Shown: one piece after another, positions 1 to 55,290 of the stretch
How positions within the stretch are numbered: position 1 is the first letter of the stretch
Layout of the letters: each line of letters starts with the position of its first letter
DNA from: a virus
DNA length: 55,290 nt
IMG/VR virus record: IMGVR_UViG_3300032006_000008
Coordinates: 1-55,290 of that record
Strand: one strand, 5' to 3'
Notes under the pieces: model-generated
The model's input: the letters and a program-made list of their open reading frames with translations, nothing else
Told to the model about the DNA's origin: nothing
Databases searched by the model: none
Translations under genes and position numbers: made by a program

Positions 1-1947
1 TGCTTTAACCATCAATACAAAAACATCTTGGTAATTCAATCCCCAATATTCTTCATCTTCTTGTTTTGTTACAGCAGTCGGCAATATTTTCTGAACTTCT
101 TGTGCAGATAGTCCAACTATTTCAAGTCCGTCATATTCAACTTCTTTTGTTTCAGGGTCTATTTTGTTATAAGTCCCTATTTTTGTAAGAGTATTAATCT
201 TACCTAATGCATCATCAAACATTTTCCAGTTATCTTTTAGTCTTTCATCTGAGGAAATACTTGACCAAGAGGTACTGCCATTACTGAGTTTTACTCCCTC
301 TGAACGGGTTGATTGATTTGTATAAAATCTCCAATCTCTAATCGTTGTGTTCATCCACCAAGAAGATGCTGCGGAATCGTGTCTATAATATGAAGTCCAT
401 CCACCACCACCATAAGAAACAATATCATTTAATGGGCTAACTTGCAAAGAGGAATCTGTTGTAGTAATTACCGTTTGTCCACTTGCGTAGATATGTAAGG
501 GTGTACGAGATGAGTTTATCCATTTAAACTCTTCCCCACCTCTTCTACATTCAATATTAAAACCGTTAGAATGTTGATTTAACAGAGTTCCCCAAGTTGA
601 TTTTGTGTTATTATAATGTCCGAAATCACCTAAAGCTATTGCTCCATCACCGCTTCCATTTTGTCCGTAAACGTGCATCACATAATCATCATTGAACCAC
701 CCATCAGGTGAGTTAACTGAAAGTTTCCTTCTAATATTAACTTCAGATGGAGATGTTTCTATATTCCAATCTCCATTGGGTGCAAGAAAACCGATTGACT
801 CTCCACTTGCGTAAACAAACCCGTCAGTAGTTCCCCCCGAATCAATAAATTTAATTCCTGATTCTGTACCTGAACCTTTTATTTTTAATTGGTCATAATT
901 AGCACCACTTATTTGCACATTACCTGCAAATGTAGCGTTGCCATTTGCTTTTTCAATCTTGAGAGCATTAAGCCTACCACTAACATTTAGATTGCTATCT
1001 AAATATAAATTTTCCCCATCAGTTGAATTTCCAACTCTAAAGCCCCATCTTGGATGGTCTGTGCTATCCCCACCAAAAGCTATTTGATAATTATCAGGGT
1101 TATTATCAACAGAATTTGCAAAAGCCCCTTTTATACCAATTCCACCTGTTTTAATTTTTACTTTTTCAGTACCAGCAGTTTCAAATTTTATATAGCCATC
1201 AGAATCCATATGTATTTTCTCATTACTATCAGTAGTAACAAGAATTAAATCACCTGAGCCTATAACTCTTTCCAAAACTTGGACATTATTTGCAAACGTA
1301 GCCGATTGGTCTCCACCAAATATTAAGGCTTGTGTTCCCCCACTTGAAAAAGCAAGTTGATTATCTGCTGGACTATACATTCCTGAATCTGTGTTATTTG
1401 AAAATGAATATGAAGGTGAACCTGCTGACCCATTAGCAACTAAAGCAGAACCTGCAAACGTAACGCTTGAGTCAGTCCCTATTACAAGTGCATCATCACC
1501 ACTACTATAATTTGCAGATAAATGCAAAGGATGGGAAGATGTAGTCCTTAATGCTGTAAATGAACCGCCACTATATAAATAAGATTGACTTCCACCACTC
1601 TCACTAACCAAGACTTGTCCTGCTCTTATCTGTACTGAATTGCTTAAAAAATCTGTATTTCCAAGAGTACCTACTGAGGTAATAGTATCAGAATCAGCAG
1701 GCAATCTTGCTTTGTTTAATGTACCTGATGCTATATTGGATGCGTTTGTTGTGTCGGTTGTGGCAGAAGTTGCTAATCCGTGAGAACCTACAGAGGTTAA
1801 TGCACCACTTACTTTGCTTGTAGCGATAGCGGCTGAGCTATTTATATCAGAATTTACTATACTTCCATCGGCAATATCTGCTGAGACAACCGAATTATCT
1901 CCAATCTTAATTGCTTGTTCTGCAGGTTTATACCCATAATAAGCCAT
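1..1947 (-). CDS. Tail fibre with S74 chaperone domain (runs off left edge)
   Basis: The reading frame is open from an ATG at 1947 to base 1, 649 codons with no stop. The N terminus reads MAYYGYKPAEQAIKIGDNSV, followed by repetitive beta-rich fibre sequence. Near the window edge is SSDERLKDNW (Ser566), the hallmark of the Peptidase_S74 intramolecular chaperone, and the frame reaches LNYQDVFVLMVKA at base 1. In this family the C-terminal domain trimerises the fibre and cleaves itself off at the Ser of the SD motif. The start overlaps the upstream stop (TAATG) and has GGAGAT upstream. The C terminus lies outside the left edge. It is probably supplied by the in-frame piece at 54856-55290 if the contig is circular. 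Likely role: host-receptor-binding side fibre. Confidence 0.9.
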   Translation of the reverse strand, partial: MAYYGYKPAEQAIKIGDNSVVSADIADGSIVNSDINSSAAIATSKVSGALTSVGSHGLATSATTDTTNASNIASGTLNKARLPADSDTITSVGTLGNTDFLSNSVQIRAGQVLVSESGGSQSYLYSGGSFTALRTTSSHPLHLSANYSSGDDALVIGTDSSVTFAGSALVANGSAGSPSYSFSNNTDSGMYSPADNQLAFSSGGTQALIFGGDQSATFANNVQVLERVIGSGDLILVTTDSNEKIHMDSDGYIKFETAGTEKVKIKTGGIGIKGAFANSVDNNPDNYQIAFGGDSTDHPRWGFRVGNSTDGENLYLDSNLNVSGRLNALKIEKANGNATFAGNVQISGANYDQLKIKGSGTESGIKFIDSGGTTDGFVYASGESIGFLAPNGDWNIETSPSEVNIRRKLSVNSPDGWFNDDYVMHVYGQNGSGDGAIALGDFGHYNNTKSTWGTLLNQHSNGFNIECRRGGEEFKWINSSRTPLHIYASGQTVITTTDSSLQVSPLNDIVSYGGGGWTSYYRHDSAASSWWMNTTIRDWRFYTNQSTRSEGVKLSNGSTSWSSISSDERLKDNWKMFDDALGKINTLTKIGTYNKIDPETKEVEYDGLEIVGLSAQEVQKILPTAVTKQEDEEYWGLNYQDVFVLMVKA

Positions 1948-2309
1948 TAAACATCCATCTCCATTAGTGATATTATTAAATCAACTGCACTTCCCGTGCT
2001 AGCCATCGCTTTTATTTTATCAGACGCCTGTAGAACGAGTTTATTCCCTTGCATTACCTCAAGAGTACTTCCACTTGGAACAGGGGCTCCTTTTAAAAGA
2101 TATACGTCTGAATTAGCGCTTGCATTTGCAATATCTGAATGGTCTGAAGTATCCGATATTACTTGAACATCTGCTGTTACTGCGCTTCCAGTTTTATTGG
2201 CTAAAGATATGCCAAGTATAATAGCTGTTTTACTTGAAGGTACATCATAATACTCTTCAAGACTTGTTCCGATACTAGCCTTTGTTTTTAGTTTAAATAC
2301 ATTCGCCAT
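1947..2309 (-). CDS. Virion structural protein, MANVFK type
   Basis: A 120-residue protein beginning MANVFKLKTKASIGTS, with a beta-rich sequence containing GISLANKTGSAVTADVQV and YLLKGAPVPSGSTLEVMQG. This pattern recalls a small virion protein often found beside tail-fibre genes in marine phages; I know it only by that context and pattern. It lies in the tail-fibre gene run, five bases after the previous stop, and overlaps the fibre gene by one base (TAATG). A role as a fibre adaptor or small head/tail decoration protein is inferred. Confidence 0.7.
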   Translation of the reverse strand: MANVFKLKTKASIGTSLEEYYDVPSSKTAIILGISLANKTGSAVTADVQVISDTSDHSDIANASANSDVYLLKGAPVPSGSTLEVMQGNKLVLQASDKIKAMASTGSAVDLIISLMEMDV

Positions 2310-2313
2310 AATA

Positions 2314-2538
2314 TCAACCTAACGCAATTGCAAGAGCAGTCGCTTGGTCATCTACACCCGCTGAGTCTACAATCTCACGAATATTGTTTCCTGAGTCTTT
2401 AAAATAGAGTTTTCTTACACCTGAGTGATAGTTAAGAGCCAACTCTCCATAATCAACATCTGTAGATGCATTACTGCTATGAGTTGGAGCAGGGTTAGTT
2501 TCATTACTTCTATTTCTAATGATTATTTTATTTGCCAT
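2314..2538 (-). CDS. Small tail protein with Mtd-N-like motif
   Basis: A 74-residue protein with DYGELALNYHSGVRKLYFKD, which resembles the GELALN...KLYIG motif of the N-terminal domain of phage tropism determinants and tail fibres (Mtd_N-like). It is much shorter than a fibre, so it looks like that domain standing alone. The gene overlaps the upstream fibre-like gene by one base and shares the MAN- start seen in its neighbours. It is probably part of the tail-tip assembly; the exact role is unknown. Confidence 0.7.
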   Translation of the reverse strand: MANKIIIRNRSNETNPAPTHSSNASTDVDYGELALNYHSGVRKLYFKDSGNNIREIVDSAGVDDQATALAIALG

Positions 2539-3485
2539 TAAAATGTTCCTCCATTAATTGTACAAGTAGAACCACTCGGTCCACCTATTGATGTAGCTTC
2601 TATAGCTCCAAATTCAACAGCTCCTGCAGTTCCACTAATTACTTGCGCCCCTGATTCAGTTGAGTCAGGAATAAATGTAAATTTTCCAGATGACTCATTA
2701 AATCCAAAGAAACCAACTTTAGCAGCACTTCCATTGTGCCATTTAAAAGCAATTCCCTTATCTTTATCATCATCTGAAGCATCGGTATCTCCACCTACTG
2801 TGAAAATTGGGTCATCAACAGTTGTTACCGTGCTATTTACAGTCGTAGTAGTTCCATCAATTTGTAAATCTCCACTTATAATAACCTTTGAGCTACCATT
2901 TGCATCTATTGTTAAATTTCCACTAGTAGTAGTAATTGTATTATCATTTTCTATTCCGACTGTTACATTACCTCCTGTAATACCTGCGAAAGTAGGGCTA
3001 GATGAGGTTGCTACTGCTTGTCCTATTGCGATTGCAGCTGAAGAGCCTTCAGATTGTGTATGTGTTACAGTGACTCCAGTGCCTGCTGTAACATTACTCA
3101 TATAGTTACCTGTAGTTTCAGTTCCTAGAGCAACACCATTATCTTTTATGGTTACTACTCCACTAGATACTAAAAAGTTATCAGTACTAAAAGCTGCTAA
3201 TCCTTTAGCTGAATCAGTTGCCCATACGGCTGACTGGTCTTGCCTAAGAGTTACTGTTCTTCCTCTGTCGTTTTCACCAGATGCTGCGCTTAATGTAATT
3301 CCATTACCCGCAGTTAAATCATCTAGCATTGGTAAATGAGCTACTTGTACACTAGAATTATTATGTCTTCCAATGTATAATTTTCTGCCAGCCTGGTCTA
3401 ATGCCATTTCACCTGACGCTAGACCACTAGGCACAGAGCTAGTACCGTTATCGGCAGCTCTTTTTATTTGAATGGTATTAGCCAT
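2538..3485 (-). CDS. Tail fibre-like protein with N-terminal Mtd-N-like domain
   Basis: 315 residues. The N terminus (MANTIQIKRAADNG, then GEMALDQAGRKLYIGRHN at about residues 25-42) matches the Mtd_N-like attachment domain of phage tail fibres. The rest is rich in Gly, Ser, Thr and Val with repeated short beta strands, as in fibre shafts. No S74 motif is present and it is shorter than the two S74 fibres of this genome. It sits in the tail-fibre cassette and is probably a secondary fibre or spike. The opposite-strand frames in this stretch are shadows of it. Confidence 0.75.
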   Translation of the reverse strand: MANTIQIKRAADNGTSSVPSGLASGEMALDQAGRKLYIGRHNNSSVQVAHLPMLDDLTAGNGITLSAASGENDRGRTVTLRQDQSAVWATDSAKGLAAFSTDNFLVSSGVVTIKDNGVALGTETTGNYMSNVTAGTGVTVTHTQSEGSSAAIAIGQAVATSSSPTFAGITGGNVTVGIENDNTITTTSGNLTIDANGSSKVIISGDLQIDGTTTTVNSTVTTVDDPIFTVGGDTDASDDDKDKGIAFKWHNGSAAKVGFFGFNESSGKFTFIPDSTESGAQVISGTAGAVEFGAIEATSIGGPSGSTCTINGGTF

Positions 3486-3500
3486 TTTATTCTCCTATTG

Positions 3501-3827
3501 TTAAGTGAATGTCCCACCGTCTAGAGTGGAACGACCATCTACATGGATTTCTTGCCATGAGTCCTCGTCTCTGATATATGCTTTATCATCATCAGAATCA
3601 TACCACAGTTGACCTTCAAACAAATCGCTCGTTGGAGCTGAAGCTGAAGCTGTGATTGCTTTACTTGAAATTTCTTCTATTGCGGCTTTAACATTTGTAG
3701 CATTTACCCCACTTGCTGATACTGAAATTTGTCCAGCTCTTATATCATGGGTAGATGATACTTTTGATACTCTTTGAGTCCCTACGCTTTTACTTGAACC
3801 AGTTGTCGTAGATTTAATTGAAGCCAT
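3501..3827 (-). CDS. Small tail/fibre-associated protein
   Basis: 108 residues, low-complexity Ser/Thr-rich at the N terminus. Then comes FEGQLWYDSDDDKAYIRD (about residues 70-87), a module common in phage fibre proteins (GxLWYD...LYI). The gene overlaps the preceding gene by one base and shares the short C-terminal word GGTF with the 315-residue fibre downstream (LDGGTFT here, NGGTF there). Structural tail role inferred from position and composition. Confidence 0.65.
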   Translation of the reverse strand: MASIKSTTTGSSKSVGTQRVSKVSSTHDIRAGQISVSASGVNATNVKAAIEEISSKAITASASAPTSDLFEGQLWYDSDDDKAYIRDEDSWQEIHVDGRSTLDGGTFT

Positions 3828-4465
3828 TATGTAAATACTCCTTGTTTTGTTACAGACTTCTCTAGATAGACTTCTCCATTTATTTGCCTTGTTATTACCG
3901 AAGTATCATTATGTTTAGATATTAAATCCCAATACCCAGTAAATGTATCATCTAGAACAGCTGTCTTACTTGCATCTAAAGTCATTTTGTATGTATCTCC
4001 ATCTGAGTCTATTGACGCAATTCCATTTAGTGTTAAAAATCCTGCTTCGCCTACCAATAAAGATATACTTCCTTCTGTTCCTGACCCTACTCCTGATGGC
4101 AAAGAAACTGTAGGTTGAGTACTATATCCAGAGCCTGCGTCAGTTATGGTTACAGATGTAATCTTTCCACCTGATATTACACAAGTTGCAGCTGCGTTAG
4201 TTGCTCCTGATATTACTCCATTTCCACCAGAAAGTGATAATGTATAAGTCCCATCCGTATAATCCTTTCCAGCATTATTAACAACATAAGCTACTATTTT
4301 GTTAGCTTCGTCATCTCCAGTAAATGCAGTCTGTGAATAATCCTTAGATATTCTTGCAACCAATTCATTCTTCTCTATCACAAAAGAAGTTTCAAAGGTT
4401 ACAGTCTCTTCTAATGACTCATCTTGATATATTGTCAAGTTAATATAGTCGGTAGTAGAAGCCAT
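3827..4465 (-). CDS. Tail structural protein with beta-repeat module
   Basis: 212 residues. The N-terminal part (DYINLTIYQDESLEETVTFE) looks like a compact phage structural domain. The middle contains GGKITSVTITDAGSGYSTQP, a repeat unit seen in phage neck and tail proteins. The gene lies between connector-like genes and fibre genes, with six bases to the previous gene and a one-base overlap with the next. Function otherwise unrecognised. Confidence 0.65.
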   Translation of the reverse strand: MASTTDYINLTIYQDESLEETVTFETSFVIEKNELVARISKDYSQTAFTGDDEANKIVAYVVNNAGKDYTDGTYTLSLSGGNGVISGATNAAATCVISGGKITSVTITDAGSGYSTQPTVSLPSGVGSGTEGSISLLVGEAGFLTLNGIASIDSDGDTYKMTLDASKTAVLDDTFTGYWDLISKHNDTSVITRQINGEVYLEKSVTKQGVFT

Positions 4466-4471
4466 TATTAC

Positions 4472-4816
4472 CTACATAAGTACTGAAGTTACTGTAGAGT
4501 TAGTAGAACCATTTCTTCTGAAACAAAAGTATACAGAATCATTCGGGTCTCCTAAGTCTGGAACATTCAAATAATGGGTTTGAGCTCCATATAGTAATAA
4601 ATCATTAGTAGCATCTATATCATAACTTGAAGATGTACTAAAACTTACTATTATAGGATTCGTAGCTGTGACTGCAATCTTATGATTTTTATTTTTATCA
4701 ATAGTAATCCTAGATGTATTAGTATTACTAGTAGTTACTGCAGTTTGCACATCCCAAACTGGAGAAGCGTCAACATTTAATGCTTCACTTGCTCCCATTT
4801 TTTGTAGTTTCGCCAT
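4472..4816 (-). CDS. Hypothetical virion protein
   Basis: 114 residues, beta-rich, with no recognised family. It begins MAKLQKMGASEALNVDAS and ends TNSTVTSVLM. It has no signal peptide or membrane segment. It lies between the connector-like gene (4830-5333) and the beta-repeat tail gene, with short intergenic gaps, so a structural role (neck or tail accessory) is likely from context only. Confidence 0.6.
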   Translation of the reverse strand: MAKLQKMGASEALNVDASPVWDVQTAVTTSNTNTSRITIDKNKNHKIAVTATNPIIVSFSTSSSYDIDATNDLLLYGAQTHYLNVPDLGDPNDSVYFCFRRNGSTNSTVTSVLM

Positions 4817-4829
4817 AGTTTATTCCTTT

Positions 4830-5333
4830 TTATCTAACACTAAATATGCCTTTAGGCATTGATATTGAGACATTTCTATTATTGCTCTCATTATCGCTTA
4901 ATTTTTTATAAAACTCTCTCATATAATATTCTTTTTTCTCTATTTCTCCAGAACGCTCAAAAGACTTTGCTTTAACATAGTCTACGACAGCTAAAGATAA
5001 AGTAGAATTTAAGTTTATATGTGAAGATTCGGAAGGGCTACTTACATTAGTTAGGGTCTGATTTACCCATGTATCTTCATCTGTATCTGTAGATAAAGAA
5101 GATGGGTCTTTATCAACAAATGCCCCTAATCCGTTAGCATCCTTTAAACCTGTATATTCTACCCTTAATCCATTTTGAATATCTTCACTTGGATATATAA
5201 TAGTAGAATCATCAAGATTTACCATTTTACCAGTTGTATCTGGATTGATTTTAGCACTTGACATTTTTTCATATATATGAATCATGTCTCCAATTACCTT
5301 GTAAAACCAATTCCTGCTAGTATCGTAACTCAT
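4830..5333 (-). CDS. Putative head-tail connector component
   Basis: 167 residues. The C-terminal half is helical and carries INLNSTLSLAVVDYVKAKSF followed by EKKEYYMREFYKKLSDNESN, a pattern I associate with small neck proteins downstream of the adaptor gene in marine podovirus-like genomes. It overlaps the adaptor-like gene upstream by four bases (ATGA). Its place in the head-to-tail order supports a connector role, but no catalytic or signature motif proves it. Confidence 0.55.
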   Translation of the reverse strand: MSYDTSRNWFYKVIGDMIHIYEKMSSAKINPDTTGKMVNLDDSTIIYPSEDIQNGLRVEYTGLKDANGLGAFVDKDPSSLSTDTDEDTWVNQTLTNVSSPSESSHINLNSTLSLAVVDYVKAKSFERSGEIEKKEYYMREFYKKLSDNESNNRNVSISMPKGIFSVR

Positions 5334-5614
5334 GGATTTGTATCCTCTGTAACAATTGGTTCATCAACAATGCGTCTAATTCTCTTATATTTATTATCAT
5401 CATCAGTATCTAAAACAGATACAGACTTGAGAGATATTAAATCATTTGGCAAATTATACTCTCTAGTGCCTTTAGCAATATCCATCTTTTTCACCCTAGC
5501 TTTTCCACCTGCTCTTTGAGTACTCTGAATGGCGTTAAAAGCATCTTTTATCCAAGCGATACATAATTTTGTATCTCTAATATTGCTTCTTTCCATAATC
5601 TCAAGTATAGTCAT
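5330..5614 (-). CDS. Putative head-tail adaptor
   Basis: 94 residues. An N-terminal helix (LCIAWIKDAFNAIQST) is followed by a beta segment, GTREYNLPNDLISLKSVSVL. This layout, helix then YxLPxDxxxLxxV, is typical of small phage adaptor proteins that dock on the portal. It overlaps both neighbours (one base upstream, four downstream), suggesting translational coupling within the neck cassette. Assignment by pattern and position. Confidence 0.55.
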   Translation of the reverse strand: MTILEIMERSNIRDTKLCIAWIKDAFNAIQSTQRAGGKARVKKMDIAKGTREYNLPNDLISLKSVSVLDTDDDNKYKRIRRIVDEPIVTEDTNP

Positions 5615-7197
5615 TATTGGTCAGATTTCCTTTCCTCTGCTCTTTGTGCTTGTTGTTGTTGTTGTGGAGCTGCCACACCTCCAGTAATAGCCTTTAATTC
5701 ATTCATCGCCCAATTATAATATTGCATACCAGCTTGTTGATTTTGAGTTGATAAACTTAAATATCCTTGAGCCTTTTGCATTTGCTGTCCAGCTTCTTGT
5801 AAAAATCTTTCTCTTTTCTTTAAATCCATTCCGTAATTTTGAACTTCTTTTTGCACCTCCTGAGTGAACTTCTGTACCGATTGAGAGTTTGTTTCCCTTT
5901 CAATTTGTAATTGAGCAGCCACCTTTTGAAGCTCAGACGTAAATTTGTCCTTCTTTTCTTTAGATTTAAAAGAACGTTTTTCAATATCAGACCTCATTTG
6001 TTTTAGTTCATTATCAATCCTCGCATTTTCTTTTTGAACTTGAGCTCCCCATCTTGCTATTTCTGCTTGAAATTCTTGATTCCCTCTTTGTACACTAGAT
6101 GCAAATTCTTCTAGTTTTGTTTTTTCTTTCTCTAGATTTCCTCTTGCTCTTGTTAATTCTTGTTGAGAAACTTTTAAGGATGAATCAACCATCTCTATAT
6201 CTTCATCATTTAACCACCCTTGAGCTGATGTTCCTACAGAATCTCCTCCAATAGAACTTTGGCTATCTACAATATTCTGAGATTTAGATAATGCATCTTC
6301 TACGCTTGAATAATCAAGCACTTGGTCGCTAGATGGTATATAATCAGATGGATTGGGAAGACTTAGACCTGACATAGTAAATACATCACTAGTAAATCCA
6401 CTTTCCTCTGCTGTCAATGTCTCAAGAGCTCCTATTGAGCTCCACGTTAAACTTGGTACAGTAACATTATTAATACTATGTGAGGGGAATAGTGTTAGAT
6501 AATTTGATAAAGATGTAGTTGAAGAGGCTAGCGCTGTTCCCGCACTATCACGATTATCCTTAGAAGTATAAAGCATATCCAATCCGCCTGCATACATAAG
6601 TGCAACATTTTCAAATTCAGCCAATAGCCAAGAGTCTGTATTTTCATCAATGACTGGTGGAGCTGCATATACTATTACTCCTTTATCTCCTGTTTGGGCA
6701 GGAATGTTAGTTACTGCGCTACTACCTAGTTTATAATAAGTATGGTCATTTGCGCTAGTTGCATTCCCTTGATTATCTAAAGCTATTGAGTCATTGTTCC
6801 AATCTGGGTCTGGCTTAATATAGACCTTTCCAGAAAGTTTATAAAATTTTGGGAACATATTAGTAGCTCCAAGAAGACTTTCACTTTCATCAAATATATG
6901 AATATTTTTATCAGGAGCTTCAGCTGCTACTCTTTTTTTCTTTACTCCATTTGCATCAGTTCCATCTTCTCTATAAACTGCTAAAATTTTATCATATGCA
7001 ATAGATGAACCTAACCCTATTTTTTTAGTACCACTTGAATCCCATCCCATAACTTCATCTTCAGTGGCAATGCTCCATAAGAACTTCTCAGGCAAAGCAG
7101 ATGTAAGTAGCTTTGAAGCCATGTTGATATACTCTACTAAGTTTTTACTTGCAGTAGAATTACCAGTCAAGTTGTTTACTTTTTGCCAAAGTTTCAT
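5614..7197 (-). CDS. Neck/tail structural protein with long coiled coil
   Basis: 527 residues in two parts. Residues 1 to about 310 are mixed alpha/beta with YKLSGKVYIKPDPDW and FENVALMYAGGLDML, similar in style to neck adaptor proteins. Residues about 330-490 are strongly charged heptad sequence (KVSQQELTRARGNLEKEKTK onward), predicted as a long coiled coil, ending in a Gln run (AAPQQQQQAQ). It overlaps both neighbours by one base. It could be a fused adaptor plus coiled-coil tail spike or whisker. No family name can be given. Confidence 0.65.
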   Translation of the reverse strand: MKLWQKVNNLTGNSTASKNLVEYINMASKLLTSALPEKFLWSIATEDEVMGWDSSGTKKIGLGSSIAYDKILAVYREDGTDANGVKKKRVAAEAPDKNIHIFDESESLLGATNMFPKFYKLSGKVYIKPDPDWNNDSIALDNQGNATSANDHTYYKLGSSAVTNIPAQTGDKGVIVYAAPPVIDENTDSWLLAEFENVALMYAGGLDMLYTSKDNRDSAGTALASSTTSLSNYLTLFPSHSINNVTVPSLTWSSIGALETLTAEESGFTSDVFTMSGLSLPNPSDYIPSSDQVLDYSSVEDALSKSQNIVDSQSSIGGDSVGTSAQGWLNDEDIEMVDSSLKVSQQELTRARGNLEKEKTKLEEFASSVQRGNQEFQAEIARWGAQVQKENARIDNELKQMRSDIEKRSFKSKEKKDKFTSELQKVAAQLQIERETNSQSVQKFTQEVQKEVQNYGMDLKKRERFLQEAGQQMQKAQGYLSLSTQNQQAGMQYYNWAMNELKAITGGVAAPQQQQQAQRAEERKSDQ

Positions 7198-7754
7198 TAT
7201 CCACCAATTAGGATAGCTGTTACAGTTGATTCAGCGTCAGTATTAACATATCCAGCGTCTTTAATCTTTATGTTTGCAACTGGTAAACCACTTCCATCAG
7301 TATCAGACAATGGAATTACACAACTCTCACCAGATGAAAGTCTTGCAAGTACTACTTTTAATGTGGTAGTACCTCCATTTAATGTTACAGCCCCATCTGC
7401 GTCAGTTGGGCTAGTTACTGCAGTATGGTCTCCAGTTAGAGTTAATTCTAAATCTACAGTTCTTGCAGTCCCAGTTTGAGAATCTACTTTTAAAGACAAA
7501 GCTTTGACTTCACTTGGGGCTGTCCCAACTGTGGTTACAGATTCAAACGCACTTGCAATTGCAGTAAAGTCAGTTCCACTTACTACTCCACTATACTTAA
7601 CTGCATCAGCAGCTGTATAGCTTTGAGTATAAGAACCACCAGAAGTACCTACATTTTTATCAGAATCTTTAATAGTGTAAGACTTTGAGCCAACTGTCTT
7701 AGAATCATTAATAATTGCGTCTAATGTAGACGTTATTTTTATATCATTTGCCAT
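7197..7754 (-). CDS. Hypothetical virion protein downstream of capsid gene
   Basis: 185 residues, Thr/Ser/Val-rich and beta-rich, starting MANDIKITSTLDAIINDSKT. It lies directly after the major capsid gene, a position that often encodes a head decoration or major tail protein. A 96-base gap with a possible hairpin separates it from the capsid gene. RBS GGAG lies eight bases before ATG. No motif decides between head and tail. Confidence 0.6.
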   Translation of the reverse strand: MANDIKITSTLDAIINDSKTVGSKSYTIKDSDKNVGTSGGSYTQSYTAADAVKYSGVVSGTDFTAIASAFESVTTVGTAPSEVKALSLKVDSQTGTARTVDLELTLTGDHTAVTSPTDADGAVTLNGGTTTLKVVLARLSSGESCVIPLSDTDGSGLPVANIKIKDAGYVNTDAESTVTAILIGG

Positions 7755-7777
7755 ATTTTACTCCATAATAACCGTTC

Positions 7778-7821
7778 GCCCCTCTCGGAAGAAAGGAGGA
7801 GGACAAAGAACCAAAAGGGGC
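7778..7821 (-). other. Possible hairpin between capsid gene and next gene
   Basis: GCCCCT (7778-7783) and AGGGGC (7816-7821) can pair, with a 32-base loop, in the 96-base gap after the capsid stop codon. There is no T-run after it in the minus direction, so a classical terminator is unlikely. A partial attenuator or mRNA 3'-end stabiliser is possible. Confidence 0.35.
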
Positions 7822-7850
7822 TACTAAGTTATATTTCACGAAACTAGTCC

Positions 7851-9413
7851 TTAGACTTTCCAGATTGCGTGACATTCAGGCATTGAGAACTCAGTACCTA
7901 ATTCAGAGAGGATTAAGTCAACCCTTCTGTCTGTACCAGTATTCTCTAATGATTGAACACCAACATAAACTGATGTGTCTCTGTTAACGCCGTTGCCAAC
8001 TAGAGGTCTTATTTTCGCATAAGACATATTAACAGCCATTATCTTAACATGAGTTCCGTCAAGTTGGATATTGCGAACTACATTCATATCTCCATAAGGA
8101 GTTGAAATTTGTAGAACACCAAGTCCGTATGCATTCTTCTTGCCTGTTACAGCGAAGTCTGCACGACCTAAAGCGTCTCCAGTTGTTCCAACTGCTTGTA
8201 CGTTCTGTGAGAAATATCCACCTAGTTTATGCAACCAGTTGTATACATCTGTAGAACAGAAAAAGATTGTTGGTTTAGAACTTTGATAACGCGGGTCCAT
8301 GAACCTTGACATATCATCTAAGAATGAATCAGCTGAGTGTGAACTACTCCATGAAAAGATATTACCTTTATCAAGGATGTAGCTTACAGCACCCTGCGTG
8401 TACTGAACTGTGTCAGAGCTAGAACCATAGGCTCCACTTACTTGCGTACCAAACAAGATAGAATATTCAATATCCCATTTATGTTCAATAAGCTTTTCGC
8501 GCCAAATACGTGCCCATTCATTTGGTTCATATTTAAGAACCGTTGCACGAGCTGTATTGGTCATGTAAGCTTCTGTACGAAATATCTGAGTTTGACCACT
8601 AGATGTACTAAAAGGTTGGTCATTCCAAGATAAGTCAGTTAGTTTAGAACCTTCTGGATAAGCAGTACCAACAACATAAGAACGTGCTTGTTCTAGAGTT
8701 GTGGTTGCGCTATCAGCCATCTTCGCTTGACTTGCTCCATGAGCAACAATCAAAGTTGAGCCAGCTGTATAAGAAGCTAAATGCAATCCACTAGCTGAAG
8801 AAGGTTTTACAACCTTTACTCTTACAACCATTTGATTTGCATTACCGCCTGAGCCAGAAACCGTTTCTCTAACTTGGACAACTGCATATTCACTTGTTCC
8901 AACTGCCGTAGCTGAAGCCTTTAGAGGGACTTTTATCAGCTGGTCTTTCATAAGGAACAAAGGCTCTGTATTAGCAGAGCCAATACTTACTGAACCTTGA
9001 CCAATTGTATTACCAATATTGCCAGTGTTTTTGTAATCAGTACCGATTCTAAGAATCTGCCCATTACCAGCTGCGCTTAAATCACCTACTGCACTTGTAG
9101 CGGTGATACTAGTACCAGCAGCGGCTGTTCCGTCAGCAGCGAATCCAGTTACATATCCATATCGTTTATGAAAAGAAGGTCTACGCTCGGTATATTTAAA
9201 CTGAGGGTCATCTGTCGCTTGTTTTGACATCTTTGACAAAATCCTAAAGAAAGGTGTTTGGTCAATTGCCAATTCAGAAACTCTGTCTCCGAAGTTAAAT
9301 TTCCGACGCAGTAAACCTGTGTTGAGGGGAGTACCACCAGCGTAATCCACATCAGCGGTATTATAATCGCTTACTTGAACTCCACCTGGAGGTACGGTAG
9401 AATAACTTGCCAT
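7851..9413 (-). CDS. Major capsid protein (SU10/DUF5309-like)
   Basis: 520 residues. The start MASYSTVPPGGVQVSDYNTA, then LLRRKFNFGDRVSELAIDQTP and the region TERRPSFHKRYGYVTG, match the capsid family related to phage SU10/DUF5309 (HK97 fold). The C-terminal half contains VGVQSLENTGTDRRVDLILS, typical of the same family. It sits just after the scaffold-like gene, as in most phages. A strong RBS (AAGGAG, 11 bases before ATG) fits high expression. It is somewhat larger than many capsid proteins, with a Gly/Ala/Thr-rich insertion around residues 90-160. Confidence 0.9.
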   Translation of the reverse strand: MASYSTVPPGGVQVSDYNTADVDYAGGTPLNTGLLRRKFNFGDRVSELAIDQTPFFRILSKMSKQATDDPQFKYTERRPSFHKRYGYVTGFAADGTAAAGTSITATSAVGDLSAAGNGQILRIGTDYKNTGNIGNTIGQGSVSIGSANTEPLFLMKDQLIKVPLKASATAVGTSEYAVVQVRETVSGSGGNANQMVVRVKVVKPSSASGLHLASYTAGSTLIVAHGASQAKMADSATTTLEQARSYVVGTAYPEGSKLTDLSWNDQPFSTSSGQTQIFRTEAYMTNTARATVLKYEPNEWARIWREKLIEHKWDIEYSILFGTQVSGAYGSSSDTVQYTQGAVSYILDKGNIFSWSSSHSADSFLDDMSRFMDPRYQSSKPTIFFCSTDVYNWLHKLGGYFSQNVQAVGTTGDALGRADFAVTGKKNAYGLGVLQISTPYGDMNVVRNIQLDGTHVKIMAVNMSYAKIRPLVGNGVNRDTSVYVGVQSLENTGTDRRVDLILSELGTEFSMPECHAIWKV

Positions 9414-9438
9414 TTGAAGTTACTCCTTCCTTGTTTAC

Positions 9439-9460
9439 TATGTTAACAAATTATGTTAAC
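9439..9460. repeat. Direct repeat TATGTTAAC x2 upstream of capsid gene
   Basis: TATGTTAAC occurs at 9439-9447 and 9452-9460, separated by four bases, in the 58-base gap between scaffold and capsid genes. Because GTTAAC is self-complementary, the two copies can also form a 6-bp hairpin. It could be a regulatory or RNA-processing site for capsid expression. Confidence 0.4.
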
Positions 9461-9471
9461 TAGGAAGCCAT

Positions 9472-10386
9472 TTATTTATTTATACTAAATAAATCCATTT
9501 CTTCTGTGTCAACATCTACATTCATGAGTTTGTCAAACACAGCATCCTCGTTGGACTTGGAAGTAGTAGAAGAAGCATCTCCAGTAGCCCCTAGGCTTCT
9601 TGGTTTCTGCCTTACGTTCTTCATTTGGTCAAGAAGTTCTTCTTTTGCAGACTCAGCAACGTTTTGTTTTACGTTTTCCCTGTTTTTTAAGTAAAGAATA
9701 TCATCTAAAGAAAGTTTGTGCTGTTTAGCATAATTCATAAACTCTTTATAGTCTTCTTCGCCAAGTTCATGTCTTTGCTTAAATGCGCTAGCTTCTTTAA
9801 GTCTGCGATTTTCTTCAGCTTGTTGTCCTTGAAACTGCCCAAGTCTTTTTTGTATCATTCCGTCAATTGTGCGATTTAAAACTTTTGCAGAACCACTTTC
9901 AGGGTCTTTCACTGCTTCGTCTCCATCAAATATGAAGTCTTCTCCCAAATTTAACTCTTCAGTCATGGATTTTGGTGCTTGACCGCCTCCCTCAAAATAA
10001 TTTCTCACATGAGTAATTAAATTGGGGTCGTCTCTCATTGCGTCAAGAAGAGGTAAGTAAGGTTCTAATTCACCCAAGCGGGAGTTAAGCCGCCTAGCTT
10101 CCTTGCTTGAATCTGCATACCTTTTCTCATAATCGTGTTTTTCTTCACCAGAGTCCACAGCTTCCTCAGCGACAGGAGTTGTCTGGGCTGGTTCAGGTTG
10201 CGCGTCCTCAACCAGCGATATTTCTTCATCTAATTGTGCTGCATTAACAGAATTGTCTAGTTCTTCAAAAAAACTATCCTCTGCTCCTGCAGGCGTAAAA
10301 ACATCAGAGCTTTCATCAAAGACATTATCAGATGCTTCTTGCAAAGCTTCGTCTTTGGAAAGGTTATCTTTGTTGTCTTGTGCCAT
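9472..10386 (-). CDS. Putative scaffolding protein
   Basis: 304 residues, very acidic N terminus (MAQDNKDNLSKDEALQEASD...) with Pro/Glu-rich linker. A helical middle (EKRYADSSKEARRLNSRLGE) and a charged helical C-terminal region follow. There is no enzyme motif. Position between portal and capsid genes, acidity and helix content are those of phage scaffold proteins, which guide capsid assembly and leave before DNA packaging. Confidence 0.7.
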   Translation of the reverse strand: MAQDNKDNLSKDEALQEASDNVFDESSDVFTPAGAEDSFFEELDNSVNAAQLDEEISLVEDAQPEPAQTTPVAEEAVDSGEEKHDYEKRYADSSKEARRLNSRLGELEPYLPLLDAMRDDPNLITHVRNYFEGGGQAPKSMTEELNLGEDFIFDGDEAVKDPESGSAKVLNRTIDGMIQKRLGQFQGQQAEENRRLKEASAFKQRHELGEEDYKEFMNYAKQHKLSLDDILYLKNRENVKQNVAESAKEELLDQMKNVRQKPRSLGATGDASSTTSKSNEDAVFDKLMNVDVDTEEMDLFSINK

Positions 10387-10434
10387 AATTAATTGTCCTC
10401 CAAATTAAAGGATTTTTAGGTTATTTGTCAATTG

Positions 10435-12723
10435 CTATTCACTCTTATCTACAACTTGATTTTTAGCGCTTCTTAGTCCAGCTCTGTACTCCCTTTCGGC
10501 AGTTTTCTTCCTAGAGTCTAAGTCACGCTTAGCAAAAGCAATCTCTTTTTCCATAGTCTTTCTTAAATCTTTTTGCATAGATTTAGAATCAACTTTCTCT
10601 TTGTAGATTTCTTTATCAGCTTCTCTAATCTGGTCACGAATACCAGCTTGTACTATTTGTCGTTCCAGAGTTTCATTTTCATCTTGCATATCTTTCATTT
10701 CCTCCTCTAGAGAATCTATCTGATTCCTCATTTGTGAGTATATTGATTTACGTTTAATAATTTGCTCTTTATTCCTAATATCTGTTTCAGACAACATAGC
10801 TATGTCATCAATCAATCCAGATTGAAACCATCTAAAGTATTCTTCCATCAATGCCCACCTATTAACAGGCAATGTAGAACCTCCAACTATTCTTACATCA
10901 AACCTAGCTGATGCATAATCATTGAATTTATTAATAGCATTTCCAAAATCGCTATATACAGGAACATTGATTTCTACTCTTTTTGTTTCAGTCGTATCAG
11001 GTTGAACAATCCTAAAGACTTTATTAGCTTTATAAGTTTGCTGTGCAATATCTTTAAAGACTTTACCAAGATGTTCAAGGGAAGGCTCCACTGTCGTTTG
11101 CATCCACGCTTTTATTCTTCTTGTGCCATGCTCATCTACTGCGAGCATTCCTCTATATGTTTCATGTTGCTGAGCTGGAGCCCCTTGCATACTTGAATAC
11201 ACTCCAGATATATATTCTAAATCTTGCTTACCTTCTGTAACTATTCCAAAAAATGCATTATTTAAAGGAGCAGGTTGAACTGGAGAAGGAGCTTCAAATC
11301 CTTGTCTATATTTTAATAATGCTCCAGGAGAAGAAGAATACTGTTCCCACTCTTCTTCAGGTACTGAACCCTCTTGGTACATCCATCTAAGATTAGAAGC
11401 TAAGTTAGCATTGTGTATCATTAACTGATGAGCTTTATTAATCTCTTGTTGTTTACCAACTAAAGGACTTACTGCGCTTACAGGATATGGAGTTCCTACC
11501 CACTGATAACATATTGGAACGATTGGATATTCATTCATTGGCAATATATAATCATATAAGACAGTATCGCTACCTAAAGTACAAGTCAATTTTACTCTAG
11601 TATCATAAAATTTTACAGAGTCAATTACTTGTTTTTTAAACTCTGGAGACTCCATCATTGCTTTATATTCATCTTCTGTAACAACCACATTAGCAACTTT
11701 AGTCTTTTCTTGTTGCAAGATAGAAGTCAGCTCTTGCTGTTTTTTCTCAATAGCTTGTTCATTTTGCATTTTTAGCTTTTCTTTTTCAAGCTCTCTTCTT
11801 TCTTCTAACATCTCACCTGACTCTACTTGAGCATCAAGAGCCATCAATTGTTCTTTATATTGAACCTCTAACTCTTTTATAAACATTTCCATTTGCTTTT
11901 CAACTTCTTGTTGAATTTGAGCCATCATCTCTTCGTCTGGTGGAACTTTATAATTAAGATTTATAAACGCAACTTTAATTTTTTCGTATGTTTCATAGTA
12001 GTCTAGTAAAGAATCTCTACTACCATCCATCTCATAAGACTCATCCCCTATATCTTCTGGTATAATATTATCAGAAAATGCAGTATTCCTAGATGAGTAA
12101 TAATCACTACTTATTTCTGGACTTCCAGTAGCTTTTGCAATTTTCCTTGTATGTTCTGGGAATAATTGCTTTAATTGTTTTTTTGGAAGTATTTTTCTTA
12201 TTTGTATATATCCAGCGTCTCTGAAAAGGAAATCCCTACTCATAGGGTCTATGTATACATCATAAGGGTCAAGTCTTTTAAATAGCACTTCTCCCATTCC
12301 TCTATCAGCGTCAGGGTCTACATCAATTAAGAAATAACCAACCCCTTTAACCAAAGCATCTTGTATGACATGAGAAAAAACACTTCTTCCGTTAGATTGA
12401 TACCAACAATAATCTGCTAAGTCTGCATGAATAGCTGCTATGTTTGAATCACTACCATCTGAACCAACTGCTTGCCATCTTGGATTGTTTGCTGTAACAA
12501 AATATTTCATCATTTCAATTACAGGTGTTATTCTATTAATAACAAAAGTAGGCATCCCTGACTCTTGTAGTGCTTTTATTTCTTCTCCACTTAGTTGGTC
12601 GTTAAGATAAAAATCTTCAGACTTCTGTGCTACAGAACGCCACTTTTTACGCCAATTCCCGTTTGCATTTTTAAATAGTTGAAAATAATTCTCAGCAATT
12701 TTTTTATTTGTTTTCCTTGCCAT
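10435..12723 (-). CDS. Portal protein (P22-like)
   Basis: 762 residues. The N-terminal half carries DFYLNDQLSGEEIKALQESG, PTFVINRITPVIEMM, RLDPYDVYIDPMSRD and GYIQIRKILP, a motif series typical of P22-type podovirus portals. A highly charged helical insertion lies at roughly residues 255-340. PIVPICYQWVGTPYPVSAVS and QMRNQIDSLEEEMKDMQ follow, with a helical barrel-like C terminus. The portal forms the 12-mer at the packaging vertex. It overlaps the lysozyme-like gene by one base and is followed by the scaffold. Confidence 0.88.
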   Translation of the reverse strand: MARKTNKKIAENYFQLFKNANGNWRKKWRSVAQKSEDFYLNDQLSGEEIKALQESGMPTFVINRITPVIEMMKYFVTANNPRWQAVGSDGSDSNIAAIHADLADYCWYQSNGRSVFSHVIQDALVKGVGYFLIDVDPDADRGMGEVLFKRLDPYDVYIDPMSRDFLFRDAGYIQIRKILPKKQLKQLFPEHTRKIAKATGSPEISSDYYSSRNTAFSDNIIPEDIGDESYEMDGSRDSLLDYYETYEKIKVAFINLNYKVPPDEEMMAQIQQEVEKQMEMFIKELEVQYKEQLMALDAQVESGEMLEERRELEKEKLKMQNEQAIEKKQQELTSILQQEKTKVANVVVTEDEYKAMMESPEFKKQVIDSVKFYDTRVKLTCTLGSDTVLYDYILPMNEYPIVPICYQWVGTPYPVSAVSPLVGKQQEINKAHQLMIHNANLASNLRWMYQEGSVPEEEWEQYSSSPGALLKYRQGFEAPSPVQPAPLNNAFFGIVTEGKQDLEYISGVYSSMQGAPAQQHETYRGMLAVDEHGTRRIKAWMQTTVEPSLEHLGKVFKDIAQQTYKANKVFRIVQPDTTETKRVEINVPVYSDFGNAINKFNDYASARFDVRIVGGSTLPVNRWALMEEYFRWFQSGLIDDIAMLSETDIRNKEQIIKRKSIYSQMRNQIDSLEEEMKDMQDENETLERQIVQAGIRDQIREADKEIYKEKVDSKSMQKDLRKTMEKEIAFAKRDLDSRKKTAEREYRAGLRSAKNQVVDKSE

Positions 12724-13211
12724 TATACTAAGTACTTTCTACATGCGTCAATAAAATGTTGAGGGTCACCTTTTCCCTGCTCTGTATTATAATATTTTTT
12801 CCAATAATTTGCCATTCCTTCAAATGTGTTAGGCATTTTTTTAGGAACTCTCCAATATTTTAACCTACAGTGAACAATTCCAGCTGCTATGTTTTTTTCA
12901 AGAATATCTTCCCATAATATCTCATCAAAATTCTGCCAATGCTTTATATCTACTACACTAGCCTCAGCGCATTTTAACATTAACTTTTTTCTATGTTTAA
13001 GATAGTGAGCTAGATTATCTACACAGGTAGCTGCTTCTACTTGCCAGAAACTTCTCGCAGGACCGTCACCCATTTGTCTAATGTATTCATATCTTGACTC
13101 AACTATACCAGTAGCTATAACAAGATTTATAGCATTTTCTGAAGCGAATTTATCGCCCATATCAGAGCATACTCTAGTAACCAAATCTCTCATCTGACTA
13201 ATGCTAACCAT
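12723..13211 (-). CDS. Lysozyme/transglycosylase-like protein
   Basis: 162 residues from the ATG at 13211. This start is chosen because AAAGAGGT lies just upstream and the ATG overlaps the previous stop (TAATG); an upstream in-frame ATG at 13295 would overlap the previous gene by 86 bases. The motif VIATGIVESR (Glu38), then GPARSFWQVE (residues 50-59) and AYLARxY-like IVHCRLKYWRVPKKMP plus YWKKYYNT, matches a conserved phage family with a lysozyme-like fold (catalytic Glu in an ESx motif, then GxxxFQxE). It may be a virion-associated wall enzyme or the endolysin; no signal peptide is seen. Enzyme activity is inferred. Confidence 0.6.
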   Translation of the reverse strand: MVSISQMRDLVTRVCSDMGDKFASENAINLVIATGIVESRYEYIRQMGDGPARSFWQVEAATCVDNLAHYLKHRKKLMLKCAEASVVDIKHWQNFDEILWEDILEKNIAAGIVHCRLKYWRVPKKMPNTFEGMANYWKKYYNTEQGKGDPQHFIDACRKYLV

Positions 13212-13396
13212 TAATACCTCTTTTTTTTGTTTTTCTTTAAAGATAGTTTTGGGTGTCTTTTTTGAAAACCAGCTGAATCTACAAAACCTTGCCATACAGA
13301 TTTGCTCTTACCATTAAAACTAGGAGAGCCAGACGTTTCTTTGTTTTCTAAAGATTGATTATCAGGCTTATGTGTGAAATCTCCTCGCGTACTCAT
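13211..13396 (-). CDS. Small basic protein in packaging cassette
   Basis: 61 residues, polar N-terminal half and a strongly basic C terminus (KRHPKLSLKKNKKKRY). It overlaps the upstream gene by four bases (ATGA) and the lysozyme-like gene by one base, so it is held in the operon by coupling. No recognised family. The basic tail suggests nucleic-acid or membrane-surface binding, but this is a guess. Confidence 0.6.
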   Translation of the reverse strand: MSTRGDFTHKPDNQSLENKETSGSPSFNGKSKSVWQGFVDSAGFQKRHPKLSLKKNKKKRY

Positions 13397-14001
13397 TTCG
13401 GTATCATTTCTAAATCTTTTAAAATATTCATAGTTTCCTCATTTGTGTTTAGTTTTTCCAAGCGAGATTTTAAATCCATCGTATCTTTCTCTGTAGTAAA
13501 TGGGTCATCTCTCCTAAATAATAACTCTTCTGCTCCTCGTAGAGCTTCTTTTGTCTCCACAGTTGTATTGTAATGCTTATCATATTCACCAATAAAATGA
13601 TTCATTCTTAGAATAGTTCTTCTCCCAAATTGTCCCTCTACAGGTATTGGGGTTAGGTCATAACCAGATTCTTTGAAGAATGTATTTAATTTTCTCTGCA
13701 AAGTTCTTACTTGTTTCTCATCATTCCCATCAAGATTATATACAAACCATCTAAGAGCATTAGGGTCTTGGATTTCACTTTCACTAAGGTTTCCACCATG
13801 CTTTCCACCCTTATCATACAATAATTCCATTTTTTCTTTATAAGGCATATTCACCCACTCTTTAGCCTCTTGTATTCTTTTTAATGATAGTCGTCTTTGT
13901 TGTTCAGATTTTATAGCCCCACCAATCCCTGTCCAATCCATTAGTCTTTCAAAGATTCCTCCTGTTTGTTTTTCCTGTGTTTGTTTTTTTTGGTAATTCA
14001 T
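13393..14001 (-). CDS. Hypothetical protein with peptidoglycan-binding-like segment
   Basis: 202 residues. A central stretch, VRTLQRKLNTFF... then VEGQFGRRTILRMNHFIGEY (about residues 98-140), resembles the PG_binding_1 fold pattern (VxxLQxxLN ... DGxFGxxT...F). The rest is charged and helical. It overlaps the large terminase gene by four bases (ATGA). It may be a virion wall-binding accessory protein. Family assignment is tentative because the motif is short. Confidence 0.6.
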   Translation of the reverse strand: MNYQKKQTQEKQTGGIFERLMDWTGIGGAIKSEQQRRLSLKRIQEAKEWVNMPYKEKMELLYDKGGKHGGNLSESEIQDPNALRWFVYNLDGNDEKQVRTLQRKLNTFFKESGYDLTPIPVEGQFGRRTILRMNHFIGEYDKHYNTTVETKEALRGAEELLFRRDDPFTTEKDTMDLKSRLEKLNTNEETMNILKDLEMIPK

Positions 14002-15548
14002 GCTATTAACCAGCTTTTAGCCTTCCTTTTGGGTTTAAACCACCTCTTTTTGTCCTTATCCCGTGCATATTTTGGCGGAAATGAGTGTAAAGTTGCATAA
14101 AATAGTGTTTCAATGGTATCATCATGAGCCATTCTCGGTCCGAAAGTAAGGATTTCGTTGATTAAATCAAACATATTTTCTTTGATATGCACTAATCCCA
14201 TAGAAAAGCGACCACTTAATCCGCTATATATTCTATTTCTTTTTTGTTGACCTCCAGGCTTCTGAGGGATTACAGATATATGAAATTTATTCAATCTTCG
14301 TCTTTCTTCGTTTAAAGCTTGAAATATTGACCTATTCATAGCCACATCTTCAACTGTACTTGATAAACAATGGTATTGTTGGTGAAGTTCCATTATATAA
14401 TCAACTACTCCTTTTTTGCCAATAATCTCTCCATCTGTTAAAGATTTAGAGCCAATAGTTGGAATAGATTTGTGTCTTTCATAATGAAGAACATATACAT
14501 TACTCTCCATATCAACAGCAACAACCATTATAACAGAATAATCAGATTCTTTAGTATCAATATCTGTGGCAGGGTCACAACCTAAAAATGTGTTAACTGG
14601 AATCTTATCTCCATTGACATGGATATAATTAACGTCATTATCGTTATCATATTCATAATGACCATTCCAGTATCTTATGTCGCTGCGTTTCCAAACGGAG
14701 TCTTCTTCCGATTGGACTTCCATCATGTACTCTTGATAGAATTTGGATGGAGTACCTGAATCTTGATAAAACTTTTTCTTTTCTGCTAATTTTTTTAAAG
14801 GAAACCAACTATCCCACAAAGGAGATTCATCAGGAAGTATGGCTTTATAAGTAATTACTTTCCAAGCAAACTTTTCTTTATTCTTTTGACTCCTTGCGTG
14901 ATTAATGATAAGATTATTAATAAAGGAATCATAGTGAACGGGAGTACCATTAACACGCAGCCGACCAGTATGAGGCTCAAGCGCGGGATAAACAACAGCA
15001 GTGACCAAATTTGAGTTTTTAGCTCTGGCTTCGGATGTAATTGTGTTTGCTTCGTGTTCAAAGTCATCTAATATAATAAGGTCATATCTTTTATGCAACT
15101 TTGCTCCACCACGAATACCAGCCACATTACTTTTAGATATAAGTTTGCACCCATTTTTTAATTCAACGTCTTCCTCAGTCCATTTCTTTCCCTTTAAGTT
15201 TCCAAAATAATATTTTATCTTTTCATTAAATTCAAAATGGTATTTAATGTAATCCATATTTCCAGTTGACAATTTCTGAGTAGCGGACACCCATGCATAG
15301 AAGTGCATATCATCTTTTGGCGTAAAACAAAAGTCTTTAATAATTGAACATTTTGTCAATACCGTTTTCCCATGTCCTCTTGGGAGAATGATAGCTAACT
15401 GTTTACAGTTTTTATCATCTATTGCATCAGCCATCTCATAATGAAATGGGGGTGTCTCACTACGCATAAAATCATCAGGCAAAAACAATTTACCAAATGC
15501 AATTAAATCATTTTTTGCTAATTCTAATACTTGTTCAGCCTCACTCAC
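13998..15548 (-). CDS. terL: Terminase large subunit
   Basis: 516 residues, the DNA-packaging motor. The ATPase domain has Walker A RGHGKT (57-62), Walker B LIILDD (157-162) and coupling motif VNGTP (199-203). The RNaseH-like nuclease domain has GCDPATD (Asp325), TVEDVAMN (Glu400) and AHDDTIE (Asp476/477). Length and order are normal for TerL. It cuts concatemeric DNA and pumps it through the portal encoded downstream. The start ATG at 15548 lies 16 bases after the preceding stop. Confidence 0.95.
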   Translation of the reverse strand: MSEAEQVLELAKNDLIAFGKLFLPDDFMRSETPPFHYEMADAIDDKNCKQLAIILPRGHGKTVLTKCSIIKDFCFTPKDDMHFYAWVSATQKLSTGNMDYIKYHFEFNEKIKYYFGNLKGKKWTEEDVELKNGCKLISKSNVAGIRGGAKLHKRYDLIILDDFEHEANTITSEARAKNSNLVTAVVYPALEPHTGRLRVNGTPVHYDSFINNLIINHARSQKNKEKFAWKVITYKAILPDESPLWDSWFPLKKLAEKKKFYQDSGTPSKFYQEYMMEVQSEEDSVWKRSDIRYWNGHYEYDNDNDVNYIHVNGDKIPVNTFLGCDPATDIDTKESDYSVIMVVAVDMESNVYVLHYERHKSIPTIGSKSLTDGEIIGKKGVVDYIMELHQQYHCLSSTVEDVAMNRSIFQALNEERRRLNKFHISVIPQKPGGQQKRNRIYSGLSGRFSMGLVHIKENMFDLINEILTFGPRMAHDDTIETLFYATLHSFPPKYARDKDKKRWFKPKRKAKSWLIA

Positions 15549-15564
15549 ATTTTGAGTATTAATA

Positions 15565-15771
15565 TTAATCTTTTGCTTCTCCTATGAGAGTTGGGACTTC
15601 AAGTTTATTAAGTATTTTCACTATATCAGTAAGTTTAAACACTACTTGTGAAGTAGGATTAACAATATGATATTCATCAATTCCATTAGCTAATGTTTTC
15701 ATTTTCTCTATTGATTCGCCTAAGCTCATCCCTTCTTTAACTGGTTTCCTTATTTTATATACGTTTTCCAT
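15565..15771 (-). CDS. Small hypothetical protein next to terminase
   Basis: 68 residues, MENVYKIRKPVKEGMSLGES..., ending in VPTLIGEAKD. It has a helical, moderately charged sequence with no recognised motif. It overlaps the 42-residue gene upstream by 17 bases and precedes terL. It might be a packaging accessory by position only. Confidence 0.6.
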   Translation of the reverse strand: MENVYKIRKPVKEGMSLGESIEKMKTLANGIDEYHIVNPTSQVVFKLTDIVKILNKLEVPTLIGEAKD

Positions 15772-15883
15772 TTGCTTTTCTTTGTTTTCTTGCTATTTGA
15801 GCTGCCGTTCTTCCTTCTCTATTTAATTTTATATTTAATAAACGTCTTTTTCTTTTGCGAATCTTAGCATCTTTATTTGGCAT
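15755..15883 (-). CDS. Very small, highly basic protein (42 residues)
   Basis: An ATG at 15883 opens a 42-codon frame (MPNKDAKIRKRKRRLLNIKL then NREGRTAAQIARKQRKANGK, RI, stop at 15755). It fills the otherwise empty gap between the phosphoesterase and the next gene and begins two bases after the upstream stop. Almost 40 percent of residues are Lys or Arg, so a nucleic-acid-binding peptide is plausible. No strong RBS; translation probably depends on coupling. Confidence 0.6.
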   Translation of the reverse strand: MPNKDAKIRKRKRRLLNIKLNREGRTAAQIARKQRKANGKRI

Positions 15884-15885
15884 TG

Positions 15886-16767
15886 TTAATTAGTCCAACA
15901 TTCTATTTTATCTTTGGTAAATTCAATTGTTGTCCAACCAGTTCTTACAATAGGGTAAAAACTATACCTTGCATACTCAGCGTACTTTAAGAACGAACCT
16001 CCTCTAATATACCATCTCCTATGAAGTCTTTCTTCGTCTCCATCTATTCTTAAAGAATCTATTGGTTTACAATATAACTGATGGTTATGTCCCAAGAAGA
16101 ATACATCACCTTGACTATATACAGCAGCCATCTTATCTAATTCCAAATCACCATTCTTTCCACCTCCTTTTCCATGCCCACTAACTAAATTCCATTGTTG
16201 TCCATCAATATTAATTTTTGTGTAGCCTGGCATAATGAAATAAGGAACATTCATCTCATTTGCTATAATTTTACATATATCCAAGTCAAGAATGTTAAAA
16301 CTTCTAAGATAATCGTGATTACCTCCTCGTATGAATAAACATTTGTCCTTAATAGGTCTTACTAAATCTAAGAACGTAAGATATTGCTCATCTGGTGGTA
16401 TCTCTTGACCTCTCTGTGAAATCTTATACCCAGGCGGAATGAGTTCTAATAAATCACCATTACCAAACCAAACTGCATTATCGTCTTCATATATAGCTTT
16501 TACAGCTTCGTTAAACTTTTTTAAATCAAATTCATTTGCGCCTACATGGACATCTGTAAGACCATGAACTCTTACTACTTTATCTGATTTATATTCAAGA
16601 ACCTGTCCAGGCTCCACCATTTTTAATCCATCTTTAATCTCGGAATCTAGTGGAACTGAGAAGTATCTTTTGCAAGATTTACATCTATATTCTTGCCTTA
16701 TTCCTTTTTTGCTTTTCTTTTTCCCATCCTTTTTTACGTGCAAGCTTGAGCATCTTGGACATATCAT
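15886..16767 (-). CDS. Metallophosphoesterase with N-terminal zinc ribbon
   Basis: 293 residues. The N terminus is a four-Cys ribbon (C3, C6, C29, C32; YRCKSCKRYF) like those of transposase InsA-type zinc ribbons. It is followed by a calcineurin-type phosphoesterase: DVH (72-74), GNGDLLE (102-108), GGNHDYLR (148-155), SGHGKGGG (196-203) and GHNHQ (226-230). These provide the two-metal site. The family cleaves phosphodiesters or phosphomonoesters; the substrate here is unknown. It lies between the small and large terminase genes, so a DNA-end or nucleotide-processing role in packaging is possible. The ribbon-phosphoesterase fusion in this position is unusual. Confidence 0.9.
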   Translation of the reverse strand: MICPRCSSLHVKKDGKKKSKKGIRQEYRCKSCKRYFSVPLDSEIKDGLKMVEPGQVLEYKSDKVVRVHGLTDVHVGANEFDLKKFNEAVKAIYEDDNAVWFGNGDLLELIPPGYKISQRGQEIPPDEQYLTFLDLVRPIKDKCLFIRGGNHDYLRSFNILDLDICKIIANEMNVPYFIMPGYTKINIDGQQWNLVSGHGKGGGKNGDLELDKMAAVYSQGDVFFLGHNHQLYCKPIDSLRIDGDEERLHRRWYIRGGSFLKYAEYARYSFYPIVRTGWTTIEFTKDKIECWTN

Positions 16768-16770
16768 AAG

Positions 16771-17547
16771 TTATTTTCCTTCTGTTAGTTTTTCTGGAAT
16801 TTCTTCTCTTTTAGCTGACTCTATGGCATCAGGAGCGAACCCTTCAAACATTCCAAAAACTCCCATTTCTCTATTTTTAATAGTCGTTCCTCCTATTGTG
16901 CCAACTATTTTCCCCAGCTCTTTTACTGATTGTAATCTTATATTCTCATCTTCGGAATTGTCGCATAAACATTTTAAATTTCTTAAAATATAATCATGGT
17001 CTATTCCTAATTTTTTAGCAACATCCAATGCTCCTTTTTCAACCTCTTTGATTACTCTATCTTGTTTTAATAGCATTAGCCCTTTTCTCCTTGCTTTTTT
17101 GTTATCTTCTTCATCAAACGCGTCCATGTATGACTTAGCCACCCCAACCCCAGATACAATTTTTGCTGAAAATGCCCGTTCCTTTTTAGTAGTCCTTTCT
17201 CTATTCTTAATATTCGCATTTGTATTTTTAATAGAAGTGCTGAATGTGTACCTGTTAGGGTGCTTCTTGAAATCAGTATCCATAAATGTATTATCTTTGA
17301 TAATAAAAGTGCCCACAATAGTACGAATATATCCATTAGCATTTTTATAATTTTTAGTATCATTTGGGTGACTAAGCTGAGACCTTTTTAATACTTGCAC
17401 AACTCCATTGTCGTCTGCTATTACCCATTCTCCTTCTCTCGCTTTCTTCCAATCTGGATTAACGGTGGTATTTGGATTGTGTGCTTCAAATTCTTCTACA
17501 TCGCTATAAACGCAATGCTCTACATCTTTAATTTTTTTCTTTATCAT
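16771..17547 (-). CDS. Putative terminase small subunit
   Basis: 258 residues. The C-terminal half is helical: AFSAKIVSGVGVAKSYMDAF, ALDVAKKLGIDHDYILRNLK and IRLQSVKELGKIVGTI. This arrangement, a helix-turn-helix-like segment followed by an oligomerisation-like helix pair, resembles small terminase proteins. The N-terminal part is basic and polar. Position at the promoter-proximal end of the packaging cassette, before terL, supports the call. It would recognise the packaging start on phage DNA. No exact family match can be shown without a search. Confidence 0.5.
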   Translation of the reverse strand: MIKKKIKDVEHCVYSDVEEFEAHNPNTTVNPDWKKAREGEWVIADDNGVVQVLKRSQLSHPNDTKNYKNANGYIRTIVGTFIIKDNTFMDTDFKKHPNRYTFSTSIKNTNANIKNRERTTKKERAFSAKIVSGVGVAKSYMDAFDEEDNKKARRKGLMLLKQDRVIKEVEKGALDVAKKLGIDHDYILRNLKCLCDNSEDENIRLQSVKELGKIVGTIGGTTIKNREMGVFGMFEGFAPDAIESAKREEIPEKLTEGK

Positions 17548-17716
17548 TAAAAGTTTCTGGAAATTTACACTCTATAACTTCCTTAACTTGCGAAGAAAGG
17601 CTCTGTATTAACTCTAGTACTTTAGGGTGTACGTCATACACATCCCCATCTATTTCAATAGCAACTGGGTTAATCCCAGTCTCTTCTGGAACTGTATTTA
17701 TGTTTTGATTTGACAT
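17528..17716 (-). CDS. Small hypothetical protein
   Basis: 62 residues from ATG at 17716 (MSNQNINTVPEETGINPVAI). This start is preferred over the in-frame ATG at 17737 because AAAAGGA lies directly before it. The sequence has a beta-hairpin-like EIDGDVYDVHPKVLELIQSL segment. It overlaps the upstream gene by 47 bases and the small-terminase-like gene by 20. No recognised function. Confidence 0.6.
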   Translation of the reverse strand: MSNQNINTVPEETGINPVAIEIDGDVYDVHPKVLELIQSLSSQVKEVIECKFPETFNDKEKN

Positions 17717-17933
17717 AAGTCCTTTTAGAATATACATTATTTTTAGGAAACTTTTGTTTCTTATATTCTTTTCTATATTCTTGCATTATTTTTGATAGCT
17801 CACTATTAGAACATTCCCATAGCTTCTTCTCTGAGCCTACAATATGTCTTTTAATATCAATTGTCTCTTCTATTGTAAGGTAATCATTAGATTGAATTAC
17901 CGCTAGCTTCTTTGTGAAATCCTCAAATGTCAT
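17670..17933 (-). CDS. First gene of the leftward (late) operon, hypothetical
   Basis: 87 residues, MTFEDFTKKLAVIQSNDYLT, helical with a basic C terminus (KSKHKYSSRRDWD). It is the promoter-proximal gene of the leftward operon, beginning about 40 bases after the -10 box of the predicted sigma70 promoter. No clear Shine-Dalgarno sequence precedes the ATG, so it may start from a near-leaderless AT-rich leader. Function unknown. Confidence 0.65.
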   Translation of the reverse strand: MTFEDFTKKLAVIQSNDYLTIEETIDIKRHIVGSEKKLWECSNSELSKIMQEYRKEYKKQKFPKNNVYSKRTYVKSKHKYSSRRDWD

Positions 17934-17972
17934 TATGTATATATTAATTAATAGTATTATATATATAAGAAA

Positions 17973-18000
17973 AATATAGCAAATTTACTATGTATGTCAA
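17973..18000 (-). promoter_or_regulatory. Sigma70-type promoter for the leftward arm
   Basis: On the minus strand TTGACA (18000-17995) is a perfect -35 box, followed by a 16-base spacer and TATATT (17978-17973), five of six matches to the -10 consensus. It points to the gene at 17670-17933 and would drive the packaging and structural operon through host RNA polymerase. Confidence 0.65.
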
Positions 18001-18060
18001 GTCTTATTTTATGTTTACCTAAAAAAGTTATATCATTTTGATGCTCAGACATATTTACCC

Positions 18061-18111
18061 CCCATATGGGTGGTTAGTTGGTTTCGGATTCCCCAACTTC
18101 AATTGGAATCC
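18061..18111 (+). promoter_or_regulatory. Inverted repeats in the early leader
   Basis: CCCATATGGG (18061-18070) is a perfect 10-base palindrome. Downstream, GGATTCC (18086-18092) pairs with GGAATCC (18105-18111), and CCAA (18093-18096) can pair with TTGG (18103-18106). GTTGG (18077-18081) can alternatively pair with CCAAC (18093-18097). These give competing hairpins just before the first early gene. They may be an operator, a hairpin promoter or an RNA leader switch. Confidence 0.5.
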
Positions 18112-18135
18112 ATTTACCTTAGAAAGGGGTAACTG

Positions 18136-18360
18136 ATGTTCTTATTAATGACAATCAAGGGCGATGATGGCAAGTCTCGCAAGTTCTTAACACCTTTAAC
18201 TGGATTATTTGAGATTAAGGGTATGGAAGGCGACATACTCGTACACTTTGCGAGTGGTGGCAAGGCTATCATAGCACAGGATGAAGTGGACCAGATGTAT
18301 GCAGATGCACAGAAGGTGTTGAATGGCGATACTACGAAGTACGTTCCAGGTAGCAAGTAG
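18136..18360 (+). CDS. First early gene, hypothetical, atypical codon use
   Basis: 74 residues, MFLLMTIKGDDGKSRKFLTP... A second in-frame ATG at 18148 (MTIKGDDG) is an alternative start; RBS AAAGGGG lies six bases before the first ATG. The sequence looks like a small alpha/beta domain with FEIKGMEGDILVHFASGGKA. Codon use differs from all neighbours: every lysine codon (8 of 8) is AAG and glycine is mostly GGC, whereas flanking genes use AAA and GGA. This suggests recent transfer or selection for very high early expression. No family recognised. Confidence 0.75.
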   Translation: MFLLMTIKGDDGKSRKFLTPLTGLFEIKGMEGDILVHFASGGKAIIAQDEVDQMYADAQKVLNGDTTKYVPGSK

Positions 18361-18361
18361 T

Positions 18362-18450
18362 CCTCCAATTGCGGGGGAGATTGTCTAAAAAATGGGATAT
18401 GTGGCTATAAAGACATAGAAACTTAGCTAGACACTGATAGTCATATATCC
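18362..18450 (+). ncRNA. Structured RNA element A (long stem, possible pseudoknot)
   Basis: The 117-base gap after the first early gene holds CCTCC (18362-18366)/GGGGG (18373-18377), a 5-bp hairpin. It is followed by GGATATGTGGCTAT (18395-18408) pairing with ATAGTCATATATCC (18437-18450): 14 bp without a gap, including two G-U pairs. The 28-base loop contains TAGACA (18428-18433), complementary to TGTCTA (18382-18387) in the 5' flank, so a pseudoknot is possible. There is no T-run after it, so it is not a standard terminator. Function unknown. Confidence 0.6.
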
Positions 18451-18477
18451 TATTTATACTACTAAAATCAAAATAAC

Positions 18478-18690
18478 ATGGGTAATAACATGAACTCAAC
18501 AATAAAACTAAAATACGATGAACTAGAAACTCTTAAATCCCTAATAAATTTATATATGCAAAGCGATGGCAAGGTAATTGAAAACAATTGGCACAACAAC
18601 AATGCAAGTACAAATATCTTTCACAATGAAGTAATTGAAATATCTAATAAGATAACTGTTTCATTAACAAATCAATACAGGGAAGAATAA
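18478..18690 (+). CDS. Early hypothetical protein
   Basis: 70 residues (MGNNMNSTIKLKYDELETLK); an in-frame ATG at 18490 is an alternative start. No Shine-Dalgarno sequence precedes either ATG, unlike most genes of this operon, and the structured element A lies just upstream. The protein is polar and helical with Asn-rich middle. No recognised family. Confidence 0.6.
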   Translation: MGNNMNSTIKLKYDELETLKSLINLYMQSDGKVIENNWHNNNASTNIFHNEVIEISNKITVSLTNQYREE

Positions 18691-18692
18691 CT

Positions 18693-18935
18693 ATGAATGT
18701 ACCACAAGACATAATTGCAACTATCATATTCCTTATAACATTAGCTCTATTCTTCTCATTTTGGCTCAATATAGCACTTTCTTATAAAATGCGAGACTTA
18801 TATCAAAGAAATAAAGAACTACACGATAAGGTCTATTTAACTAATGAAGATTTAATAAAACTTGAACTAGAACATAATAATCCTAAAGAAAAGGAGAAGA
18901 ATAACAATGTCAGTAGAAAAATACAAATGGGATGA
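18693..18935 (+). CDS. Small single-span membrane protein
   Basis: 80 residues. A hydrophobic helix (IIATIIFLITLALFFSFWLN, about residues 7-26) is followed by a charged helical tail (RDLYQRNKELHDKVYLTNED), so an inner-membrane anchor with cytoplasmic coiled region is predicted. It starts two bases after the previous stop. Early membrane proteins often alter the host envelope or block superinfection, but nothing here specifies which. Confidence 0.65.
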   Translation: MNVPQDIIATIIFLITLALFFSFWLNIALSYKMRDLYQRNKELHDKVYLTNEDLIKLELEHNNPKEKEKNNNVSRKIQMG

Positions 18936-19296
18936 GACAAACTCTGTCGGTCCTCATGCCACGGCTGAAGGAACACTTGAGTTCTTATGTGAATTTATAT
19001 GTAAAATACGTGGGCAACTTGCTAAGACTATAGTTGAGGAAATTGACCCAAACCACGATTTCTTGGGTGAAATGCTCGCAGACTGCTTCTGTAAAAAAGA
19101 CTCTTTTATAATTAATCACAGAGATGGTCATAGAACTGATTTCAGAATGCTTGAGTTTATACAACAAGCAGTGATTGAAAAGATAAACGATAAAGACTTT
19201 GTGCGAAAATTCGCAGAAGAAAACTTCTATTTATCGCAAGATAGAGAAGAGCCAATGATGAAATATGAACCACCTAAAGATAAGGAAACCTCGTAA
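18907..19296 (+). CDS. Early hypothetical protein
   Basis: 129 residues, MSVEKYKWDETNSVGPHATA, with RBS AAGGAGAAGAATAAC before ATG and a 29-base overlap with the membrane-protein gene. It contains several Cys residues (CEFICK; DCFCKK) that are not spaced as a clear zinc ribbon. The C terminus is acidic. No recognised family. Confidence 0.65.
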   Translation: MSVEKYKWDETNSVGPHATAEGTLEFLCEFICKIRGQLAKTIVEEIDPNHDFLGEMLADCFCKKDSFIINHRDGHRTDFRMLEFIQQAVIEKINDKDFVRKFAEENFYLSQDREEPMMKYEPPKDKETS

Positions 19297-19670
19297 TGAC
19301 AAACTATAACTATGATGAATTAAATAAAGACAGCAATGAGCTCATAGACCGCAAAGTTGACTTGATGTGTAAATTGCACGTGCTACTAATGACTATGATG
19401 TCTGCACAAGAAATGTTAATCATGAACTCATTAAAAGATGGAGATGTTATTTCAGAATTTTCATTAAAAATGGAAACAATGAAGGCTAACATTGAGGCAA
19501 TTGCTAATGTAATGTCAAGACTATATCATCTATTCTTCTTACACGATGGTAATGCTCCAGATATAGAAGAAGTCCAAAAAAGAATGGACGCTGAATTAAT
19601 AAAATTTAAAGAACACGCCGCTCGTATGTCAGAAGTAACAGACGAAATTGATAGGATGATGAAGTCATGA
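19296..19670 (+). CDS. Early helical protein
   Basis: 124 residues with long Met-rich helices (KLHVLLMTMMSAQEMLIMNS) and heptad-like C-terminal helix (RMSEVTDEIDRMMKS). It is predicted to form an all-helical bundle or coiled coil. The start overlaps the previous stop by one base. No recognised family. Confidence 0.65.
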   Translation: MTNYNYDELNKDSNELIDRKVDLMCKLHVLLMTMMSAQEMLIMNSLKDGDVISEFSLKMETMKANIEAIANVMSRLYHLFFLHDGNAPDIEEVQKRMDAELIKFKEHAARMSEVTDEIDRMMKS

Positions 19671-19861
19671 GCATGATAGTATGTTATACTTGTGGCGAAA
19701 TAAAAACTCCACTACCACAAGGTGACATTTACAAAATATATGCTTGTAGAAAATGCCTAGAGCACTTTAAATCAATTGATAAGATAAAAAATTATCATAA
19801 ATTTAAGGAGAAAACTAATAATGGGGCTGAAACGAACCAGCTTAGACTTAGACTGGTATGA
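19667..19861 (+). CDS. Small zinc-ribbon protein
   Basis: 64 residues. CYTCGE (C6, C9) and ACRKC (C27, C30) form a two-CxxC zinc ribbon; the C-terminal tail is basic. It overlaps the previous gene by four bases (ATGA) and the next by 41. Such small ribbons in phages often bind nucleic acid or host transcription proteins; the target here is unknown. Confidence 0.65.
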   Translation: MSMIVCYTCGEIKTPLPQGDIYKIYACRKCLEHFKSIDKIKNYHKFKEKTNNGAETNQLRLRLV

Positions 19862-20069
19862 ATTAATTACTTGCCAAAGAGCAGTCAATAGGTATTTAAG
19901 GGAAACGAGGAAAGCGATTACTGCTAACCACAAAAGAGGATGGGAGCCAGAGCCGGGTAAACGAGATGTAAATAAACTCTCTTTGCAAAGTGCTCTGGTT
20001 CTCAATGACAAAATATCCGAAGAAATCAAAAGAATAAAAAGGATAGGAAAATATGAGGAAAAATATTAA
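19821..20069 (+). CDS. Early hypothetical protein
   Basis: 82 residues, MGLKRTSLDLDWYELITCQR. It is basic and helical with a conserved-looking WYELITCQRAVNRYL segment. RBS AAGGAGAAAACTAATA precedes ATG. It overlaps both neighbours. No recognised family. Confidence 0.65.
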   Translation: MGLKRTSLDLDWYELITCQRAVNRYLRETRKAITANHKRGWEPEPGKRDVNKLSLQSALVLNDKISEEIKRIKRIGKYEEKY

Positions 20070-20520
20070 AACACCAGTATTCTGTGGTCAAGAGCCATCA
20101 TTTATGTTTGGCTTATTTGATGATGAAGAACAACGAGCAGAAGATGTTGCTCAAGCAATAAGACTAGCTGGTAATCCAATAAATAAAAATAAAAAAGTCT
20201 TTGAAGTCTACTTTGATGGTGAGATTGAAGAAATGATAGGCTTTGATGTTGTTTGTCACATAGATGGTGTTGTTCCAAAGCTAAAATATGGTGATAAGAT
20301 AGAATGCATAGCTATAACTCCAGATGATAAAGAGCATGACGCAATAATGTATGTTGGAAGAAGAACTCTTGACTATTCAAATGGAAGAAAAATATTGGAA
20401 AGAGGTAAGATGATACCCTTGCATCAATCTATGGAATGGAGCGATATATATTGTGTTGTCAGATTATCTAGTGACAAACTAAAAGAATGGGGCGGAAATC
20501 TTACGGAGTTTAAAATATGA
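20053..20520 (+). CDS. Early hypothetical protein
   Basis: 155 residues. The N-terminal part contains an acidic FGLFDDEEQRAEDVAQAIRL segment, the middle an alpha/beta stretch (KKVFEVYFDGEIEEMIGFDV, AIMYVGRRTLDYSNG). GGAAAAT precedes ATG. It overlaps the next gene by four bases (ATGA). I do not recognise the family. Confidence 0.65.
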   Translation: MRKNIKTPVFCGQEPSFMFGLFDDEEQRAEDVAQAIRLAGNPINKNKKVFEVYFDGEIEEMIGFDVVCHIDGVVPKLKYGDKIECIAITPDDKEHDAIMYVGRRTLDYSNGRKILERGKMIPLHQSMEWSDIYCVVRLSSDKLKEWGGNLTEFKI

Positions 20521-20855
20521 GATACTTTAGAAATCAAATAGTCTTCGTAGGTCACGATGTAAAAGAAAGAATTGATGAAAGTCTGTTATCAGCTCATAAT
20601 GATTGGACTAATTTAATAATATTTCAAGAGCCATTGGAATGCTACAGAATAACAAGAGTCAGTACTAAAAATAGAGTATATCATTTGACAAATCATTATA
20701 ACCCATTCTATCAACATCCAAAAATGATTCAAGGATACGAGTGGAGAAAAGTTGGCGAAACTGATGTGATATCACTTGATGATTATCTAAACTATGTTAA
20801 AACATTCACCCTAATTAAAGGAGAGGTAAAAACTAATGGCAAAGAAGATAAATAA
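20517..20855 (+). CDS. Early hypothetical protein
   Basis: 112 residues, MRYFRNQIVFVGHDVKERID, with a His/Tyr-rich middle (YHLTNHYNPFYQHPKM). It starts within the stop of the previous gene and overlaps the next by 20 bases. No recognised family or motif. Confidence 0.65.
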   Translation: MRYFRNQIVFVGHDVKERIDESLLSAHNDWTNLIIFQEPLECYRITRVSTKNRVYHLTNHYNPFYQHPKMIQGYEWRKVGETDVISLDDYLNYVKTFTLIKGEVKTNGKEDK

Positions 20856-21435
20856 ATCTATGGCAGTAACAGGTAGAGTATTAAATGTTGATTCTAAGGA
20901 AGAAAGAGCTGGAGATATTAATAAGATTAGAAGATATAACGAAGAGCAGAAAAAGCTCTGGGAAGCTGATAAGGAAGGCAGAACACACATAGTTTATATC
21001 AGGACTGATAAATTAAATAATATCATTCCATTTATAGTTCGCAGAAATAAGTTTGAAGGTTCTAAAACTTGGTTCTATTGTGGATATGTTGGTGTGCCAA
21101 AAACACATCATGCATTCGGACAGAGCATTAATGGATGGAGCGATGGTTTCTTTGATTTACGTTGTCATGGTGGATTAACTTATTCTGACTATCATACTCT
21201 TATTCCAGGCTACTGGTTCTTTGGATTTGATTGTGGACACGCTGGTGATTTTATTAGCCCAGATAGTGTACAAAATCATCAAAAAATGAAATTTCACGGC
21301 AAAGAATATGTCATTGAAAACTGTGAAAATATGGTTAATGAATTAGAAATTCTAGAACTAAAGTTTAGAGAAGATGAATATCTACAAAAATTGGCTAGAG
21401 AAAATAAACTAAAACAAGGAGGCAAAAATGCCTGA
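20836..21435 (+). CDS. Conserved phage protein with GFDCxHAGD motif
   Basis: 199 residues. The middle region has WFYCGYVGVPKTHHAFGQ, CHGGLTYSDY and YWFFGFDCGHAGDF. This motif series recurs in a widespread but uncharacterised phage protein family (VHGGLTxS ... GFDCAHxGD). The conserved Cys, His and Asp residues suggest metal binding or catalysis, but no activity is established to my knowledge. RBS AAAGGAGAGGT. The C-terminal 40 residues are a charged helix. Confidence 0.75.
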   Translation: MAKKINKSMAVTGRVLNVDSKEERAGDINKIRRYNEEQKKLWEADKEGRTHIVYIRTDKLNNIIPFIVRRNKFEGSKTWFYCGYVGVPKTHHAFGQSINGWSDGFFDLRCHGGLTYSDYHTLIPGYWFFGFDCGHAGDFISPDSVQNHQKMKFHGKEYVIENCENMVNELEILELKFREDEYLQKLARENKLKQGGKNA

Positions 21436-21652
21436 TATAAAAGATATGGAATGGGATGCATATCCAAGTGTTTCAGAAGCTCTTGAGTTAATTGACCAAG
21501 CAATATGTGAAGAAAATACACAACATAAAAACGCAGAGTATCAAGCAAGAGAAGAAGATACCAATGTCCCAGAAGATTATTATTGTTTAGATTGTGGAAA
21601 GCAACTTGATATACCAGAACCAGATGAAGATGAATTGAGAGGTGACAGATGA
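21428..21652 (+). CDS. Small acidic protein with CxxC
   Basis: 74 residues, strongly acidic, with one YYCLDCGKQ motif (C53, C56) near the C terminus, as in a half zinc ribbon. RBS AAGGAGGCAAAA precedes the ATG. It overlaps the previous gene by eight bases and the next small gene by four (ATGA). Function unknown. Confidence 0.65.
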   Translation: MPDIKDMEWDAYPSVSEALELIDQAICEENTQHKNAEYQAREEDTNVPEDYYCLDCGKQLDIPEPDEDELRGDR

Positions 21653-21771
21653 AAGAATGTAGACCTACTGGCGAAAATGTCATAAAAGCAGAATTAATAT
21701 TAAATGCTTGGCTTAATTATTGCAGACAATCAAGGATTTATAGAATCCTAGAGTGGTTTGGATTAAGATGA
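21649..21771 (+). CDS. Very small protein (40 residues)
   Basis: An ATG at 21649 opens a 40-codon frame (MKECRPTGENVIKAELILNA then WLNYCRQSRIYRILEWFGLR) ending with TGA at 21769-21771. GAGAGGTGAC gives a good RBS and the start overlaps the previous stop (ATGA). It fills the gap before the next gene, which it also overlaps by four bases. Helical with basic C terminus; function unknown. Confidence 0.6.
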   Translation: MKECRPTGENVIKAELILNAWLNYCRQSRIYRILEWFGLR

Positions 21772-22031
21772 GAAGAAAATCTTACGAAAGAAATAGAAGC
21801 TTTATGCCTGGCTTTAAACACAAACCATTAAAGAAAATGAGGAAAAATATGGCTGTCCAAATAACAAAAGAAGACTTTTTAGAATTTAAAGAAGTTCAAA
21901 TGAGTGGTGACTATAATATGTTTGACCCAAGAGCAAGGGAAATGACATCATTAAGCAAAGACCAATGGCTTAGAATTATGAAAGAATACTCCAAATTAGA
22001 TGAAGCATGGGGTAATGACGAAGAGGAATGA
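21768..22031 (+). CDS. Early hypothetical protein (MFDPRA motif)
   Basis: 87 residues from ATG at 21768, which overlaps the preceding stop (ATGA). A second in-frame ATG at 21849 has a better RBS (GAGG six to seven bases upstream) and begins the conserved-looking part (MAVQITKEDFLEFKEVQMSG, then YNMFDPRAREMTSLSKDQWL), so a 60-residue product is equally possible. The FKEVQxSGxYNMFDPRA pattern recurs in small phage proteins of unknown role. Confidence 0.65.
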   Translation: MRRKSYERNRSFMPGFKHKPLKKMRKNMAVQITKEDFLEFKEVQMSGDYNMFDPRAREMTSLSKDQWLRIMKEYSKLDEAWGNDEEE

Positions 22032-22084
22032 TTTGTTTATAAGTTCAATTATTGTTAAATTTGCGTCAACAGAAGGGACAGAAA

Positions 22085-22825
22085 ATGCTAGATATTATTG
22101 GTATTTATAATCAATACCTAAAAACAATTGAGGATGAAAAAAAGGAAGAGTACAGAGAGTCCAATAAAGAGAAATTCTTTAGGGCATCAATGGCTGGTTC
22201 TTGTTTCAAAAAACATTTATACTACTTAAATGATGCTGATTCAAAAGAAATGGATAGAAAAAGCAGAAGATTGCTTAGACTTGGAACAATCATTCATAAA
22301 GATTTTGAAGATGCTTTAGTTACGCATTCATTAAATAGTGATGTATCAATAATGTGTGAATATGAGGTTGAGATACCAGAGATACAAGTTAAAGGAACAT
22401 TAGATGTTGCTTATATGAATCCAGATATAAACACTATTGAAATATTTGATTTAAAAAGTGCAAAGGCTTGGACATGGAGCAAAAAGTTTGGTTATAAGAA
22501 AAATAGGGATAAAAACCCATCAAGAAACTATGAACTACAGTTAGGTACATATGCATTAGCATTAAAGAAGTCAAACTCTGATTGGGAATTTGCATTGTAT
22601 CTTGTTTACTATAAAAAAGATGATAGTTCAATTAAGCCAATAAAAATTAGCAATACATGGATTGATGAGGCTGAAATGTATTGGGAAGAGTTGTTAGAAG
22701 CTACTGAAAAAGGGAAATTAGCACCAGATGATTTAATCGCTGGTTCTGCTCCTAACACTCCTGTATACGAATGGGAATGCAAATACTGTCAATTTTCTCC
22801 CATTTGTGATACGCCATTTAGATAG
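22085..22825 (+). CDS. Cas4/RecB-like PD-(D/E)XK nuclease with Fe-S cysteines
   Basis: 246 residues from ATG at 22085 (RBS AGAAGGGACAG); an upstream TTG at 22052 is less likely. Four Cys residues, C40 at the N terminus and C232, C235, C241 at the C terminus (CKYCQFSPIC), match the split iron-sulphur cluster of Cas4/AddB nucleases. The core has H71, D107 (GTLDV), D122 and K124 (IFDLKSAK) and Q152 (LQLGTYA). The family has DNA exonuclease activity. It sits beside the annealing protein and SSB-like gene, so it probably supplies resected ends for phage recombination. Confidence 0.88.
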   Translation: MLDIIGIYNQYLKTIEDEKKEEYRESNKEKFFRASMAGSCFKKHLYYLNDADSKEMDRKSRRLLRLGTIIHKDFEDALVTHSLNSDVSIMCEYEVEIPEIQVKGTLDVAYMNPDINTIEIFDLKSAKAWTWSKKFGYKKNRDKNPSRNYELQLGTYALALKKSNSDWEFALYLVYYKKDDSSIKPIKISNTWIDEAEMYWEELLEATEKGKLAPDDLIAGSAPNTPVYEWECKYCQFSPICDTPFR

Positions 22826-22833
22826 AGGTAATC

Positions 22834-23259
22834 ATGAGTCATATAATACTAGATTCGCATGGATTAAATTCCGTTGCTCACTTAAAGCACGTAGAGAACG
22901 ATAAGGGTGGATACCATATAGCAATTTTTCCAAAAACAAAATGGTTGCTATTTGAAAATCATACATATTATGGAGATGTTGAGTCTACTGAAGATGGTGA
23001 AAATGAATATTATAAATCAATACACATGATACCTAAATATCATGTTATGAAAAATAGAGTAAAAATCTCTATGGCATTACCAAGATTAGATATTAATAAT
23101 GAACCATATCTATTTATACCAAAAACTAATAAATATTCACAAAGAAAAATTATAGGGACTAAAAGAGATAAATTAAAATATTCAATAACAAAAAATTACT
23201 ACATATTTGACGTTGATGATGAATACGTTATCCATGATAATGCAAAATTATTCTTTTAA
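22834..23259 (+). CDS. Early hypothetical protein
   Basis: 141 residues, MSHIILDSHGLNSVAHLKHV, with a beta-rich middle and a basic stretch (SQRKIIGTKRDKLKYS). It lies between the nuclease and the annealing protein genes. RBS AGAGGTAATC. No recognised family. Confidence 0.65.
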   Translation: MSHIILDSHGLNSVAHLKHVENDKGGYHIAIFPKTKWLLFENHTYYGDVESTEDGENEYYKSIHMIPKYHVMKNRVKISMALPRLDINNEPYLFIPKTNKYSQRKIIGTKRDKLKYSITKNYYIFDVDDEYVIHDNAKLFF

Positions 23260-23281
23260 ATAATAAGAAAGAGAGGAACAA

Positions 23282-23842
23282 ATGAGCAAATTCTTTGAAA
23301 AGCTCAATGCAATAAATGTCAATGAATATACTGAGAAAAAAGGTCAGTTTACTTATCTTAGTTGGGCATGGGCAGTAAGAGAGTTGTTGAAGGTAGACCC
23401 AGAAGCAACTTGGGAAATACACGAGTGGGGAATTGATGGCAATAAACAACCATATATGCAAACACAAGCAGGATGCTTTGTACAAGTAACTGTTTGGGTA
23501 GGTGGAATAGCAAGAACTCAAGTCCATCCTGTGTTAGACAATAGAAATCAAACTATTGCAGAACCAAATGCATTTCAAATAAATACTTCTATCCAAAGAT
23601 GTCTTGCAAAAGCAATTGCATTACATGGATTGGGATTATATATATTCGCAGGAGAGGATTTACCAAAAGTAGAGCCATTAACAAAAGAGCAAGAAGATGA
23701 AATGGCTACTTGGATTGCAAAATTAGATAACGGACAAACAGTTGTTGATATTCAAACTAAATGTGCAACTAATGTTATTAATAATAGCAATTATAAAGGT
23801 GCATTGGCAAAAGTTAAAAGATTAGTTAAGGAGCAAAAATGA
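23282..23842 (+). CDS. DUF1071 single-strand annealing protein (Sak/Rad52-like)
   Basis: 186 residues. The sequence FTYLSWAWAVRELLKVDPEA, then PNAFQINTSIQRCLAKAIAL and HGLGLYIFAGEDLP is the signature of DUF1071, the Sak group of Rad52-fold recombinases. Such proteins anneal complementary single strands in phage recombination and can replace RecA. RBS AGAGAGGAACAA precedes the ATG. Neighbouring nuclease and SSB-like genes complete a recombination module. Confidence 0.9.
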   Translation: MSKFFEKLNAINVNEYTEKKGQFTYLSWAWAVRELLKVDPEATWEIHEWGIDGNKQPYMQTQAGCFVQVTVWVGGIARTQVHPVLDNRNQTIAEPNAFQINTSIQRCLAKAIALHGLGLYIFAGEDLPKVEPLTKEQEDEMATWIAKLDNGQTVVDIQTKCATNVINNSNYKGALAKVKRLVKEQK

Positions 23843-24108
23843 GAGAAGTAAAAGTATCTCACGGCAGTGATGATAATCTATTATTAATAGGTCATACATA
23901 TAATATTGGAACAAGCGATGGTGTCCAATGGAATAAAATAGTATTTCAAGGATATAAATTTATCAATGGAAAACAAATTATGGTTTTTCAGACTAAAGAG
24001 AGATTTCAATTAACGATAAATCCAAGTTTTCATACTTTTACAATAGAATCTGGAAATTATGATGAATTTGGAAATCAAATAGAAGAAACGGAGGTAGATA
24101 ATGGGTAA
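23839..24108 (+). CDS. Small hypothetical protein in recombination module
   Basis: 89 residues, mostly beta: LLLIGHTYNIGTSDGVQWNK and KQIMVFQTKERFQLTINPSF. It is acidic at the C terminus. RBS TTAAGGAGC. It overlaps the annealing-protein gene by four bases and the next by eight. No family recognised; a partner of the recombination proteins is possible by position. Confidence 0.65.
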   Translation: MREVKVSHGSDDNLLLIGHTYNIGTSDGVQWNKIVFQGYKFINGKQIMVFQTKERFQLTINPSFHTFTIESGNYDEFGNQIEETEVDNG

Positions 24109-24376
24109 GTTAACTCATGATTCAGCCAAACAGTTGGTGGAAAGTGGTGTATTAACTAAAAAATCCTTTGAAGAAATGCAAGAAAAAGGAATGGTTAGCA
24201 CCAGAGGGAGAAACCCAAAAAGATACATGAAAGCTGCTGACGGCGCTCAAGTTAGTCCTACTCTATACTTTAGAGGTGGAAGTGGTCACGCAGAATCACC
24301 TGAACAGATTGAACTTAGAAATAAGGTCAATGAATTAATAAAAAAGTACACTGAACCAATCAAAAACGGAGGTTAA
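24101..24376 (+). CDS. Small hypothetical protein
   Basis: 91 residues. LTHDSAKQLVESGVLTKKSF resembles a helix-turn-helix-like opening, followed by a basic RGRNPKRYMKAADGA stretch and a charged C-terminal helix. RBS ACGGAGGTAGATA. A DNA-binding role is possible but unproven. Confidence 0.65.
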   Translation: MGKLTHDSAKQLVESGVLTKKSFEEMQEKGMVSTRGRNPKRYMKAADGAQVSPTLYFRGGSGHAESPEQIELRNKVNELIKKYTEPIKNGG

Positions 24377-24383
24377 TTAACCA

Positions 24384-25037
24384 ATGAAATCAATAGATGT
24401 TACTTTCAATGAAAAAGACAGCACTGGATTTAAACCAATACTTCAAGGTGAATATCCAGCTCATATAACTTCATTTGAATCAAGAGATTTAAATACTAAA
24501 GCTGGTAAAGCAACTGTGTTTAATCTCAAATATACAGTTTCAGAAGAAGTTGCTAATTTAGAGCAAACTGTCTATGAGATGGATGGATACAATATAGCAG
24601 TAGATGATAAAGGTCATCAAGTTGTTATAAAAGATGCTGATGGAAATCCTCAAAAGACTGACTCTGGATTCTTAAAAGGAAGAGTCTTTAGAGACAATGG
24701 ATATTTCTGTTTCACAGAAAAAGAAGGTTCTTCTAAAAATGGAAGATACTTCGGATTACTATCATCTCTTGGAATAGACTTAGGCGATGTTGAGGTAGAT
24801 GGAGTAAAACATAAAAAACTTGGATTGATTGAAGAAGAAGATGTGGTTGGAAAACCATGTACTATTCGCATTCAACAACAAGAATATGTTACTCACGAAA
24901 CCAGAGACTTGCCAGAGGGTGAGCAAGAAAAGCGTAAGGCTTGGAAAGTGTTTACTGTTAAAGCTTGGGACACTAATAGATTCGGTAAAGCAACTGAACT
25001 ATCAGCAGAAGAGCTATCAGAAGACGTACCATTTTAA
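24384..25037 (+). CDS. SSB-like single-strand DNA-binding protein
   Basis: 217 residues. An OB-fold-like beta sequence (GKATVFNLKYTVSEEVANLE, KNGRYFGLLSSLGIDLGDVE) leads to an acidic tail ending EELSEDVPF, like the DDIPF tip of bacterial SSBs that recruits repair proteins. It belongs to the DUF669-like phage ssDNA-binding type in appearance. RBS GGAGG. It is last in the recombination module and is followed by the double structured RNA region. Confidence 0.75.
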   Translation: MKSIDVTFNEKDSTGFKPILQGEYPAHITSFESRDLNTKAGKATVFNLKYTVSEEVANLEQTVYEMDGYNIAVDDKGHQVVIKDADGNPQKTDSGFLKGRVFRDNGYFCFTEKEGSSKNGRYFGLLSSLGIDLGDVEVDGVKHKKLGLIEEEDVVGKPCTIRIQQQEYVTHETRDLPEGEQEKRKAWKVFTVKAWDTNRFGKATELSAEELSEDVPF

Positions 25038-25040
25038 TGA

Positions 25041-25152
25041 ATGGGGAATATTGCTAGAGACTAGGTTGGCACATTCTTGTTAAGGTATGTGTTAGAATAG
25101 TTGAAAAAGTAATAAAAACTAAGGTTGGCTCTTTAGTTGATATATTCCCCAT
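25041..25152 (+). ncRNA. Structured RNA element B1 (long stem)
   Basis: The 208-base gap after the SSB-like gene holds two long stems. In B1, ATGGGGAATAT (25041-25051) pairs perfectly with ATATTCCCCAT (25142-25152). Inside, CTAGAGA (25054-25060) pairs with TCTTTAG (25130-25136) with one G-U pair. The word GGTTGGC occurs twice (25064-25070 and 25123-25129). No T-run follows and no ORF explains it. Probably a structured leader, processing site or ncRNA. Confidence 0.6.
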
Positions 25153-25156
25153 CAAT

Positions 25157-25220
25157 ATGAGGCTAGGTATTGCCAGTAGATTGAAAAGCACAACAGTCTA
25201 TGTTATGGCTCTAGCCTCAT
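25157..25220 (+). ncRNA. Structured RNA element B2 (three-part rod)
   Basis: ATGAGGCTAG (25157-25166) pairs perfectly with CTAGCCTCAT (25211-25220). Inside, GCCA (25172-25175) pairs with TGGC (25206-25209) and TAGATTG (25177-25183) pairs with CAGTCTA (25194-25200) with one T-G pair, closing a 10-base loop AAAAGCACAA. It begins four bases after B1 and ends 25 bases before the next ATG. It has no T-loop or tRNA geometry and no T-run. Confidence 0.65.
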
Positions 25221-25245
25221 TTAACTAAAAAAGGAAGGAAAAATT

Positions 25246-25881
25246 ATGGGCTTTGATTGTTATGGATTAAATCCACAAATGAATGAAGAACCGCATCCAA
25301 GAATACACGAAATACTAGAAACATATGGTAAAAATGGAATGTTAGATTGGAGTTCTCCAATACCAAAAGATGTAACTGAAGAGTATTTCAAATTAACTGA
25401 CGAAAGAGATGAAGCAAATCCAGGAAGTTACTTTAGAAATAATGTATGGTGGTGGAGACCTTTATGGAATTTTGTATGTAATACTTGTGATGATTTCTTA
25501 AGTGAAAAAGATATGGAAGGTGGAAGTTATAATGATGGTAGAAAAATATCTAAGACTAAAGCTGTAAAGATAGGTAAAAGATTGTCTGAAAAATTGGCTG
25601 ATGGAACAGTTGATATGGTATGCAGAAGATATGAATTAGCAAAAGCAAGGGCAGATGTTCACAATAAAAAAGTTCAGAAAAATCTAGATAAGATAACAAA
25701 AGAATGCCAAGATAAGCATGGAAAAGATTTAGTTCCTGCTGATTACCCAGAGCCATTTAAAACTCTTTGGAAAGAAACGTATGATACTAAGTCTTGGGAT
25801 TCTGATTATCCTTTTCGCAAGGACAATATAGAAGATTTTGCAACATTCTGCTTACAGTCTGGAGGATTTGAGATATGTTAA
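25246..25881 (+). CDS. Conserved phage hypothetical protein (GFDCYGLNP)
   Basis: 211 residues. MGFDCYGLNP at the start and SYFRNNVWWWRPLWNFVC (about residues 64-81) are typical of a phage protein family found in many marine and enteric phages without known function. The C-terminal half is charged and helical, ending CLQSGGFEIC. RBS AAGGAAGG. It follows the structured RNA region and starts a new gene run. Confidence 0.75.
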   Translation: MGFDCYGLNPQMNEEPHPRIHEILETYGKNGMLDWSSPIPKDVTEEYFKLTDERDEANPGSYFRNNVWWWRPLWNFVCNTCDDFLSEKDMEGGSYNDGRKISKTKAVKIGKRLSEKLADGTVDMVCRRYELAKARADVHNKKVQKNLDKITKECQDKHGKDLVPADYPEPFKTLWKETYDTKSWDSDYPFRKDNIEDFATFCLQSGGFEIC

Positions 25882-26165
25882 ATGAAATGGAAAGAGCAGC
25901 TGATATGGAAGCAGATGAAATTAATGATGATGAAAAGTGGAAAATGGTATTTCACGAGTGTGGAGATACAACTGTTAATAATCTTATGCGAAAGTTTTCC
26001 GATAGGGCTATTAAGTCTAATCATAAACACGGCAATACAATTAACCAAGTAAATAAAAATCAAATAGAATGGGCAGTAGAAGCTTTAGAGGAAGCTATGG
26101 ATATGTGTGTCTATTTACAAAGGTTAATAGAAATGATGCTAGAAGAAAGGAATGTTGAACTATGA
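25875..26165 (+). CDS. Early helical protein
   Basis: 96 residues, all-helical and acidic: WAVEALEEAMDMCVYLQRLI near the C terminus. The EExxD...YLxRLI pattern is reminiscent of small all-alpha nucleotide pyrophosphohydrolase-like phage proteins, but the metal-binding set is not complete enough to call it. RBS GGAGGATTTGAG. It overlaps both neighbours. Confidence 0.65.
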   Translation: MLNEMERAADMEADEINDDEKWKMVFHECGDTTVNNLMRKFSDRAIKSNHKHGNTINQVNKNQIEWAVEALEEAMDMCVYLQRLIEMMLEERNVEL

Positions 26166-26380
26166 AAGTTAAAGAATTGATTGGTATGCTCAATACTCTA
26201 GAACTAGACGCAACAATAGATATGTCAAGTGATGAAGAAGGGAACAGTTATGGTGATATATCAAATGGATATGCTGAAGGTAAATTATTTAATGGTGAAA
26301 AAGTATATACTTTATATCCAAAGAACTCAGAGATGCCAGAAGATAGGTATCTAGAAATGAAAGGAGAGCAAAATGGGTAA
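26162..26380 (+). CDS. Conserved small phage protein (SSDEEGN motif)
   Basis: 72 residues. VKELIGMLNTLELDATIDMSSDEEGNSYGD matches a pattern recurring in small phage proteins of unknown role (VKxLIexL...DAxVxxSSDEEGN); quoted in parts: VKELIGMLNTLELDA, then MSSDEEGNSYGD. It starts inside the previous stop (ATGA). The product is acidic and probably cytoplasmic. Confidence 0.7.
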   Translation: MKVKELIGMLNTLELDATIDMSSDEEGNSYGDISNGYAEGKLFNGEKVYTLYPKNSEMPEDRYLEMKGEQNG

Positions 26381-26558
26381 AATGTCTGAATTAGCAATGT
26401 TACTAGAAAATGAAGACGAAAAAGGTCTTGTAGAATTTTTTGGTACATACGGATGGAAAAGAAAGGTTGCTGATATTGGTGGTCAGGAGTTTTTAAAAGC
26501 ATTTAATCAAATTAAAGATGAAAGGAAAAAGAATGCAGAAAAACAGAAGAATAAGTGA
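26373..26558 (+). CDS. Small hypothetical protein
   Basis: 61 residues, MGKMSELAMLLENEDEKGLV, with a basic helical C terminus (KDERKKNAEKQKNK). RBS AAAGGAGAGC. It overlaps the previous gene by eight bases and the next by 26. No recognised family. Confidence 0.6.
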   Translation: MGKMSELAMLLENEDEKGLVEFFGTYGWKRKVADIGGQEFLKAFNQIKDERKKNAEKQKNK

Positions 26559-26724
26559 CAGAAGAGGAAGTCCAGATAATATATTCTGGCAAACCTATCA
26601 AGAGTATTGCAATATGAAGCAACAAGATGAAATTATAAAATATCAAGTTGAAAATGAGCACCCAACAGATGCTGGGTCTGAAACTGGTATAGAATTGGAG
26701 CCTGGATATGAAAATAAAATCTAA
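26533..26724 (+). CDS. Small hypothetical protein
   Basis: 63 residues from ATG at 26533 (MQKNRRISDRRGSPDNIFWQ), chosen over the in-frame ATG at 26518 because AAAGGA sits at normal spacing before it. It has a basic N terminus and an acidic C terminus. It overlaps both neighbours. No recognised family. Confidence 0.6.
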   Translation: MQKNRRISDRRGSPDNIFWQTYQEYCNMKQQDEIIKYQVENEHPTDAGSETGIELEPGYENKI

Positions 26725-26965
26725 AACACTTTGGAATGGATTTGCCTCTATAAGCACCATTTTAATTGAAAGATGTAAAAGGAAAAAAGAGAATCTTGAA
26801 ATACAGCATGGTGATTCTATAATGGTAATACCGCTAGATAAATTAGATAGTCCTGATTGGATTCATAAAAAATCTTTTAAGGATAAATTTAAAAATAGGA
26901 AATATAGGTTATATAACTTTAAATTTGAGGAGACAAGGAATGTTAATCAAGAAAGCTTACTTTAA
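26708..26965 (+). CDS. Small hypothetical protein
   Basis: 85 residues, basic, with LEIQHGDSIMVIPLDKLDSP in the middle and KFKNRKYRLYNFKF at the C-terminal side. It overlaps the previous gene by 17 bases. It is followed at once by structured element C, whose stem begins at its stop codon. No recognised family. Confidence 0.6.
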   Translation: MKIKSKTLWNGFASISTILIERCKRKKENLEIQHGDSIMVIPLDKLDSPDWIHKKSFKDKFKNRKYRLYNFKFEETRNVNQESLL

Positions 26966-27031
26966 TTGGGGCTGGCTTCCTCTTGTTCATTTCCCTCATC
27001 CTCAATCCTCATCACAAAAGCTAGCCCCAAT
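26965..27031 (+). ncRNA. Structured RNA element C with CCTC-rich loop
   Basis: ATTGGGGCTGGCTT (26965-26978) pairs with AAGCTAGCCCCAAT (27018-27031): 14 bp with a single G-U pair. The 39-base loop is pyrimidine-rich and holds four CCTC words (26979, 26994, 27000, 27007), the core of the 16S anti-Shine-Dalgarno sequence. The next gene has AGAGGG as RBS (27041 region), which a loop CCTCT can pair with. It may control translation of the next gene or bind other RBSs. No T-run follows. Confidence 0.65.
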
Positions 27032-27049
27032 ATATAGAAGAGGGATATA

Positions 27050-27274
27050 ATGACAATAAAAGTAAATGAACTAGGAGTTCCGCTTAGCCCTAACACGCCT
27101 AGAGCAGGAGACTGGGTTACAGTTGAAGAATATCAAGATGAAACTCTTGTAATTAGAGACATTAATTATGATGATGCATCAATTGAAGTTGAACATATGG
27201 ATGGAAAAAGAAGTCATCATTTTTTTAGAGATATAATATATATCAGTAAGGAGTACTATGACCCGTCAAAATGA
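27050..27274 (+). CDS. Small hypothetical protein downstream of element C
   Basis: 74 residues. RAGDWVTVEEYQDETLVIRD and a beta-rich continuation suggest a small SH3-like barrel, but this is only a sequence impression. RBS AGAAGAGGG may be masked by the loop of element C. It overlaps the next gene by 17 bases. Confidence 0.65.
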   Translation: MTIKVNELGVPLSPNTPRAGDWVTVEEYQDETLVIRDINYDDASIEVEHMDGKRSHHFFRDIIYISKEYYDPSK

Positions 27275-27506
27275 AAAAACAGCTAAAATAATATTTTCTG
27301 AATCAGAAATAGAAAAACTAATATGGTCATTAACAGTTATTAAAACAATGAGATTACCAATTGAACCAGATTGGAAAGTTCCATATAAATCTTTACTAAA
27401 AGACCTTCAGAGAATAAAAGAAAATCTTGACAAAATTGAAACACCAGAAATGACAGAGGAGGAATTCTATGGTGAGAAAAAAAAATGTAAAAACTGCAAC
27501 GACTAA
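27258..27506 (+). CDS. Small hypothetical protein with C-terminal CxxC
   Basis: 82 residues, helical (SESEIEKLIWSLTVIKTMRL), ending in KKKCKNCND, a terminal CxxC that could bind metal with a partner. RBS AAGGAG. It overlaps the next gene by 38 bases. No recognised family. Confidence 0.65.
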   Translation: MTRQNEKTAKIIFSESEIEKLIWSLTVIKTMRLPIEPDWKVPYKSLLKDLQRIKENLDKIETPEMTEEEFYGEKKKCKNCND

Positions 27507-27717
27507 ACTAAAAGACCTTGAATTAGGAACTAAGTTTAAACTTGCTTGTAGTGATACAACTGGAATTTTAATAGAAAAAAGTATTGGAGCAGCTACAGTT
27601 ATTGTTATAGATGTTCCTAAAACCCCATCATTTATAAATAAAGATGGAAGCATTGACACATATTGGACTGGAAAAGTTAAATGGGGTCCTGATACAGAAG
27701 TGAGAGTTATAGAATGA
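27469..27717 (+). CDS. Small hypothetical protein
   Basis: 82 residues, beta-rich after a basic N terminus: LKDLELGTKFKLACSDTTGI and GAATVIVIDVPKTP. RBS GAGGAGGAATTCT is one of the strongest in the operon. It overlaps both neighbours. No recognised family. Confidence 0.65.
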   Translation: MVRKKNVKTATTKLKDLELGTKFKLACSDTTGILIEKSIGAATVIVIDVPKTPSFINKDGSIDTYWTGKVKWGPDTEVRVIE

Positions 27718-28085
27718 AGTGTCCAGTTTGTGGTTATTTGTATGGTAGTAACAAAAAGCAATCAGAGGATTTAGGTGAGATGATGAGGAAGAGAGGTGAA
27801 AAGACTAGAAAACTAATACAGAAAGTTCAAAGGGATATAGTTAAAAAAGTACCTTCAGATAGAACATTAAATTCATATTGGAAGTTTATAAAAGCAGTTG
27901 AACACATAGAAGATAGAGAATTAAGAAGAGGAATAAATGATTTTTACAAAGCCAATCACATAAACTATGGAAGAGGGTTAGCATATTTAAAAGCAATTAT
28001 AGTTAATAAACATCTAAACAAAGATAAACAAAAAGAATTAGAACGTAAACGGCTTGGCAGTACGCCACCATTAAGGGAGATATAA
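27714..28085 (+). CDS. Early hypothetical protein with N-terminal CPVC
   Basis: 123 residues. It starts MKCPVCGYLYG (C3, C6), one half of a zinc ribbon, then a basic helical region: YWKFIKAVEHIEDRELRRGI, NDFYKANHINYGRGLAYLKA. The pattern of a CxxC followed by a helical basic domain recalls small phage replication accessory proteins, but I cannot name it. It overlaps the previous gene by four bases. Confidence 0.65.
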   Translation: MKCPVCGYLYGSNKKQSEDLGEMMRKRGEKTRKLIQKVQRDIVKKVPSDRTLNSYWKFIKAVEHIEDRELRRGINDFYKANHINYGRGLAYLKAIIVNKHLNKDKQKELERKRLGSTPPLREI

Positions 28086-28086
28086 T

Positions 28087-28278
28087 ATGTTTATGGTATA
28101 TTGGAAAAAGATGCTAAAAGACAAAACAGATGCCCCAATGATGAGTTTTGATACTAGCATAGAAGCAAGAGCATATATTAAAGGGATAATAGATGCTATA
28201 AAAATCCATGTTGAAGGCACGGATGAAATTAAACTAATAAAAGAGTTTGAAGTGCGTGAGCACAGAACTCAGAAATAA
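28087..28278 (+). CDS. Small hypothetical protein
   Basis: 63 residues, MFMVYWKKMLKDKTDAPMMS, with an alpha/beta pattern (SFDTSIEARAYIKGIIDAIK; IKLIKEFEV). RBS GGGAGATATAAT. No recognised family. Confidence 0.65.
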   Translation: MFMVYWKKMLKDKTDAPMMSFDTSIEARAYIKGIIDAIKIHVEGTDEIKLIKEFEVREHRTQK

Positions 28279-28287
28279 GAGGATAAA

Positions 28288-29067
28288 ATGCAAAAAAGAG
28301 ATTGGAGAGTAGAAGATACTCTATTCCCTGTATTAGAAGTAGAAGCTATTGGTGGACCAGATGGGACAGTTGACATTCTAGATAAAACAGGATATAAATT
28401 CATAGTACGAGAAGATACTCATGAGGTTATTAGTTGCGTAACTAATGATTATAAATTAGTTGAAAATAAAACCTTATTTGAAAGTACTGATAAAATTGCC
28501 AAGAAACTTGGAGGTACTTTAGTAGAAGCTCGCAGCTTTAATAATAAAAAGACTGATTATAAATGGAGATTTAATAAGCCAGTCAAACTAGGAAAAGGTG
28601 AAGAACACAAGCCAGAAATAATGATTAGAAATAGTTATGATGCATCATGTGAAGTATCAATTATGGCTGGAGCCTTTAGATTAGTATGTTCTAATGGTAT
28701 GGTAATAGGCACAGTTCTTGATAATGTTTCTAATAGACATTCTGTATGGAATAAAAATCTTGAAGATATTGAAGACATGATTAATGACTCAGTAAAGAAA
28801 ATTACTGAATTATTAAATAGTGGATATGATTTAATGTCTACAAATAAACCTACCCAGAAACACATTAAAGAGTTGTTTAAGATATTTCCTACTCAAGCAA
28901 ACGAGCAATTAACTCAGTATTTAATAGCAAATAAACCAAAAACATTTTGGGATTTATACAATGCTGGGACATGGTTACTTAGTCATGGAATGAATAGAAA
29001 TGCTTGGTCAACAAATAAGCTTGAAGGAACTTTATTTAAAACAGTAAATAATTGGGCTAGAGCGTGA
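28288..29067 (+). CDS. DUF932 / TIGR03299-like phage-plasmid protein
   Basis: 259 residues. VEAIGGPDGTVDILDKTGYK, then PEIMIRNSYDASCEVSIMAG and FRLVCSNGMVIG are typical of the DUF932 family found in phages and plasmids next to replication and recombination genes. Its biochemical role is not established. The C-terminal part (WDLYNAGTWLLSHGMNRNAW) is also in family style. Its stop overlaps the GTG start of the methylase by four bases. Confidence 0.8.
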   Translation: MQKRDWRVEDTLFPVLEVEAIGGPDGTVDILDKTGYKFIVREDTHEVISCVTNDYKLVENKTLFESTDKIAKKLGGTLVEARSFNNKKTDYKWRFNKPVKLGKGEEHKPEIMIRNSYDASCEVSIMAGAFRLVCSNGMVIGTVLDNVSNRHSVWNKNLEDIEDMINDSVKKITELLNSGYDLMSTNKPTQKHIKELFKIFPTQANEQLTQYLIANKPKTFWDLYNAGTWLLSHGMNRNAWSTNKLEGTLFKTVNNWARA

Positions 29068-29903
29068 AACGAAGAGGAGATTGGTTAAAATGCCCCACTA
29101 TAATACCATATATAGGGGGCAAATACCAATTTAGTAGAACTCTTGTCCCATTGATGCCAAAGCATGACAGGTATGTTGAAGTGTTCGCAGGTGGATTATC
29201 CATGTTCTTTAGAAAGAAAAGTGCAAGAAGAAGTATAGTTAATGATGTTGATAAGAATTTGATTAATTTGTATATTTCCATACTTGAAAAGAATGAGGAA
29301 TTTAAGGAATACCTATTCTGGTATCCTAAGAGCAGAAGTCTCCACAAGATTCTAAATGACACCTTTGATAAGGAGTTAACGGATTTTGATTTACCTAATG
29401 GTAAAAGAGCTGCTGATTATTTCTATTTAATTAGAAATACTTTCAATAAGACTCTTGTTAATAATACAATGAGTACTGATGCATATTGGAACACAGATAT
29501 TTGGGAAGAATTAATGTATTCAAGAGAGAAATTAGATAATACGTTGATAGAAAATTTAGACTTTGAAACACTTATAGAAAAGCATTCTCCAGAAACAAAT
29601 GATTTTTGGTACTTAGACCCACCATATATAGTAGCAGATACAAGAAAATATTATACTCATAATTTCTCATATGAAGACCATGTAAGATTAAAGGAAAATA
29701 TAGATAAGATTCATAAAAGTGGTGCAAAATTTATGATAAGCTATGATGATAAAGAGGATGTTTATAATTTATACAGCGATTATAAAATTCATGCAATTCC
29801 AGTACAATACAATACAAATAGAGGAGAAGGAACGAAAGATAAACTTTACAACGAATTAGTTATAGTCAATTACGATATAACAGAACAACAGTCATTATTC
29901 TAG
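29064..29903 (+). CDS. D12-class N6-adenine DNA methyltransferase
   Basis: 279 residues from a GTG at 29064 that overlaps the previous stop (GTGA); no in-frame ATG precedes the conserved region. Motifs: PYIGGKYQ (15-22), which binds S-adenosylmethionine at the N terminus, VFAGGLSMFF (40-49) as the FxGxG-like motif, and DPPY (185-188) as the catalytic motif. This order is that of Dam/DpnM-type alpha-class enzymes. Such a methylase protects phage DNA from host restriction or marks it. No matching restriction gene is nearby. Confidence 0.92.
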   Translation: MKRRGDWLKCPTIIPYIGGKYQFSRTLVPLMPKHDRYVEVFAGGLSMFFRKKSARRSIVNDVDKNLINLYISILEKNEEFKEYLFWYPKSRSLHKILNDTFDKELTDFDLPNGKRAADYFYLIRNTFNKTLVNNTMSTDAYWNTDIWEELMYSREKLDNTLIENLDFETLIEKHSPETNDFWYLDPPYIVADTRKYYTHNFSYEDHVRLKENIDKIHKSGAKFMISYDDKEDVYNLYSDYKIHAIPVQYNTNRGEGTKDKLYNELVIVNYDITEQQSLF

Positions 29904-29915
29904 AAGGGAGATAGT

Positions 29916-31274
29916 ATGACAAAAAATAGTCCAATAGCAGAGCTACCCAGAGCTATAGACGCTGAGGAATCAGTAATTGGGTGCATATTGCTACACGGTG
30001 TTGATGTATATGAAGATGTACAGCCGTGGATAAAAAACGCAGAAGTTTTCTATAAAGAGATTCATCAAGAATTATGGAAAGCCTGCACATCTCTATACAA
30101 AGAAAATCAAACAATAGATATAATCACAGTTAAAGAAAAATTAAATGAAATGAAACTAAATTTAATAAATAAGGATGATTATGGGGCATATTATTTAACT
30201 GGACTAACTCAAGGTATTATAGGAAAGGCAAATATCAAGCATCACGCAAAGATAGTTTATGAAAAGTATGTACAAAGAAAGACAGCTGTAAGTTCATATT
30301 CATTATTTGATAAAGCAAGTGACAACTATAAAGATATACAGCAAGGATTAGTTGAACATGAAAGATTGATTGATGAATTAAAATCAATACAACCAACTAG
30401 AAGAAAAACAATTGACGATGTAATGGATGATACTATAGAAGCATTAGAAACATCAAATGATATTATACCCTTTGACTTTGAACCATTAGATATTTCATCT
30501 AGAGGAATGACAAGAAAAGAAATAACTATTCTTGGAGGTAGACCAGGGCATGGTAAAACTACCTTAATGATTAATATTATTTCCAAGTTAGTCTTATCAG
30601 GTAAAAAGGTAATGGTCTTTTCTAGGGAAATGAGTAAAGAAGAATTAATGAAAAAACTATTAATATTAGAAAGTAAGAATTTAGAATACTCAGCGTTAAG
30701 AAAACCAGAGATGACAGAGGATGAGCAACAACAGCTTGATAGAGCAATATTAGAAATACGTAGTAAGTATCGCAATTTGACCATCTATGATAACATAAGA
30801 ACCCTTAGCGAATCAATGCGGGAGATAAGTAGACATAAACCTGATGTTATTTTTGATGATTATGTCCAATTGATACAAGTAGATATAAATGGAAACAATG
30901 ATAGAAGGTTTCAGATAGAAACTATTATGATGGAATACAAATGGATAGTGAAAAAGATTAATGCTTCTGCATTTTTACTAAGTCAATTAAATAGAGAAAT
31001 AGAAAGAAGATTAGACCCAGAACCAAAATTAAGTGATTATGCAGAAAGTGGTGTAATTGAACAAGTTGCAGAAACAGCGATGTTTGTATTTTATGGATAT
31101 AATTTTGACCATGAAGAATATGGAAGAAATGAAAGTAAAATCATTGTAGCAAAATCTAGATATGGACAAATTGGACAATATGTAGTTGGATTTAATGGAG
31201 ATAGATGTAAATATTATAATAACCCTCAAGAAGCAGAAGATGAAATCACAGGACAAAGAAACTTATTGTCATAA
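29916..31274 (+). CDS. DnaB-like replicative helicase
   Basis: 452 residues. The N-terminal domain (AIDAEESVIGCILLHGVD) matches the DnaB N-terminal fold. The RecA-like motor has GGRPGHGKTT (Walker A, 208-216), VMVFSREMSKEELMKKL, VIFDDYVQLI (311-320, Walker B region) and LLSQLNREIERR. It unwinds DNA ahead of the fork. The phage has no recognisable polymerase or primase gene, so it probably recruits those from the host. RBS AAGGGAGATA. Confidence 0.95.
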   Translation: MTKNSPIAELPRAIDAEESVIGCILLHGVDVYEDVQPWIKNAEVFYKEIHQELWKACTSLYKENQTIDIITVKEKLNEMKLNLINKDDYGAYYLTGLTQGIIGKANIKHHAKIVYEKYVQRKTAVSSYSLFDKASDNYKDIQQGLVEHERLIDELKSIQPTRRKTIDDVMDDTIEALETSNDIIPFDFEPLDISSRGMTRKEITILGGRPGHGKTTLMINIISKLVLSGKKVMVFSREMSKEELMKKLLILESKNLEYSALRKPEMTEDEQQQLDRAILEIRSKYRNLTIYDNIRTLSESMREISRHKPDVIFDDYVQLIQVDINGNNDRRFQIETIMMEYKWIVKKINASAFLLSQLNREIERRLDPEPKLSDYAESGVIEQVAETAMFVFYGYNFDHEEYGRNESKIIVAKSRYGQIGQYVVGFNGDRCKYYNNPQEAEDEITGQRNLLS

Positions 31275-31719
31275 TACATTTGTAGGAATAGACCCAGGCG
31301 CAAGTGGTGGTATAGCTATGATACATGGAGATGAATGTGTTGCTTGGAAGTTTCCTAGAGACAGAAAACAATTAATAAAGATTATAAAAGCTATTAAAAG
31401 AACTAATAGAGTTAATAAGATTACTTGCTATATAGAAAATGTCCATGCATTTCCAACAGATGCTAGAAGTAGAGCATTTGCATTTGGAAAGAATTTTGGA
31501 GTTTGGCTCGGAATGTTGACTGCCTTTTCTTTATCTTACAATAAAGTTACCCCTTCTACTTGGCAGTCGCATTTTGGGTCTTTTCCAAAAGAAAAGAAAC
31601 ATAGGAAAAATGCTATTAAAGATATAGCAAAAGAAAGATTTCCTAACACCGATAAAATTACATTAGCAACAGCTGATGCAATACTAATAGCGTTATACGC
31701 AAAGGAGGAAAAATGTTAA
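31240..31719 (+). CDS. RuvC-like Holliday junction resolvase
   Basis: 159 residues from ATG at 31240 (MKSQDKETYC), overlapping the helicase gene by 35 bases; an upstream in-frame start is less likely because it would lengthen the overlap. RNaseH-fold motifs: VGIDPGASGG (Asp18), YIENVHAFP (Glu66), TPSTWQ, and HRKNAIKD ... ATADAILIAL (Asp146). These are the acidic residues of RuvC-type resolvases. It probably resolves branched DNA before packaging. Confidence 0.88.
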   Translation: MKSQDKETYCHNTFVGIDPGASGGIAMIHGDECVAWKFPRDRKQLIKIIKAIKRTNRVNKITCYIENVHAFPTDARSRAFAFGKNFGVWLGMLTAFSLSYNKVTPSTWQSHFGSFPKEKKHRKNAIKDIAKERFPNTDKITLATADAILIALYAKEEKC

Positions 31720-31961
31720 GTCAAAAAGGAAATACCAAATCTTGGTTTAAGATTGGAATAGAAGAGTTTTTATGCATAAAAGCAGATACAATTACAATGG
31801 ATGATGTTGGATTAAGATTAGATACTTTGGAAATAGATTTCTTTCCATTTAGATTTACGATAACACAACAAAATGGAGCACAAGTAACATTTGCAATTGA
31901 TTTCATATTAGCTCAATTTGCTTTTACTGTTTCTCTTGGAAGAGGTTTCAGATATGAGTAA
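31713..31961 (+). CDS. Small hypothetical protein
   Basis: 82 residues with hydrophobic beta stretches (LEIDFFPFRFTITQQNGAQV, TFAIDFILAQFAFTVSLGRG). RBS AAAGGAGG is strong. It overlaps the resolvase gene by seven bases and the next by eight. No recognised family. Confidence 0.65.
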   Translation: MLSQKGNTKSWFKIGIEEFLCIKADTITMDDVGLRLDTLEIDFFPFRFTITQQNGAQVTFAIDFILAQFAFTVSLGRGFRYE

Positions 31962-32121
31962 AGACTTATGGTTAAGAAAATTATTAAAACTAGCTCAAGA
32001 GAATATGGAAGAAGCTCTTCAGAAATCGTCTATAAATGAATGGGGGGAGTCTAAGGTTTATATGAAAATGGTTCAGCAAAGACTAAACGCTATGTCAGAC
32101 TACATTAAAGCAAAGAATTAA
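31954..32121 (+). CDS. Last early gene, small helical protein
   Basis: 55 residues from ATG at 31954 (MSKDLWLRKLLKLAQENMEE), chosen over an upstream in-frame start at 31918 because AAGAGG sits just before it. The product is helical and basic. Its stop codon (TAA) shares the bases TTAA with the stop of the convergent gene on the other strand. Confidence 0.6.
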   Translation: MSKDLWLRKLLKLAQENMEEALQKSSINEWGESKVYMKMVQQRLNAMSDYIKAKN

Positions 32122-35100
32122 TAGTCTTCATCTATAGTCTCATAAATGTCGTTCATCACATTTGCTCCTGGAACATAAGCTCTTAAACCTGCCCATCCCT
32201 CTCCTTTTACTAAGGATAATAATACGTTTACAATAACAGGTAGGAAAAAGAACTGCCAATCTTTGACATATTGCTCTTCTTCATCTTCTGTCATTTGTCC
32301 AGCCACTAATAATCCCAACATTAGTGTTCTTAAAATAAATGATATAGTTACAGATTGAGCACCCCTTACACTATTTCCCATAGGCATTGGTAAAAATCTT
32401 CTTAATATAGAATTAGCAAGAGAAATTCCAGGAGCAAATGTAGATAAAACAGTCAATACTGACATACCTCCTCTAATAGCTAAAAATGTAAACATTCTCT
32501 CAGCAGATAAATCAAATTTAGGATTGCCACTAGCTATTAAATCACCATATCCTAATTTCTCTCCTGTTAATGTTCTAGTAACTTTTCTTTTGCCAGCTGT
32601 AAGTAGCCTAGAACTCCAGCCTGGAACATGAAAAAATCCCCCACTCTCAGAAAAGAATTGCTCCATTATATTGTACTCTCTGACCCATTGAGCAAATGTA
32701 TAGGTTTTGAATTGAAAACCTACCACCCCAAATAACCCACCAAACATCTTTGGAAAATATTCCCTAGACATACCAAACATAGTATTTTTAACATTGACCC
32801 TAGCCATTATTAATGAAGGGGCTTGTTTATATTTATTACCCTCCTTATTTGCGTCAAGTTGTCCTAGTTTCTCTGCTAGTAACATACCTTGAATAGCAGC
32901 CCTCCTTCTCATAAATAATTCCACACCACTAAAAGTGAATAAAGATTTTGCACTTTCACTAATTTGCCACGTTAACATCCATGATGCTAACTGATTAATC
33001 TGGCTACTATTTAAACTCTGGTTTAAATCCTTAATCCTTTTCTTTAAAATTAAAATTTCTTTTCTAGTAGCTACCGCTTCTCTAATATCATTTTCTTTTA
33101 TATTATCTATATTTTCTTTCTTAGAAAGAATTTTCTTTAAATGATTCATTTGCAACCAAAAAGCTGCTCTTTGTTTCCTTAATGCTTCATAATTATCTTG
33201 GTCTTTTTGTGGAAGTAGTCTCATTAACCATCTATCTATTCCAGTATTCTTGTTTATAAAATCTTTTTTATTCATCTTTAAAAGAGACCAATTGAGCCTT
33301 GCACTCATAAAAGTATGCCACGGGGTTGATGATTCATCCCCACCTGCCATATAATCAGTATAAGCTGTAATTAAATCATCAACTCCACTAGCTTCTACAG
33401 CGTCTAATACTTCAGCGTCTTTCATCATTCCCCTAACAGCTAGAGTGTCTCTAAATCCCCAGTCTTCTATTAGACTTTCCATTTGAGTCATGTTTGTAAT
33501 GGATGATAGCCAATTCAAAACATTACCAGAAACCCAGTTATTATGGTTAGATGCCCACTTAGAAACTTGCCTTGATGTTACTGGAGAAGTTTGTCCGTTT
33601 CTACCTCTAATGGCATTAATCCTATCAGCTGATTCTTGAAATCCATACTTAAAACCTAAAAATCCAGCGTCATAAGATAAATCTTTTAGTGATATTTTAG
33701 TTTGATTTATAAGCCATCTTCTCATCTCTGGGCTTTCAATAATTATCATAGCTTTAAGCAGCTCTGCTTTAAGTCTGCTGTACTGAATAGCTGTTACAAA
33801 TCTATTAGTATAATCTCTGTCTAGGTCTATATCTCTTCTTCTATTAAGAGGGTTTGTAAAAGTTTTTCTATGCTTAGTAAAGTGAGACCTAGTGGCTAGT
33901 TTCATTTTTCTTATATTCTTTGGATTGTAAGGGTCATCAAGAGCCAATGTCTTCATGTCTTGCATCCCGTCTCTCATATCTTCTAAGCTTTTTATCTTAG
34001 ATTCTAATCTAGCCTTTCTGTTCATGTGAAAATAAAACTCTTGAGGGGTAACTAGTTGCTCTCCAGTTGATACTCCCTGTTTAAAATCATTTATTATCTC
34101 CTCAGAATCTTGAAGCTCACCTTTTAGTGCGTTTATCATACCTCCTGATTGGGCAATAGCTTCGTCTACATCATCCCAATAAGTATCTTTTGTATATACT
34201 TGTGGTGAATAATTTTGAGTTACTTTTTTAGTGAACGTATCCCATCCTGCGATAGCCCCATCTCTCATAGTTGCAAGATTCGCCGCCATCCCTCCAATGT
34301 CCTCAATATATTCTAATATCTCTTTATAGTCCTCCATAGCATCTTGCTTCATTTTCTTCTCAGCTAGAATCTTAGCTTCATTTAGAATTTTATTAGTCGC
34401 CTCTATTTCCTCCTCTACCATGTTAATAAACTTTGCATTTTGCTCTCTCTTTAACTGGAGAGCTTGCCATATATTATATTGACCCGGATTCTGCGTTTTA
34501 TTATTAATACCAGCTATTTCATCAATTGGCTGTCTTTCTAAGTATTCAAAATCTGAATAACTATCTACATTTTTATTGCTATCACCTATTGTATAATCAT
34601 ACTGAGTATGTTGAGTAGCTTCATGAAATCCTTCTCTCATTCCAGTCCCTTCCCACATACCATCCATCTGAGCCCCAATAGTCGGCACCCACATATATTC
34701 ACCAGTTTGAGGGTCTATTCCACCTCTCCTTATCATGACAGCAGCATAATATTCATGTTGATTATTAGGCTCAGACCCATCCTCATTTCTTTTCATCATT
34801 ACCCAAACAGATTCAACTCCATTTTTTTCTTGCTGATTAATAATCATCTCATGATGACTCGGACCTTGATATGCTTCTCCAAACTCTGTTGTGTATTCTT
34901 TTCTATATGTAGTTAAAAAATCCTTTTCTTCTTCTGTTAAGTTTTGATATAAAGTAGGAACTATATACCTTACCCTTCCATCAGCTAAATCCGATAATAA
35001 ACGAATATAATCATCTCTTATCAAATCTTCTTGTTTCTCTCTGGTTAAGTCATCAAAATGCTTATCAACAACTAATTCTTTGCTAATCCTCTCGGTAACT

Positions 35101-35879
35101 TGCTCCCCTATTACCTCCTCAACAATGGGATAATCATACCTTTCCTTATGCATAGTTCTGAATCTAATGTCTTCTAGATTTTTATAATTCCTTAATGTTG
35201 AGAGAACTCTTTTAGTAAAAAACCCATTAATTTCTCCATAGGCATCAACAAATGGCTGTTGCATATCAAATATTGATTCATTAAGACTTGTTATTTTATC
35301 TAAAATCAGAACACCTGCCCCAGTCTCTTCTTGAGTTGCAACCATTCTAAATATATCCCTTGAATACTCATTCCAGTTCCCAAGCTTCTTCTTTGGTTTT
35401 ACCCTTACAAACCTATCTACCATTTGAGAATATTTTTTTATTAATGGGACATTTAAGTGATTAAGATTCATCAAAGGAAATCCTAGATAATTATAAGACA
35501 TTACATTTACTGCATCTATAATTTGATGATTGGGCATTACAAACAGAGTCTTAGCCATAACATCAGCAGCGTGCTTAGCTAGGTCATTGTATATTTTATA
35601 ATGCAATCTTAGTCTTAATTTCTCACTTTTCAATCTCCCCACCATTACTTTTCTTCTTTTCTTTATCTCTTTTACTCTTTTATAATCTTTTAGAGATTTT
35701 TGTAATAGAAGTTCTTTATCTAAAGCTTTTATTTCTATTTCAAAACCAGTAGATAAATCTTTTGGTTGTCCAATTGACTGGTTTAAAGAACCAAGAATAG
35801 ACGTTGTTAAAGACTTAGCCTCTTCTTTTGTTACTTTAGACTCAAATAAAACGTTACAATAGTCTGCTGCTCTGCTCAT
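32118..35879 (-). CDS. Large presumed ejection protein (1,253 residues)
   Basis: 1,253 residues, mostly helical and charged, with no enzyme motif that I recognise. The C-terminal third has hydrophobic segments (MLGLLVAGQM; LPVIVNVLLSLVKG) and a motif-rich stretch ARVNVKNTMFGMSREYFPKM, FGGLFGVVGFQFKTYTFAQW that recalls large virion-associated proteins of other phages. Its start overlaps the giant gene by four bases (ATGA). Size, gene order (end of the tail/internal protein cluster) and partial membrane character suggest ejection into the host with the genome. It may be a partner of the RNA-polymerase-like protein. Confidence 0.75.
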   Translation of the reverse strand: MSRAADYCNVLFESKVTKEEAKSLTTSILGSLNQSIGQPKDLSTGFEIEIKALDKELLLQKSLKDYKRVKEIKKRRKVMVGRLKSEKLRLRLHYKIYNDLAKHAADVMAKTLFVMPNHQIIDAVNVMSYNYLGFPLMNLNHLNVPLIKKYSQMVDRFVRVKPKKKLGNWNEYSRDIFRMVATQEETGAGVLILDKITSLNESIFDMQQPFVDAYGEINGFFTKRVLSTLRNYKNLEDIRFRTMHKERYDYPIVEEVIGEQVTERISKELVVDKHFDDLTREKQEDLIRDDYIRLLSDLADGRVRYIVPTLYQNLTEEEKDFLTTYRKEYTTEFGEAYQGPSHHEMIINQQEKNGVESVWVMMKRNEDGSEPNNQHEYYAAVMIRRGGIDPQTGEYMWVPTIGAQMDGMWEGTGMREGFHEATQHTQYDYTIGDSNKNVDSYSDFEYLERQPIDEIAGINNKTQNPGQYNIWQALQLKREQNAKFINMVEEEIEATNKILNEAKILAEKKMKQDAMEDYKEILEYIEDIGGMAANLATMRDGAIAGWDTFTKKVTQNYSPQVYTKDTYWDDVDEAIAQSGGMINALKGELQDSEEIINDFKQGVSTGEQLVTPQEFYFHMNRKARLESKIKSLEDMRDGMQDMKTLALDDPYNPKNIRKMKLATRSHFTKHRKTFTNPLNRRRDIDLDRDYTNRFVTAIQYSRLKAELLKAMIIIESPEMRRWLINQTKISLKDLSYDAGFLGFKYGFQESADRINAIRGRNGQTSPVTSRQVSKWASNHNNWVSGNVLNWLSSITNMTQMESLIEDWGFRDTLAVRGMMKDAEVLDAVEASGVDDLITAYTDYMAGGDESSTPWHTFMSARLNWSLLKMNKKDFINKNTGIDRWLMRLLPQKDQDNYEALRKQRAAFWLQMNHLKKILSKKENIDNIKENDIREAVATRKEILILKKRIKDLNQSLNSSQINQLASWMLTWQISESAKSLFTFSGVELFMRRRAAIQGMLLAEKLGQLDANKEGNKYKQAPSLIMARVNVKNTMFGMSREYFPKMFGGLFGVVGFQFKTYTFAQWVREYNIMEQFFSESGGFFHVPGWSSRLLTAGKRKVTRTLTGEKLGYGDLIASGNPKFDLSAERMFTFLAIRGGMSVLTVLSTFAPGISLANSILRRFLPMPMGNSVRGAQSVTISFILRTLMLGLLVAGQMTEDEEEQYVKDWQFFFLPVIVNVLLSLVKGEGWAGLRAYVPGANVMNDIYETIDEDY

Positions 35880-38800
35880 TTTGTTTTACAATTTCCTAAT
35901 TTTTCTAATAATTTATATGAACCATCATCAAATGTTGCTAATTTTATTTTAGCCCCTACAGCAGGCTCTGAATCAGGAGCATCTCTATATACCTCTGCAA
36001 ACTTGCTACCAAACAATCTAAAAAACCTTCCATCAATTAAATCCATTGGTAAAAAATGGCTCACATTTCTTATCCTGTCAACCCTTAGAGAGCCTTCTCC
36101 CCTTAATTTTAATTTCTCAGCCCTTTGAGACAGCTCTTCTTTAGTCGCTTCTATTTTATTTTCTAGATGGTCTATAGTCTCTTTTAATAAAACTGTTTGA
36201 TTATAGGCAGAATCAAGGTTTGATTTTATTCTTTGAAAATTGGCATATTGAGCTTTATTTTTAAAATCTTGAGATGAGAGACCCTTTTTAGAAGTTAAAA
36301 GTTCATAATCACCCTCTTGGGTGAGTTCCATAGAAACACTCTTTCCATAATCAACCATCTGATTACTTACGCCTTGATGTAATTGTAATTGCCCTAAATA
36401 TTCTCTTTTATATCTCTTAAGCTGATTGGATTCTTTCATATTTTCAATTCTAATATCTCTAAACTTTAACCTAAGAGAAGCAGGAATCATGTCTTGTATT
36501 GTAGATGTCCCGCTAAAGAAAGATAGGGAAGAAACAAATCTTGCTCCATCTGATAGTGCATTGAAATGAGGAAGCCACTGAGAAATAAAATGATTATTAA
36601 AAACAACATCATGGTCAATCTTTGCTACATTCAATTCTATTTCATCAATCAAAGTATTTTTTTCATTTACAACTTGAAGTAACATATAAAATTCTTTATT
36701 CATCTTTCTAGCAAATGCAAGACCTGTAACTATATCATTATCTGATAATTCATATTCTTTAACCAAAGCTGAAAGTTTAGCTGCTCCTTCTGGTCCTGGC
36801 TTTCCAACTATAGCCTGCATAGCCATATACCTTGCATTGTCCTCTTGATTTTTTGACATCTGTAAAAAGTTTGGCATATCATCTATCTGATTATCAACCA
36901 TATGTTTCCAAAGAGAAGCGACTGTATCTTCTAAATATGTTGTAGGAACTGTCTTGTCTCCTTCTTTAATATTATTAAATTGAACATCGTTAATAACAAG
37001 AGGTCTTTGAGGTCTTCTTTGAGCTCTCATCTCTTCCATCATTCTTGCATTATAATCTTTAAATACCTTTTTAGGAACTTTTAAATCTAAAGACATAATA
37101 TCTTGAACTTGCTCTGCTACAGTCTTATTAGTTCTATCATAAACAACTTTGCTCATCTCAGTCAGCTTTTCTGCTCCAACATAACTTTGGTCTTCGTCTC
37201 TTCCTTGCCTTACTTCGCTTGTTTTAAAATGATTAACAACTTTTTTTACTAGTGTCTGAGCTTCCTTATGACCAGAGACTATCTCATTACCCTCTTTATC
37301 TATAATCTTAAATGTTCTACTTCTAATAAACGTAACAAAATTTTCTATAACACCTATAGATGTTTGGCGACCATATAAAGTGCTCCACCAAAGAGCTAGT
37401 AATCCTTTTGTACTTTCATCAAAAGAAGCCTGCTGGATAATAGCCATCTCCCTATCGCTTGTTGTCTTTAGATATTTTACTCCATCTATAACAACTATGG
37501 AGTCACCAATCGGAATATTCTCTTGAACAATATCATCACGAAGTGGAGCATAGTCCATTATTACTTCTTCATCAATTGCTCTTTGAGTTAGGATTACATC
37601 TTGATAGTAATGCCCACTAAAATTTATAGCTAAACCTTTATGATTAAGAGAAGACCTCATAGTTCTAGCGTTTTGCACCATGCCGACTTGAGTTCCAGTT
37701 TCAAAATTATTAGCAATTTCTGTCACTACATTTGGGGTGGTTGGAGTAAATACCTTTTGAGGGTCTGCAAATATATCTAAAGGAATTTGATATACCATAC
37801 TTTTATACTCATCAGTATAATCATACTTATCCCCTGATTTCTGCCATTGAAAATCAATTAATTCTTTAGTTAGCTCCCTGTCCCATTTCCTACTAGTTAC
37901 AGCATCTCCGTCAAAATCTTGTTCTAGCATTTTTTTCATAGTATCATGCATAAAGACAACATCCCCATAATCTCTATATAGAAAATGTGCAATTTCTAAC
38001 ATTTGAGGATTTGTAAAGTGCTGAATTGGAAATCTGTAAAACTGTTCCCACCTATCTTTACTTGGGTCTGGTGGATTATTTTTCAGAAAATCATTAATAG
38101 CGTCTACCTGTTTTCTTCTTCCCTCTCTTGTATTGCCCCATTTGTTCCATTTTTCTACAACTTGTTTGGCTTGCCCATATAGATATGCATCAACTACTAT
38201 ATTCCATGAAACATCAAAGGGGGTTGCTCCATATTGATGAGGTTCTAATATGCCATGAAAATCTGGAATAACATGACTATAATTAGCAGCTTGAAAGCGA
38301 CTTGCTTTTGTAGGCTTCCTTGATTTAACTCTACCTCTAAAAGCTCCATCAACAACAAACCTATTTTTTATCATACCAACTTGAGGGTTAGAAAAATGGC
38401 TATGTAACAATATTGCGAATGAATCTGGGTCTTCTTCTAACATTTCTATAGACTTTGATAAATCAGATTTTGTAATGGTTTGGCTTTTCTGCAAGCTCTT
38501 TAGCCACTTCGCAAGTATATTTGGATTTTCTCTCATAGCAGAAATAGAGTTAAAATAATCTTTTTGATTTGTCTTTACTGCTTCAATTAGCTTATCAAAT
38601 AGAGGTGCTATGTCTGGGTTAGTGGTTATCATATCTTGCCATTGGTCAAACCATTGGAAAGGAGCAGTTCCACTTCCTTTAGAAAAGAAGTTAGAGTTCA
38701 TTAATATTCTAATATCCCCAGGCTCCATATAGTTAACTGTATTAGCAACATCATAGTTACCCTGTGCCATCTTTTTTTCTTCATTTGAAAAGACTTCATC

Positions 38801-41800
38801 CAATGGAATACCTTCAGCAGTTTTTATCTCCACTGAGGTATTATTTTCATTCCATCTAGATGTCCAAATCATTCTATCGCCTGGCTGTGGAGTTCTTGTT
38901 TCATCGCTATATTCATAAACAGTTATTCCAGCAGGAGCTAAAGTATTTAGTCCCTTTACCTGTATATAATCCTCACTATTCTCAGACATTTTTCTATCAA
39001 AAGTTTTTATCCAGCCTGGGAGATTGTCCAACTTATCTTGCTCTGGCATTCTTCCAAGAGGGACTGCTAGTTCAGAAAAGTAATTAGTAGATGATGGCTT
39101 ATTACCATCCCAAATATAATCCCCATTTTCATCCATTAGAGGAATAATTTTCCCAGTCACATCACTTATTGCATATGAGTTTTTATAATCAAACCATAAA
39201 TATGGAAAAGATGTAGCCCCTTCTGCGTTAACACCATCAGCAAACTCATTATTGTATCTTTTAAAATGAGCGGACATAGGATACCCTAGAACTTCATGAA
39301 GAGATTTTGTTCCATGAGTTTTTTGTATCCATCTGTATCTACCAACTATAGCAACAGCTAATTCAACAGCCTCTCCTCTAGCTAAGTTTACATCCTCTTT
39401 CATCTCATCGGCTTGATTTTGCGTTATATTTCCCTTCTCAACTTCTCCATCAAACCAAGCATCTGTATTGTCTTGCTCTCTCGCTATTGTTACATCATCT
39501 ACATCAGAAACACCTATAACTAGAGACTTACCTTTACCTCCCTTACTTGCGACAAGGAAAGCTGGGTATCTCATTTTATTAAATCTTCTATATCCGAATG
39601 CTAATTCCATATTTAATTGGTCTAAAGCATTTTTATCAAGAGTAAAAAATTCATCTTGGAATACCCACAGTTTCCTTAAATCAAACTTTGTTGGGTCGCC
39701 TTCTTGGTATGGATTTTTTTTATGAGCTCTTCTAATTCGTGTAGTATATATATCATTAGCACTTAAAAGGAATACTCTATCATGCATATCAGGGTTAGCT
39801 TCTAAGAAATTAGCTAACACAAAATCAGAATAATTTATCCCATTTACAGGATTAACTTGAGTTTGGCTATGCAATCTCTTGTCTGACTCACCAAGCTTTC
39901 TAGTCCTTCCATCATCTCCTTTTTCAACATTATTTAAAACAAGAGCTCCCCTGTCTCCTCTAGGTATAGAATTTATAATATTGTGATAATGACTGTTTAT
40001 AATATTGTAATTTCTATTAGACTGCTCTTCACTAACATCAACATTAAAAGATTCTTGCAGATATTCATAAAACTCTTCTCTTTCCATTTTGAGATTAGAG
40101 GCTGGTTTTATATAATCACCGCCTTCTTTTTTCCAAGTTCCCTTTCCTCTTGACCAAATATCCCATCTAATATCATTCCAATCATCAATGGTCATCCTCT
40201 CTCCAGAGTATTCTTCTATTAAATTCTTTAAATTCTGAGCATCTTTACCAACTTGTTCTTCTCTTTTATGCTGACCTATCAAATCATCATATGTATCTGG
40301 ATAGTCATCTGCTAGACCTTCTTGATTTTCCCAATCAATATTATCAGTCATATCTCCAACATATCTCTCTAAATCCAGTCTCATAGTCTTAGTGAATGCT
40401 TTACCAAAAGAACCCAAGTCTTCACCAACTGTAAAAAATCTTCTGTTAGATAAGTTTGTAACTCTTCCTATTTCATGACTTTTAGCCCATTTAGAAAACC
40501 AATCTTTTAAAACTTTTGTGTATTTAAATTTAAATCTTAGTTTTCTTATTTGCTTAATTACTCCATTATAGAATCTTTTAAATAATTGTTTTTCAGATAA
40601 TCCAATATTATTATAAGCCTTCTTAAATTCAATCCAAGCTGCTTGAAAATGCTTAGAGGCTGCTACGAAATCACTATCAGGTAATGGATTCATAGCAAAC
40701 TTATTAAGGTCTATTTTGAGTAAAGCTTGAAAAGCTTTTAATATCTCATAAGCTGCTTTTGTAAAATGATTTTGTTTGTCAGTAGAAGATTCTTGATATT
40801 TTTGATTAAATCCTCTTATTCTGTTTAAGAAATTATCAGTACTTCCATATCTTTGCTTAATCGTTTCAATTATCTTATCAACCATCATCTGTCTTTGAGA
40901 ATCATCTTTAAAATTATCATTATACTGACCTAAGAGTTGGTCAATAGCAGTTTCTATTCCAACTCCATCAATATTCTTTTGCTCAAAACTTGTCATAGCT
41001 AACAATGCTTTGGCTAAAGGAGAAAGGCTTTTAAATTCTCTGTCTATCTGGCTAGATTTACTTTTATTTTTTCCAGTCCTATTTTTTATAAATTCTGAAA
41101 CGTCTGTATCTGGTAAAGACTCACTTGCCATAGCTCTATCAAAGTCTGTTGTTCTTCCAGTGTTTTGTTCTCTTTTTTCATCTACGTCTTCTTTAGTATC
41201 TTGACTGACATCAGCTTTCTTTAAATCACCAACCGACATTCCTGTTAGCTCCATCATCTCCTGATATGACATATCCCCCATTCTCTTCGCTCCTCCCAAC
41301 TGAGAAGCATCTACGGTTTCATATTTTGAAGGCTTTTGCTTTTGAGCTGGTGGAGTAGGTGAGCTATCCTGCTCTTGTTTTAGACTTCTTATTGATGAGA
41401 CAATGGCTTTTGCTATTTTTTTCTTGTTTGCTACACTATAAGATAATTCTCCGTTTTTCTTTTTAGCCACAGTTTCATCTTTAAGTAGTCCTTTTTTTAT
41501 AGATGGAAATTCTTCTAATGTATTATTTAATTGAGTAGCTGTTAGCGATGATAAAAATTTTGTAGGATTCTCTTTAGATTCAAGCTCTCCTATTATCTTT
41601 CCTCTTTTTACTTCTTGTGGGTCTTTAGATGGCTTATATGGAGTTCTTTTATTAATGTCATCCCCAAGCTCCTTTTTAACCTTTTCGTATCTCTTTCTAC
41701 CTTCTTCAGTATGTCTATATACTTCTTCATCTAACGCTTGTTCTGCTTTTCTTTCATATTCTTTCTCAGGCTCTTTTTCTGATGGTGCAGTAAATATATT

Positions 41801-44434
41801 TGTTAATTCTTTTTCAAAACTTGTATACTTACTTTCAGCATCGTGTATACCCTCAGTCGCGTCAATAATGGCTTGCTCCTCAGAAAGTCTTTGATTAACA
41901 AGACTATCTACAAAGTCTTTTCCCTTCTTACCTTTGATAATAATCTTTGGGTCACCTTTTTTACTTTGCCCTGTTAAACTACTTCCTAAGCTTCTCCCTT
42001 TTTTAAACCCTAATTCACCAGTAACAAACATTCCAATCATCTCATCTAATTGTCTATTAATAGTATCTTCATCTGCCGCTAGATTTTCATTTGAGGACAG
42101 TGAAGGAAATATTTTCTTTATATACTCTCTTGCTAATATTAATGCATTTTCCTTTGATTGCTCATCCATCTCTTCTAGGATGCCCATGCCGCTTGGGTTC
42201 TTCATAAGTATATTTAATACCTGAGCTCCAACATCCTTATCTTGACTTGATTGCCTACCTCCAATCTCTTGCATAGCTTTAACAACTTCATTATCAGTTC
42301 TTAAGTTTCTATACTCATCTAAATTATATCCTCCGTCTTTAGCTATCTTCTTTAACCACATCCCCCAAGTCATATTGTCAACATGGTCTTCAGACTTAGC
42401 CTCCTCAGACAGATTACTTCCTACTAACTGACCTTGAGTGTAATTTCTTCCAAGAGTTTCTTGTAAATCTTGATTAATTTCCTCATCTAGCTCAGATTCA
42501 ATAGATTGTTTCTTAGCTCTATTAGCAAGAACTCTAATACCACCTGCTCCCACTCCAAAGACACCACCACCTAATAGTCCCCCAAATCCCTCAGCGAACA
42601 TTTGTTGCTTGTCAAACACATCATCAAACGTCTGGTCAGGTCTAACTTGTCCCAATGCTACAGCATTTTGAAATCTTTCATTAATTCCCTGAAAGACTTC
42701 TTCAACCATCTCTATTGTACCTTGCTTGAGAATATTGTATGCAAAATCTGCGTCTCTATTTTTCCATCCTTGTCTAAATCTATTCTTATTTGAGTTCCAT
42801 GCAGTCCTAGCTATTCCCTTTTTAGGAATAGAAGCCCTAGCTGCTTTAGCAATTGAAGGGATTCTTAACATCTCTAACATTGTATTAACAACACCAGTCT
42901 GAAGCCAAGCTGTGGAAGCTAAATCTAATGCCTCCATCTCTGTAAGAGTTCCATCCTTGACTTCTTTTTCCATGAGCTCTCCAAAGACTTCATCAAAAGA
43001 ACCTCCAGCTTGTTGACTAAACATAAATGCACTTGACAATGCATAAACAGTTGGACTCTTAGCTGTTAGTGAGTTAACAACCATAGCTACAGACGCAACC
43101 ATTGAAGGAGCTGATGTGATTAGTAAGTCTCTACCCCATGCCCATGTTTTACCATCTCCATCTAATATATCAGAGAACTTTTGACCAATTCCTCTCTCCA
43201 TCATGTCTTGTTGAAAAAGTGCATAAGCTAGAGCCTCAGGGTCTTTTTGAATAGCAGCTTCCATCTCAGCTCTTGCTAGTTTGTTTGCCTCCTTTAACCC
43301 TCCGTAACTCCAATCCTTCCCAAGCATCATCCCAACTGATTTCATCAAATTTGGAGCTTTTTTCATTTGAGCGAGCTTTTCTTCTGGCTCTAGTATATAT
43401 CTAATGTTTTCTGGCGAGAGTTCGTCTTTTGTAGCTGTTTCAAGTTTTTGTACTTTAATATTTAAACTAGCTTTGAATTGGTCTTCTAATGCTTTATCAT
43501 TTAATAGAAAATTATCATGGGAAGAACCACCATCATCTTTCTTTACCTCTTCCTCTTCTCTTACTTTATTTTGTAAAGAATCATAGACTGTAGAATCTGG
43601 AACAGACTGAAATGATTTTTCATCAATTCCTAGCATATTAGCTAAGTCTTTAGATATAATGTGACCACTACCTGTTCTAAAGTTATTTTCATCCTCAGAT
43701 TGCATAGTAATAGCTGGAACATTTATTGTTTCCATACTATCTATTCTGCCAGATGATTCTGCAATCATAACAGCTTTAGCTGTATCAGCGTCTTCTCCAA
43801 ACATCTCATCTATATGATTTAGATACTTTTCATCTAATCCATATGTTTTAGCTATTGTAGTGTTGTCTAGACCAAGAAACGGCTTATGAAGACCCTCTCT
43901 ATGCGTTGTCCACCTTTTCCATCCTTCTTTCTTTTTTAATCTAGATGCATATTCAATATTTTGCTCTGGGGTCATATCCGATGGAGGAACAAACTTTCCC
44001 CAGACTAATTTTTGATTATCTACACCTTGATAATGGTCATTTATTTGAAATAATCCATGACTATGGGTTTTTTTGAGATTTTTCTTAGGGTCAGGACCTT
44101 CGGGTGTAAAGTCTCCATAAATACCACTCTGTAAATTTTCCCAGTGCTCTCTTAATGATACAGTATTTTGAGCATTATGAGCCTGCAAAGCTTGCCCTCC
44201 ACTTCTAAGTGGGGTAGCTAAGTCTACATTACCAAATGCTCTTCTCCAGTCAGGACCGTAAGAATCTAGACCTCTGACTATTTCTTCTGCTTTTTCAGGG
44301 GATTGGTCTTGTAGAAGCTGTATTACAACTTCTCTATCTGGCTTATTCTGAGCTTGTGAAAGAGTCCAAAAACCGGTTTCTACATATTGTCCTCTTGCCC
44401 AACTAGCTAATTCCTGGAGTGAATATCCATTCAT
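35876..44434 (-). CDS. Giant virion protein: RNA polymerase beta-prime-like barrel plus transglycosylase-like N terminus
   Basis: 2,852 residues. At the N terminus, SHGLFQIN (125-132), GWKRWTTHREG (171-181) and AKAVMIAESSGRID (219-232, Glu226) are motifs of SLT/phage-lysozyme folds, but in the reverse of the usual order. Ala/Val-rich segments around 430-520 and 620-640 could insert in membrane. The block 2030-2177 matches the RNA polymerase beta-prime double-psi barrel region: GAFR...SR, HQYGATP (2066-2072), RFPIQH (2134-2139), VVFMH (2159-2163) and the catalytic DFDGD (2173-2177). The beta-type barrel with its lysines was not located. Known parallels are N4 vRNAP and crAss-like phage gp66, which are packaged, ejected and transcribe early genes. 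Overlap with the next gene is ATGA. Polymerase activity is inferred. Confidence 0.75.
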   Translation of the reverse strand: MNGYSLQELASWARGQYVETGFWTLSQAQNKPDREVVIQLLQDQSPEKAEEIVRGLDSYGPDWRRAFGNVDLATPLRSGGQALQAHNAQNTVSLREHWENLQSGIYGDFTPEGPDPKKNLKKTHSHGLFQINDHYQGVDNQKLVWGKFVPPSDMTPEQNIEYASRLKKKEGWKRWTTHREGLHKPFLGLDNTTIAKTYGLDEKYLNHIDEMFGEDADTAKAVMIAESSGRIDSMETINVPAITMQSEDENNFRTGSGHIISKDLANMLGIDEKSFQSVPDSTVYDSLQNKVREEEEVKKDDGGSSHDNFLLNDKALEDQFKASLNIKVQKLETATKDELSPENIRYILEPEEKLAQMKKAPNLMKSVGMMLGKDWSYGGLKEANKLARAEMEAAIQKDPEALAYALFQQDMMERGIGQKFSDILDGDGKTWAWGRDLLITSAPSMVASVAMVVNSLTAKSPTVYALSSAFMFSQQAGGSFDEVFGELMEKEVKDGTLTEMEALDLASTAWLQTGVVNTMLEMLRIPSIAKAARASIPKKGIARTAWNSNKNRFRQGWKNRDADFAYNILKQGTIEMVEEVFQGINERFQNAVALGQVRPDQTFDDVFDKQQMFAEGFGGLLGGGVFGVGAGGIRVLANRAKKQSIESELDEEINQDLQETLGRNYTQGQLVGSNLSEEAKSEDHVDNMTWGMWLKKIAKDGGYNLDEYRNLRTDNEVVKAMQEIGGRQSSQDKDVGAQVLNILMKNPSGMGILEEMDEQSKENALILAREYIKKIFPSLSSNENLAADEDTINRQLDEMIGMFVTGELGFKKGRSLGSSLTGQSKKGDPKIIIKGKKGKDFVDSLVNQRLSEEQAIIDATEGIHDAESKYTSFEKELTNIFTAPSEKEPEKEYERKAEQALDEEVYRHTEEGRKRYEKVKKELGDDINKRTPYKPSKDPQEVKRGKIIGELESKENPTKFLSSLTATQLNNTLEEFPSIKKGLLKDETVAKKKNGELSYSVANKKKIAKAIVSSIRSLKQEQDSSPTPPAQKQKPSKYETVDASQLGGAKRMGDMSYQEMMELTGMSVGDLKKADVSQDTKEDVDEKREQNTGRTTDFDRAMASESLPDTDVSEFIKNRTGKNKSKSSQIDREFKSLSPLAKALLAMTSFEQKNIDGVGIETAIDQLLGQYNDNFKDDSQRQMMVDKIIETIKQRYGSTDNFLNRIRGFNQKYQESSTDKQNHFTKAAYEILKAFQALLKIDLNKFAMNPLPDSDFVAASKHFQAAWIEFKKAYNNIGLSEKQLFKRFYNGVIKQIRKLRFKFKYTKVLKDWFSKWAKSHEIGRVTNLSNRRFFTVGEDLGSFGKAFTKTMRLDLERYVGDMTDNIDWENQEGLADDYPDTYDDLIGQHKREEQVGKDAQNLKNLIEEYSGERMTIDDWNDIRWDIWSRGKGTWKKEGGDYIKPASNLKMEREEFYEYLQESFNVDVSEEQSNRNYNIINSHYHNIINSIPRGDRGALVLNNVEKGDDGRTRKLGESDKRLHSQTQVNPVNGINYSDFVLANFLEANPDMHDRVFLLSANDIYTTRIRRAHKKNPYQEGDPTKFDLRKLWVFQDEFFTLDKNALDQLNMELAFGYRRFNKMRYPAFLVASKGGKGKSLVIGVSDVDDVTIAREQDNTDAWFDGEVEKGNITQNQADEMKEDVNLARGEAVELAVAIVGRYRWIQKTHGTKSLHEVLGYPMSAHFKRYNNEFADGVNAEGATSFPYLWFDYKNSYAISDVTGKIIPLMDENGDYIWDGNKPSSTNYFSELAVPLGRMPEQDKLDNLPGWIKTFDRKMSENSEDYIQVKGLNTLAPAGITVYEYSDETRTPQPGDRMIWTSRWNENNTSVEIKTAEGIPLDEVFSNEEKKMAQGNYDVANTVNYMEPGDIRILMNSNFFSKGSGTAPFQWFDQWQDMITTNPDIAPLFDKLIEAVKTNQKDYFNSISAMRENPNILAKWLKSLQKSQTITKSDLSKSIEMLEEDPDSFAILLHSHFSNPQVGMIKNRFVVDGAFRGRVKSRKPTKASRFQAANYSHVIPDFHGILEPHQYGATPFDVSWNIVVDAYLYGQAKQVVEKWNKWGNTREGRRKQVDAINDFLKNNPPDPSKDRWEQFYRFPIQHFTNPQMLEIAHFLYRDYGDVVFMHDTMKKMLEQDFDGDAVTSRKWDRELTKELIDFQWQKSGDKYDYTDEYKSMVYQIPLDIFADPQKVFTPTTPNVVTEIANNFETGTQVGMVQNARTMRSSLNHKGLAINFSGHYYQDVILTQRAIDEEVIMDYAPLRDDIVQENIPIGDSIVVIDGVKYLKTTSDREMAIIQQASFDESTKGLLALWWSTLYGRQTSIGVIENFVTFIRSRTFKIIDKEGNEIVSGHKEAQTLVKKVVNHFKTSEVRQGRDEDQSYVGAEKLTEMSKVVYDRTNKTVAEQVQDIMSLDLKVPKKVFKDYNARMMEEMRAQRRPQRPLVINDVQFNNIKEGDKTVPTTYLEDTVASLWKHMVDNQIDDMPNFLQMSKNQEDNARYMAMQAIVGKPGPEGAAKLSALVKEYELSDNDIVTGLAFARKMNKEFYMLLQVVNEKNTLIDEIELNVAKIDHDVVFNNHFISQWLPHFNALSDGARFVSSLSFFSGTSTIQDMIPASLRLKFRDIRIENMKESNQLKRYKREYLGQLQLHQGVSNQMVDYGKSVSMELTQEGDYELLTSKKGLSSQDFKNKAQYANFQRIKSNLDSAYNQTVLLKETIDHLENKIEATKEELSQRAEKLKLRGEGSLRVDRIRNVSHFLPMDLIDGRFFRLFGSKFAEVYRDAPDSEPAVGAKIKLATFDDGSYKLLEKLGNCKTK

Positions 44435-44442
44435 AAAATTAT

Positions 44443-45705
44443 TTACTTGGTTGGTATATTAATATTTGTAGGTAATCCCGTACCACTTCCACCAACTGCA
44501 TTTTTTACTTGTAATAAGGGTGAACCAAACATTTTTTCATATTCTTCGTTAATTCTTCTTAAATAATCCACGTAAGCCTGTACTCCTCTAGCCACATTAG
44601 TGCTTTCTTTTCCATATTCTTTAACATTCAAATCCATCCATCCGCCTCCTGTAATTTCTATTTTAAGTTTTTCCAGCTCATCTGGGTCTGCAATTAAGCT
44701 CTTAACGTCTCCATCGTATCCCAATTGATTTGCAAATTGTCTAAGAGATTCCACTCTTTGATTAAACATAGTTTGCCACGGCTTCTGATTCTGAAAAACT
44801 TCAGGCTTTGAGCCATGAAAAGATTTGCTAATATTTTGATGACTGCTAACAAAAGAAGAAAGTTCTTCATGGTCTTTTAGAAGTTTACTACTACTTATAG
44901 GCTCTAGAGCCCCAGTAAGGATAGATTCTGAAGCTTTTATATTACTAATTCTAGCTGTTGTCTCAGCCGCTAAGAGTTTATCTCTAATTTTTATATCACC
45001 AATAGCTTTTTTAGCTTGTTCAAAATCTCCCGCCTCAACATAGCCTGCAACATTGTTTAACCAATCTTGTAAAGTCTGACCTTGAAATGGAACAGCTGCT
45101 CCCTTTGCTTTCATATCAACTTGTACGCCTTTGATTTCCTTATCCAAGTCATGTTTACCTAAGAAAGTAACAACGTCAGCAACATCTTTTAAGTCGCTTA
45201 GCTCTTCATTTAAAAACTTTCTTTGTTGAATGTTAAATAAATTTGCATTTTTGTTTAACATTTTATGTACGTTATCTAAAGATTTTACAGCATCATTATC
45301 AGAATAGAATCCAGACTTAGCTTGCTTCTCTAATGCATAAATACTATCAACTGCTTTTATAAACTCATTACTAACTTGCTCCTTCTTTTCTGATACTGGC
45401 TTTATTCCTCTTTCATAGTATCCAGAAATAGCTTCATAGAATGGCTTTATAACAAGGTTGTCACGATATTCTCCATCATCATTCAACGCTAAAGCTTTTA
45501 GACCATCCATAATGCCTTCATTAACATCAATAGGATTGTCAAAGTCTAGTTTATTTGCTAATGTATTCATCCTAACAGATAAATCATCTCTTAGTGCATT
45601 GTCTTTTGTAAACTGACCCATAGCTTGTAAGAGATAAAACCCCTTGTAAGCTAAATTTAGCAAACTTGTTTCTTGTATATCTATATCATATTTTCCACTT
45701 GCCAT
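44443..45705 (-). CDS. Internal virion protein, helical
   Basis: 420 residues, predominantly helical (SLLNLAYKGFYLLQAMGQFT; VSNEFIKAVDSIYALEKQAK), with a Gly-rich C terminus (VGGSGTGLPTNINIPTK). No recognised family. It lies eight bases before the giant gene start and overlaps the next-upstream gene by one base. By position it is probably a core or ejection protein. Confidence 0.65.
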   Translation of the reverse strand: MASGKYDIDIQETSLLNLAYKGFYLLQAMGQFTKDNALRDDLSVRMNTLANKLDFDNPIDVNEGIMDGLKALALNDDGEYRDNLVIKPFYEAISGYYERGIKPVSEKKEQVSNEFIKAVDSIYALEKQAKSGFYSDNDAVKSLDNVHKMLNKNANLFNIQQRKFLNEELSDLKDVADVVTFLGKHDLDKEIKGVQVDMKAKGAAVPFQGQTLQDWLNNVAGYVEAGDFEQAKKAIGDIKIRDKLLAAETTARISNIKASESILTGALEPISSSKLLKDHEELSSFVSSHQNISKSFHGSKPEVFQNQKPWQTMFNQRVESLRQFANQLGYDGDVKSLIADPDELEKLKIEITGGGWMDLNVKEYGKESTNVARGVQAYVDYLRRINEEYEKMFGSPLLQVKNAVGGSGTGLPTNINIPTK

Positions 45706-46433
45706 TATGATTGTTCCATTTGTTCTACTTGCATAAGTCTATCAAAGAAGTCATCCATCCATTGTTGTCTCTGACCATAAACATCTTGTTCAAAACCTAT
45801 AGCTGCTTGTTTTGCCTCAAAGTCTAAACTAGTTATAGCGTCATCTAAAGTTCCTAATTTAGCTTCAGCTTGTCCCATCATTTGATTTTGCTGTCCATAT
45901 ATTCCTGTTTGTGTAGTTTGAGACTGGAATCTATCTGCGAAAGTTCCACCTCTTAATCCACCAACTTGCTGTGACCTCTGCGTTGAAGCTTGATTTAGTT
46001 TAAATGATTCAGTCTCACCTGAGCGCATTACATTTTCTAAATTCATATCTAGACCACTCATTAATGAGCCTCTCTGTCTAGCAATTCCTTGTTTCTTTAA
46101 TTCTGTTTTCTCCTGCTCAATACCAAATAAATCTTTTAAGAAAAACTCCTCTTGAGGGTCATATTCCATTCCCTCAAAATATTTTCTCATATCAGAGTCT
46201 ACGCCATACTTTTTAAACAAATCCTCAAGGTTAAGATTAAATTTATCTTGCCAATCAAAATTAGGCATTCCCTCTACATCGCTTTGAGGATTAGTATCAT
46301 CATCGCCTCTTTGGTCTTTATTCCACTGAGCTAACCAATCTGAAGCTTCATTTTTAGTTGAAAACGATATAACCATCTCGCTATCATCATTAAAAACTCC
46401 CCATACTCCAGGTTCTACTTCTTTTATATGCAT
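45705..46433 (-). CDS. Internal virion protein, Gln-rich
   Basis: 242 residues. The first 35 residues (MHIKEVEPGVWGVFNDDSEM) form a small beta unit; the rest is helical, Gln- and Met-rich with QQVGGLRGGTFADRFQSQTT. No recognised enzyme motif. It lies in the internal-protein cluster with short gaps, and probably packs inside the capsid or forms part of the ejection channel. Confidence 0.65.
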   Translation of the reverse strand: MHIKEVEPGVWGVFNDDSEMVISFSTKNEASDWLAQWNKDQRGDDDTNPQSDVEGMPNFDWQDKFNLNLEDLFKKYGVDSDMRKYFEGMEYDPQEEFFLKDLFGIEQEKTELKKQGIARQRGSLMSGLDMNLENVMRSGETESFKLNQASTQRSQQVGGLRGGTFADRFQSQTTQTGIYGQQNQMMGQAEAKLGTLDDAITSLDFEAKQAAIGFEQDVYGQRQQWMDDFFDRLMQVEQMEQS

Positions 46434-46437
46434 TTAT

Positions 46438-47463
46438 TTATACCTTTATAGAAGGATTTTTAAGCCATTCTTTAAACAATACATCACCACCCAAGTCTTC
46501 ATACATTCCACCTCTAGATACAAAGCTACTATCAGAGTGAGTATATCCACCTTGCCCTTTAGATGCTAGGGTTTTTATATCATCAACAAGAGATTGTCCT
46601 GTAAATCCCTTTTGAGAAGATATGAATCTATTCTGAGCAGAACTTCCTGTATAATTACTAGAACTAGCTACATTAGTTGGACTAGAGGATGTAACAGTTT
46701 GAGGTGATGAGCCAGATGTAATACTTGCTGTATCTGTAGTTCCAACCATTTGTTGTGTTTTTTCTTGCATATTTTTAATCCACTGGTCATAGTCTCCAAT
46801 AAAGCCTGCCTTCTTACTTCTTTCATATGACTCTAGAAGAGTAGTGTCCTTTACAGCTAGCTCTGCTAAGTCTTCTTTTGGAGCACTCCCCCAAGCTGGC
46901 GTTCCAGATGCTCCTCCCCATTTTGAAAATGGTTTACTTTGTGTAATCTTATCACTTACTCCCATATCTTTTAATTTATCACCAGCAGCTGCTCCTCCAC
47001 CAGTTGTCCATCCAGCTATTACAGCAGTTGTCATAGCATTCATTCTAGCACTTTTCTCTATAGCTTCATCAGTAGCTTTAAAACTAGCAGCTTGACTTTC
47101 TTTACTCTTTCTCATTAATCCACCCTGTAGGGCTTTCATTTTTGAAAGTTTTGTTTTTTCAGTTGCATCCGCTAGACCTCTTCCTAAGAGACTTCCACCA
47201 TAAGAACCTCCCCCCATAGCCGCTGCTGTAGCAGCCCACCCTAAAGGATTAGAGGCTAAAATAGCTCCAGTTACAAGAGTACCGGCAGCCGCTCCTATGT
47301 TACTCCACAAACTTTTCTTTTTGCCTTTCTCAGCGGCTTCAGCGGCTTGTTCTTCCAATTGAGTTATAGTCTCCAGAGCATCTTTATTTAGAAGTCTTTT
47401 TCCATACTGCTTCCCTTTGTACTCTTTAACTTCTTTTACTTGTTTATTTTCAATGTCTGCCAT
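46438..47463 (-). CDS. Internal virion protein with Gly/Ala-rich hydrophobic region
   Basis: 341 residues. A charged N terminus is followed by WSNIGAAAGTLVTGAILASN and PLGWAATAAAMGGGSYGGSL (about 53-95), a glycine-zipper-like hydrophobic stretch of the type seen in phage proteins that form membrane channels. The middle is Ser/Thr-rich (SSPQTVTSSSPTNVASSSNY). A trans-envelope channel role is inferred. It heads the internal-protein group, 54 bases after the fibre gene. Confidence 0.65.
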   Translation of the reverse strand: MADIENKQVKEVKEYKGKQYGKRLLNKDALETITQLEEQAAEAAEKGKKKSLWSNIGAAAGTLVTGAILASNPLGWAATAAAMGGGSYGGSLLGRGLADATEKTKLSKMKALQGGLMRKSKESQAASFKATDEAIEKSARMNAMTTAVIAGWTTGGGAAAGDKLKDMGVSDKITQSKPFSKWGGASGTPAWGSAPKEDLAELAVKDTTLLESYERSKKAGFIGDYDQWIKNMQEKTQQMVGTTDTASITSGSSPQTVTSSSPTNVASSSNYTGSSAQNRFISSQKGFTGQSLVDDIKTLASKGQGGYTHSDSSFVSRGGMYEDLGGDVLFKEWLKNPSIKV

Positions 47464-47517
47464 TTTAAATCCTTTTTAGAGTTTTCAAATTTAATATAAA
47501 ATTGCTTAGTAATCAAG

Positions 47518-50500
47518 TCAAGCATTCTCTAATATCGCAACCTTATTCTCTAATTCTTCAACCTTTGCAAGTAGTTGCATAATAGCTGAAGTATTCATTG
47601 TTGTAATACCAGTGTAGTCTAAATGTTTCTTTTGACCATCTCTCTCAGATGGGTCATCAACATATTGAATTAATGATGGAATTACAGACTCTACATCTTG
47701 TGCAATAAAACCTAAGTTTGTATTCCAATCTTGACTATTAAATTTAAATGTTTTTGGTGTTAATTTTGCTAAATCCGTTAATGCGTCTCCAGTATAATTT
47801 GAAATTGTATTTTTAACTGATGAATCTGATATATTAGAAGGAGAAGTAGTTCCATCTGCTTTAAAATAAAAATGAGAACTGCCATCTTTATCATCTAATC
47901 TTAAGATAATATGAGAAGATGTATCTCCACCTTTAATAACCATCCCACCTCCAGTTGAATGAGTATTCTCTATAACCGATACATAATCATTAACTGACGC
48001 TGAAGTATGAAGAAAATATACAGGGTTTACACCAATACCTAAATGTCCATGCTCATCAAGAGTCATTCTTTTTGTTTTCTCTCCATTCGCAGCTGCAGTC
48101 CAGAATTGCATATCAACACCAGCTGACCAATATCCATCACTTGTAACATAGGTATCAATCATTGCTCTGATTTTATCTCCCCTCCAATCTCCTACACCAT
48201 AATGGTCAGTGCAATTAACAAAATATATACCTCCCATATCATGACCTGAGGGAATAGTCCCATTAGAATTAGTTCCTCTTGTGATTAAAGCTAGGGCTGG
48301 CTGTGCATAACTAGAATCAGAAGTATCCCATAGTGATAAAGTTGGATATGCTGTTGTACTTTCTTCATAGTAATTAAGAGGATTTTCAGTCCCACTTTGT
48401 TTTACTTTTCCATCAACATAGACATCCTCTAGCTTTGTATACCCGTCTGAGACATATATACCATAAGGAGTTCCGCTTCCTGCGTGAGTAGCTTTAAAAT
48501 ATCCAGCGTATACAGGTCCTGTTCCTGTATTGGTATTTTGAACAACAGCTGCTCCAGTCACTTGAGAATAAAAAGTTAAATCAGCCCACTCTACACCCCC
48601 TTGAGATATTCCTGAAGCAGATACGCTATCAATGAAGACTCCTTGACCATTTTCATATCTAACTCTATTTCCGTCTATATAATTATCACTACTTAATACT
48701 ATAGTCCCATTGTTTGAAAAAACTAGACCAGGCTTTGCGCTTCCTCCACTACTTGCAATTGAGCCAGGAACATCACTAATCCCAGTATTAAAAGATATTA
48801 CATCAGAGTCAAGTTTCATAACTAAATTAGATGAATCATAAAATTGAATTTCATTATTAGTACCATCAACAACTACCCTTTGACCACTACTAGCCGTTTG
48901 AAGAGTTCTTCCAGTTATTGTCCCAGATGTGATATTGGTGGCATTAATATTCTGAATAGTCATTGTGCCTCCATCTATTGTGCCAGTCGTAGCAGAGTCA
49001 ATAGTCCCTTTAAAATGAGCAGAGCCATCTGAATCTAGTCTAAATTTGTAAGCACTTATATAACCAGCTCCAATGGTCATATGAGCAGCCCCACCAGTAT
49101 AATTACCAGAGTTAACTCTAGTACCTCTAAATATGCCATCACCATCAATAGTCCACCCACCAATACTTCCATCTGTAGCAGTTATAGTACTAACTTTAAG
49201 ACCGTTAGTTGTATCATATTCTATATAATCATCATTCCCAGATTGAGCTCCAACCCTAAATCCTCCATTGGTAAACTTAGCTTTGACAGATGGAGTCCCA
49301 TCTAAATCAGAGCCTATGAATAATCCTCTTTCATTGCTAATTGTCCCAAGCTTTATAACTGTATTACTTGAATCTGCTACATTGAAAGAACCCTCATTTG
49401 CAACTAGAAAAGCTCCGTCTTTATACTCTACATCTCCATCTATCTTTGCTGTATCTCCTTGCTTAATCCAAAATCCATAGTCAGTATCAGCCCAATTCCC
49501 AGAACCAGAAGTCTTAGCAAGACCTCCTAAATATCCCATAGAAACAACAGCTGCGTTACTTGTGTTCCTTACTTCTACTCTATGGTCTGAAGGGTTTAAA
49601 AATATTCTCTTATGAGCTGCGTTTGAGCTTGACGATATTTCATTACTTCCTATATTCCATCCACCTATTGTAGCTGCTGTAATTGAAAGTTTCCCATCAG
49701 TATCTAATTCAGCATTAGCAGCTTTCCATGTAATCTTGCTTCCATCATATTTAAAAAATGCATTACTACCATCACCAAAGTAAACTCTAGGTGTCCCAGA
49801 ATTATACTGTAGTTGCAATCCAGAATTTCCAAACGTAGCATTATTAATGCTTATTGCTTTGTTGGTTGCGTCAAGTATAATATTCGTTCCCTTTTTAAGA
49901 GAAGAACTGGTTATATCCCATCCTCCTATATTAGCCGTGTCAGCAGCTATGTCTCCATCAGATATTTCCATCAATACATCATTTGAAGCATTCCATATCT
50001 TTAAACCATATTTATCACTGTCTAACTGACCAGCTTTTAATCTTACTACATTGTTTTGTGCAATCTCTAATCTTGGCTGAGAACTTGATGTATCTAATTT
50101 AACATAATCATTACCACTAACTTTTGAGATAGCATTTTCATCTATATTCCAACCGCATAAATTTGCAGTACTTCCATATAAGCCAAATATCTCAGCTCCG
50201 CTTGATTTATTTACTTTAAGACCAAAGTTATCAGTCGTTACTTGCCCTAGCTGAGCTCTAATTACATCATTATCATCTCTAACTTGAAAATAGCTTTCTT
50301 CAGATGATATAATAATATTACCATTACTAAACTCTAAATTAGATGTTGTATTAGTATCAGTTGAATCATTCCCACTAGAATTGCCACTATTCTCACTATC
50401 TTCATCATTCAGATTGAGATTCTCTACAAAGGTTTCCTCATGTATCTTTGTAATCCTTTTATATTCACCCGCGTCTGCAATAAGTACGCACTCACCATTC

Positions 50501-50553
50501 ATTAAAGAGCCCTCCGAAGGTGTAAAATCTAGAATATCAAATTCTACACTCAT
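47518..50553 (-). CDS. Tail fibre/spike with IGGW repeats and S74-type C terminus
   Basis: 1,011 residues. A repeat unit appears at least four times (LCGWNIDENAIS, IGGWDITSSSLK, IGGWNIGSNEIS, IGGWTIDGDGIF), each in a beta-rich segment, as in fibre shafts. The C-terminal 100 residues resemble the S74 chaperone: ISDSSVKNTI (Ser909, Lys914), LGFIAQDVESVIPSLI, then a coiled coil VEELENKVAILENA. The first motif differs from the usual SDxRLK because Ser-Ser-Val replaces the xRL part, so self-cleavage should be tested. Receptor-binding role inferred. Confidence 0.85.
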   Translation of the reverse strand: MSVEFDILDFTPSEGSLMNGECVLIADAGEYKRITKIHEETFVENLNLNDEDSENSGNSSGNDSTDTNTTSNLEFSNGNIIISSEESYFQVRDDNDVIRAQLGQVTTDNFGLKVNKSSGAEIFGLYGSTANLCGWNIDENAISKVSGNDYVKLDTSSSQPRLEIAQNNVVRLKAGQLDSDKYGLKIWNASNDVLMEISDGDIAADTANIGGWDITSSSLKKGTNIILDATNKAISINNATFGNSGLQLQYNSGTPRVYFGDGSNAFFKYDGSKITWKAANAELDTDGKLSITAATIGGWNIGSNEISSSSNAAHKRIFLNPSDHRVEVRNTSNAAVVSMGYLGGLAKTSGSGNWADTDYGFWIKQGDTAKIDGDVEYKDGAFLVANEGSFNVADSSNTVIKLGTISNERGLFIGSDLDGTPSVKAKFTNGGFRVGAQSGNDDYIEYDTTNGLKVSTITATDGSIGGWTIDGDGIFRGTRVNSGNYTGGAAHMTIGAGYISAYKFRLDSDGSAHFKGTIDSATTGTIDGGTMTIQNINATNITSGTITGRTLQTASSGQRVVVDGTNNEIQFYDSSNLVMKLDSDVISFNTGISDVPGSIASSGGSAKPGLVFSNNGTIVLSSDNYIDGNRVRYENGQGVFIDSVSASGISQGGVEWADLTFYSQVTGAAVVQNTNTGTGPVYAGYFKATHAGSGTPYGIYVSDGYTKLEDVYVDGKVKQSGTENPLNYYEESTTAYPTLSLWDTSDSSYAQPALALITRGTNSNGTIPSGHDMGGIYFVNCTDHYGVGDWRGDKIRAMIDTYVTSDGYWSAGVDMQFWTAAANGEKTKRMTLDEHGHLGIGVNPVYFLHTSASVNDYVSVIENTHSTGGGMVIKGGDTSSHIILRLDDKDGSSHFYFKADGTTSPSNISDSSVKNTISNYTGDALTDLAKLTPKTFKFNSQDWNTNLGFIAQDVESVIPSLIQYVDDPSERDGQKKHLDYTGITTMNTSAIMQLLAKVEELENKVAILENA

Positions 50554-52868
50554 TAAGTTGCTCTTTTACGCTTAGGTCTAAACTCTACAGATATATCATT
50601 AATTTCAAGAAACAAAGCAGCGTCATCATCAGAATCATTAACAGGGTGGTCAGCGTCTGCAGATGTGGCTATTCTAAATGATATGCTTTCACACTCAACA
50701 GTAGAAGATGGTGTAAGCTTTATTATATTCCATCCATTACTACCAGCTAATGTACCAGACTTTGCAAATAAATCAGATGTTGCACTAGGTACAGCAGCTC
50801 CATCTAGTTCCCTTCTAACGCTTATTCTATTAGTAGACGTTCCATTTTTAAATCTATATGTTATATACATACAATAGATTCTTTTCTTTAAAGCAGGTTG
50901 TCCAAAATCATAATCTTTTGTAACTATAGATTGTTTAGTAGCTGTAGTAGATTGGCTCTGATTTAACTTTGATAAGTAGTAAACGCTAGTACTTGCAGGT
51001 CTGCTGTAAAAATGCAACTCATCATTATGGACAACAAGGTTACTTGCCCTATTGGGAGTAGCAGGTATTAACCAATCTCCACGACACATAGATTTTGTTC
51101 TAAAGTCATATACATACATTTCACGTGCATCACTACCCCCACTATTCTTTACAACTATAATTTTTTTATCTTTAGGGTCATATCCAACAATAACATTGTT
51201 TCCACCAGCGAAATCAGACCAAGTGCTATCTAGTATATTTCCACTTAAAGGAGTTATTTGTTTTCCAAAGATATATAAACCATTTTCATTAGCCCACACA
51301 ACCCCTAATTCAGTTTTAAACACAGCTCCGCTATTTTTAACACCCATATAATCAAAAGTTTCTAGTAATGCCCATCCAGCGTCATTTGGATTTTTAATAT
51401 TTATTATATATAACTTTGCCTTTTTAAAAGCAAATAGCAAATCATTATGAGAAATCAACTTTACAAATTCATCTCCATCGTTCATTCCTAAGTCAATCCA
51501 ATTGTCTGATGTAAACGTATCAAACTTATTTGGCAAACTAAAATATATTCTATCGCCATAAGCTGTTGAGTCTGCTTCGCTACCCCTAACATGAACATTT
51601 GCTACAAAAGCTCTTCTATTTGCAACTACAGCGGTTTTATATCCACATTTAGTTTTGCCAAAATCTATAAAAGGCTGGTCTTGTCTAAATCCATTAATAG
51701 ATTCAAACGTATCTAGTGGAGGTCTTTTTAATTGCATCTCTGCAGTTCCTTCTTCAACCCCAAGTCTATAATAGTGGTCACTTGTTACTTGAAGAGAAAC
51801 AAAATCTTTTAAGAAACTAGAACGACTACCTCTTTCAAAGTCTATATCAGCTACCAATCTCCATCTTCTGTTTGCCCCTTGTCTTCTAGTGTATATTCTC
51901 CCGCCCGTTACTCTCTCACTCCACCCTAAGTCACTGCCGCTTGTTCTTCTAAATAAACATTGAATATGTGGATATTGCTGAAACCCCAGTGTAATTGTGT
52001 ATGGAGTTCCACTGCTATTAGCATATATTGTTGGTACAGATTCTTGATTGCCTTCATACACTTTAGTTACTGCAAACTCATAAGTGCCTTTTGACCACTT
52101 TCCTTCATTAGAGCCAGTAGATGAATTAGCATACAGCTTAAAAGTTCCTACTGAGGGATAATTTGATGTAGTAGTGTAAGTAGGAGCTGAGCCAGTTAAA
52201 AACTGACTATCAGTAGAGCCATGACTATGTAAAGCATTTGTCTCTTTTACCCAATGATTAATTCCAACACCTAACTTAGTCTTTTTAACGTGTCCAATCC
52301 ACATTGGTATATTCTTTGTATTAATAGCATTTGTAGTGTTTGCATCTGCAACTCTTAATGCTCCATCTGCATAATAATATACAGCTTCTACAGCTCCTAA
52401 GTCGGCACCACTTGCACTATCAGCTGCTCCATTAGTACTCTCAGTAAACTTAAACTTACCATTTGCGCTCCACTCATTAGAGCCATCATGTACATCTCCA
52501 TAGAGTTTTATTTCTCTAGAGAAAGCATCATTGACAGCAAAGTAACTTTTAACACCCTCTTCGTTGCTATTGTCAGTATTAGCGTCATCTACATTTACAG
52601 CCGCTTGAGTACCTGCTTTCATTAGTCTTACAGCATAATCAGATTTAAATGAGAACGCTCCAGTCCCAAGTCTCTCTGTTGTGGCAGCGTTAGCTGGTGA
52701 GGTAAAGTTACTTTCGGAAGTATAAGATTCAGATGGAGTTAATGTACCAACATCATTAACTAGAAAGTTATCTACATCAACAAACTGATTCTCCCCAATA
52801 TCTCTTGGGTCACTCTTTGAATTAACTCCTCCCTCAAATTTAGCAATTGGGAAAAGTTGTTTTGGCAT
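50553..52868 (-). CDS. Tail nozzle-like / large tail structural protein
   Basis: 771 residues. The N terminus (FEGGVNSKSDPRDIGENQFV, then DVDNFLVNDVGTLTP) is typical of large podoviral tail proteins of the gp12/nozzle type. The remainder is beta-rich with repeated blades (LISHNDLLFAFKKAKLYIIN; VVWANENGLYIFGKQ), compatible with a beta-propeller. It overlaps the fibre gene downstream and the small gene upstream by one base each. It probably forms the tail tube end that contacts the envelope. Confidence 0.7.
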   Translation of the reverse strand: MPKQLFPIAKFEGGVNSKSDPRDIGENQFVDVDNFLVNDVGTLTPSESYTSESNFTSPANAATTERLGTGAFSFKSDYAVRLMKAGTQAAVNVDDANTDNSNEEGVKSYFAVNDAFSREIKLYGDVHDGSNEWSANGKFKFTESTNGAADSASGADLGAVEAVYYYADGALRVADANTTNAINTKNIPMWIGHVKKTKLGVGINHWVKETNALHSHGSTDSQFLTGSAPTYTTTSNYPSVGTFKLYANSSTGSNEGKWSKGTYEFAVTKVYEGNQESVPTIYANSSGTPYTITLGFQQYPHIQCLFRRTSGSDLGWSERVTGGRIYTRRQGANRRWRLVADIDFERGSRSSFLKDFVSLQVTSDHYYRLGVEEGTAEMQLKRPPLDTFESINGFRQDQPFIDFGKTKCGYKTAVVANRRAFVANVHVRGSEADSTAYGDRIYFSLPNKFDTFTSDNWIDLGMNDGDEFVKLISHNDLLFAFKKAKLYIINIKNPNDAGWALLETFDYMGVKNSGAVFKTELGVVWANENGLYIFGKQITPLSGNILDSTWSDFAGGNNVIVGYDPKDKKIIVVKNSGGSDAREMYVYDFRTKSMCRGDWLIPATPNRASNLVVHNDELHFYSRPASTSVYYLSKLNQSQSTTATKQSIVTKDYDFGQPALKKRIYCMYITYRFKNGTSTNRISVRRELDGAAVPSATSDLFAKSGTLAGSNGWNIIKLTPSSTVECESISFRIATSADADHPVNDSDDDAALFLEINDISVEFRPKRKRAT

Positions 52869-53095
52869 TATTTACCTTTTATTAATCCTTCAATGAGGTC
52901 TGTAACCACATCAACACATTTTTCAAAGAAAACTTGCTCTTTGTCTTCACTAACAAAAGGGATGTCAATCTTTTCATTGATTTTTGTTGCAATCATCTTT
53001 GACATTTCTTCTGATTGAAGTTCTCCAACCATATCTTCTCTAATTTTATCAGCTTGTGCTTCAGCTGCTGCGATTAGCATTTGTTTTAAACCCAT
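52868..53095 (-). CDS. Small hypothetical protein
   Basis: 75 residues, helical and acidic (MGLKQMLIAAAEAQADKIRE; VFFEKCVDVVTDLIEGLIKGK at the C terminus). It lies between the nozzle-like gene and the small membrane proteins. RBS AAGGAGT. No recognised family. Confidence 0.65.
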   Translation of the reverse strand: MGLKQMLIAAAEAQADKIREDMVGELQSEEMSKMIATKINEKIDIPFVSEDKEQVFFEKCVDVVTDLIEGLIKGK

Positions 53096-53104
53096 TTTAA
53101 CTCC

Positions 53105-53338
53105 TTATTTAATTGCCATAGCTATTAATGAGGAGATAGCTGTGGAGATGGCAATTGTCCCAATAGCTACTCCTTTCCACTTACTAAGCGTAAATTCGGT
53201 ATCTCTTATTCTACCGTTTTGCTTTTCAAGTAATTTATCTATTCTTTTTACATGATGATAGATATTCTCTGTATGAGCTTCTATTTTGCTTATTCTAGAT
53301 TGAATATTATCTCTATGTTCCCATGCGTCTCTTGACAT
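53105..53338 (-). CDS. XhlA-like small membrane protein, possible holin
   Basis: 77 residues. An N-terminal coiled coil (ISKIEAHTENIYHHVKRIDK) is followed by a C-terminal membrane helix (VAIGTIAISTAISSLIAMAI). This order matches the haemolysin XhlA type of phage holin-associated protein. RBS AAGGTGATTAGAA. It belongs to a run of small membrane/coiled-coil genes; holin function is inferred. Confidence 0.65.
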   Translation of the reverse strand: MSRDAWEHRDNIQSRISKIEAHTENIYHHVKRIDKLLEKQNGRIRDTEFTLSKWKGVAIGTIAISTAISSLIAMAIK

Positions 53339-53435
53339 TTCTAATCACCTTGTATTTAAAGTTAGATGGACAAGAGAAGACAACAATAGGAGTTACCGAA
53401 GTATTCTTCATATTATATATCTTCTCTATCCTCAT
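53313..53435 (-). CDS. Possible very small protein (40 residues)
   Basis: An ATG at 53435 sits directly after the stop of the 53-residue gene and opens a 40-codon frame (MRIEKIYNMKNTSVTPIVVF, then SCPSNFKYKVIRNVKRRMGT) ending at 53313. It overlaps the next gene by 26 bases. RBS is weak (AAAAAGAGAAAAAG). It fills a gap with no other candidate. Existence is uncertain. Confidence 0.4.
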   Translation of the reverse strand: MRIEKIYNMKNTSVTPIVVFSCPSNFKYKVIRNVKRRMGT

Positions 53436-53597
53436 TTACTTTTTCTCTTTTTTTACTTCAGACTTAGATTCTTTTCCATCTTCATCAGCAATCATTTGCT
53501 GTACAAGAGCTATTGCTCCAGTAATCTGGTGAAAGTTAGCTTCCATCTGCTTTTGCTGATTCTGAAGCTCTTCTAGTCTTTCTTGTAAATTCGCCAT
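53436..53597 (-). CDS. Small coiled-coil protein (53 residues)
   Basis: ATG at 53597, with RBS AAAAAGGAGTATCAA, opens a 53-codon frame: MANLQERLEELQNQQKQMEA, NFHQITGAIALVQQMIADED, ending in a Lys-rich tail. The heptad pattern predicts a coiled coil. It lies in the small membrane/coiled-coil cluster and fills a gap of about 270 bases. Function unknown. Confidence 0.75.
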   Translation of the reverse strand: MANLQERLEELQNQQKQMEANFHQITGAIALVQQMIADEDGKESKSEVKKEKK

Positions 53598-53612
53598 TTG
53601 ATACTCCTTTTT

Positions 53613-53864
53613 CTAGTGTTGTTTTCCATTTGCTCTTCCTTTAAGGAAGTTTAAATCATCCGATATATCGTTGATTTCTTTTATTAAATCTTCATGACGC
53701 CTGTCTCTTATGTCATCAGATTTGTTCCATCTATCTATTAATTTAATACATATATCCTCAACTTCGCTAAGTTTATCCATTAAGGTGCTTCTAAGGAAAT
53801 GTATCATTCCAATAAAGAGGAGTACTATTACTCCCATAGCTCCGTATTCTGCGTATGCTTCCAT
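53613..53864 (-). CDS. Small membrane protein with coiled coil
   Basis: 83 residues. An N-terminal membrane helix (YGAMGVIVLLFIGMIHFL, about residues 7-24) leads to a charged coiled coil (SEVEDICIKLIDRWNKSDDI). This N-in or N-out arrangement is found in holin-like or spanin-like phage proteins. It overlaps the upstream gene by one base. Function inferred only from topology. Confidence 0.65.
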   Translation of the reverse strand: MEAYAEYGAMGVIVLLFIGMIHFLRSTLMDKLSEVEDICIKLIDRWNKSDDIRDRRHEDLIKEINDISDDLNFLKGRANGKQH

Positions 53865-54127
53865 TATGGTTTTTTTAATCCTAATCTTTGCATTAATGTT
53901 CTGTTCTGTTCTTCTAGTTCTTCTATATGTTGTGTTTCCATTCCTTCTATACTAGCATTTAAAACAACTATTTTATCCTCCAAATCTTTAATTCTTCTTT
54001 CTTGTTCTGCAAATTTCATTTGAGCTTGATACCAAGAACCAGTGACAATGGCAACAGCCACCATTGCCTTGATAAGAAATGCAATACTAATATGAATCTG
54101 TGCATCTTCGCTAATCCCTTTTGCCAT
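53864..54127 (-). CDS. Small membrane protein with coiled coil, paralogue-like
   Basis: 87 residues. IHISIAFLIKAMVAVAIVTG (about 11-30) is a membrane helix, followed by a heptad coiled coil (EQERRIKDLEDKIVVLNASI). It is similar in plan and in detail to the neighbouring gene at 54111-54383, suggesting tandem duplication. It overlaps both neighbours. Possibly holin- or spanin-related. Confidence 0.65.
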   Translation of the reverse strand: MAKGISEDAQIHISIAFLIKAMVAVAIVTGSWYQAQMKFAEQERRIKDLEDKIVVLNASIEGMETQHIEELEEQNRTLMQRLGLKKP

Positions 54128-54383
54128 CTCTTAACCTTATTATTTCATCTTCAATCCTCTGTAATTTTTCATCCTGTCTCACGTCAGAAGGGATAGGTAA
54201 ATTCTGCATAGCTTTCATCTCTTTTATAGACTGCTCATTACCAGCTGCTTGATGTTCTACAAATTGAATCCTAGTGTTTAATTGTCCATATCCCCACACC
54301 ATCGCAGATATAAAACCTACAGCTTGTATTAACATCGGCAAGCTAATGTTCAAACTTGACTGTTCTCCTATTGGTTTAGTCAT
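54111..54383 (-). CDS. Small membrane protein with coiled coil, paralogue-like
   Basis: 90 residues. LNISLPMLIQAVGFISAMVW (about 11-30) is a membrane helix followed by QLNTRIQFVEHQAAGNEQSI and an acidic-basic helical tail. The plan [xx]ISxxxLIxAxxxxxxxxW matches the downstream neighbour. It overlaps that gene by 17 bases and the upstream one by eight. Function unknown. Confidence 0.65.
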   Translation of the reverse strand: MTKPIGEQSSLNISLPMLIQAVGFISAMVWGYGQLNTRIQFVEHQAAGNEQSIKEMKAMQNLPIPSDVRQDEKLQRIEDEIIRLRDGKRD

Positions 54384-54639
54384 GTCCGTTGTTTATCCTT
54401 TGAGCATCAATATAAAACTTTTCAAAATCTATACTTGTACTATCAAGTTGATATTGGATTGCCATTATGAGTGAATCAACCTCAAACATTTCCCTTGTTA
54501 GTTCTTCCCTTGTTTTTCCAAAATAATACTCATCAGCGCAAGATACTAAGACAAGAGCTAAAAGAAACCCAATAAAACTTGACATTATTATGACTTTTAA
54601 TACGCTATTCATTTCTCGCCAATCAGGAACGACTCTCAT
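54376..54639 (-). CDS. Putative lipoprotein (possible outer spanin)
   Basis: 87 residues from ATG at 54639 (MRVVPDWREMNSVLK), preferred over an in-frame ATG at 54681 because the overlap with the upstream gene falls to 17 bases. A hydrophobic helix ends in LVLVSCADEYY; LVSC is a lipobox-like site, so signal peptidase II cleavage before Cys is plausible. With the N-terminal membrane protein encoded just upstream it could be an i-spanin/o-spanin pair, though the usual features of spanins are weak here. Confidence 0.55.
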   Translation of the reverse strand: MRVVPDWREMNSVLKVIIMSSFIGFLLALVLVSCADEYYFGKTREELTREMFEVDSLIMAIQYQLDSTSIDFEKFYIDAQRINNGHD

Positions 54640-54856
54640 TGTTTTCTCTCTGACTATTAAATGTATCCTGTTGTGGAGCATATTGTATTGGATATGGATT
54701 GCTTATCTGATTAGTTGAATCAGAAACTTCTTCATAATAAACAGGTATTCCCAATTTCTGCTCAATCTTCTTTACAGTAGGCTCAAGAGTGCCTCTTGCA
54801 TCTGCAATTAGTATAACTAATGCAAATAAAACATGTGCTTTAAACCATAGAGTCAT
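54623..54856 (-). CDS. Small membrane protein, possible inner spanin or accessory
   Basis: 77 residues. An N-terminal hydrophobic stretch (LWFKAHVLFALVILIADARG) is followed by a helical, then Gln/Asn/Pro-rich tail. It lies directly after the tail-fibre gene and overlaps the lipoprotein-like gene. Its start overlaps the fibre stop by one base. Role in lysis is an inference from topology and neighbourhood. Confidence 0.55.
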   Translation of the reverse strand: MTLWFKAHVLFALVILIADARGTLEPTVKKIEQKLGIPVYYEEVSDSTNQISNPYPIQYAPQQDTFNSQRENNESRS

Positions 54857-55290
54857 TATGCGCTCTCCTTCTCTGGCTCAATAATTGGCTTACCATTTTC
54901 ATCTGTCCAAGGAGTTTCTAATATGTGCTTATCTTTTCTGTCTCCAATCACCATCCAAGCAACATCTGCTGTAGAATTTGAATCTTCACATTCTATTGTT
55001 AAAATATTTCCTGAGACAGAGCCCTTTACTGCTTTCCAATCTGATTCATTTGAGGTAAAACATTGAACATCATCACATAATAAAACAAAAGTACCTTCAG
55101 TCATTCCAGCGACTGTATCAATATTTACAGTTGCCGAACCATCTACTAATGTAACTTTATCTCTGTAAATTAAATCTGCTCTTGGAGATTCAGTAAATGA
55201 ATGAACTAAATAATGAGTATCTTTTTTTGATGGTAATGGATGGTCAATCTGAAAAGAACCTGACCCCTTAGACATCGCACCAAGCAACTG
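54856..55290 (-). CDS. C-terminal part of a tail fibre (continues past right edge)
   Basis: The frame is open to the right edge: 144 residues ending ...PIIEPEKESA. The first bases read QLLGAMSKGSGSFQIDHPLP; a TTG or the ATG at 55275 could be read as starts, but no RBS is present and the frame continues beyond the window. GSGSFQIDHPLP, HYLVHSFTESPRADLIYR, VNIDTVAGMTEGTFVLLC and VAWMVIGDRKDKHILETPWT are the C-terminal domain seen after S74 domains in marine phage fibres. It probably continues the protein at 1-1947 if the contig is circular. Role: fibre C-terminal domain. Confidence 0.85.
   Translation of the reverse strand, partial: QLLGAMSKGSGSFQIDHPLPSKKDTHYLVHSFTESPRADLIYRDKVTLVDGSATVNIDTVAGMTEGTFVLLCDDVQCFTSNESDWKAVKGSVSGNILTIECEDSNSTADVAWMVIGDRKDKHILETPWTDENGKPIIEPEKESA

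Follow-up and report, generated by a model that had tools for sequence, protein, structure and literature searches.

The bacterial enzyme most obviously suited to reading a long double-stranded stem such as the one described here is RNase III, and in lambda the RNase III hairpin of the N leader precedes the first major early gene. The early RNA of T7 contains five RNase III sites (PMC4858673). In the phage lineage considered here, which counts its environmental relatives in the hundreds and lacks any close relative in culture, the hairpin follows gene 1 and precedes a long series of co-directional early genes, of which it marks the entry. In the literature searched, mainly titles and abstracts, no description of this hairpin was found; we place it with the phage intercistronic RNA stems, a known type. 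Our leading but tentative interpretation, to which we give a little less than an even chance, is that, located where the early operon begins, it serves as an intercistronic signal made of double-stranded RNA, either for RNase III processing or for protection of the mRNA.

The locus and its 19-bp stem

The window, by which we mean the whole stretch of DNA that was analyzed, comprises the 55,290 bases of a linear virus record in IMG/VR. According to the ORF list, its structural genes are directed leftward. The early and replication genes occupy about 18.1 to 31.7 kb and have the opposite direction; this rightward block encodes a single-strand annealing protein, a PD-(D/E)XK nuclease, and a DnaB-type helicase. 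The large terminase is only about 24% identical to those of cultured phages, a 520-aa protein that is presumably the major head protein had zero matches in the comparison with cultured phages, and a search against cultured phages at the DNA level found little. In IMG/VR, at least 599 stretches contain relatives of the terminase, the best 80 of which are 74-93% identical. No family was found for gene 1 in Pfam or PHROG, and a search of viral contigs with it yielded little; distant homologs of gene 1 are located at the equivalent place in relatives L201, L002, L203, and L003.

Table 1. Features of the hairpin region (positions in the window)
Feature	Position	Strand	Basis or remark
Gene 1 (74 aa), the first to run rightward	18136..18360	+	ORF list; stop codon just 5' of the element
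Short GC-rich hairpin TCCTCC-AATTGC-GGGGGA	18361..18378	+	Fold; directly 3' of the gene 1 stop codon
TGTCTA, complementary to loop TAGACA (18428-18433)	18382..18387	+	Pseudoknot not supported
5' arm of the stem, AAATGGGATATGTGGCTAT	18390..18408	+	Fold; compensatory changes against L201
Apical loop, 28 nt	18409..18436	+	27 of 28 bases as in L201; other relatives differ
3' arm of the stem, ATAGTCATATATCCTATTT	18437..18455	+	Fold; comparison with L201
Conserved motif AACATGGGTAATAAC (family consensus AACWTGGGNAWWAAC)	18475..18489	+	50 relatives; just 3' of the stem
Gene 2, which opens the main early operon	18478..18690	+	ORF list; annotated start 18478, 18490 likelier

The reported hairpin exists, and its extent is greater than first described. 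The first-pass annotation had reported an uninterrupted stem of 14 bp with two G-U pairs and a 28-base loop, in an element ending at 18450; the uninterrupted pairing, the presence of G-U pairs, and the exact loop were recovered, but the stem has 19 bp with three G-U pairs, and the element had been cut too short at its 3' end (Table 1). Folded alone as plus-strand RNA, the hairpin has an energy of -24.7 kcal/mol (z -6.3), and 110 nt of the plus strand reach -34.5 kcal/mol (z -5.2), whereas folding of the minus strand gave no signal (z 0.0 and +0.6). The same plus strand folded as single-stranded DNA yielded only -8.1 kcal/mol. The stem is the longest in the whole window, and its 19 continuous pairs correspond to approximately two helical turns of double-stranded RNA, formed from the transcribed plus strand only. 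Known RNA families (ribozymes, riboswitches, tRNA, and sRNA) were rejected as candidates due to the lack of an Rfam covariance-model match: Rfam returned none at the gathering threshold in the window and none at E values up to 5 in positions 18050-18500, and a tRNA search found none.

Other paired stretches were also noted in the plus strand of the window. The leader of gene 1 contains a second small hairpin, AGTTGG...CCAACT, at 18076-18098, with apparent compensation in L201, L203, L002, and L003. A 13-bp stem at 19941-20004 is located inside the ORF at 19821-20069, and its counterpart in the homologous gene of L209/L201 is strong as well. Exactly between two early-operon genes, at 26965-27031, there is a 14-bp stem with a 39-nt loop, for which the folding energy alone was not significant (z -1.2); in a related record, L313, these two genes adjoin each other directly, without it, and this hairpin looks, by this comparison, to have been inserted or lost.

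The short GC-rich hairpin that was reported to precede the stem was also recovered, with TCCTCC (18361-18366) pairing with GGGGGA (18373-18378), and GC hairpins of differing sequence are located at the equivalent place in L002, L003, L201, and L203. A terminator scan found no hairpin bearing a U-run at 18361-18455, and an intrinsic terminator was rejected because neither the GC hairpin nor the long stem is followed by a U-run in the window. Only 11 bases separate the GC hairpin from the stem, and since no promoter fits into those 11 bases, the stem would have to arise from transcription through gene 1. We infer that this region of the window is transcribed as one RNA, and the gene arrangement fits an early polycistronic RNA. 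Several relatives have a U-tailed terminator between gene 1 and the hairpin, and the RNA in those genomes would therefore need read-through or a promoter of its own.

The complementarity between TGTCTA, just upstream of the stem, and TAGACA in its loop exists as previously noted, although the pseudoknot proposed from it was not supported. Six Watson-Crick pairs between flank and loop arise in approximately 4.5% of shuffles (p about 0.045), which is marginal. TGTCTA is joined to the foot of the stem by a linker of 2 nt (18388-18389), while TAGACA is located in the loop at the top of the stem; in RNA geometry two bases cannot span 19 bp, and the two pairings exclude each other within a single molecule. 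L203 retains at most four pairs of the match, and L002 and L003 lack it. An H-type pseudoknot was thus rejected, as its second helix is neither compatible with the first nor conserved. The two words could instead act in a cis-regulator of gene 2 or the early operon, that is, a leader controlling the translation start or read-through as an attenuator, antiterminator, or switch, possibly through the TGTCTA/TAGACA pairing. The likely start of gene 2, which lacks a good Shine-Dalgarno sequence, is located 34 bases beyond the stem, and in L201 TGTCTA has become TGTTTA, which retains the pairing with TAGACA through a G-U pair. However, the alternative consists of six weak pairs set against a stem of -24.7 kcal/mol and is lost in two of the lineages, and the stem varies freely and leaves the start region uncovered in the window, so that we regard a cis-regulator as unlikely.

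Conservation of pairing among relatives

Five window-like lineages were read: the window, L201, L002 (the same contig as L202), L203, and the L003 group (L003 with L004, L206, and a truncated L205). All five have a long stem at the equivalent place, and the stem sequences are unlike that of the window except in L201; the hairpin family has no common sequence. In a hand alignment of the arms with one gap per side, L201 keeps all 16 inner pairs of the 19 in the window; two of these pairs are changed on both sides in a compensatory manner (A-U to G-C and U-A to G-C), and two show a consistent single change (G-U to A-U). Three basal pairs are lost in L201 and one A is bulged. Upstream of its homologous hairpin, the sequence of L201 is unrelated to that of the window. 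There, directly before the homologous hairpin, at about 4080-4170 on the minus strand, L201 has an additional long stem that branches at its top, and the two together fold with z -4.3.

The loops of the window and L201 are identical at 27 of 28 positions although the surrounding non-coding flanks have diverged, and this, together with the discrete strong fold, would suit a trans-acting phage small RNA in which the stem presents a functional loop. On the other hand, an exact pattern search with the loop found one other contig only, so that the loop is common to just two genomes, the loops of other relatives differ in sequence and range from about 9 to 80 nt, and the window provides neither a promoter of its own nor a U-tailed terminator for such an RNA, which makes a discrete small RNA very unlikely in our judgment.

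A wider set of relatives was gathered by an alignment-based search with a neighboring 258-aa protein (A1), which has a weak match to terminase small subunits and relatives at 53-84% identity. In many of them gene 1 is followed by a long stem, often behind a true U-tailed terminator, and selection maintains a stem length of about 13-24 bp at this spot. In 50 relatives, the 5' part of each genome was matched against the 3' part of the same genome and against those of the others; 42% of cognate pairs ranked within the best 5% of non-cognate pairs on the plus strand, compared with 8% on the minus strand, with a fixed cut that missed stems located further upstream (L002, L263, and L282). Among the mispairs in the stems of 20 representatives, G-U outnumbered A-C by 54 to 7 (p = 4e-10, an optimistic value, as the related genomes are not fully independent). 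The scoring for this count treats both mispairs alike, and its stricter penalties were chosen after an earlier, looser symmetric scoring, too permissive, had given a weaker difference in the same direction (GT 187, AC 137). Furthermore, a separate clade of nine genomes shares an 18-pair stem with 99.4% of cells paired and three pairs changed on both sides; none of 500 shuffles was as good, and slid controls reached 37-51%, a comparison that leans in favor of the stem, since the structure was derived from those same sequences. The hairpin is not universal, because a sister clade (L006 to L028) has no clear stem at this spot and short repeats instead.

These results bear on the possibility of a chance palindrome or of a DNA-level structure without an RNA function. 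Among 120 first-order shuffled genomes, one had a stem of at least 19 bp, and some relatives are stemless; the cognate-arm test, the covariation counts, and the strand asymmetry argue against it, and we find this explanation hardly credible. A hairpin in single-stranded DNA, in the style of the N4 virion-polymerase promoters, was likewise disfavored by the G-U asymmetry and the weak folding as DNA. Homologs without compensatory changes were sought as counter-evidence to the RNA-level function proposed in the first-pass annotation, and the opposite was found. A function of the plus-strand RNA is strongly supported by the compensatory changes, the excess of G-U over A-C, and the strand-specific cognate pairing, and the comparisons show plus-strand pairing, compensatory evolution, and a conserved position. 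As judged from these alignments, it is clearly the RNA shape that is under selection, since the letters change rapidly while the pairing is preserved.

Because the stem is kept while its sequence and loop are free, the double-stranded RNA itself is probably the useful part. For the double-stranded RNA signal that we favor, the rightward early transcript running from gene 1 into the early operon would form the hairpin, and the host RNase III, which is specific for double strands, would cut or bind the stem. Cleavage would set the message of gene 1 apart from that of the early operon and leave a protected RNA end adjacent to the first ribosome-binding region. RNase III as the reader of the stem, or simple protection of the mRNA, is our suggestion from the form of the stem.

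The adjoining motif and a possible origin

The conserved motif just 3' of the stem suggests that the site has a further function. The motif set consists of 50 non-redundant examples collected with a fuzzy pattern; a first, shorter pattern had returned mostly chance matches. The copy beside the hairpin is the sole perfect match in the window, and exactly one copy was found in 13 of 17 records of relatives, while the reversed control gave none. The absence of a Shine-Dalgarno sequence, as previously noted for the next gene, is true for the ATG at 18478, but 18490 is the likelier gene 2 start, because the ATG at 18478 sits inside the conserved motif, the motif of most relatives contains no ATG, and in L201 a different gene begins at the position of ATG 18490. 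L201 has no gene 2, and its next gene begins directly after the conserved motif; this arrangement suggests a gene gain or loss at the junction (18478-18690).

The motif adjoins an AT-rich stretch, which raises the possibility of a replication origin, in which motif and AT-rich stretch would form the initiator site and the hairpin would act as plus-strand RNA (a primer or an R-loop transcript) or as a single-strand priming hairpin. In five genomes of the sister clade (L006, L014, L025, L027, and L028), units such as TGTGGATAA, which are DnaA-box-like repeats (TGTGKATAA), occur in 11-bp steps upstream of the motif, at the spot equivalent to that of the stem, and the last two units form TGTGGATAACATGGGGATAAAC. 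This suggests an iteron-type origin in that clade, and the conserved motif looks like the last unit of an array of initiator sites. An origin at this place is plausible for the window because of this resemblance and because the phage encodes a DnaB-type helicase. In addition, the GC skew changes sign near 18 kb, although this switch coincides with the switch in gene direction and is thus confounded. However, DnaA boxes in the window number 2 against 3.5 expected, with none at the element, and the motif has no adjoining repeats; a DnaA-box or iteron origin in the window itself was rejected, as there are no clustered boxes and clusters occur in the sister clade only. The ratio of G-U over A-C of about 8:1 favors RNA over a hairpin in single-stranded DNA. 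Taken as a whole, an origin is unlikely, although it is the main rival of the interpretation that we favor; if true, it would link an RNA stem with the initiator site in phage replication. It is also conceivable, though distinctly unlikely, that the hairpin and the motif form one RNA-assisted control site, either an origin or an early switch, in which, in some lineages, a freely evolving RNA stem replaces the initiator-binding repeats of others. If so, the site would be built in a manner not described before, in an abundant lineage of uncultured phages.

A virion RNA polymerase with the conserved motif as its promoter was set aside. A protein of 2852 aa (35876-44434, minus strand) contains DFDGD at residues 2173-2177, the catalytic motif of two-barrel RNA polymerases, for instance that of the P23-45 tail-tape fusion. 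This protein has no match in Pfam or PHROGs and was not found in 15 relatives, and the DFDGD is possibly a coincidence.

Comparison with known systems

The retained pairing, the free sequence and loop, and the adjoining motif narrow the possible functions to processing or protection through double-stranded RNA, the reading that we prefer, or an RNA-assisted origin. The iteron and DnaA-box origins of phages and plasmids resemble the site in their conserved motif and AT-rich stretch and, in the sister clade, in the 11-bp repeats, whereas the window has neither repeats nor DnaA boxes at the element and its structured part is plus-strand RNA. Intrinsic terminators are alike in having a GC hairpin directly after gene 1, but in the window a U-run follows neither this hairpin nor the long stem. 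In contrast to the lambda N leader, the present locus revealed neither nut-like boxes nor an N-like gene, nor any sign of autoregulation. The closest likeness is to the RNase III sites of the T7 early mRNA, such as R1.1, in which a long intercistronic stem is likewise located at a gene boundary (PMC4858673). In those sites, too, the stem counts more than the sequence. In contrast to T7, the present locus has one site, placed at the operon entry, with 19 continuous pairs, a 28-nt loop, and putative cleavage, and in this unrelated lineage of uncultured phages a conserved single-copy motif adjoins the stem.

Follow-up and report, generated by a model that had tools for sequence, protein, structure and literature searches.

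The stretch of DNA analysed here, hereafter the window (55,290 nucleotides), is a 55-kb virus record from an uncultured phage. Its gene content includes a P22-like portal, a Sak-like annealing protein, a PD-(D/E)XK exonuclease, an SSB-like protein and a DnaB-like helicase, and its early genes run on the + strand from ~18.1 to 32.1 kb. Two very long open reading frames (ORFs) occupy the minus strand (32118-35879, 1253 aa; 35876-44434, 2852 aa), and a GCCCC..GGGGC hairpin with an identical counterpart in a near relative (L089:2090-2190) lies between two minus-strand genes at 7755-7850. The SSB-like gene product matches the PHROG 378 single-strand DNA binding protein (E 1.3e-4) and has relatives in about 60 phage contigs of IMG/VR. 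The product of the next gene has 568 relatives in IMG/VR and gave no match in searches of Pfam and PHROG; its sole full-length relative in a named phage, pelagiphage HTVC023P, is 33% identical, which does not fix the host. The features of the locus, together with two further elements of the early region, are as follows.

24384-25037, + strand: SSB-like gene (ssb), 217 aa, acidic tail ending EDVPF; the array lies directly 3′ of this gene
25038-25245, 208 bases: gap between the SSB-like gene and the next gene, occupied by B1 and B2
25041-25152, + strand: B1, structured RNA of the GGUUGGC family (family II), three-way junction
25041-25051 (5′ arm) and 25142-25152 (3′ arm), + strand: B1 closing helix P1, perfect 11-bp inverted repeat
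25059-25102, + strand: B1 P2 domain, GACTA/TAGTT stem enclosing the hairpin TTGGCACAT..ATGTGTTAG (25066-25095)
25117-25138, + strand: B1 P3 hairpin AACTAAGGTTGGCTCTTTAGTT, carrying the conserved GGTTGGC (25123-25129)
25157-25220, + strand: B2, structured RNA of family I (covariance model R1)
25157-25167 (5′ arm) and 25210-25220 (3′ arm), + strand: B2 closing helix P1, last pair G-U
25168-25171, + strand: B2 bulge TATT, conserved
25172-25175 (GCCA) and 25206-25209 (TGGC), + strand: B2 P2, between the conserved bulges
25176-25183 (GTAGATTG) and 25194-25201 (CAGTCTAT), + strand: B2 P3, spanning 25176-25201, with a variable apical loop; the most covarying helix
25202-25205, + strand: B2 bulge GTTA, conserved (GNUA across the family)
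25246-25881, + strand: next gene, 211 aa, function unknown, member of a large marine phage family
18390-18455, + strand: element A, closed rod near the start of the early genes, outside the family of B1
26965-27031, + strand: element C, family III unit with a C-rich loop, in another gap of the same operon as B1 and B2

A sequence-only reading had proposed that the 208-base gap is filled by two back-to-back structures, and both are confirmed as strong folds on the sense strand. B1 folds with -37.7 kcal/mol (z -5.1) and B2 with -27.4 kcal/mol (z -4.4), none of 200 dinucleotide shuffles being as stable in either case, and the gap as a whole (25038-25245) reaches a folding z of -6.6; the antisense folds are weaker (z -2.95 for B1, -3.4 for B2). 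The perfect stems that had been read, of 11 bp in B1 and 10 bp in B2, are both present, the latter at 25157-25166/25211-25220 and extended to 11 pairs by a G-U pair. In place of the inner 7-bp stem suggested for B1 there is a 9-bp hairpin within a 5-bp stem, plus an 8-bp hairpin. The repeated GGTTGGC described there does exist, at 25064-25070 and 25123-25129 and nowhere else on either strand of the window, but only the copy at 25123 is conserved: the copy at 25064 is GGCTGGC in the relative L082, so that the repeat consists of one conserved and one incidental GGTTGGC.

The gap holds no promoter-like site, and the sole terminator-like match lies on the other strand, inside ssb. Peptide coding by B1 or B2 was rejected, since neither contains an ORF of at least 8 codons with a plausible ribosome-binding site. 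ARAGORN, run on the window, found no tRNA fold among the units.

In the nearest relative (L082/L114, SSB 95% identical), the ssb gap comprises a relative of B1, an extra closed unit of 80 bases (X) and a relative of B2. The pairs of the B1 P2 domain are preserved in L082 despite sequence changes, and the differences in the inner stem of B2 likewise preserve pairing, including a G-C to A-U exchange. A more distant relative (L083, SSB 76% identical) has a single B1-like unit in its ssb gap, with a closing helix wholly different in sequence (TTAGGGGAGATT/AATCTCCCCTAA); the architecture of this unit is similar and the GGTTGGC hairpin is retained. Both covariation and retention of the hairpins in relatives with the same gene order were looked for and found, which strongly supports the proposal of tandem structured RNAs. 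B1 and B2 are real structured RNAs that have been conserved in evolution, and each belongs to a different family.

Family I, to which B2 belongs, comprises about 20 distinct copies, all from uncultured marine phages. A pattern of the conserved core retrieved ten IMG/VR contigs; a covariance model built from eight copies then added members from whole records, and a relaxed pattern added more. In an unfitted MAFFT alignment of the eight copies, 9 of 23 pairs show both-sided change, a result reached by 0 of 500 shuffles. The model-fitted alignment of 21 distinct rows, which leans towards the structure because it was fitted to the model and which includes one weak, doubtful match (L109:5276-5359), has compensatory change at 16 of 23 pairs (0 of 500 shuffles), and 93% of its cells pair, against 32-46% in slid controls. 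The closing helix, the UAUU bulge, the GCCA/UGGC helix and the GNUA bulge on the opposite strand are conserved, the third helix is variable and the apical loop is free. The pair topping P1 is G-U in 20 of the 21 rows and A-U in the remaining one, which points to the + strand as the RNA; model scores at the same two places are 60 and 55 bits in sense, against 14 and 17 in antisense. B2 is thus a structured noncoding RNA family under selection on its secondary structure.

Most distinct copies of family I lie in the ssb 3′ gap, the rest behind genes of the 211-aa family or at other gene borders. All are oriented with the neighbouring genes, and the 3′ neighbour can be any of many different genes or another RNA unit, so B2 is not linked to any single regulated gene. 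At two sites away from ssb (in L202 and L206), further closed rods flank B2. The gap of ~490 bases in L206 (12840-13330) has several closed rods, with B2 inside a larger rod, and also holds a second B2-like unit (GATTAGGTAT..GCCTAATC). The doubtful match at L109:5276-5359 is a unit immediately 5′ of B2 (E 7e-4 with the B2 model), has similar counterparts in L006 and L013, and may represent a paralogous fourth family.

No true copy of family I emerged when 84,980 prokaryote genomes were scanned with a pattern. The relaxed pattern, strict enough that diverged cellular copies could be missed, gave 72 matches, which we rejected because the closing helix is missing from all of them and 69 fall within ORFs. 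In newly fetched viral loci, all nine matches with the helix fall outside ORFs and all five without it fall inside. Comparison of B2 with named phages by blastn gave no convincing match, and in the half of the HTVC023P genome searched B2 was not found, the only hit being a weak 39-base match (E 0.014). The early region of this cultured pelagiphage (L113, 8929-17221) also has many long gaps and strong hairpins.

The mark of family II is a GGUUGGC hairpin adjoining the closing helix. In ssb 3′ gaps, GGTTGGC occurs 21 times in sense, counted in distinct contexts, against once in antisense, and it is absent from the sense strand of 34.8 kb of sequence ending at ssb stop codons. Twenty of the 21 sense occurrences form the 3′ hairpin motif of a closed unit, and 19 stand beside the 3′ arm of a closing stem containing 9 or more Watson-Crick pairs, the exceptions being the first copy in B1 of the window (25064) and one in L121 (8 pairs). 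Closing stems next to the motif have a median of 12 pairs over all 21, compared with about 7 when flanks are shuffled. The closing helix P1 covaries within one subgroup. A single covariance model for the whole of family II was tried and rejected, as the middles do not align, and an exact hairpin pattern for B1 matched only the near relative and unrelated places. By the shared motif and the closed architecture, B1 belongs to structured RNA family II. The GGUUGGC hairpin was also considered as a tRNA D-loop mimic, and its loop geometry seems not to fit.

The sequence-only reading had also suggested that B1 and element A may form one RNA family, on the strength of similar ends and a common GCTAGAxAC. 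This grouping is not supported, since the GGUUGGC 3′ hairpin is absent from element A and from its relative in L082; GCTAGAxAC is at chance level (2 found, 1.16 expected) and is lost in the nearest relative of B1, and we judge the similarity of the ends uninformative. Element A is itself conserved as a closed rod in L082, with a stem changed yet paired and an unchanged loop, and we assign it to none of families I, II and III. Element C does belong to family III, whose rods have GAGYGGUU/ARCCRCUC ends and a pyrimidine-rich loop and adjoin B2 in several phages. For the closing helix of this family, no shuffle reaches the observed number of paired cells, number of double-change cells or covariation score; the other two of five measures do not stand out in this way. 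Model R2, built without the window, recovers element C exactly at 26965-27031 with a modest score (E 1.5e-4 over the early region, 5e-3 over 484 kb). Anti-Shine-Dalgarno mimicry by the loops, which would have supplied family III with a target, was rejected because the signal does not exceed what base composition predicts, except in one phage.

To describe the array across phages, we collected SSB relatives from IMG/VR and defined a closed unit as one with a closing helix of at least 10 base pairs in a stem search. The ssb 3′ gap has a median length of 194 bases (range 69-618, 39 gaps); several gaps with spurious ORFs crossing units were left out of these statistics. At least one closed unit is present in 37 of the 39 distinct gaps, with 51 units in total, a count that comes from related phages rather than independent events and that, resting on a stem search, has its weight in the controls and not in the raw number: shuffled gaps gave 2.1 gaps and 2.2 units, and ssb-side coding sequence of equal length gave 1 unit. 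The median folding z of the gaps is -3.5 in sense, -2.1 in antisense and -2.0 for coding sequence. Each unit is a separate sense-strand fold of 45-135 nt with its own closing helix of ~10-17 bp. At least three families recur behind ssb in varied combinations and orders, some of them also at other sites, and unpaired bases are conserved within families. The orders include B1-B2 (the window), B1-X-B2 (L082), B2-III-II (L119, L130) and longer mixed rows (L163, L170, L169). Three otherwise near-identical phages (L162, L163, L166) differ by a clean unit of ~60 bases and by the lost body of another unit; such single-unit gain and loss, together with the varied orders, indicates that the units behave as separate modules.

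The gaps of L163, L170 and L169 contain more recurring units (TTTGAGGATT../AATCCTCAAA; AAAGAGAAA../TTTCTCTTT; AAGTGTCT../AGGCACTT) that look like additional RNA families.

At the gathering score, no Rfam family matched in the window, and the relatives gave only two tRNAs, located away from the arrays; at the places of A, B1, B2 and C nothing appeared at E up to 10. A search of the open-access literature returned no account of such arrays. The array is a previously undescribed row of small noncoding RNAs kept 3′ of ssb by a group of uncultured marine phages.

On balance we lean towards reading B1 and B2 as a modular array of small RNAs that would be cut from the ssb transcript and probably act in trans. 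The array would be read through together with ssb, as the lack of an internal promoter or terminator suggests. Host ribonucleases would then excise the units or trim back to their closing helices, a release that may resemble that of phage tRNA clusters or of small RNAs derived from 3′ UTRs, and the released RNAs would act in trans. B2 would do so through its conserved pair of four-base bulges, UAUU opposed to GNUA around GCCA/UGGC, whose most likely role is to bind a protein; B1 through its exposed GGUUGGC hairpin; and family III through its C-rich single-stranded loop. We prefer this reading because several families share a gap, because B2 is not bound to one gene, and because unpaired positions are conserved within families, beyond the needs of a plain protecting hairpin.

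The main competing reading, which we regard as possible though clearly less probable, is that the units act in cis, in the processing or stability of the ssb message. The units would be intercistronic elements, either RNase III/RNase E processing sites or hairpins protecting 3′ ends, by which the ssb message is set apart from the rest of the operon and stabilised, in the manner of the RNase III sites of phage T7. Most copies of B2 do lie directly downstream of ssb, and its bulged rod, at ~23 bp, is comparable in length to RNase III substrates. Phage T4 offers a comparison: its SSB gene, gene 32, gives rise to the most stable of the T4 mRNAs and carries an RNase E site close to the stop codon (PMC3014915). 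Most of the measures exclude a lack of structure, not a cis element, and a position mainly 3′ of ssb would be consistent with action in cis on its message as well. Such a role is harder to reconcile with several different units per gap, which exceed the needs of a single boundary, with bulge and loop sequences conserved within families, with the presence of B2 after unrelated genes, and with the branched fold of B1, which is no simple hairpin.

Regulatory leaders acting on the next gene or on the polymerase, whether riboswitch-like or of the put/EAR type that promotes terminator read-through, appear improbable: the last unit often ends immediately 5′ of the next gene's Shine-Dalgarno sequence and the units sit midway in a long operon, yet the window's gap has no terminator and B2 precedes many different genes, or another RNA unit, and no single regulated gene. 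Elements acting as DNA, such as hairpins in single strands that serve replication, packaging or recombination, or what is left of a mobile element, could be imagined from the nearby ssb and replication genes and from the modular gain and loss; we give them very little credence, as conservation of G-U pairs is confined to one strand, fold and model score both drop sharply in antisense, and every copy is oriented with its neighbouring genes. Short inverted repeats abound in AT-rich DNA (42 in 14 kb), but chance hairpins in an AT-rich gap are already refuted by the covariation measured against shuffles, and the folding z-scores and the recurrence in relatives speak against them as well. It also seems unlikely that the ssb 3′ site is a hot spot where phages gather interchangeable noncoding RNAs directed at host functions, the RNA equivalent of anti-defence gene islands. 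In that case every unit would serve as decoy or inhibitor RNA for a host factor of its own, which would account for unrelated RNA families being gained, lost and shuffled at a single site.

The array of processed small RNAs that we favour has partial parallels. Phage tRNA gene clusters are compact, sense-direction arrays of small structured RNAs between phage genes; unlike them, none of the array units is a tRNA, and the two tRNAs of the relatives lie elsewhere. Phage T7 has intercistronic RNase III sites, and with these and the T4 gene 32 mRNA the array shares structured or processed sites at gene borders of phage operons; it differs from both in having several distinct sequence-conserved RNA families per gap. 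Another parallel is offered by 3′-UTR-derived small RNAs, among them CcsR1-4 of Rhodobacter sphaeroides (Alphaproteobacteria), tandem small RNAs 3′ of a coding gene that are processed from the mRNA with involvement of RNase E (PMC8625941). CcsR1-4 are of one RNA kind in a bacterial genome, whereas the phage array combines several unrelated families of shuffling order and content. TIGR arrays (TIGR-Tas) are also tandem RNA units in phages, with one repeat kind plus spacers, processing to 36 nt and an adjacent Nop-domain protein (PMC12045711); the units behind ssb are 45-135 nt long and mutually dissimilar. A TIGR array was rejected for this locus, as the window record has no Nop domain.

The ssb arrays place structured RNAs from several families absent from Rfam in otherwise tightly packed genomes. 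With covariance models for two families and a defining motif for a third, they can be counted in metatranscriptomes, and the conserved address 3′ of ssb indicates where further RNA units should be sought. If the units do act in trans, they would constitute an unexplored layer of phage control over host genes or the phage's own.

What the first reader, a model, noticed from the sequence alone, without database searches (positions are those of the whole stretch)
26965..27031. Element C: stem-loop presenting four anti-Shine-Dalgarno-like CCTC words
A 14-bp stem with one G-U pair displays a 39-base pyrimidine-rich loop with CCTC four times. CCUC is the core that pairs with GAGG ribosome-binding sites. 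Downstream the RBS is AGAAGAGGG. The element could mask that RBS, or act as a mimic of the 16S 3' end that ties up RBSs of the many GAGG-led genes.
Basis: partly seen in the sequence, partly recalled or inferred. Interest (0 to 1): 0.7.

Follow-up and report, generated by a model that had tools for sequence, protein, structure and literature searches.

The report
Phage RNA hairpin with C-rich loop
A virus of uncultured bacteria carries a small RNA hairpin with a long, C-rich, almost G-free loop; relatives carry one matching copy each, usually in a row of other undescribed RNAs, so it looks like a real but uncharacterised phage RNA rather than a simple mask for its neighbour's ribosome-binding site.

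Summary
In detail: 26965-27031 is a 14-bp stem (one G-U) holding a 39-nt loop with CCTC four times. The loop is 41% C and 3% G, in a region whose strand is 12% C. The closest syntenic relative lacks it: the two flanking genes overlap there. Seven other distinct sequences from related phage contigs form one family of sense-strand, noncoding hairpins: a covarying 10-14 bp stem and a C-rich, G-poor loop of 44-47 nt, one copy per phage. In all seven it follows the SSB gene, beside a second conserved RNA. A model built without the window ranks element C first in the window (20 bits, E 0.004 unfiltered over 14.7 kb; 16 bits, E 0.13 over the whole window), so membership is likely, not proven. Nothing matches Rfam. 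Best reading: a phage structured RNA acting away from its neighbour, using the loop as single-stranded bait. The partner (a C-binding protein such as Rho, or purine-rich mRNA) is unresolved.

The parts
26965..26978 (+). 5' arm of element C stem (ATTGGGGCTGGCTT)
26979..27017 (+). 39-nt C-rich, G-poor loop with four CCTC words (26979, 26994, 27000, 27007)
27018..27031 (+). 3' arm of element C stem (AAGCTAGCCCCAAT)
   Evidence: covariation with relatives
27036..27044 (+). ribosome-binding site AGAAGAGGG of the next gene
   Evidence: sequence
26708..26965 (+). 85-aa gene upstream; its stop codon abuts the stem; 80% identical homologue in L033
27050..27274 (+). 74-aa gene downstream; in relative L033 it overlaps the upstream gene (ATGA) with no element between
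25157..25220 (+). B-type structured RNA, a companion family with invariant core and covarying stem
25041..25152 (+). A-type stem-capped noncoding element after the SSB gene
   Evidence: homologues in L030 (=L004) and L033 (=L005)

Best explanation
Element C is a copy of a phage-encoded structured RNA family (called C-type here). A 10-14 bp stem, conserved through compensatory changes, holds open a 39-47 nt loop that is C-rich and nearly G-free. It is transcribed with the early operon. It most likely works away from its neighbouring gene, with the loop as single-stranded bait that captures a partner. Shown: the hairpin, its sense-strand noncoding position, the covarying stem, the conserved loop composition, one copy per phage, and the lack of a conserved downstream gene. 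Inferred: membership of the window copy (likely, moderate score), transcription, and action in trans. The partner is not determined; I put a C-binding protein such as Rho and purine-rich phage or host mRNA at similar odds.
For: Seven distinct relatives with the same layout, found by fold and composition scan and by pattern. Stem pairs 96% standard, 5 pairs with double changes, covariation score above all 500 shuffles and above every slid control; adding the window (six representative sequences) gives 7 such pairs. A model built without the window ranks element C first in the window: 20 bits, E 0.0043 unfiltered. One confident copy per phage record. Loops are 30-43% C against 11-13% C in flanks. 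C-rich loops occur in 9 of 37 noncoding hairpins, 0 of 19 sense-coding and 1 of 22 antisense. The next gene differs between phages.
Against: The window copy scores only 16 bits (E 0.13) in a default whole-window search, and the genome-level search did not report it. Its locus differs: 1.9 kb downstream of SSB rather than right after it. In long RNA contexts the stem competes with other pairings. No expression data exist, so transcription and trans action are not shown. No conserved mRNA target was found.
Confidence: 0.55

Rival explanations
1. Cis regulator of gene 27050: the loop pairs with the RBS and start region of the next gene, in a switch between the loop-exposing stem and a start-masking hairpin.
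For: Loop to own start region -21.1 kcal/mol; 8 of 400 shuffled loops do as well; rank 3 of 68 start regions. Folding with 200 nt downstream gives about half the ensemble with RBS bases paired to the loop.
Against: Not conserved: in the other phages own-start pairing is unremarkable against shuffled loops and, except in L056 (rank 5 of 18), ranks in the lower half of all start sites; different genes follow at 27-646 nt. Locally the stem is 11 kcal/mol better than the alternative. The P value is uncorrected.
Confidence: 0.15
2. Trans-acting CU-loop sRNA that binds Shine-Dalgarno or other purine-rich mRNA sites, as LhrC-type sRNAs do. (A sub-case of the best explanation that names the partner.)
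For: C/U-rich exposed loop; four CCUC words in the window (P 0.002); C-rich SD-binding loops are known in low-GC bacteria (PMC4132741). Loops show somewhat better best-site pairing to their own early transcripts than shuffles in L036 and L056.
Against: No preference for start sites beyond composition in 7 of 8 phages; CCUC absent in two loops and UCCC in seven; strongest sites are not in the same gene across phages.
Confidence: 0.25
3. Protein decoy or landing site, Rho being the best-known reader of C-rich, G-poor unstructured RNA; the phage would titrate Rho or load it at a chosen place. (A sub-case of the best explanation that names the partner.)
For: Loops are C-rich, G-poor and rich in YC dimers (7-14 per loop); [quoted passage not shown] Composition is conserved rather than exact words.
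Against: Loops are 39-47 nt, shorter than a typical rut site, and closed by a stem. No binding data and the host is unknown. Other C-binding proteins fit as well.
Confidence: 0.25
4. Chance hairpin or an unrelated element that merely resembles the family.
For: A stem this strong turns up somewhere in 4 of 60 shuffled windows; the model score is moderate.
Against: The hairpin also has the family's unusual loop make-up, sense orientation, early-operon intergenic position and shared stem sequence GGYUNGCUU/AAGYNAGCC.
Confidence: 0.2

Closest known systems
LhrC family sRNAs of Listeria (and RsaE-like C-rich sRNAs of Staphylococcus)
   Same: CU-rich, G-poor single-stranded loops on stems (PMC4132741)
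   Different: Those carry UCCC motifs shown to bind SD sites and end in a terminator; here UCCC is present in 1 of 8 loops, no terminator was seen and no start-site preference was found
Rho utilization (rut) sites
   Same: C-rich, G-poor, unstructured stretch rich in YC dimers
   Different: About half the usual length and enclosed by a conserved stem; Rho binding untested
Phage T4-type intergenic early stem-loops (mobile regulatory cassettes; from memory)
   Same: Modular intergenic hairpins between early phage genes
   Different: No sense-strand sigma-70-like promoter found at the element, one copy per phage, and a conserved loop composition
Rfam 15 RNA families
   Same: none matched
   Different: No gathering-level match in the window, none at E 2 or below in L031 or L034, and only sub-threshold chance matches near element C

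Membership tests
C-type phage RNA family defined here | 10-14 bp stem with compensatory changes on the sense strand | tested here: met
C-type phage RNA family defined here | 39-47 nt loop, at least 30% C and at most 14% G | tested here: met
   window loop 39 nt, 41% C, 3% G. The window is itself the short end of this range; the other loops are 44-47 nt
C-type phage RNA family defined here | Score against a model built from the other seven sequences | tested here: inconclusive
   top hit, 20 bits, E 0.0043 unfiltered; 16 bits, E 0.13 with filters
C-type phage RNA family defined here | Position right after the SSB gene (common in the others, not used to define the family) | tested here: not met
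   window copy lies 1.9 kb further down the same gene block
LhrC/RsaE-type SD-binding sRNA | UCCC or CCUC motif conserved in loops | tested here: not met
   UCCC in 1 of 8, CCUC in 6 of 8
LhrC/RsaE-type SD-binding sRNA | Pairing biased to translation start sites | tested here: not met
   no excess over composition in 7 of 8
16S rRNA 3'-end mimic | Similarity to the 16S tail above chance | tested here: not met
   only L061 of 8 at P about 0.01
Rho utilization site | C-rich, G-poor unstructured RNA | tested here: met
   loop shorter than the usual 80 nt
Rho utilization site | Binds Rho and promotes termination | not testable with these tools
   needs biochemistry
Intrinsic terminator | GC stem, short loop, then a U run | tested here: not met
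   loop of 39 nt, no U run

The most novel reading that the evidence does not exclude
These phages carry a row of several undescribed structured RNAs in the early operon, and the C-type member is an RNA bait that captures a host factor such as Rho or the translation machinery during infection.
Probability: 0.2. Interest if true: 0.8.

Novelty: new variant of a known kind. Interest (0 to 1): 0.55.

Why it matters
Phage-encoded noncoding RNAs are poorly catalogued. A covariation-supported RNA present once per phage across a group of uncultured phages, next to other conserved RNAs and absent from Rfam, gives a concrete family whose partner can be fished out directly. If the loop traps a host factor, it would be an RNA-based takeover device.

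Tried and rejected
Exact-stem pattern scans: one GC-rich chance hit in viral contigs and 22 hits in genome contigs that were not followed. Repeat copies inside the window: none. Rfam: none. Isolate phage records: no DNA match. 16S mimic: not above chance except one relative. Start-site targeting: not above composition. Conserved phage mRNA target: none. Minus-strand hairpin: no better than shuffles and loses the G-U pair. The pattern hits L073 and L074 (60% GC contigs, no relation seen to this phage group) were treated as chance.

Full report
OBSERVATION. The window is a 55,290-base uncultured virus record. Its early genes run on the + strand from about 18 to 32 kb, including a Sak annealing protein, an SSB, DUF932, a methyltransferase and DnaB. 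Element C lies between an 85-aa gene and a 74-aa gene. The stem (14 bp, one G-U), the 39-nt loop and four CCTC words are as described. The CCTC count exceeds shuffled loops (P about 0.002) and the stem is rare in shuffles (4 of 60 whole-window shuffles hold one as strong). The loop is 41% C and 3% G on a strand that is 12% C locally. In short contexts the stem is almost always formed; with long flanks other pairings compete.

COMPARISON WITH THE NEAREST RELATIVE. L033 (same record as L005) keeps the gene order of this region, with 80% and 64% identity in the two flanking proteins, but has no element: the genes overlap as ATGA. So the element was gained in the window lineage or lost in the other.

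FAMILY. A Sak profile search gave a set of related contigs. A hairpin scan found clusters of stem-capped noncoding elements, mostly just after the SSB gene. Pattern scans with a companion element and with the C-type stem gave more contigs. A scan for hairpins with C-rich, G-poor loops found eight distinct sequences including the window's: L031 (identical in L058), L066, L075 (identical in L076-L078), L034, L061, L036, L056. L031, L066 and L075 are close to one another, so these eight represent about six lineages. In the seven relatives the element follows the SSB gene (its protein ends in VPF), within about 160 nt of the stop codon and with the B-type element or its like between. The stem covaries: 96% standard pairs, 5 pairs changed on both sides, score above all 500 shuffles and above slid controls. 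In an alignment of six representatives that includes the window, 7 pairs are changed on both sides. Non-Watson-Crick pairs are mostly G-U in the sense orientation, pointing to an RNA read from the coding strand; the hairpin scan itself allowed G-U and not A-C, so this is supporting rather than independent. There is one confident copy per phage record.

IS THE WINDOW COPY A MEMBER? A model from the seven others, never shown the window, puts element C first in the window: 20 bits, E 0.0043 without filters over 14.7 kb; 16 bits, E 0.13 by default over the whole window. The genome-level search did not report it. Membership is likely but not proven, and the locus differs.

If the loop were an anti-SD, CCUC should be kept and start sites preferred. 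CCUC is absent in L061 and L036. Mean pairing to start sites is no stronger than that of shuffled loops except in L066; in the window 87 of 100 shuffles bind as well or better. The 16S tail is resembled above chance only by L061. The downstream gene is a shared one in five phages (behind a further RNA element) and a different one in L036, L056 and the window, so masking of the neighbour's RBS is not the conserved role. A window-specific cis effect remains possible: the loop and the 27050 start region pair at -21.1 kcal/mol (8 of 400 shuffles), and some long-context folds use this pairing.

BEST READING. A sense-strand structured RNA with a conserved stem and a conserved loop composition, but no fixed words and no fixed downstream gene, fits a bait that works away from its neighbour. 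The partner could be a C-binding protein (Rho reads C-rich, G-poor unstructured RNA; PMC12691595) or purine-rich mRNA (as with C-rich sRNAs of low-GC bacteria; PMC4132741). Loops pair well with many sites in their own purine-rich early transcripts, somewhat better than shuffles in L036 and L056 (three phages tested, 60 shuffles each), but not at the same gene across phages. I cannot separate these with sequence alone.

CONTEXT. The companion B-type element has an invariant core (TAGGTATTGCCA ... TATGGCTCTA; most of these bases were fixed by the search pattern itself) and a covarying closing stem in 17 aligned sequences; the stem was not part of the pattern beyond its innermost pairs. Further types were seen but not modelled. 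Rfam 15 has none of them at gathering level in the window, and none at E 2 or below in two related loci, and DNA searches of isolate phages with two of the arrays found nothing.

LIMITS.

Noticed in passing
window 25157-25220; L031 3429-3517; L034 9650-9722; alignment A8: B-type structured RNA: TAGGTATTGCCA...TATGGCTCTA core with a covarying outer stem in 17 aligned viral sequences, not in Rfam. Two rows (L067, L072) have poor stems and may be chance pattern hits.
   Followed up: partly
window 25041-25152; L033 9780-9898; L036 9821-9945; L031 3619-3704: A/D-type stem-capped elements with a GGTTGGC hairpin near the 3' end, in the same arrays.
   Followed up: no
L033 5792-5898; L032 9683-9775: Another stem-capped element with shared CAAAAGTGCT near the 5' side and GGYGGAAGCTRCCTTG near the 3' side.
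   Followed up: no
L057 and L058, just upstream of the B-type element: A 40-nt core CTCGTAAAGCATAGCAAAGTACACGCTGTGGACTGCCCTG shared by two phages inside a stem whose sequence differs between them.
   Followed up: no
window 18390-18455: A 19-bp hairpin with a 28-nt loop in the noncoding region near the start of the early gene block; the strongest stem in the scanned early region.
   Followed up: no
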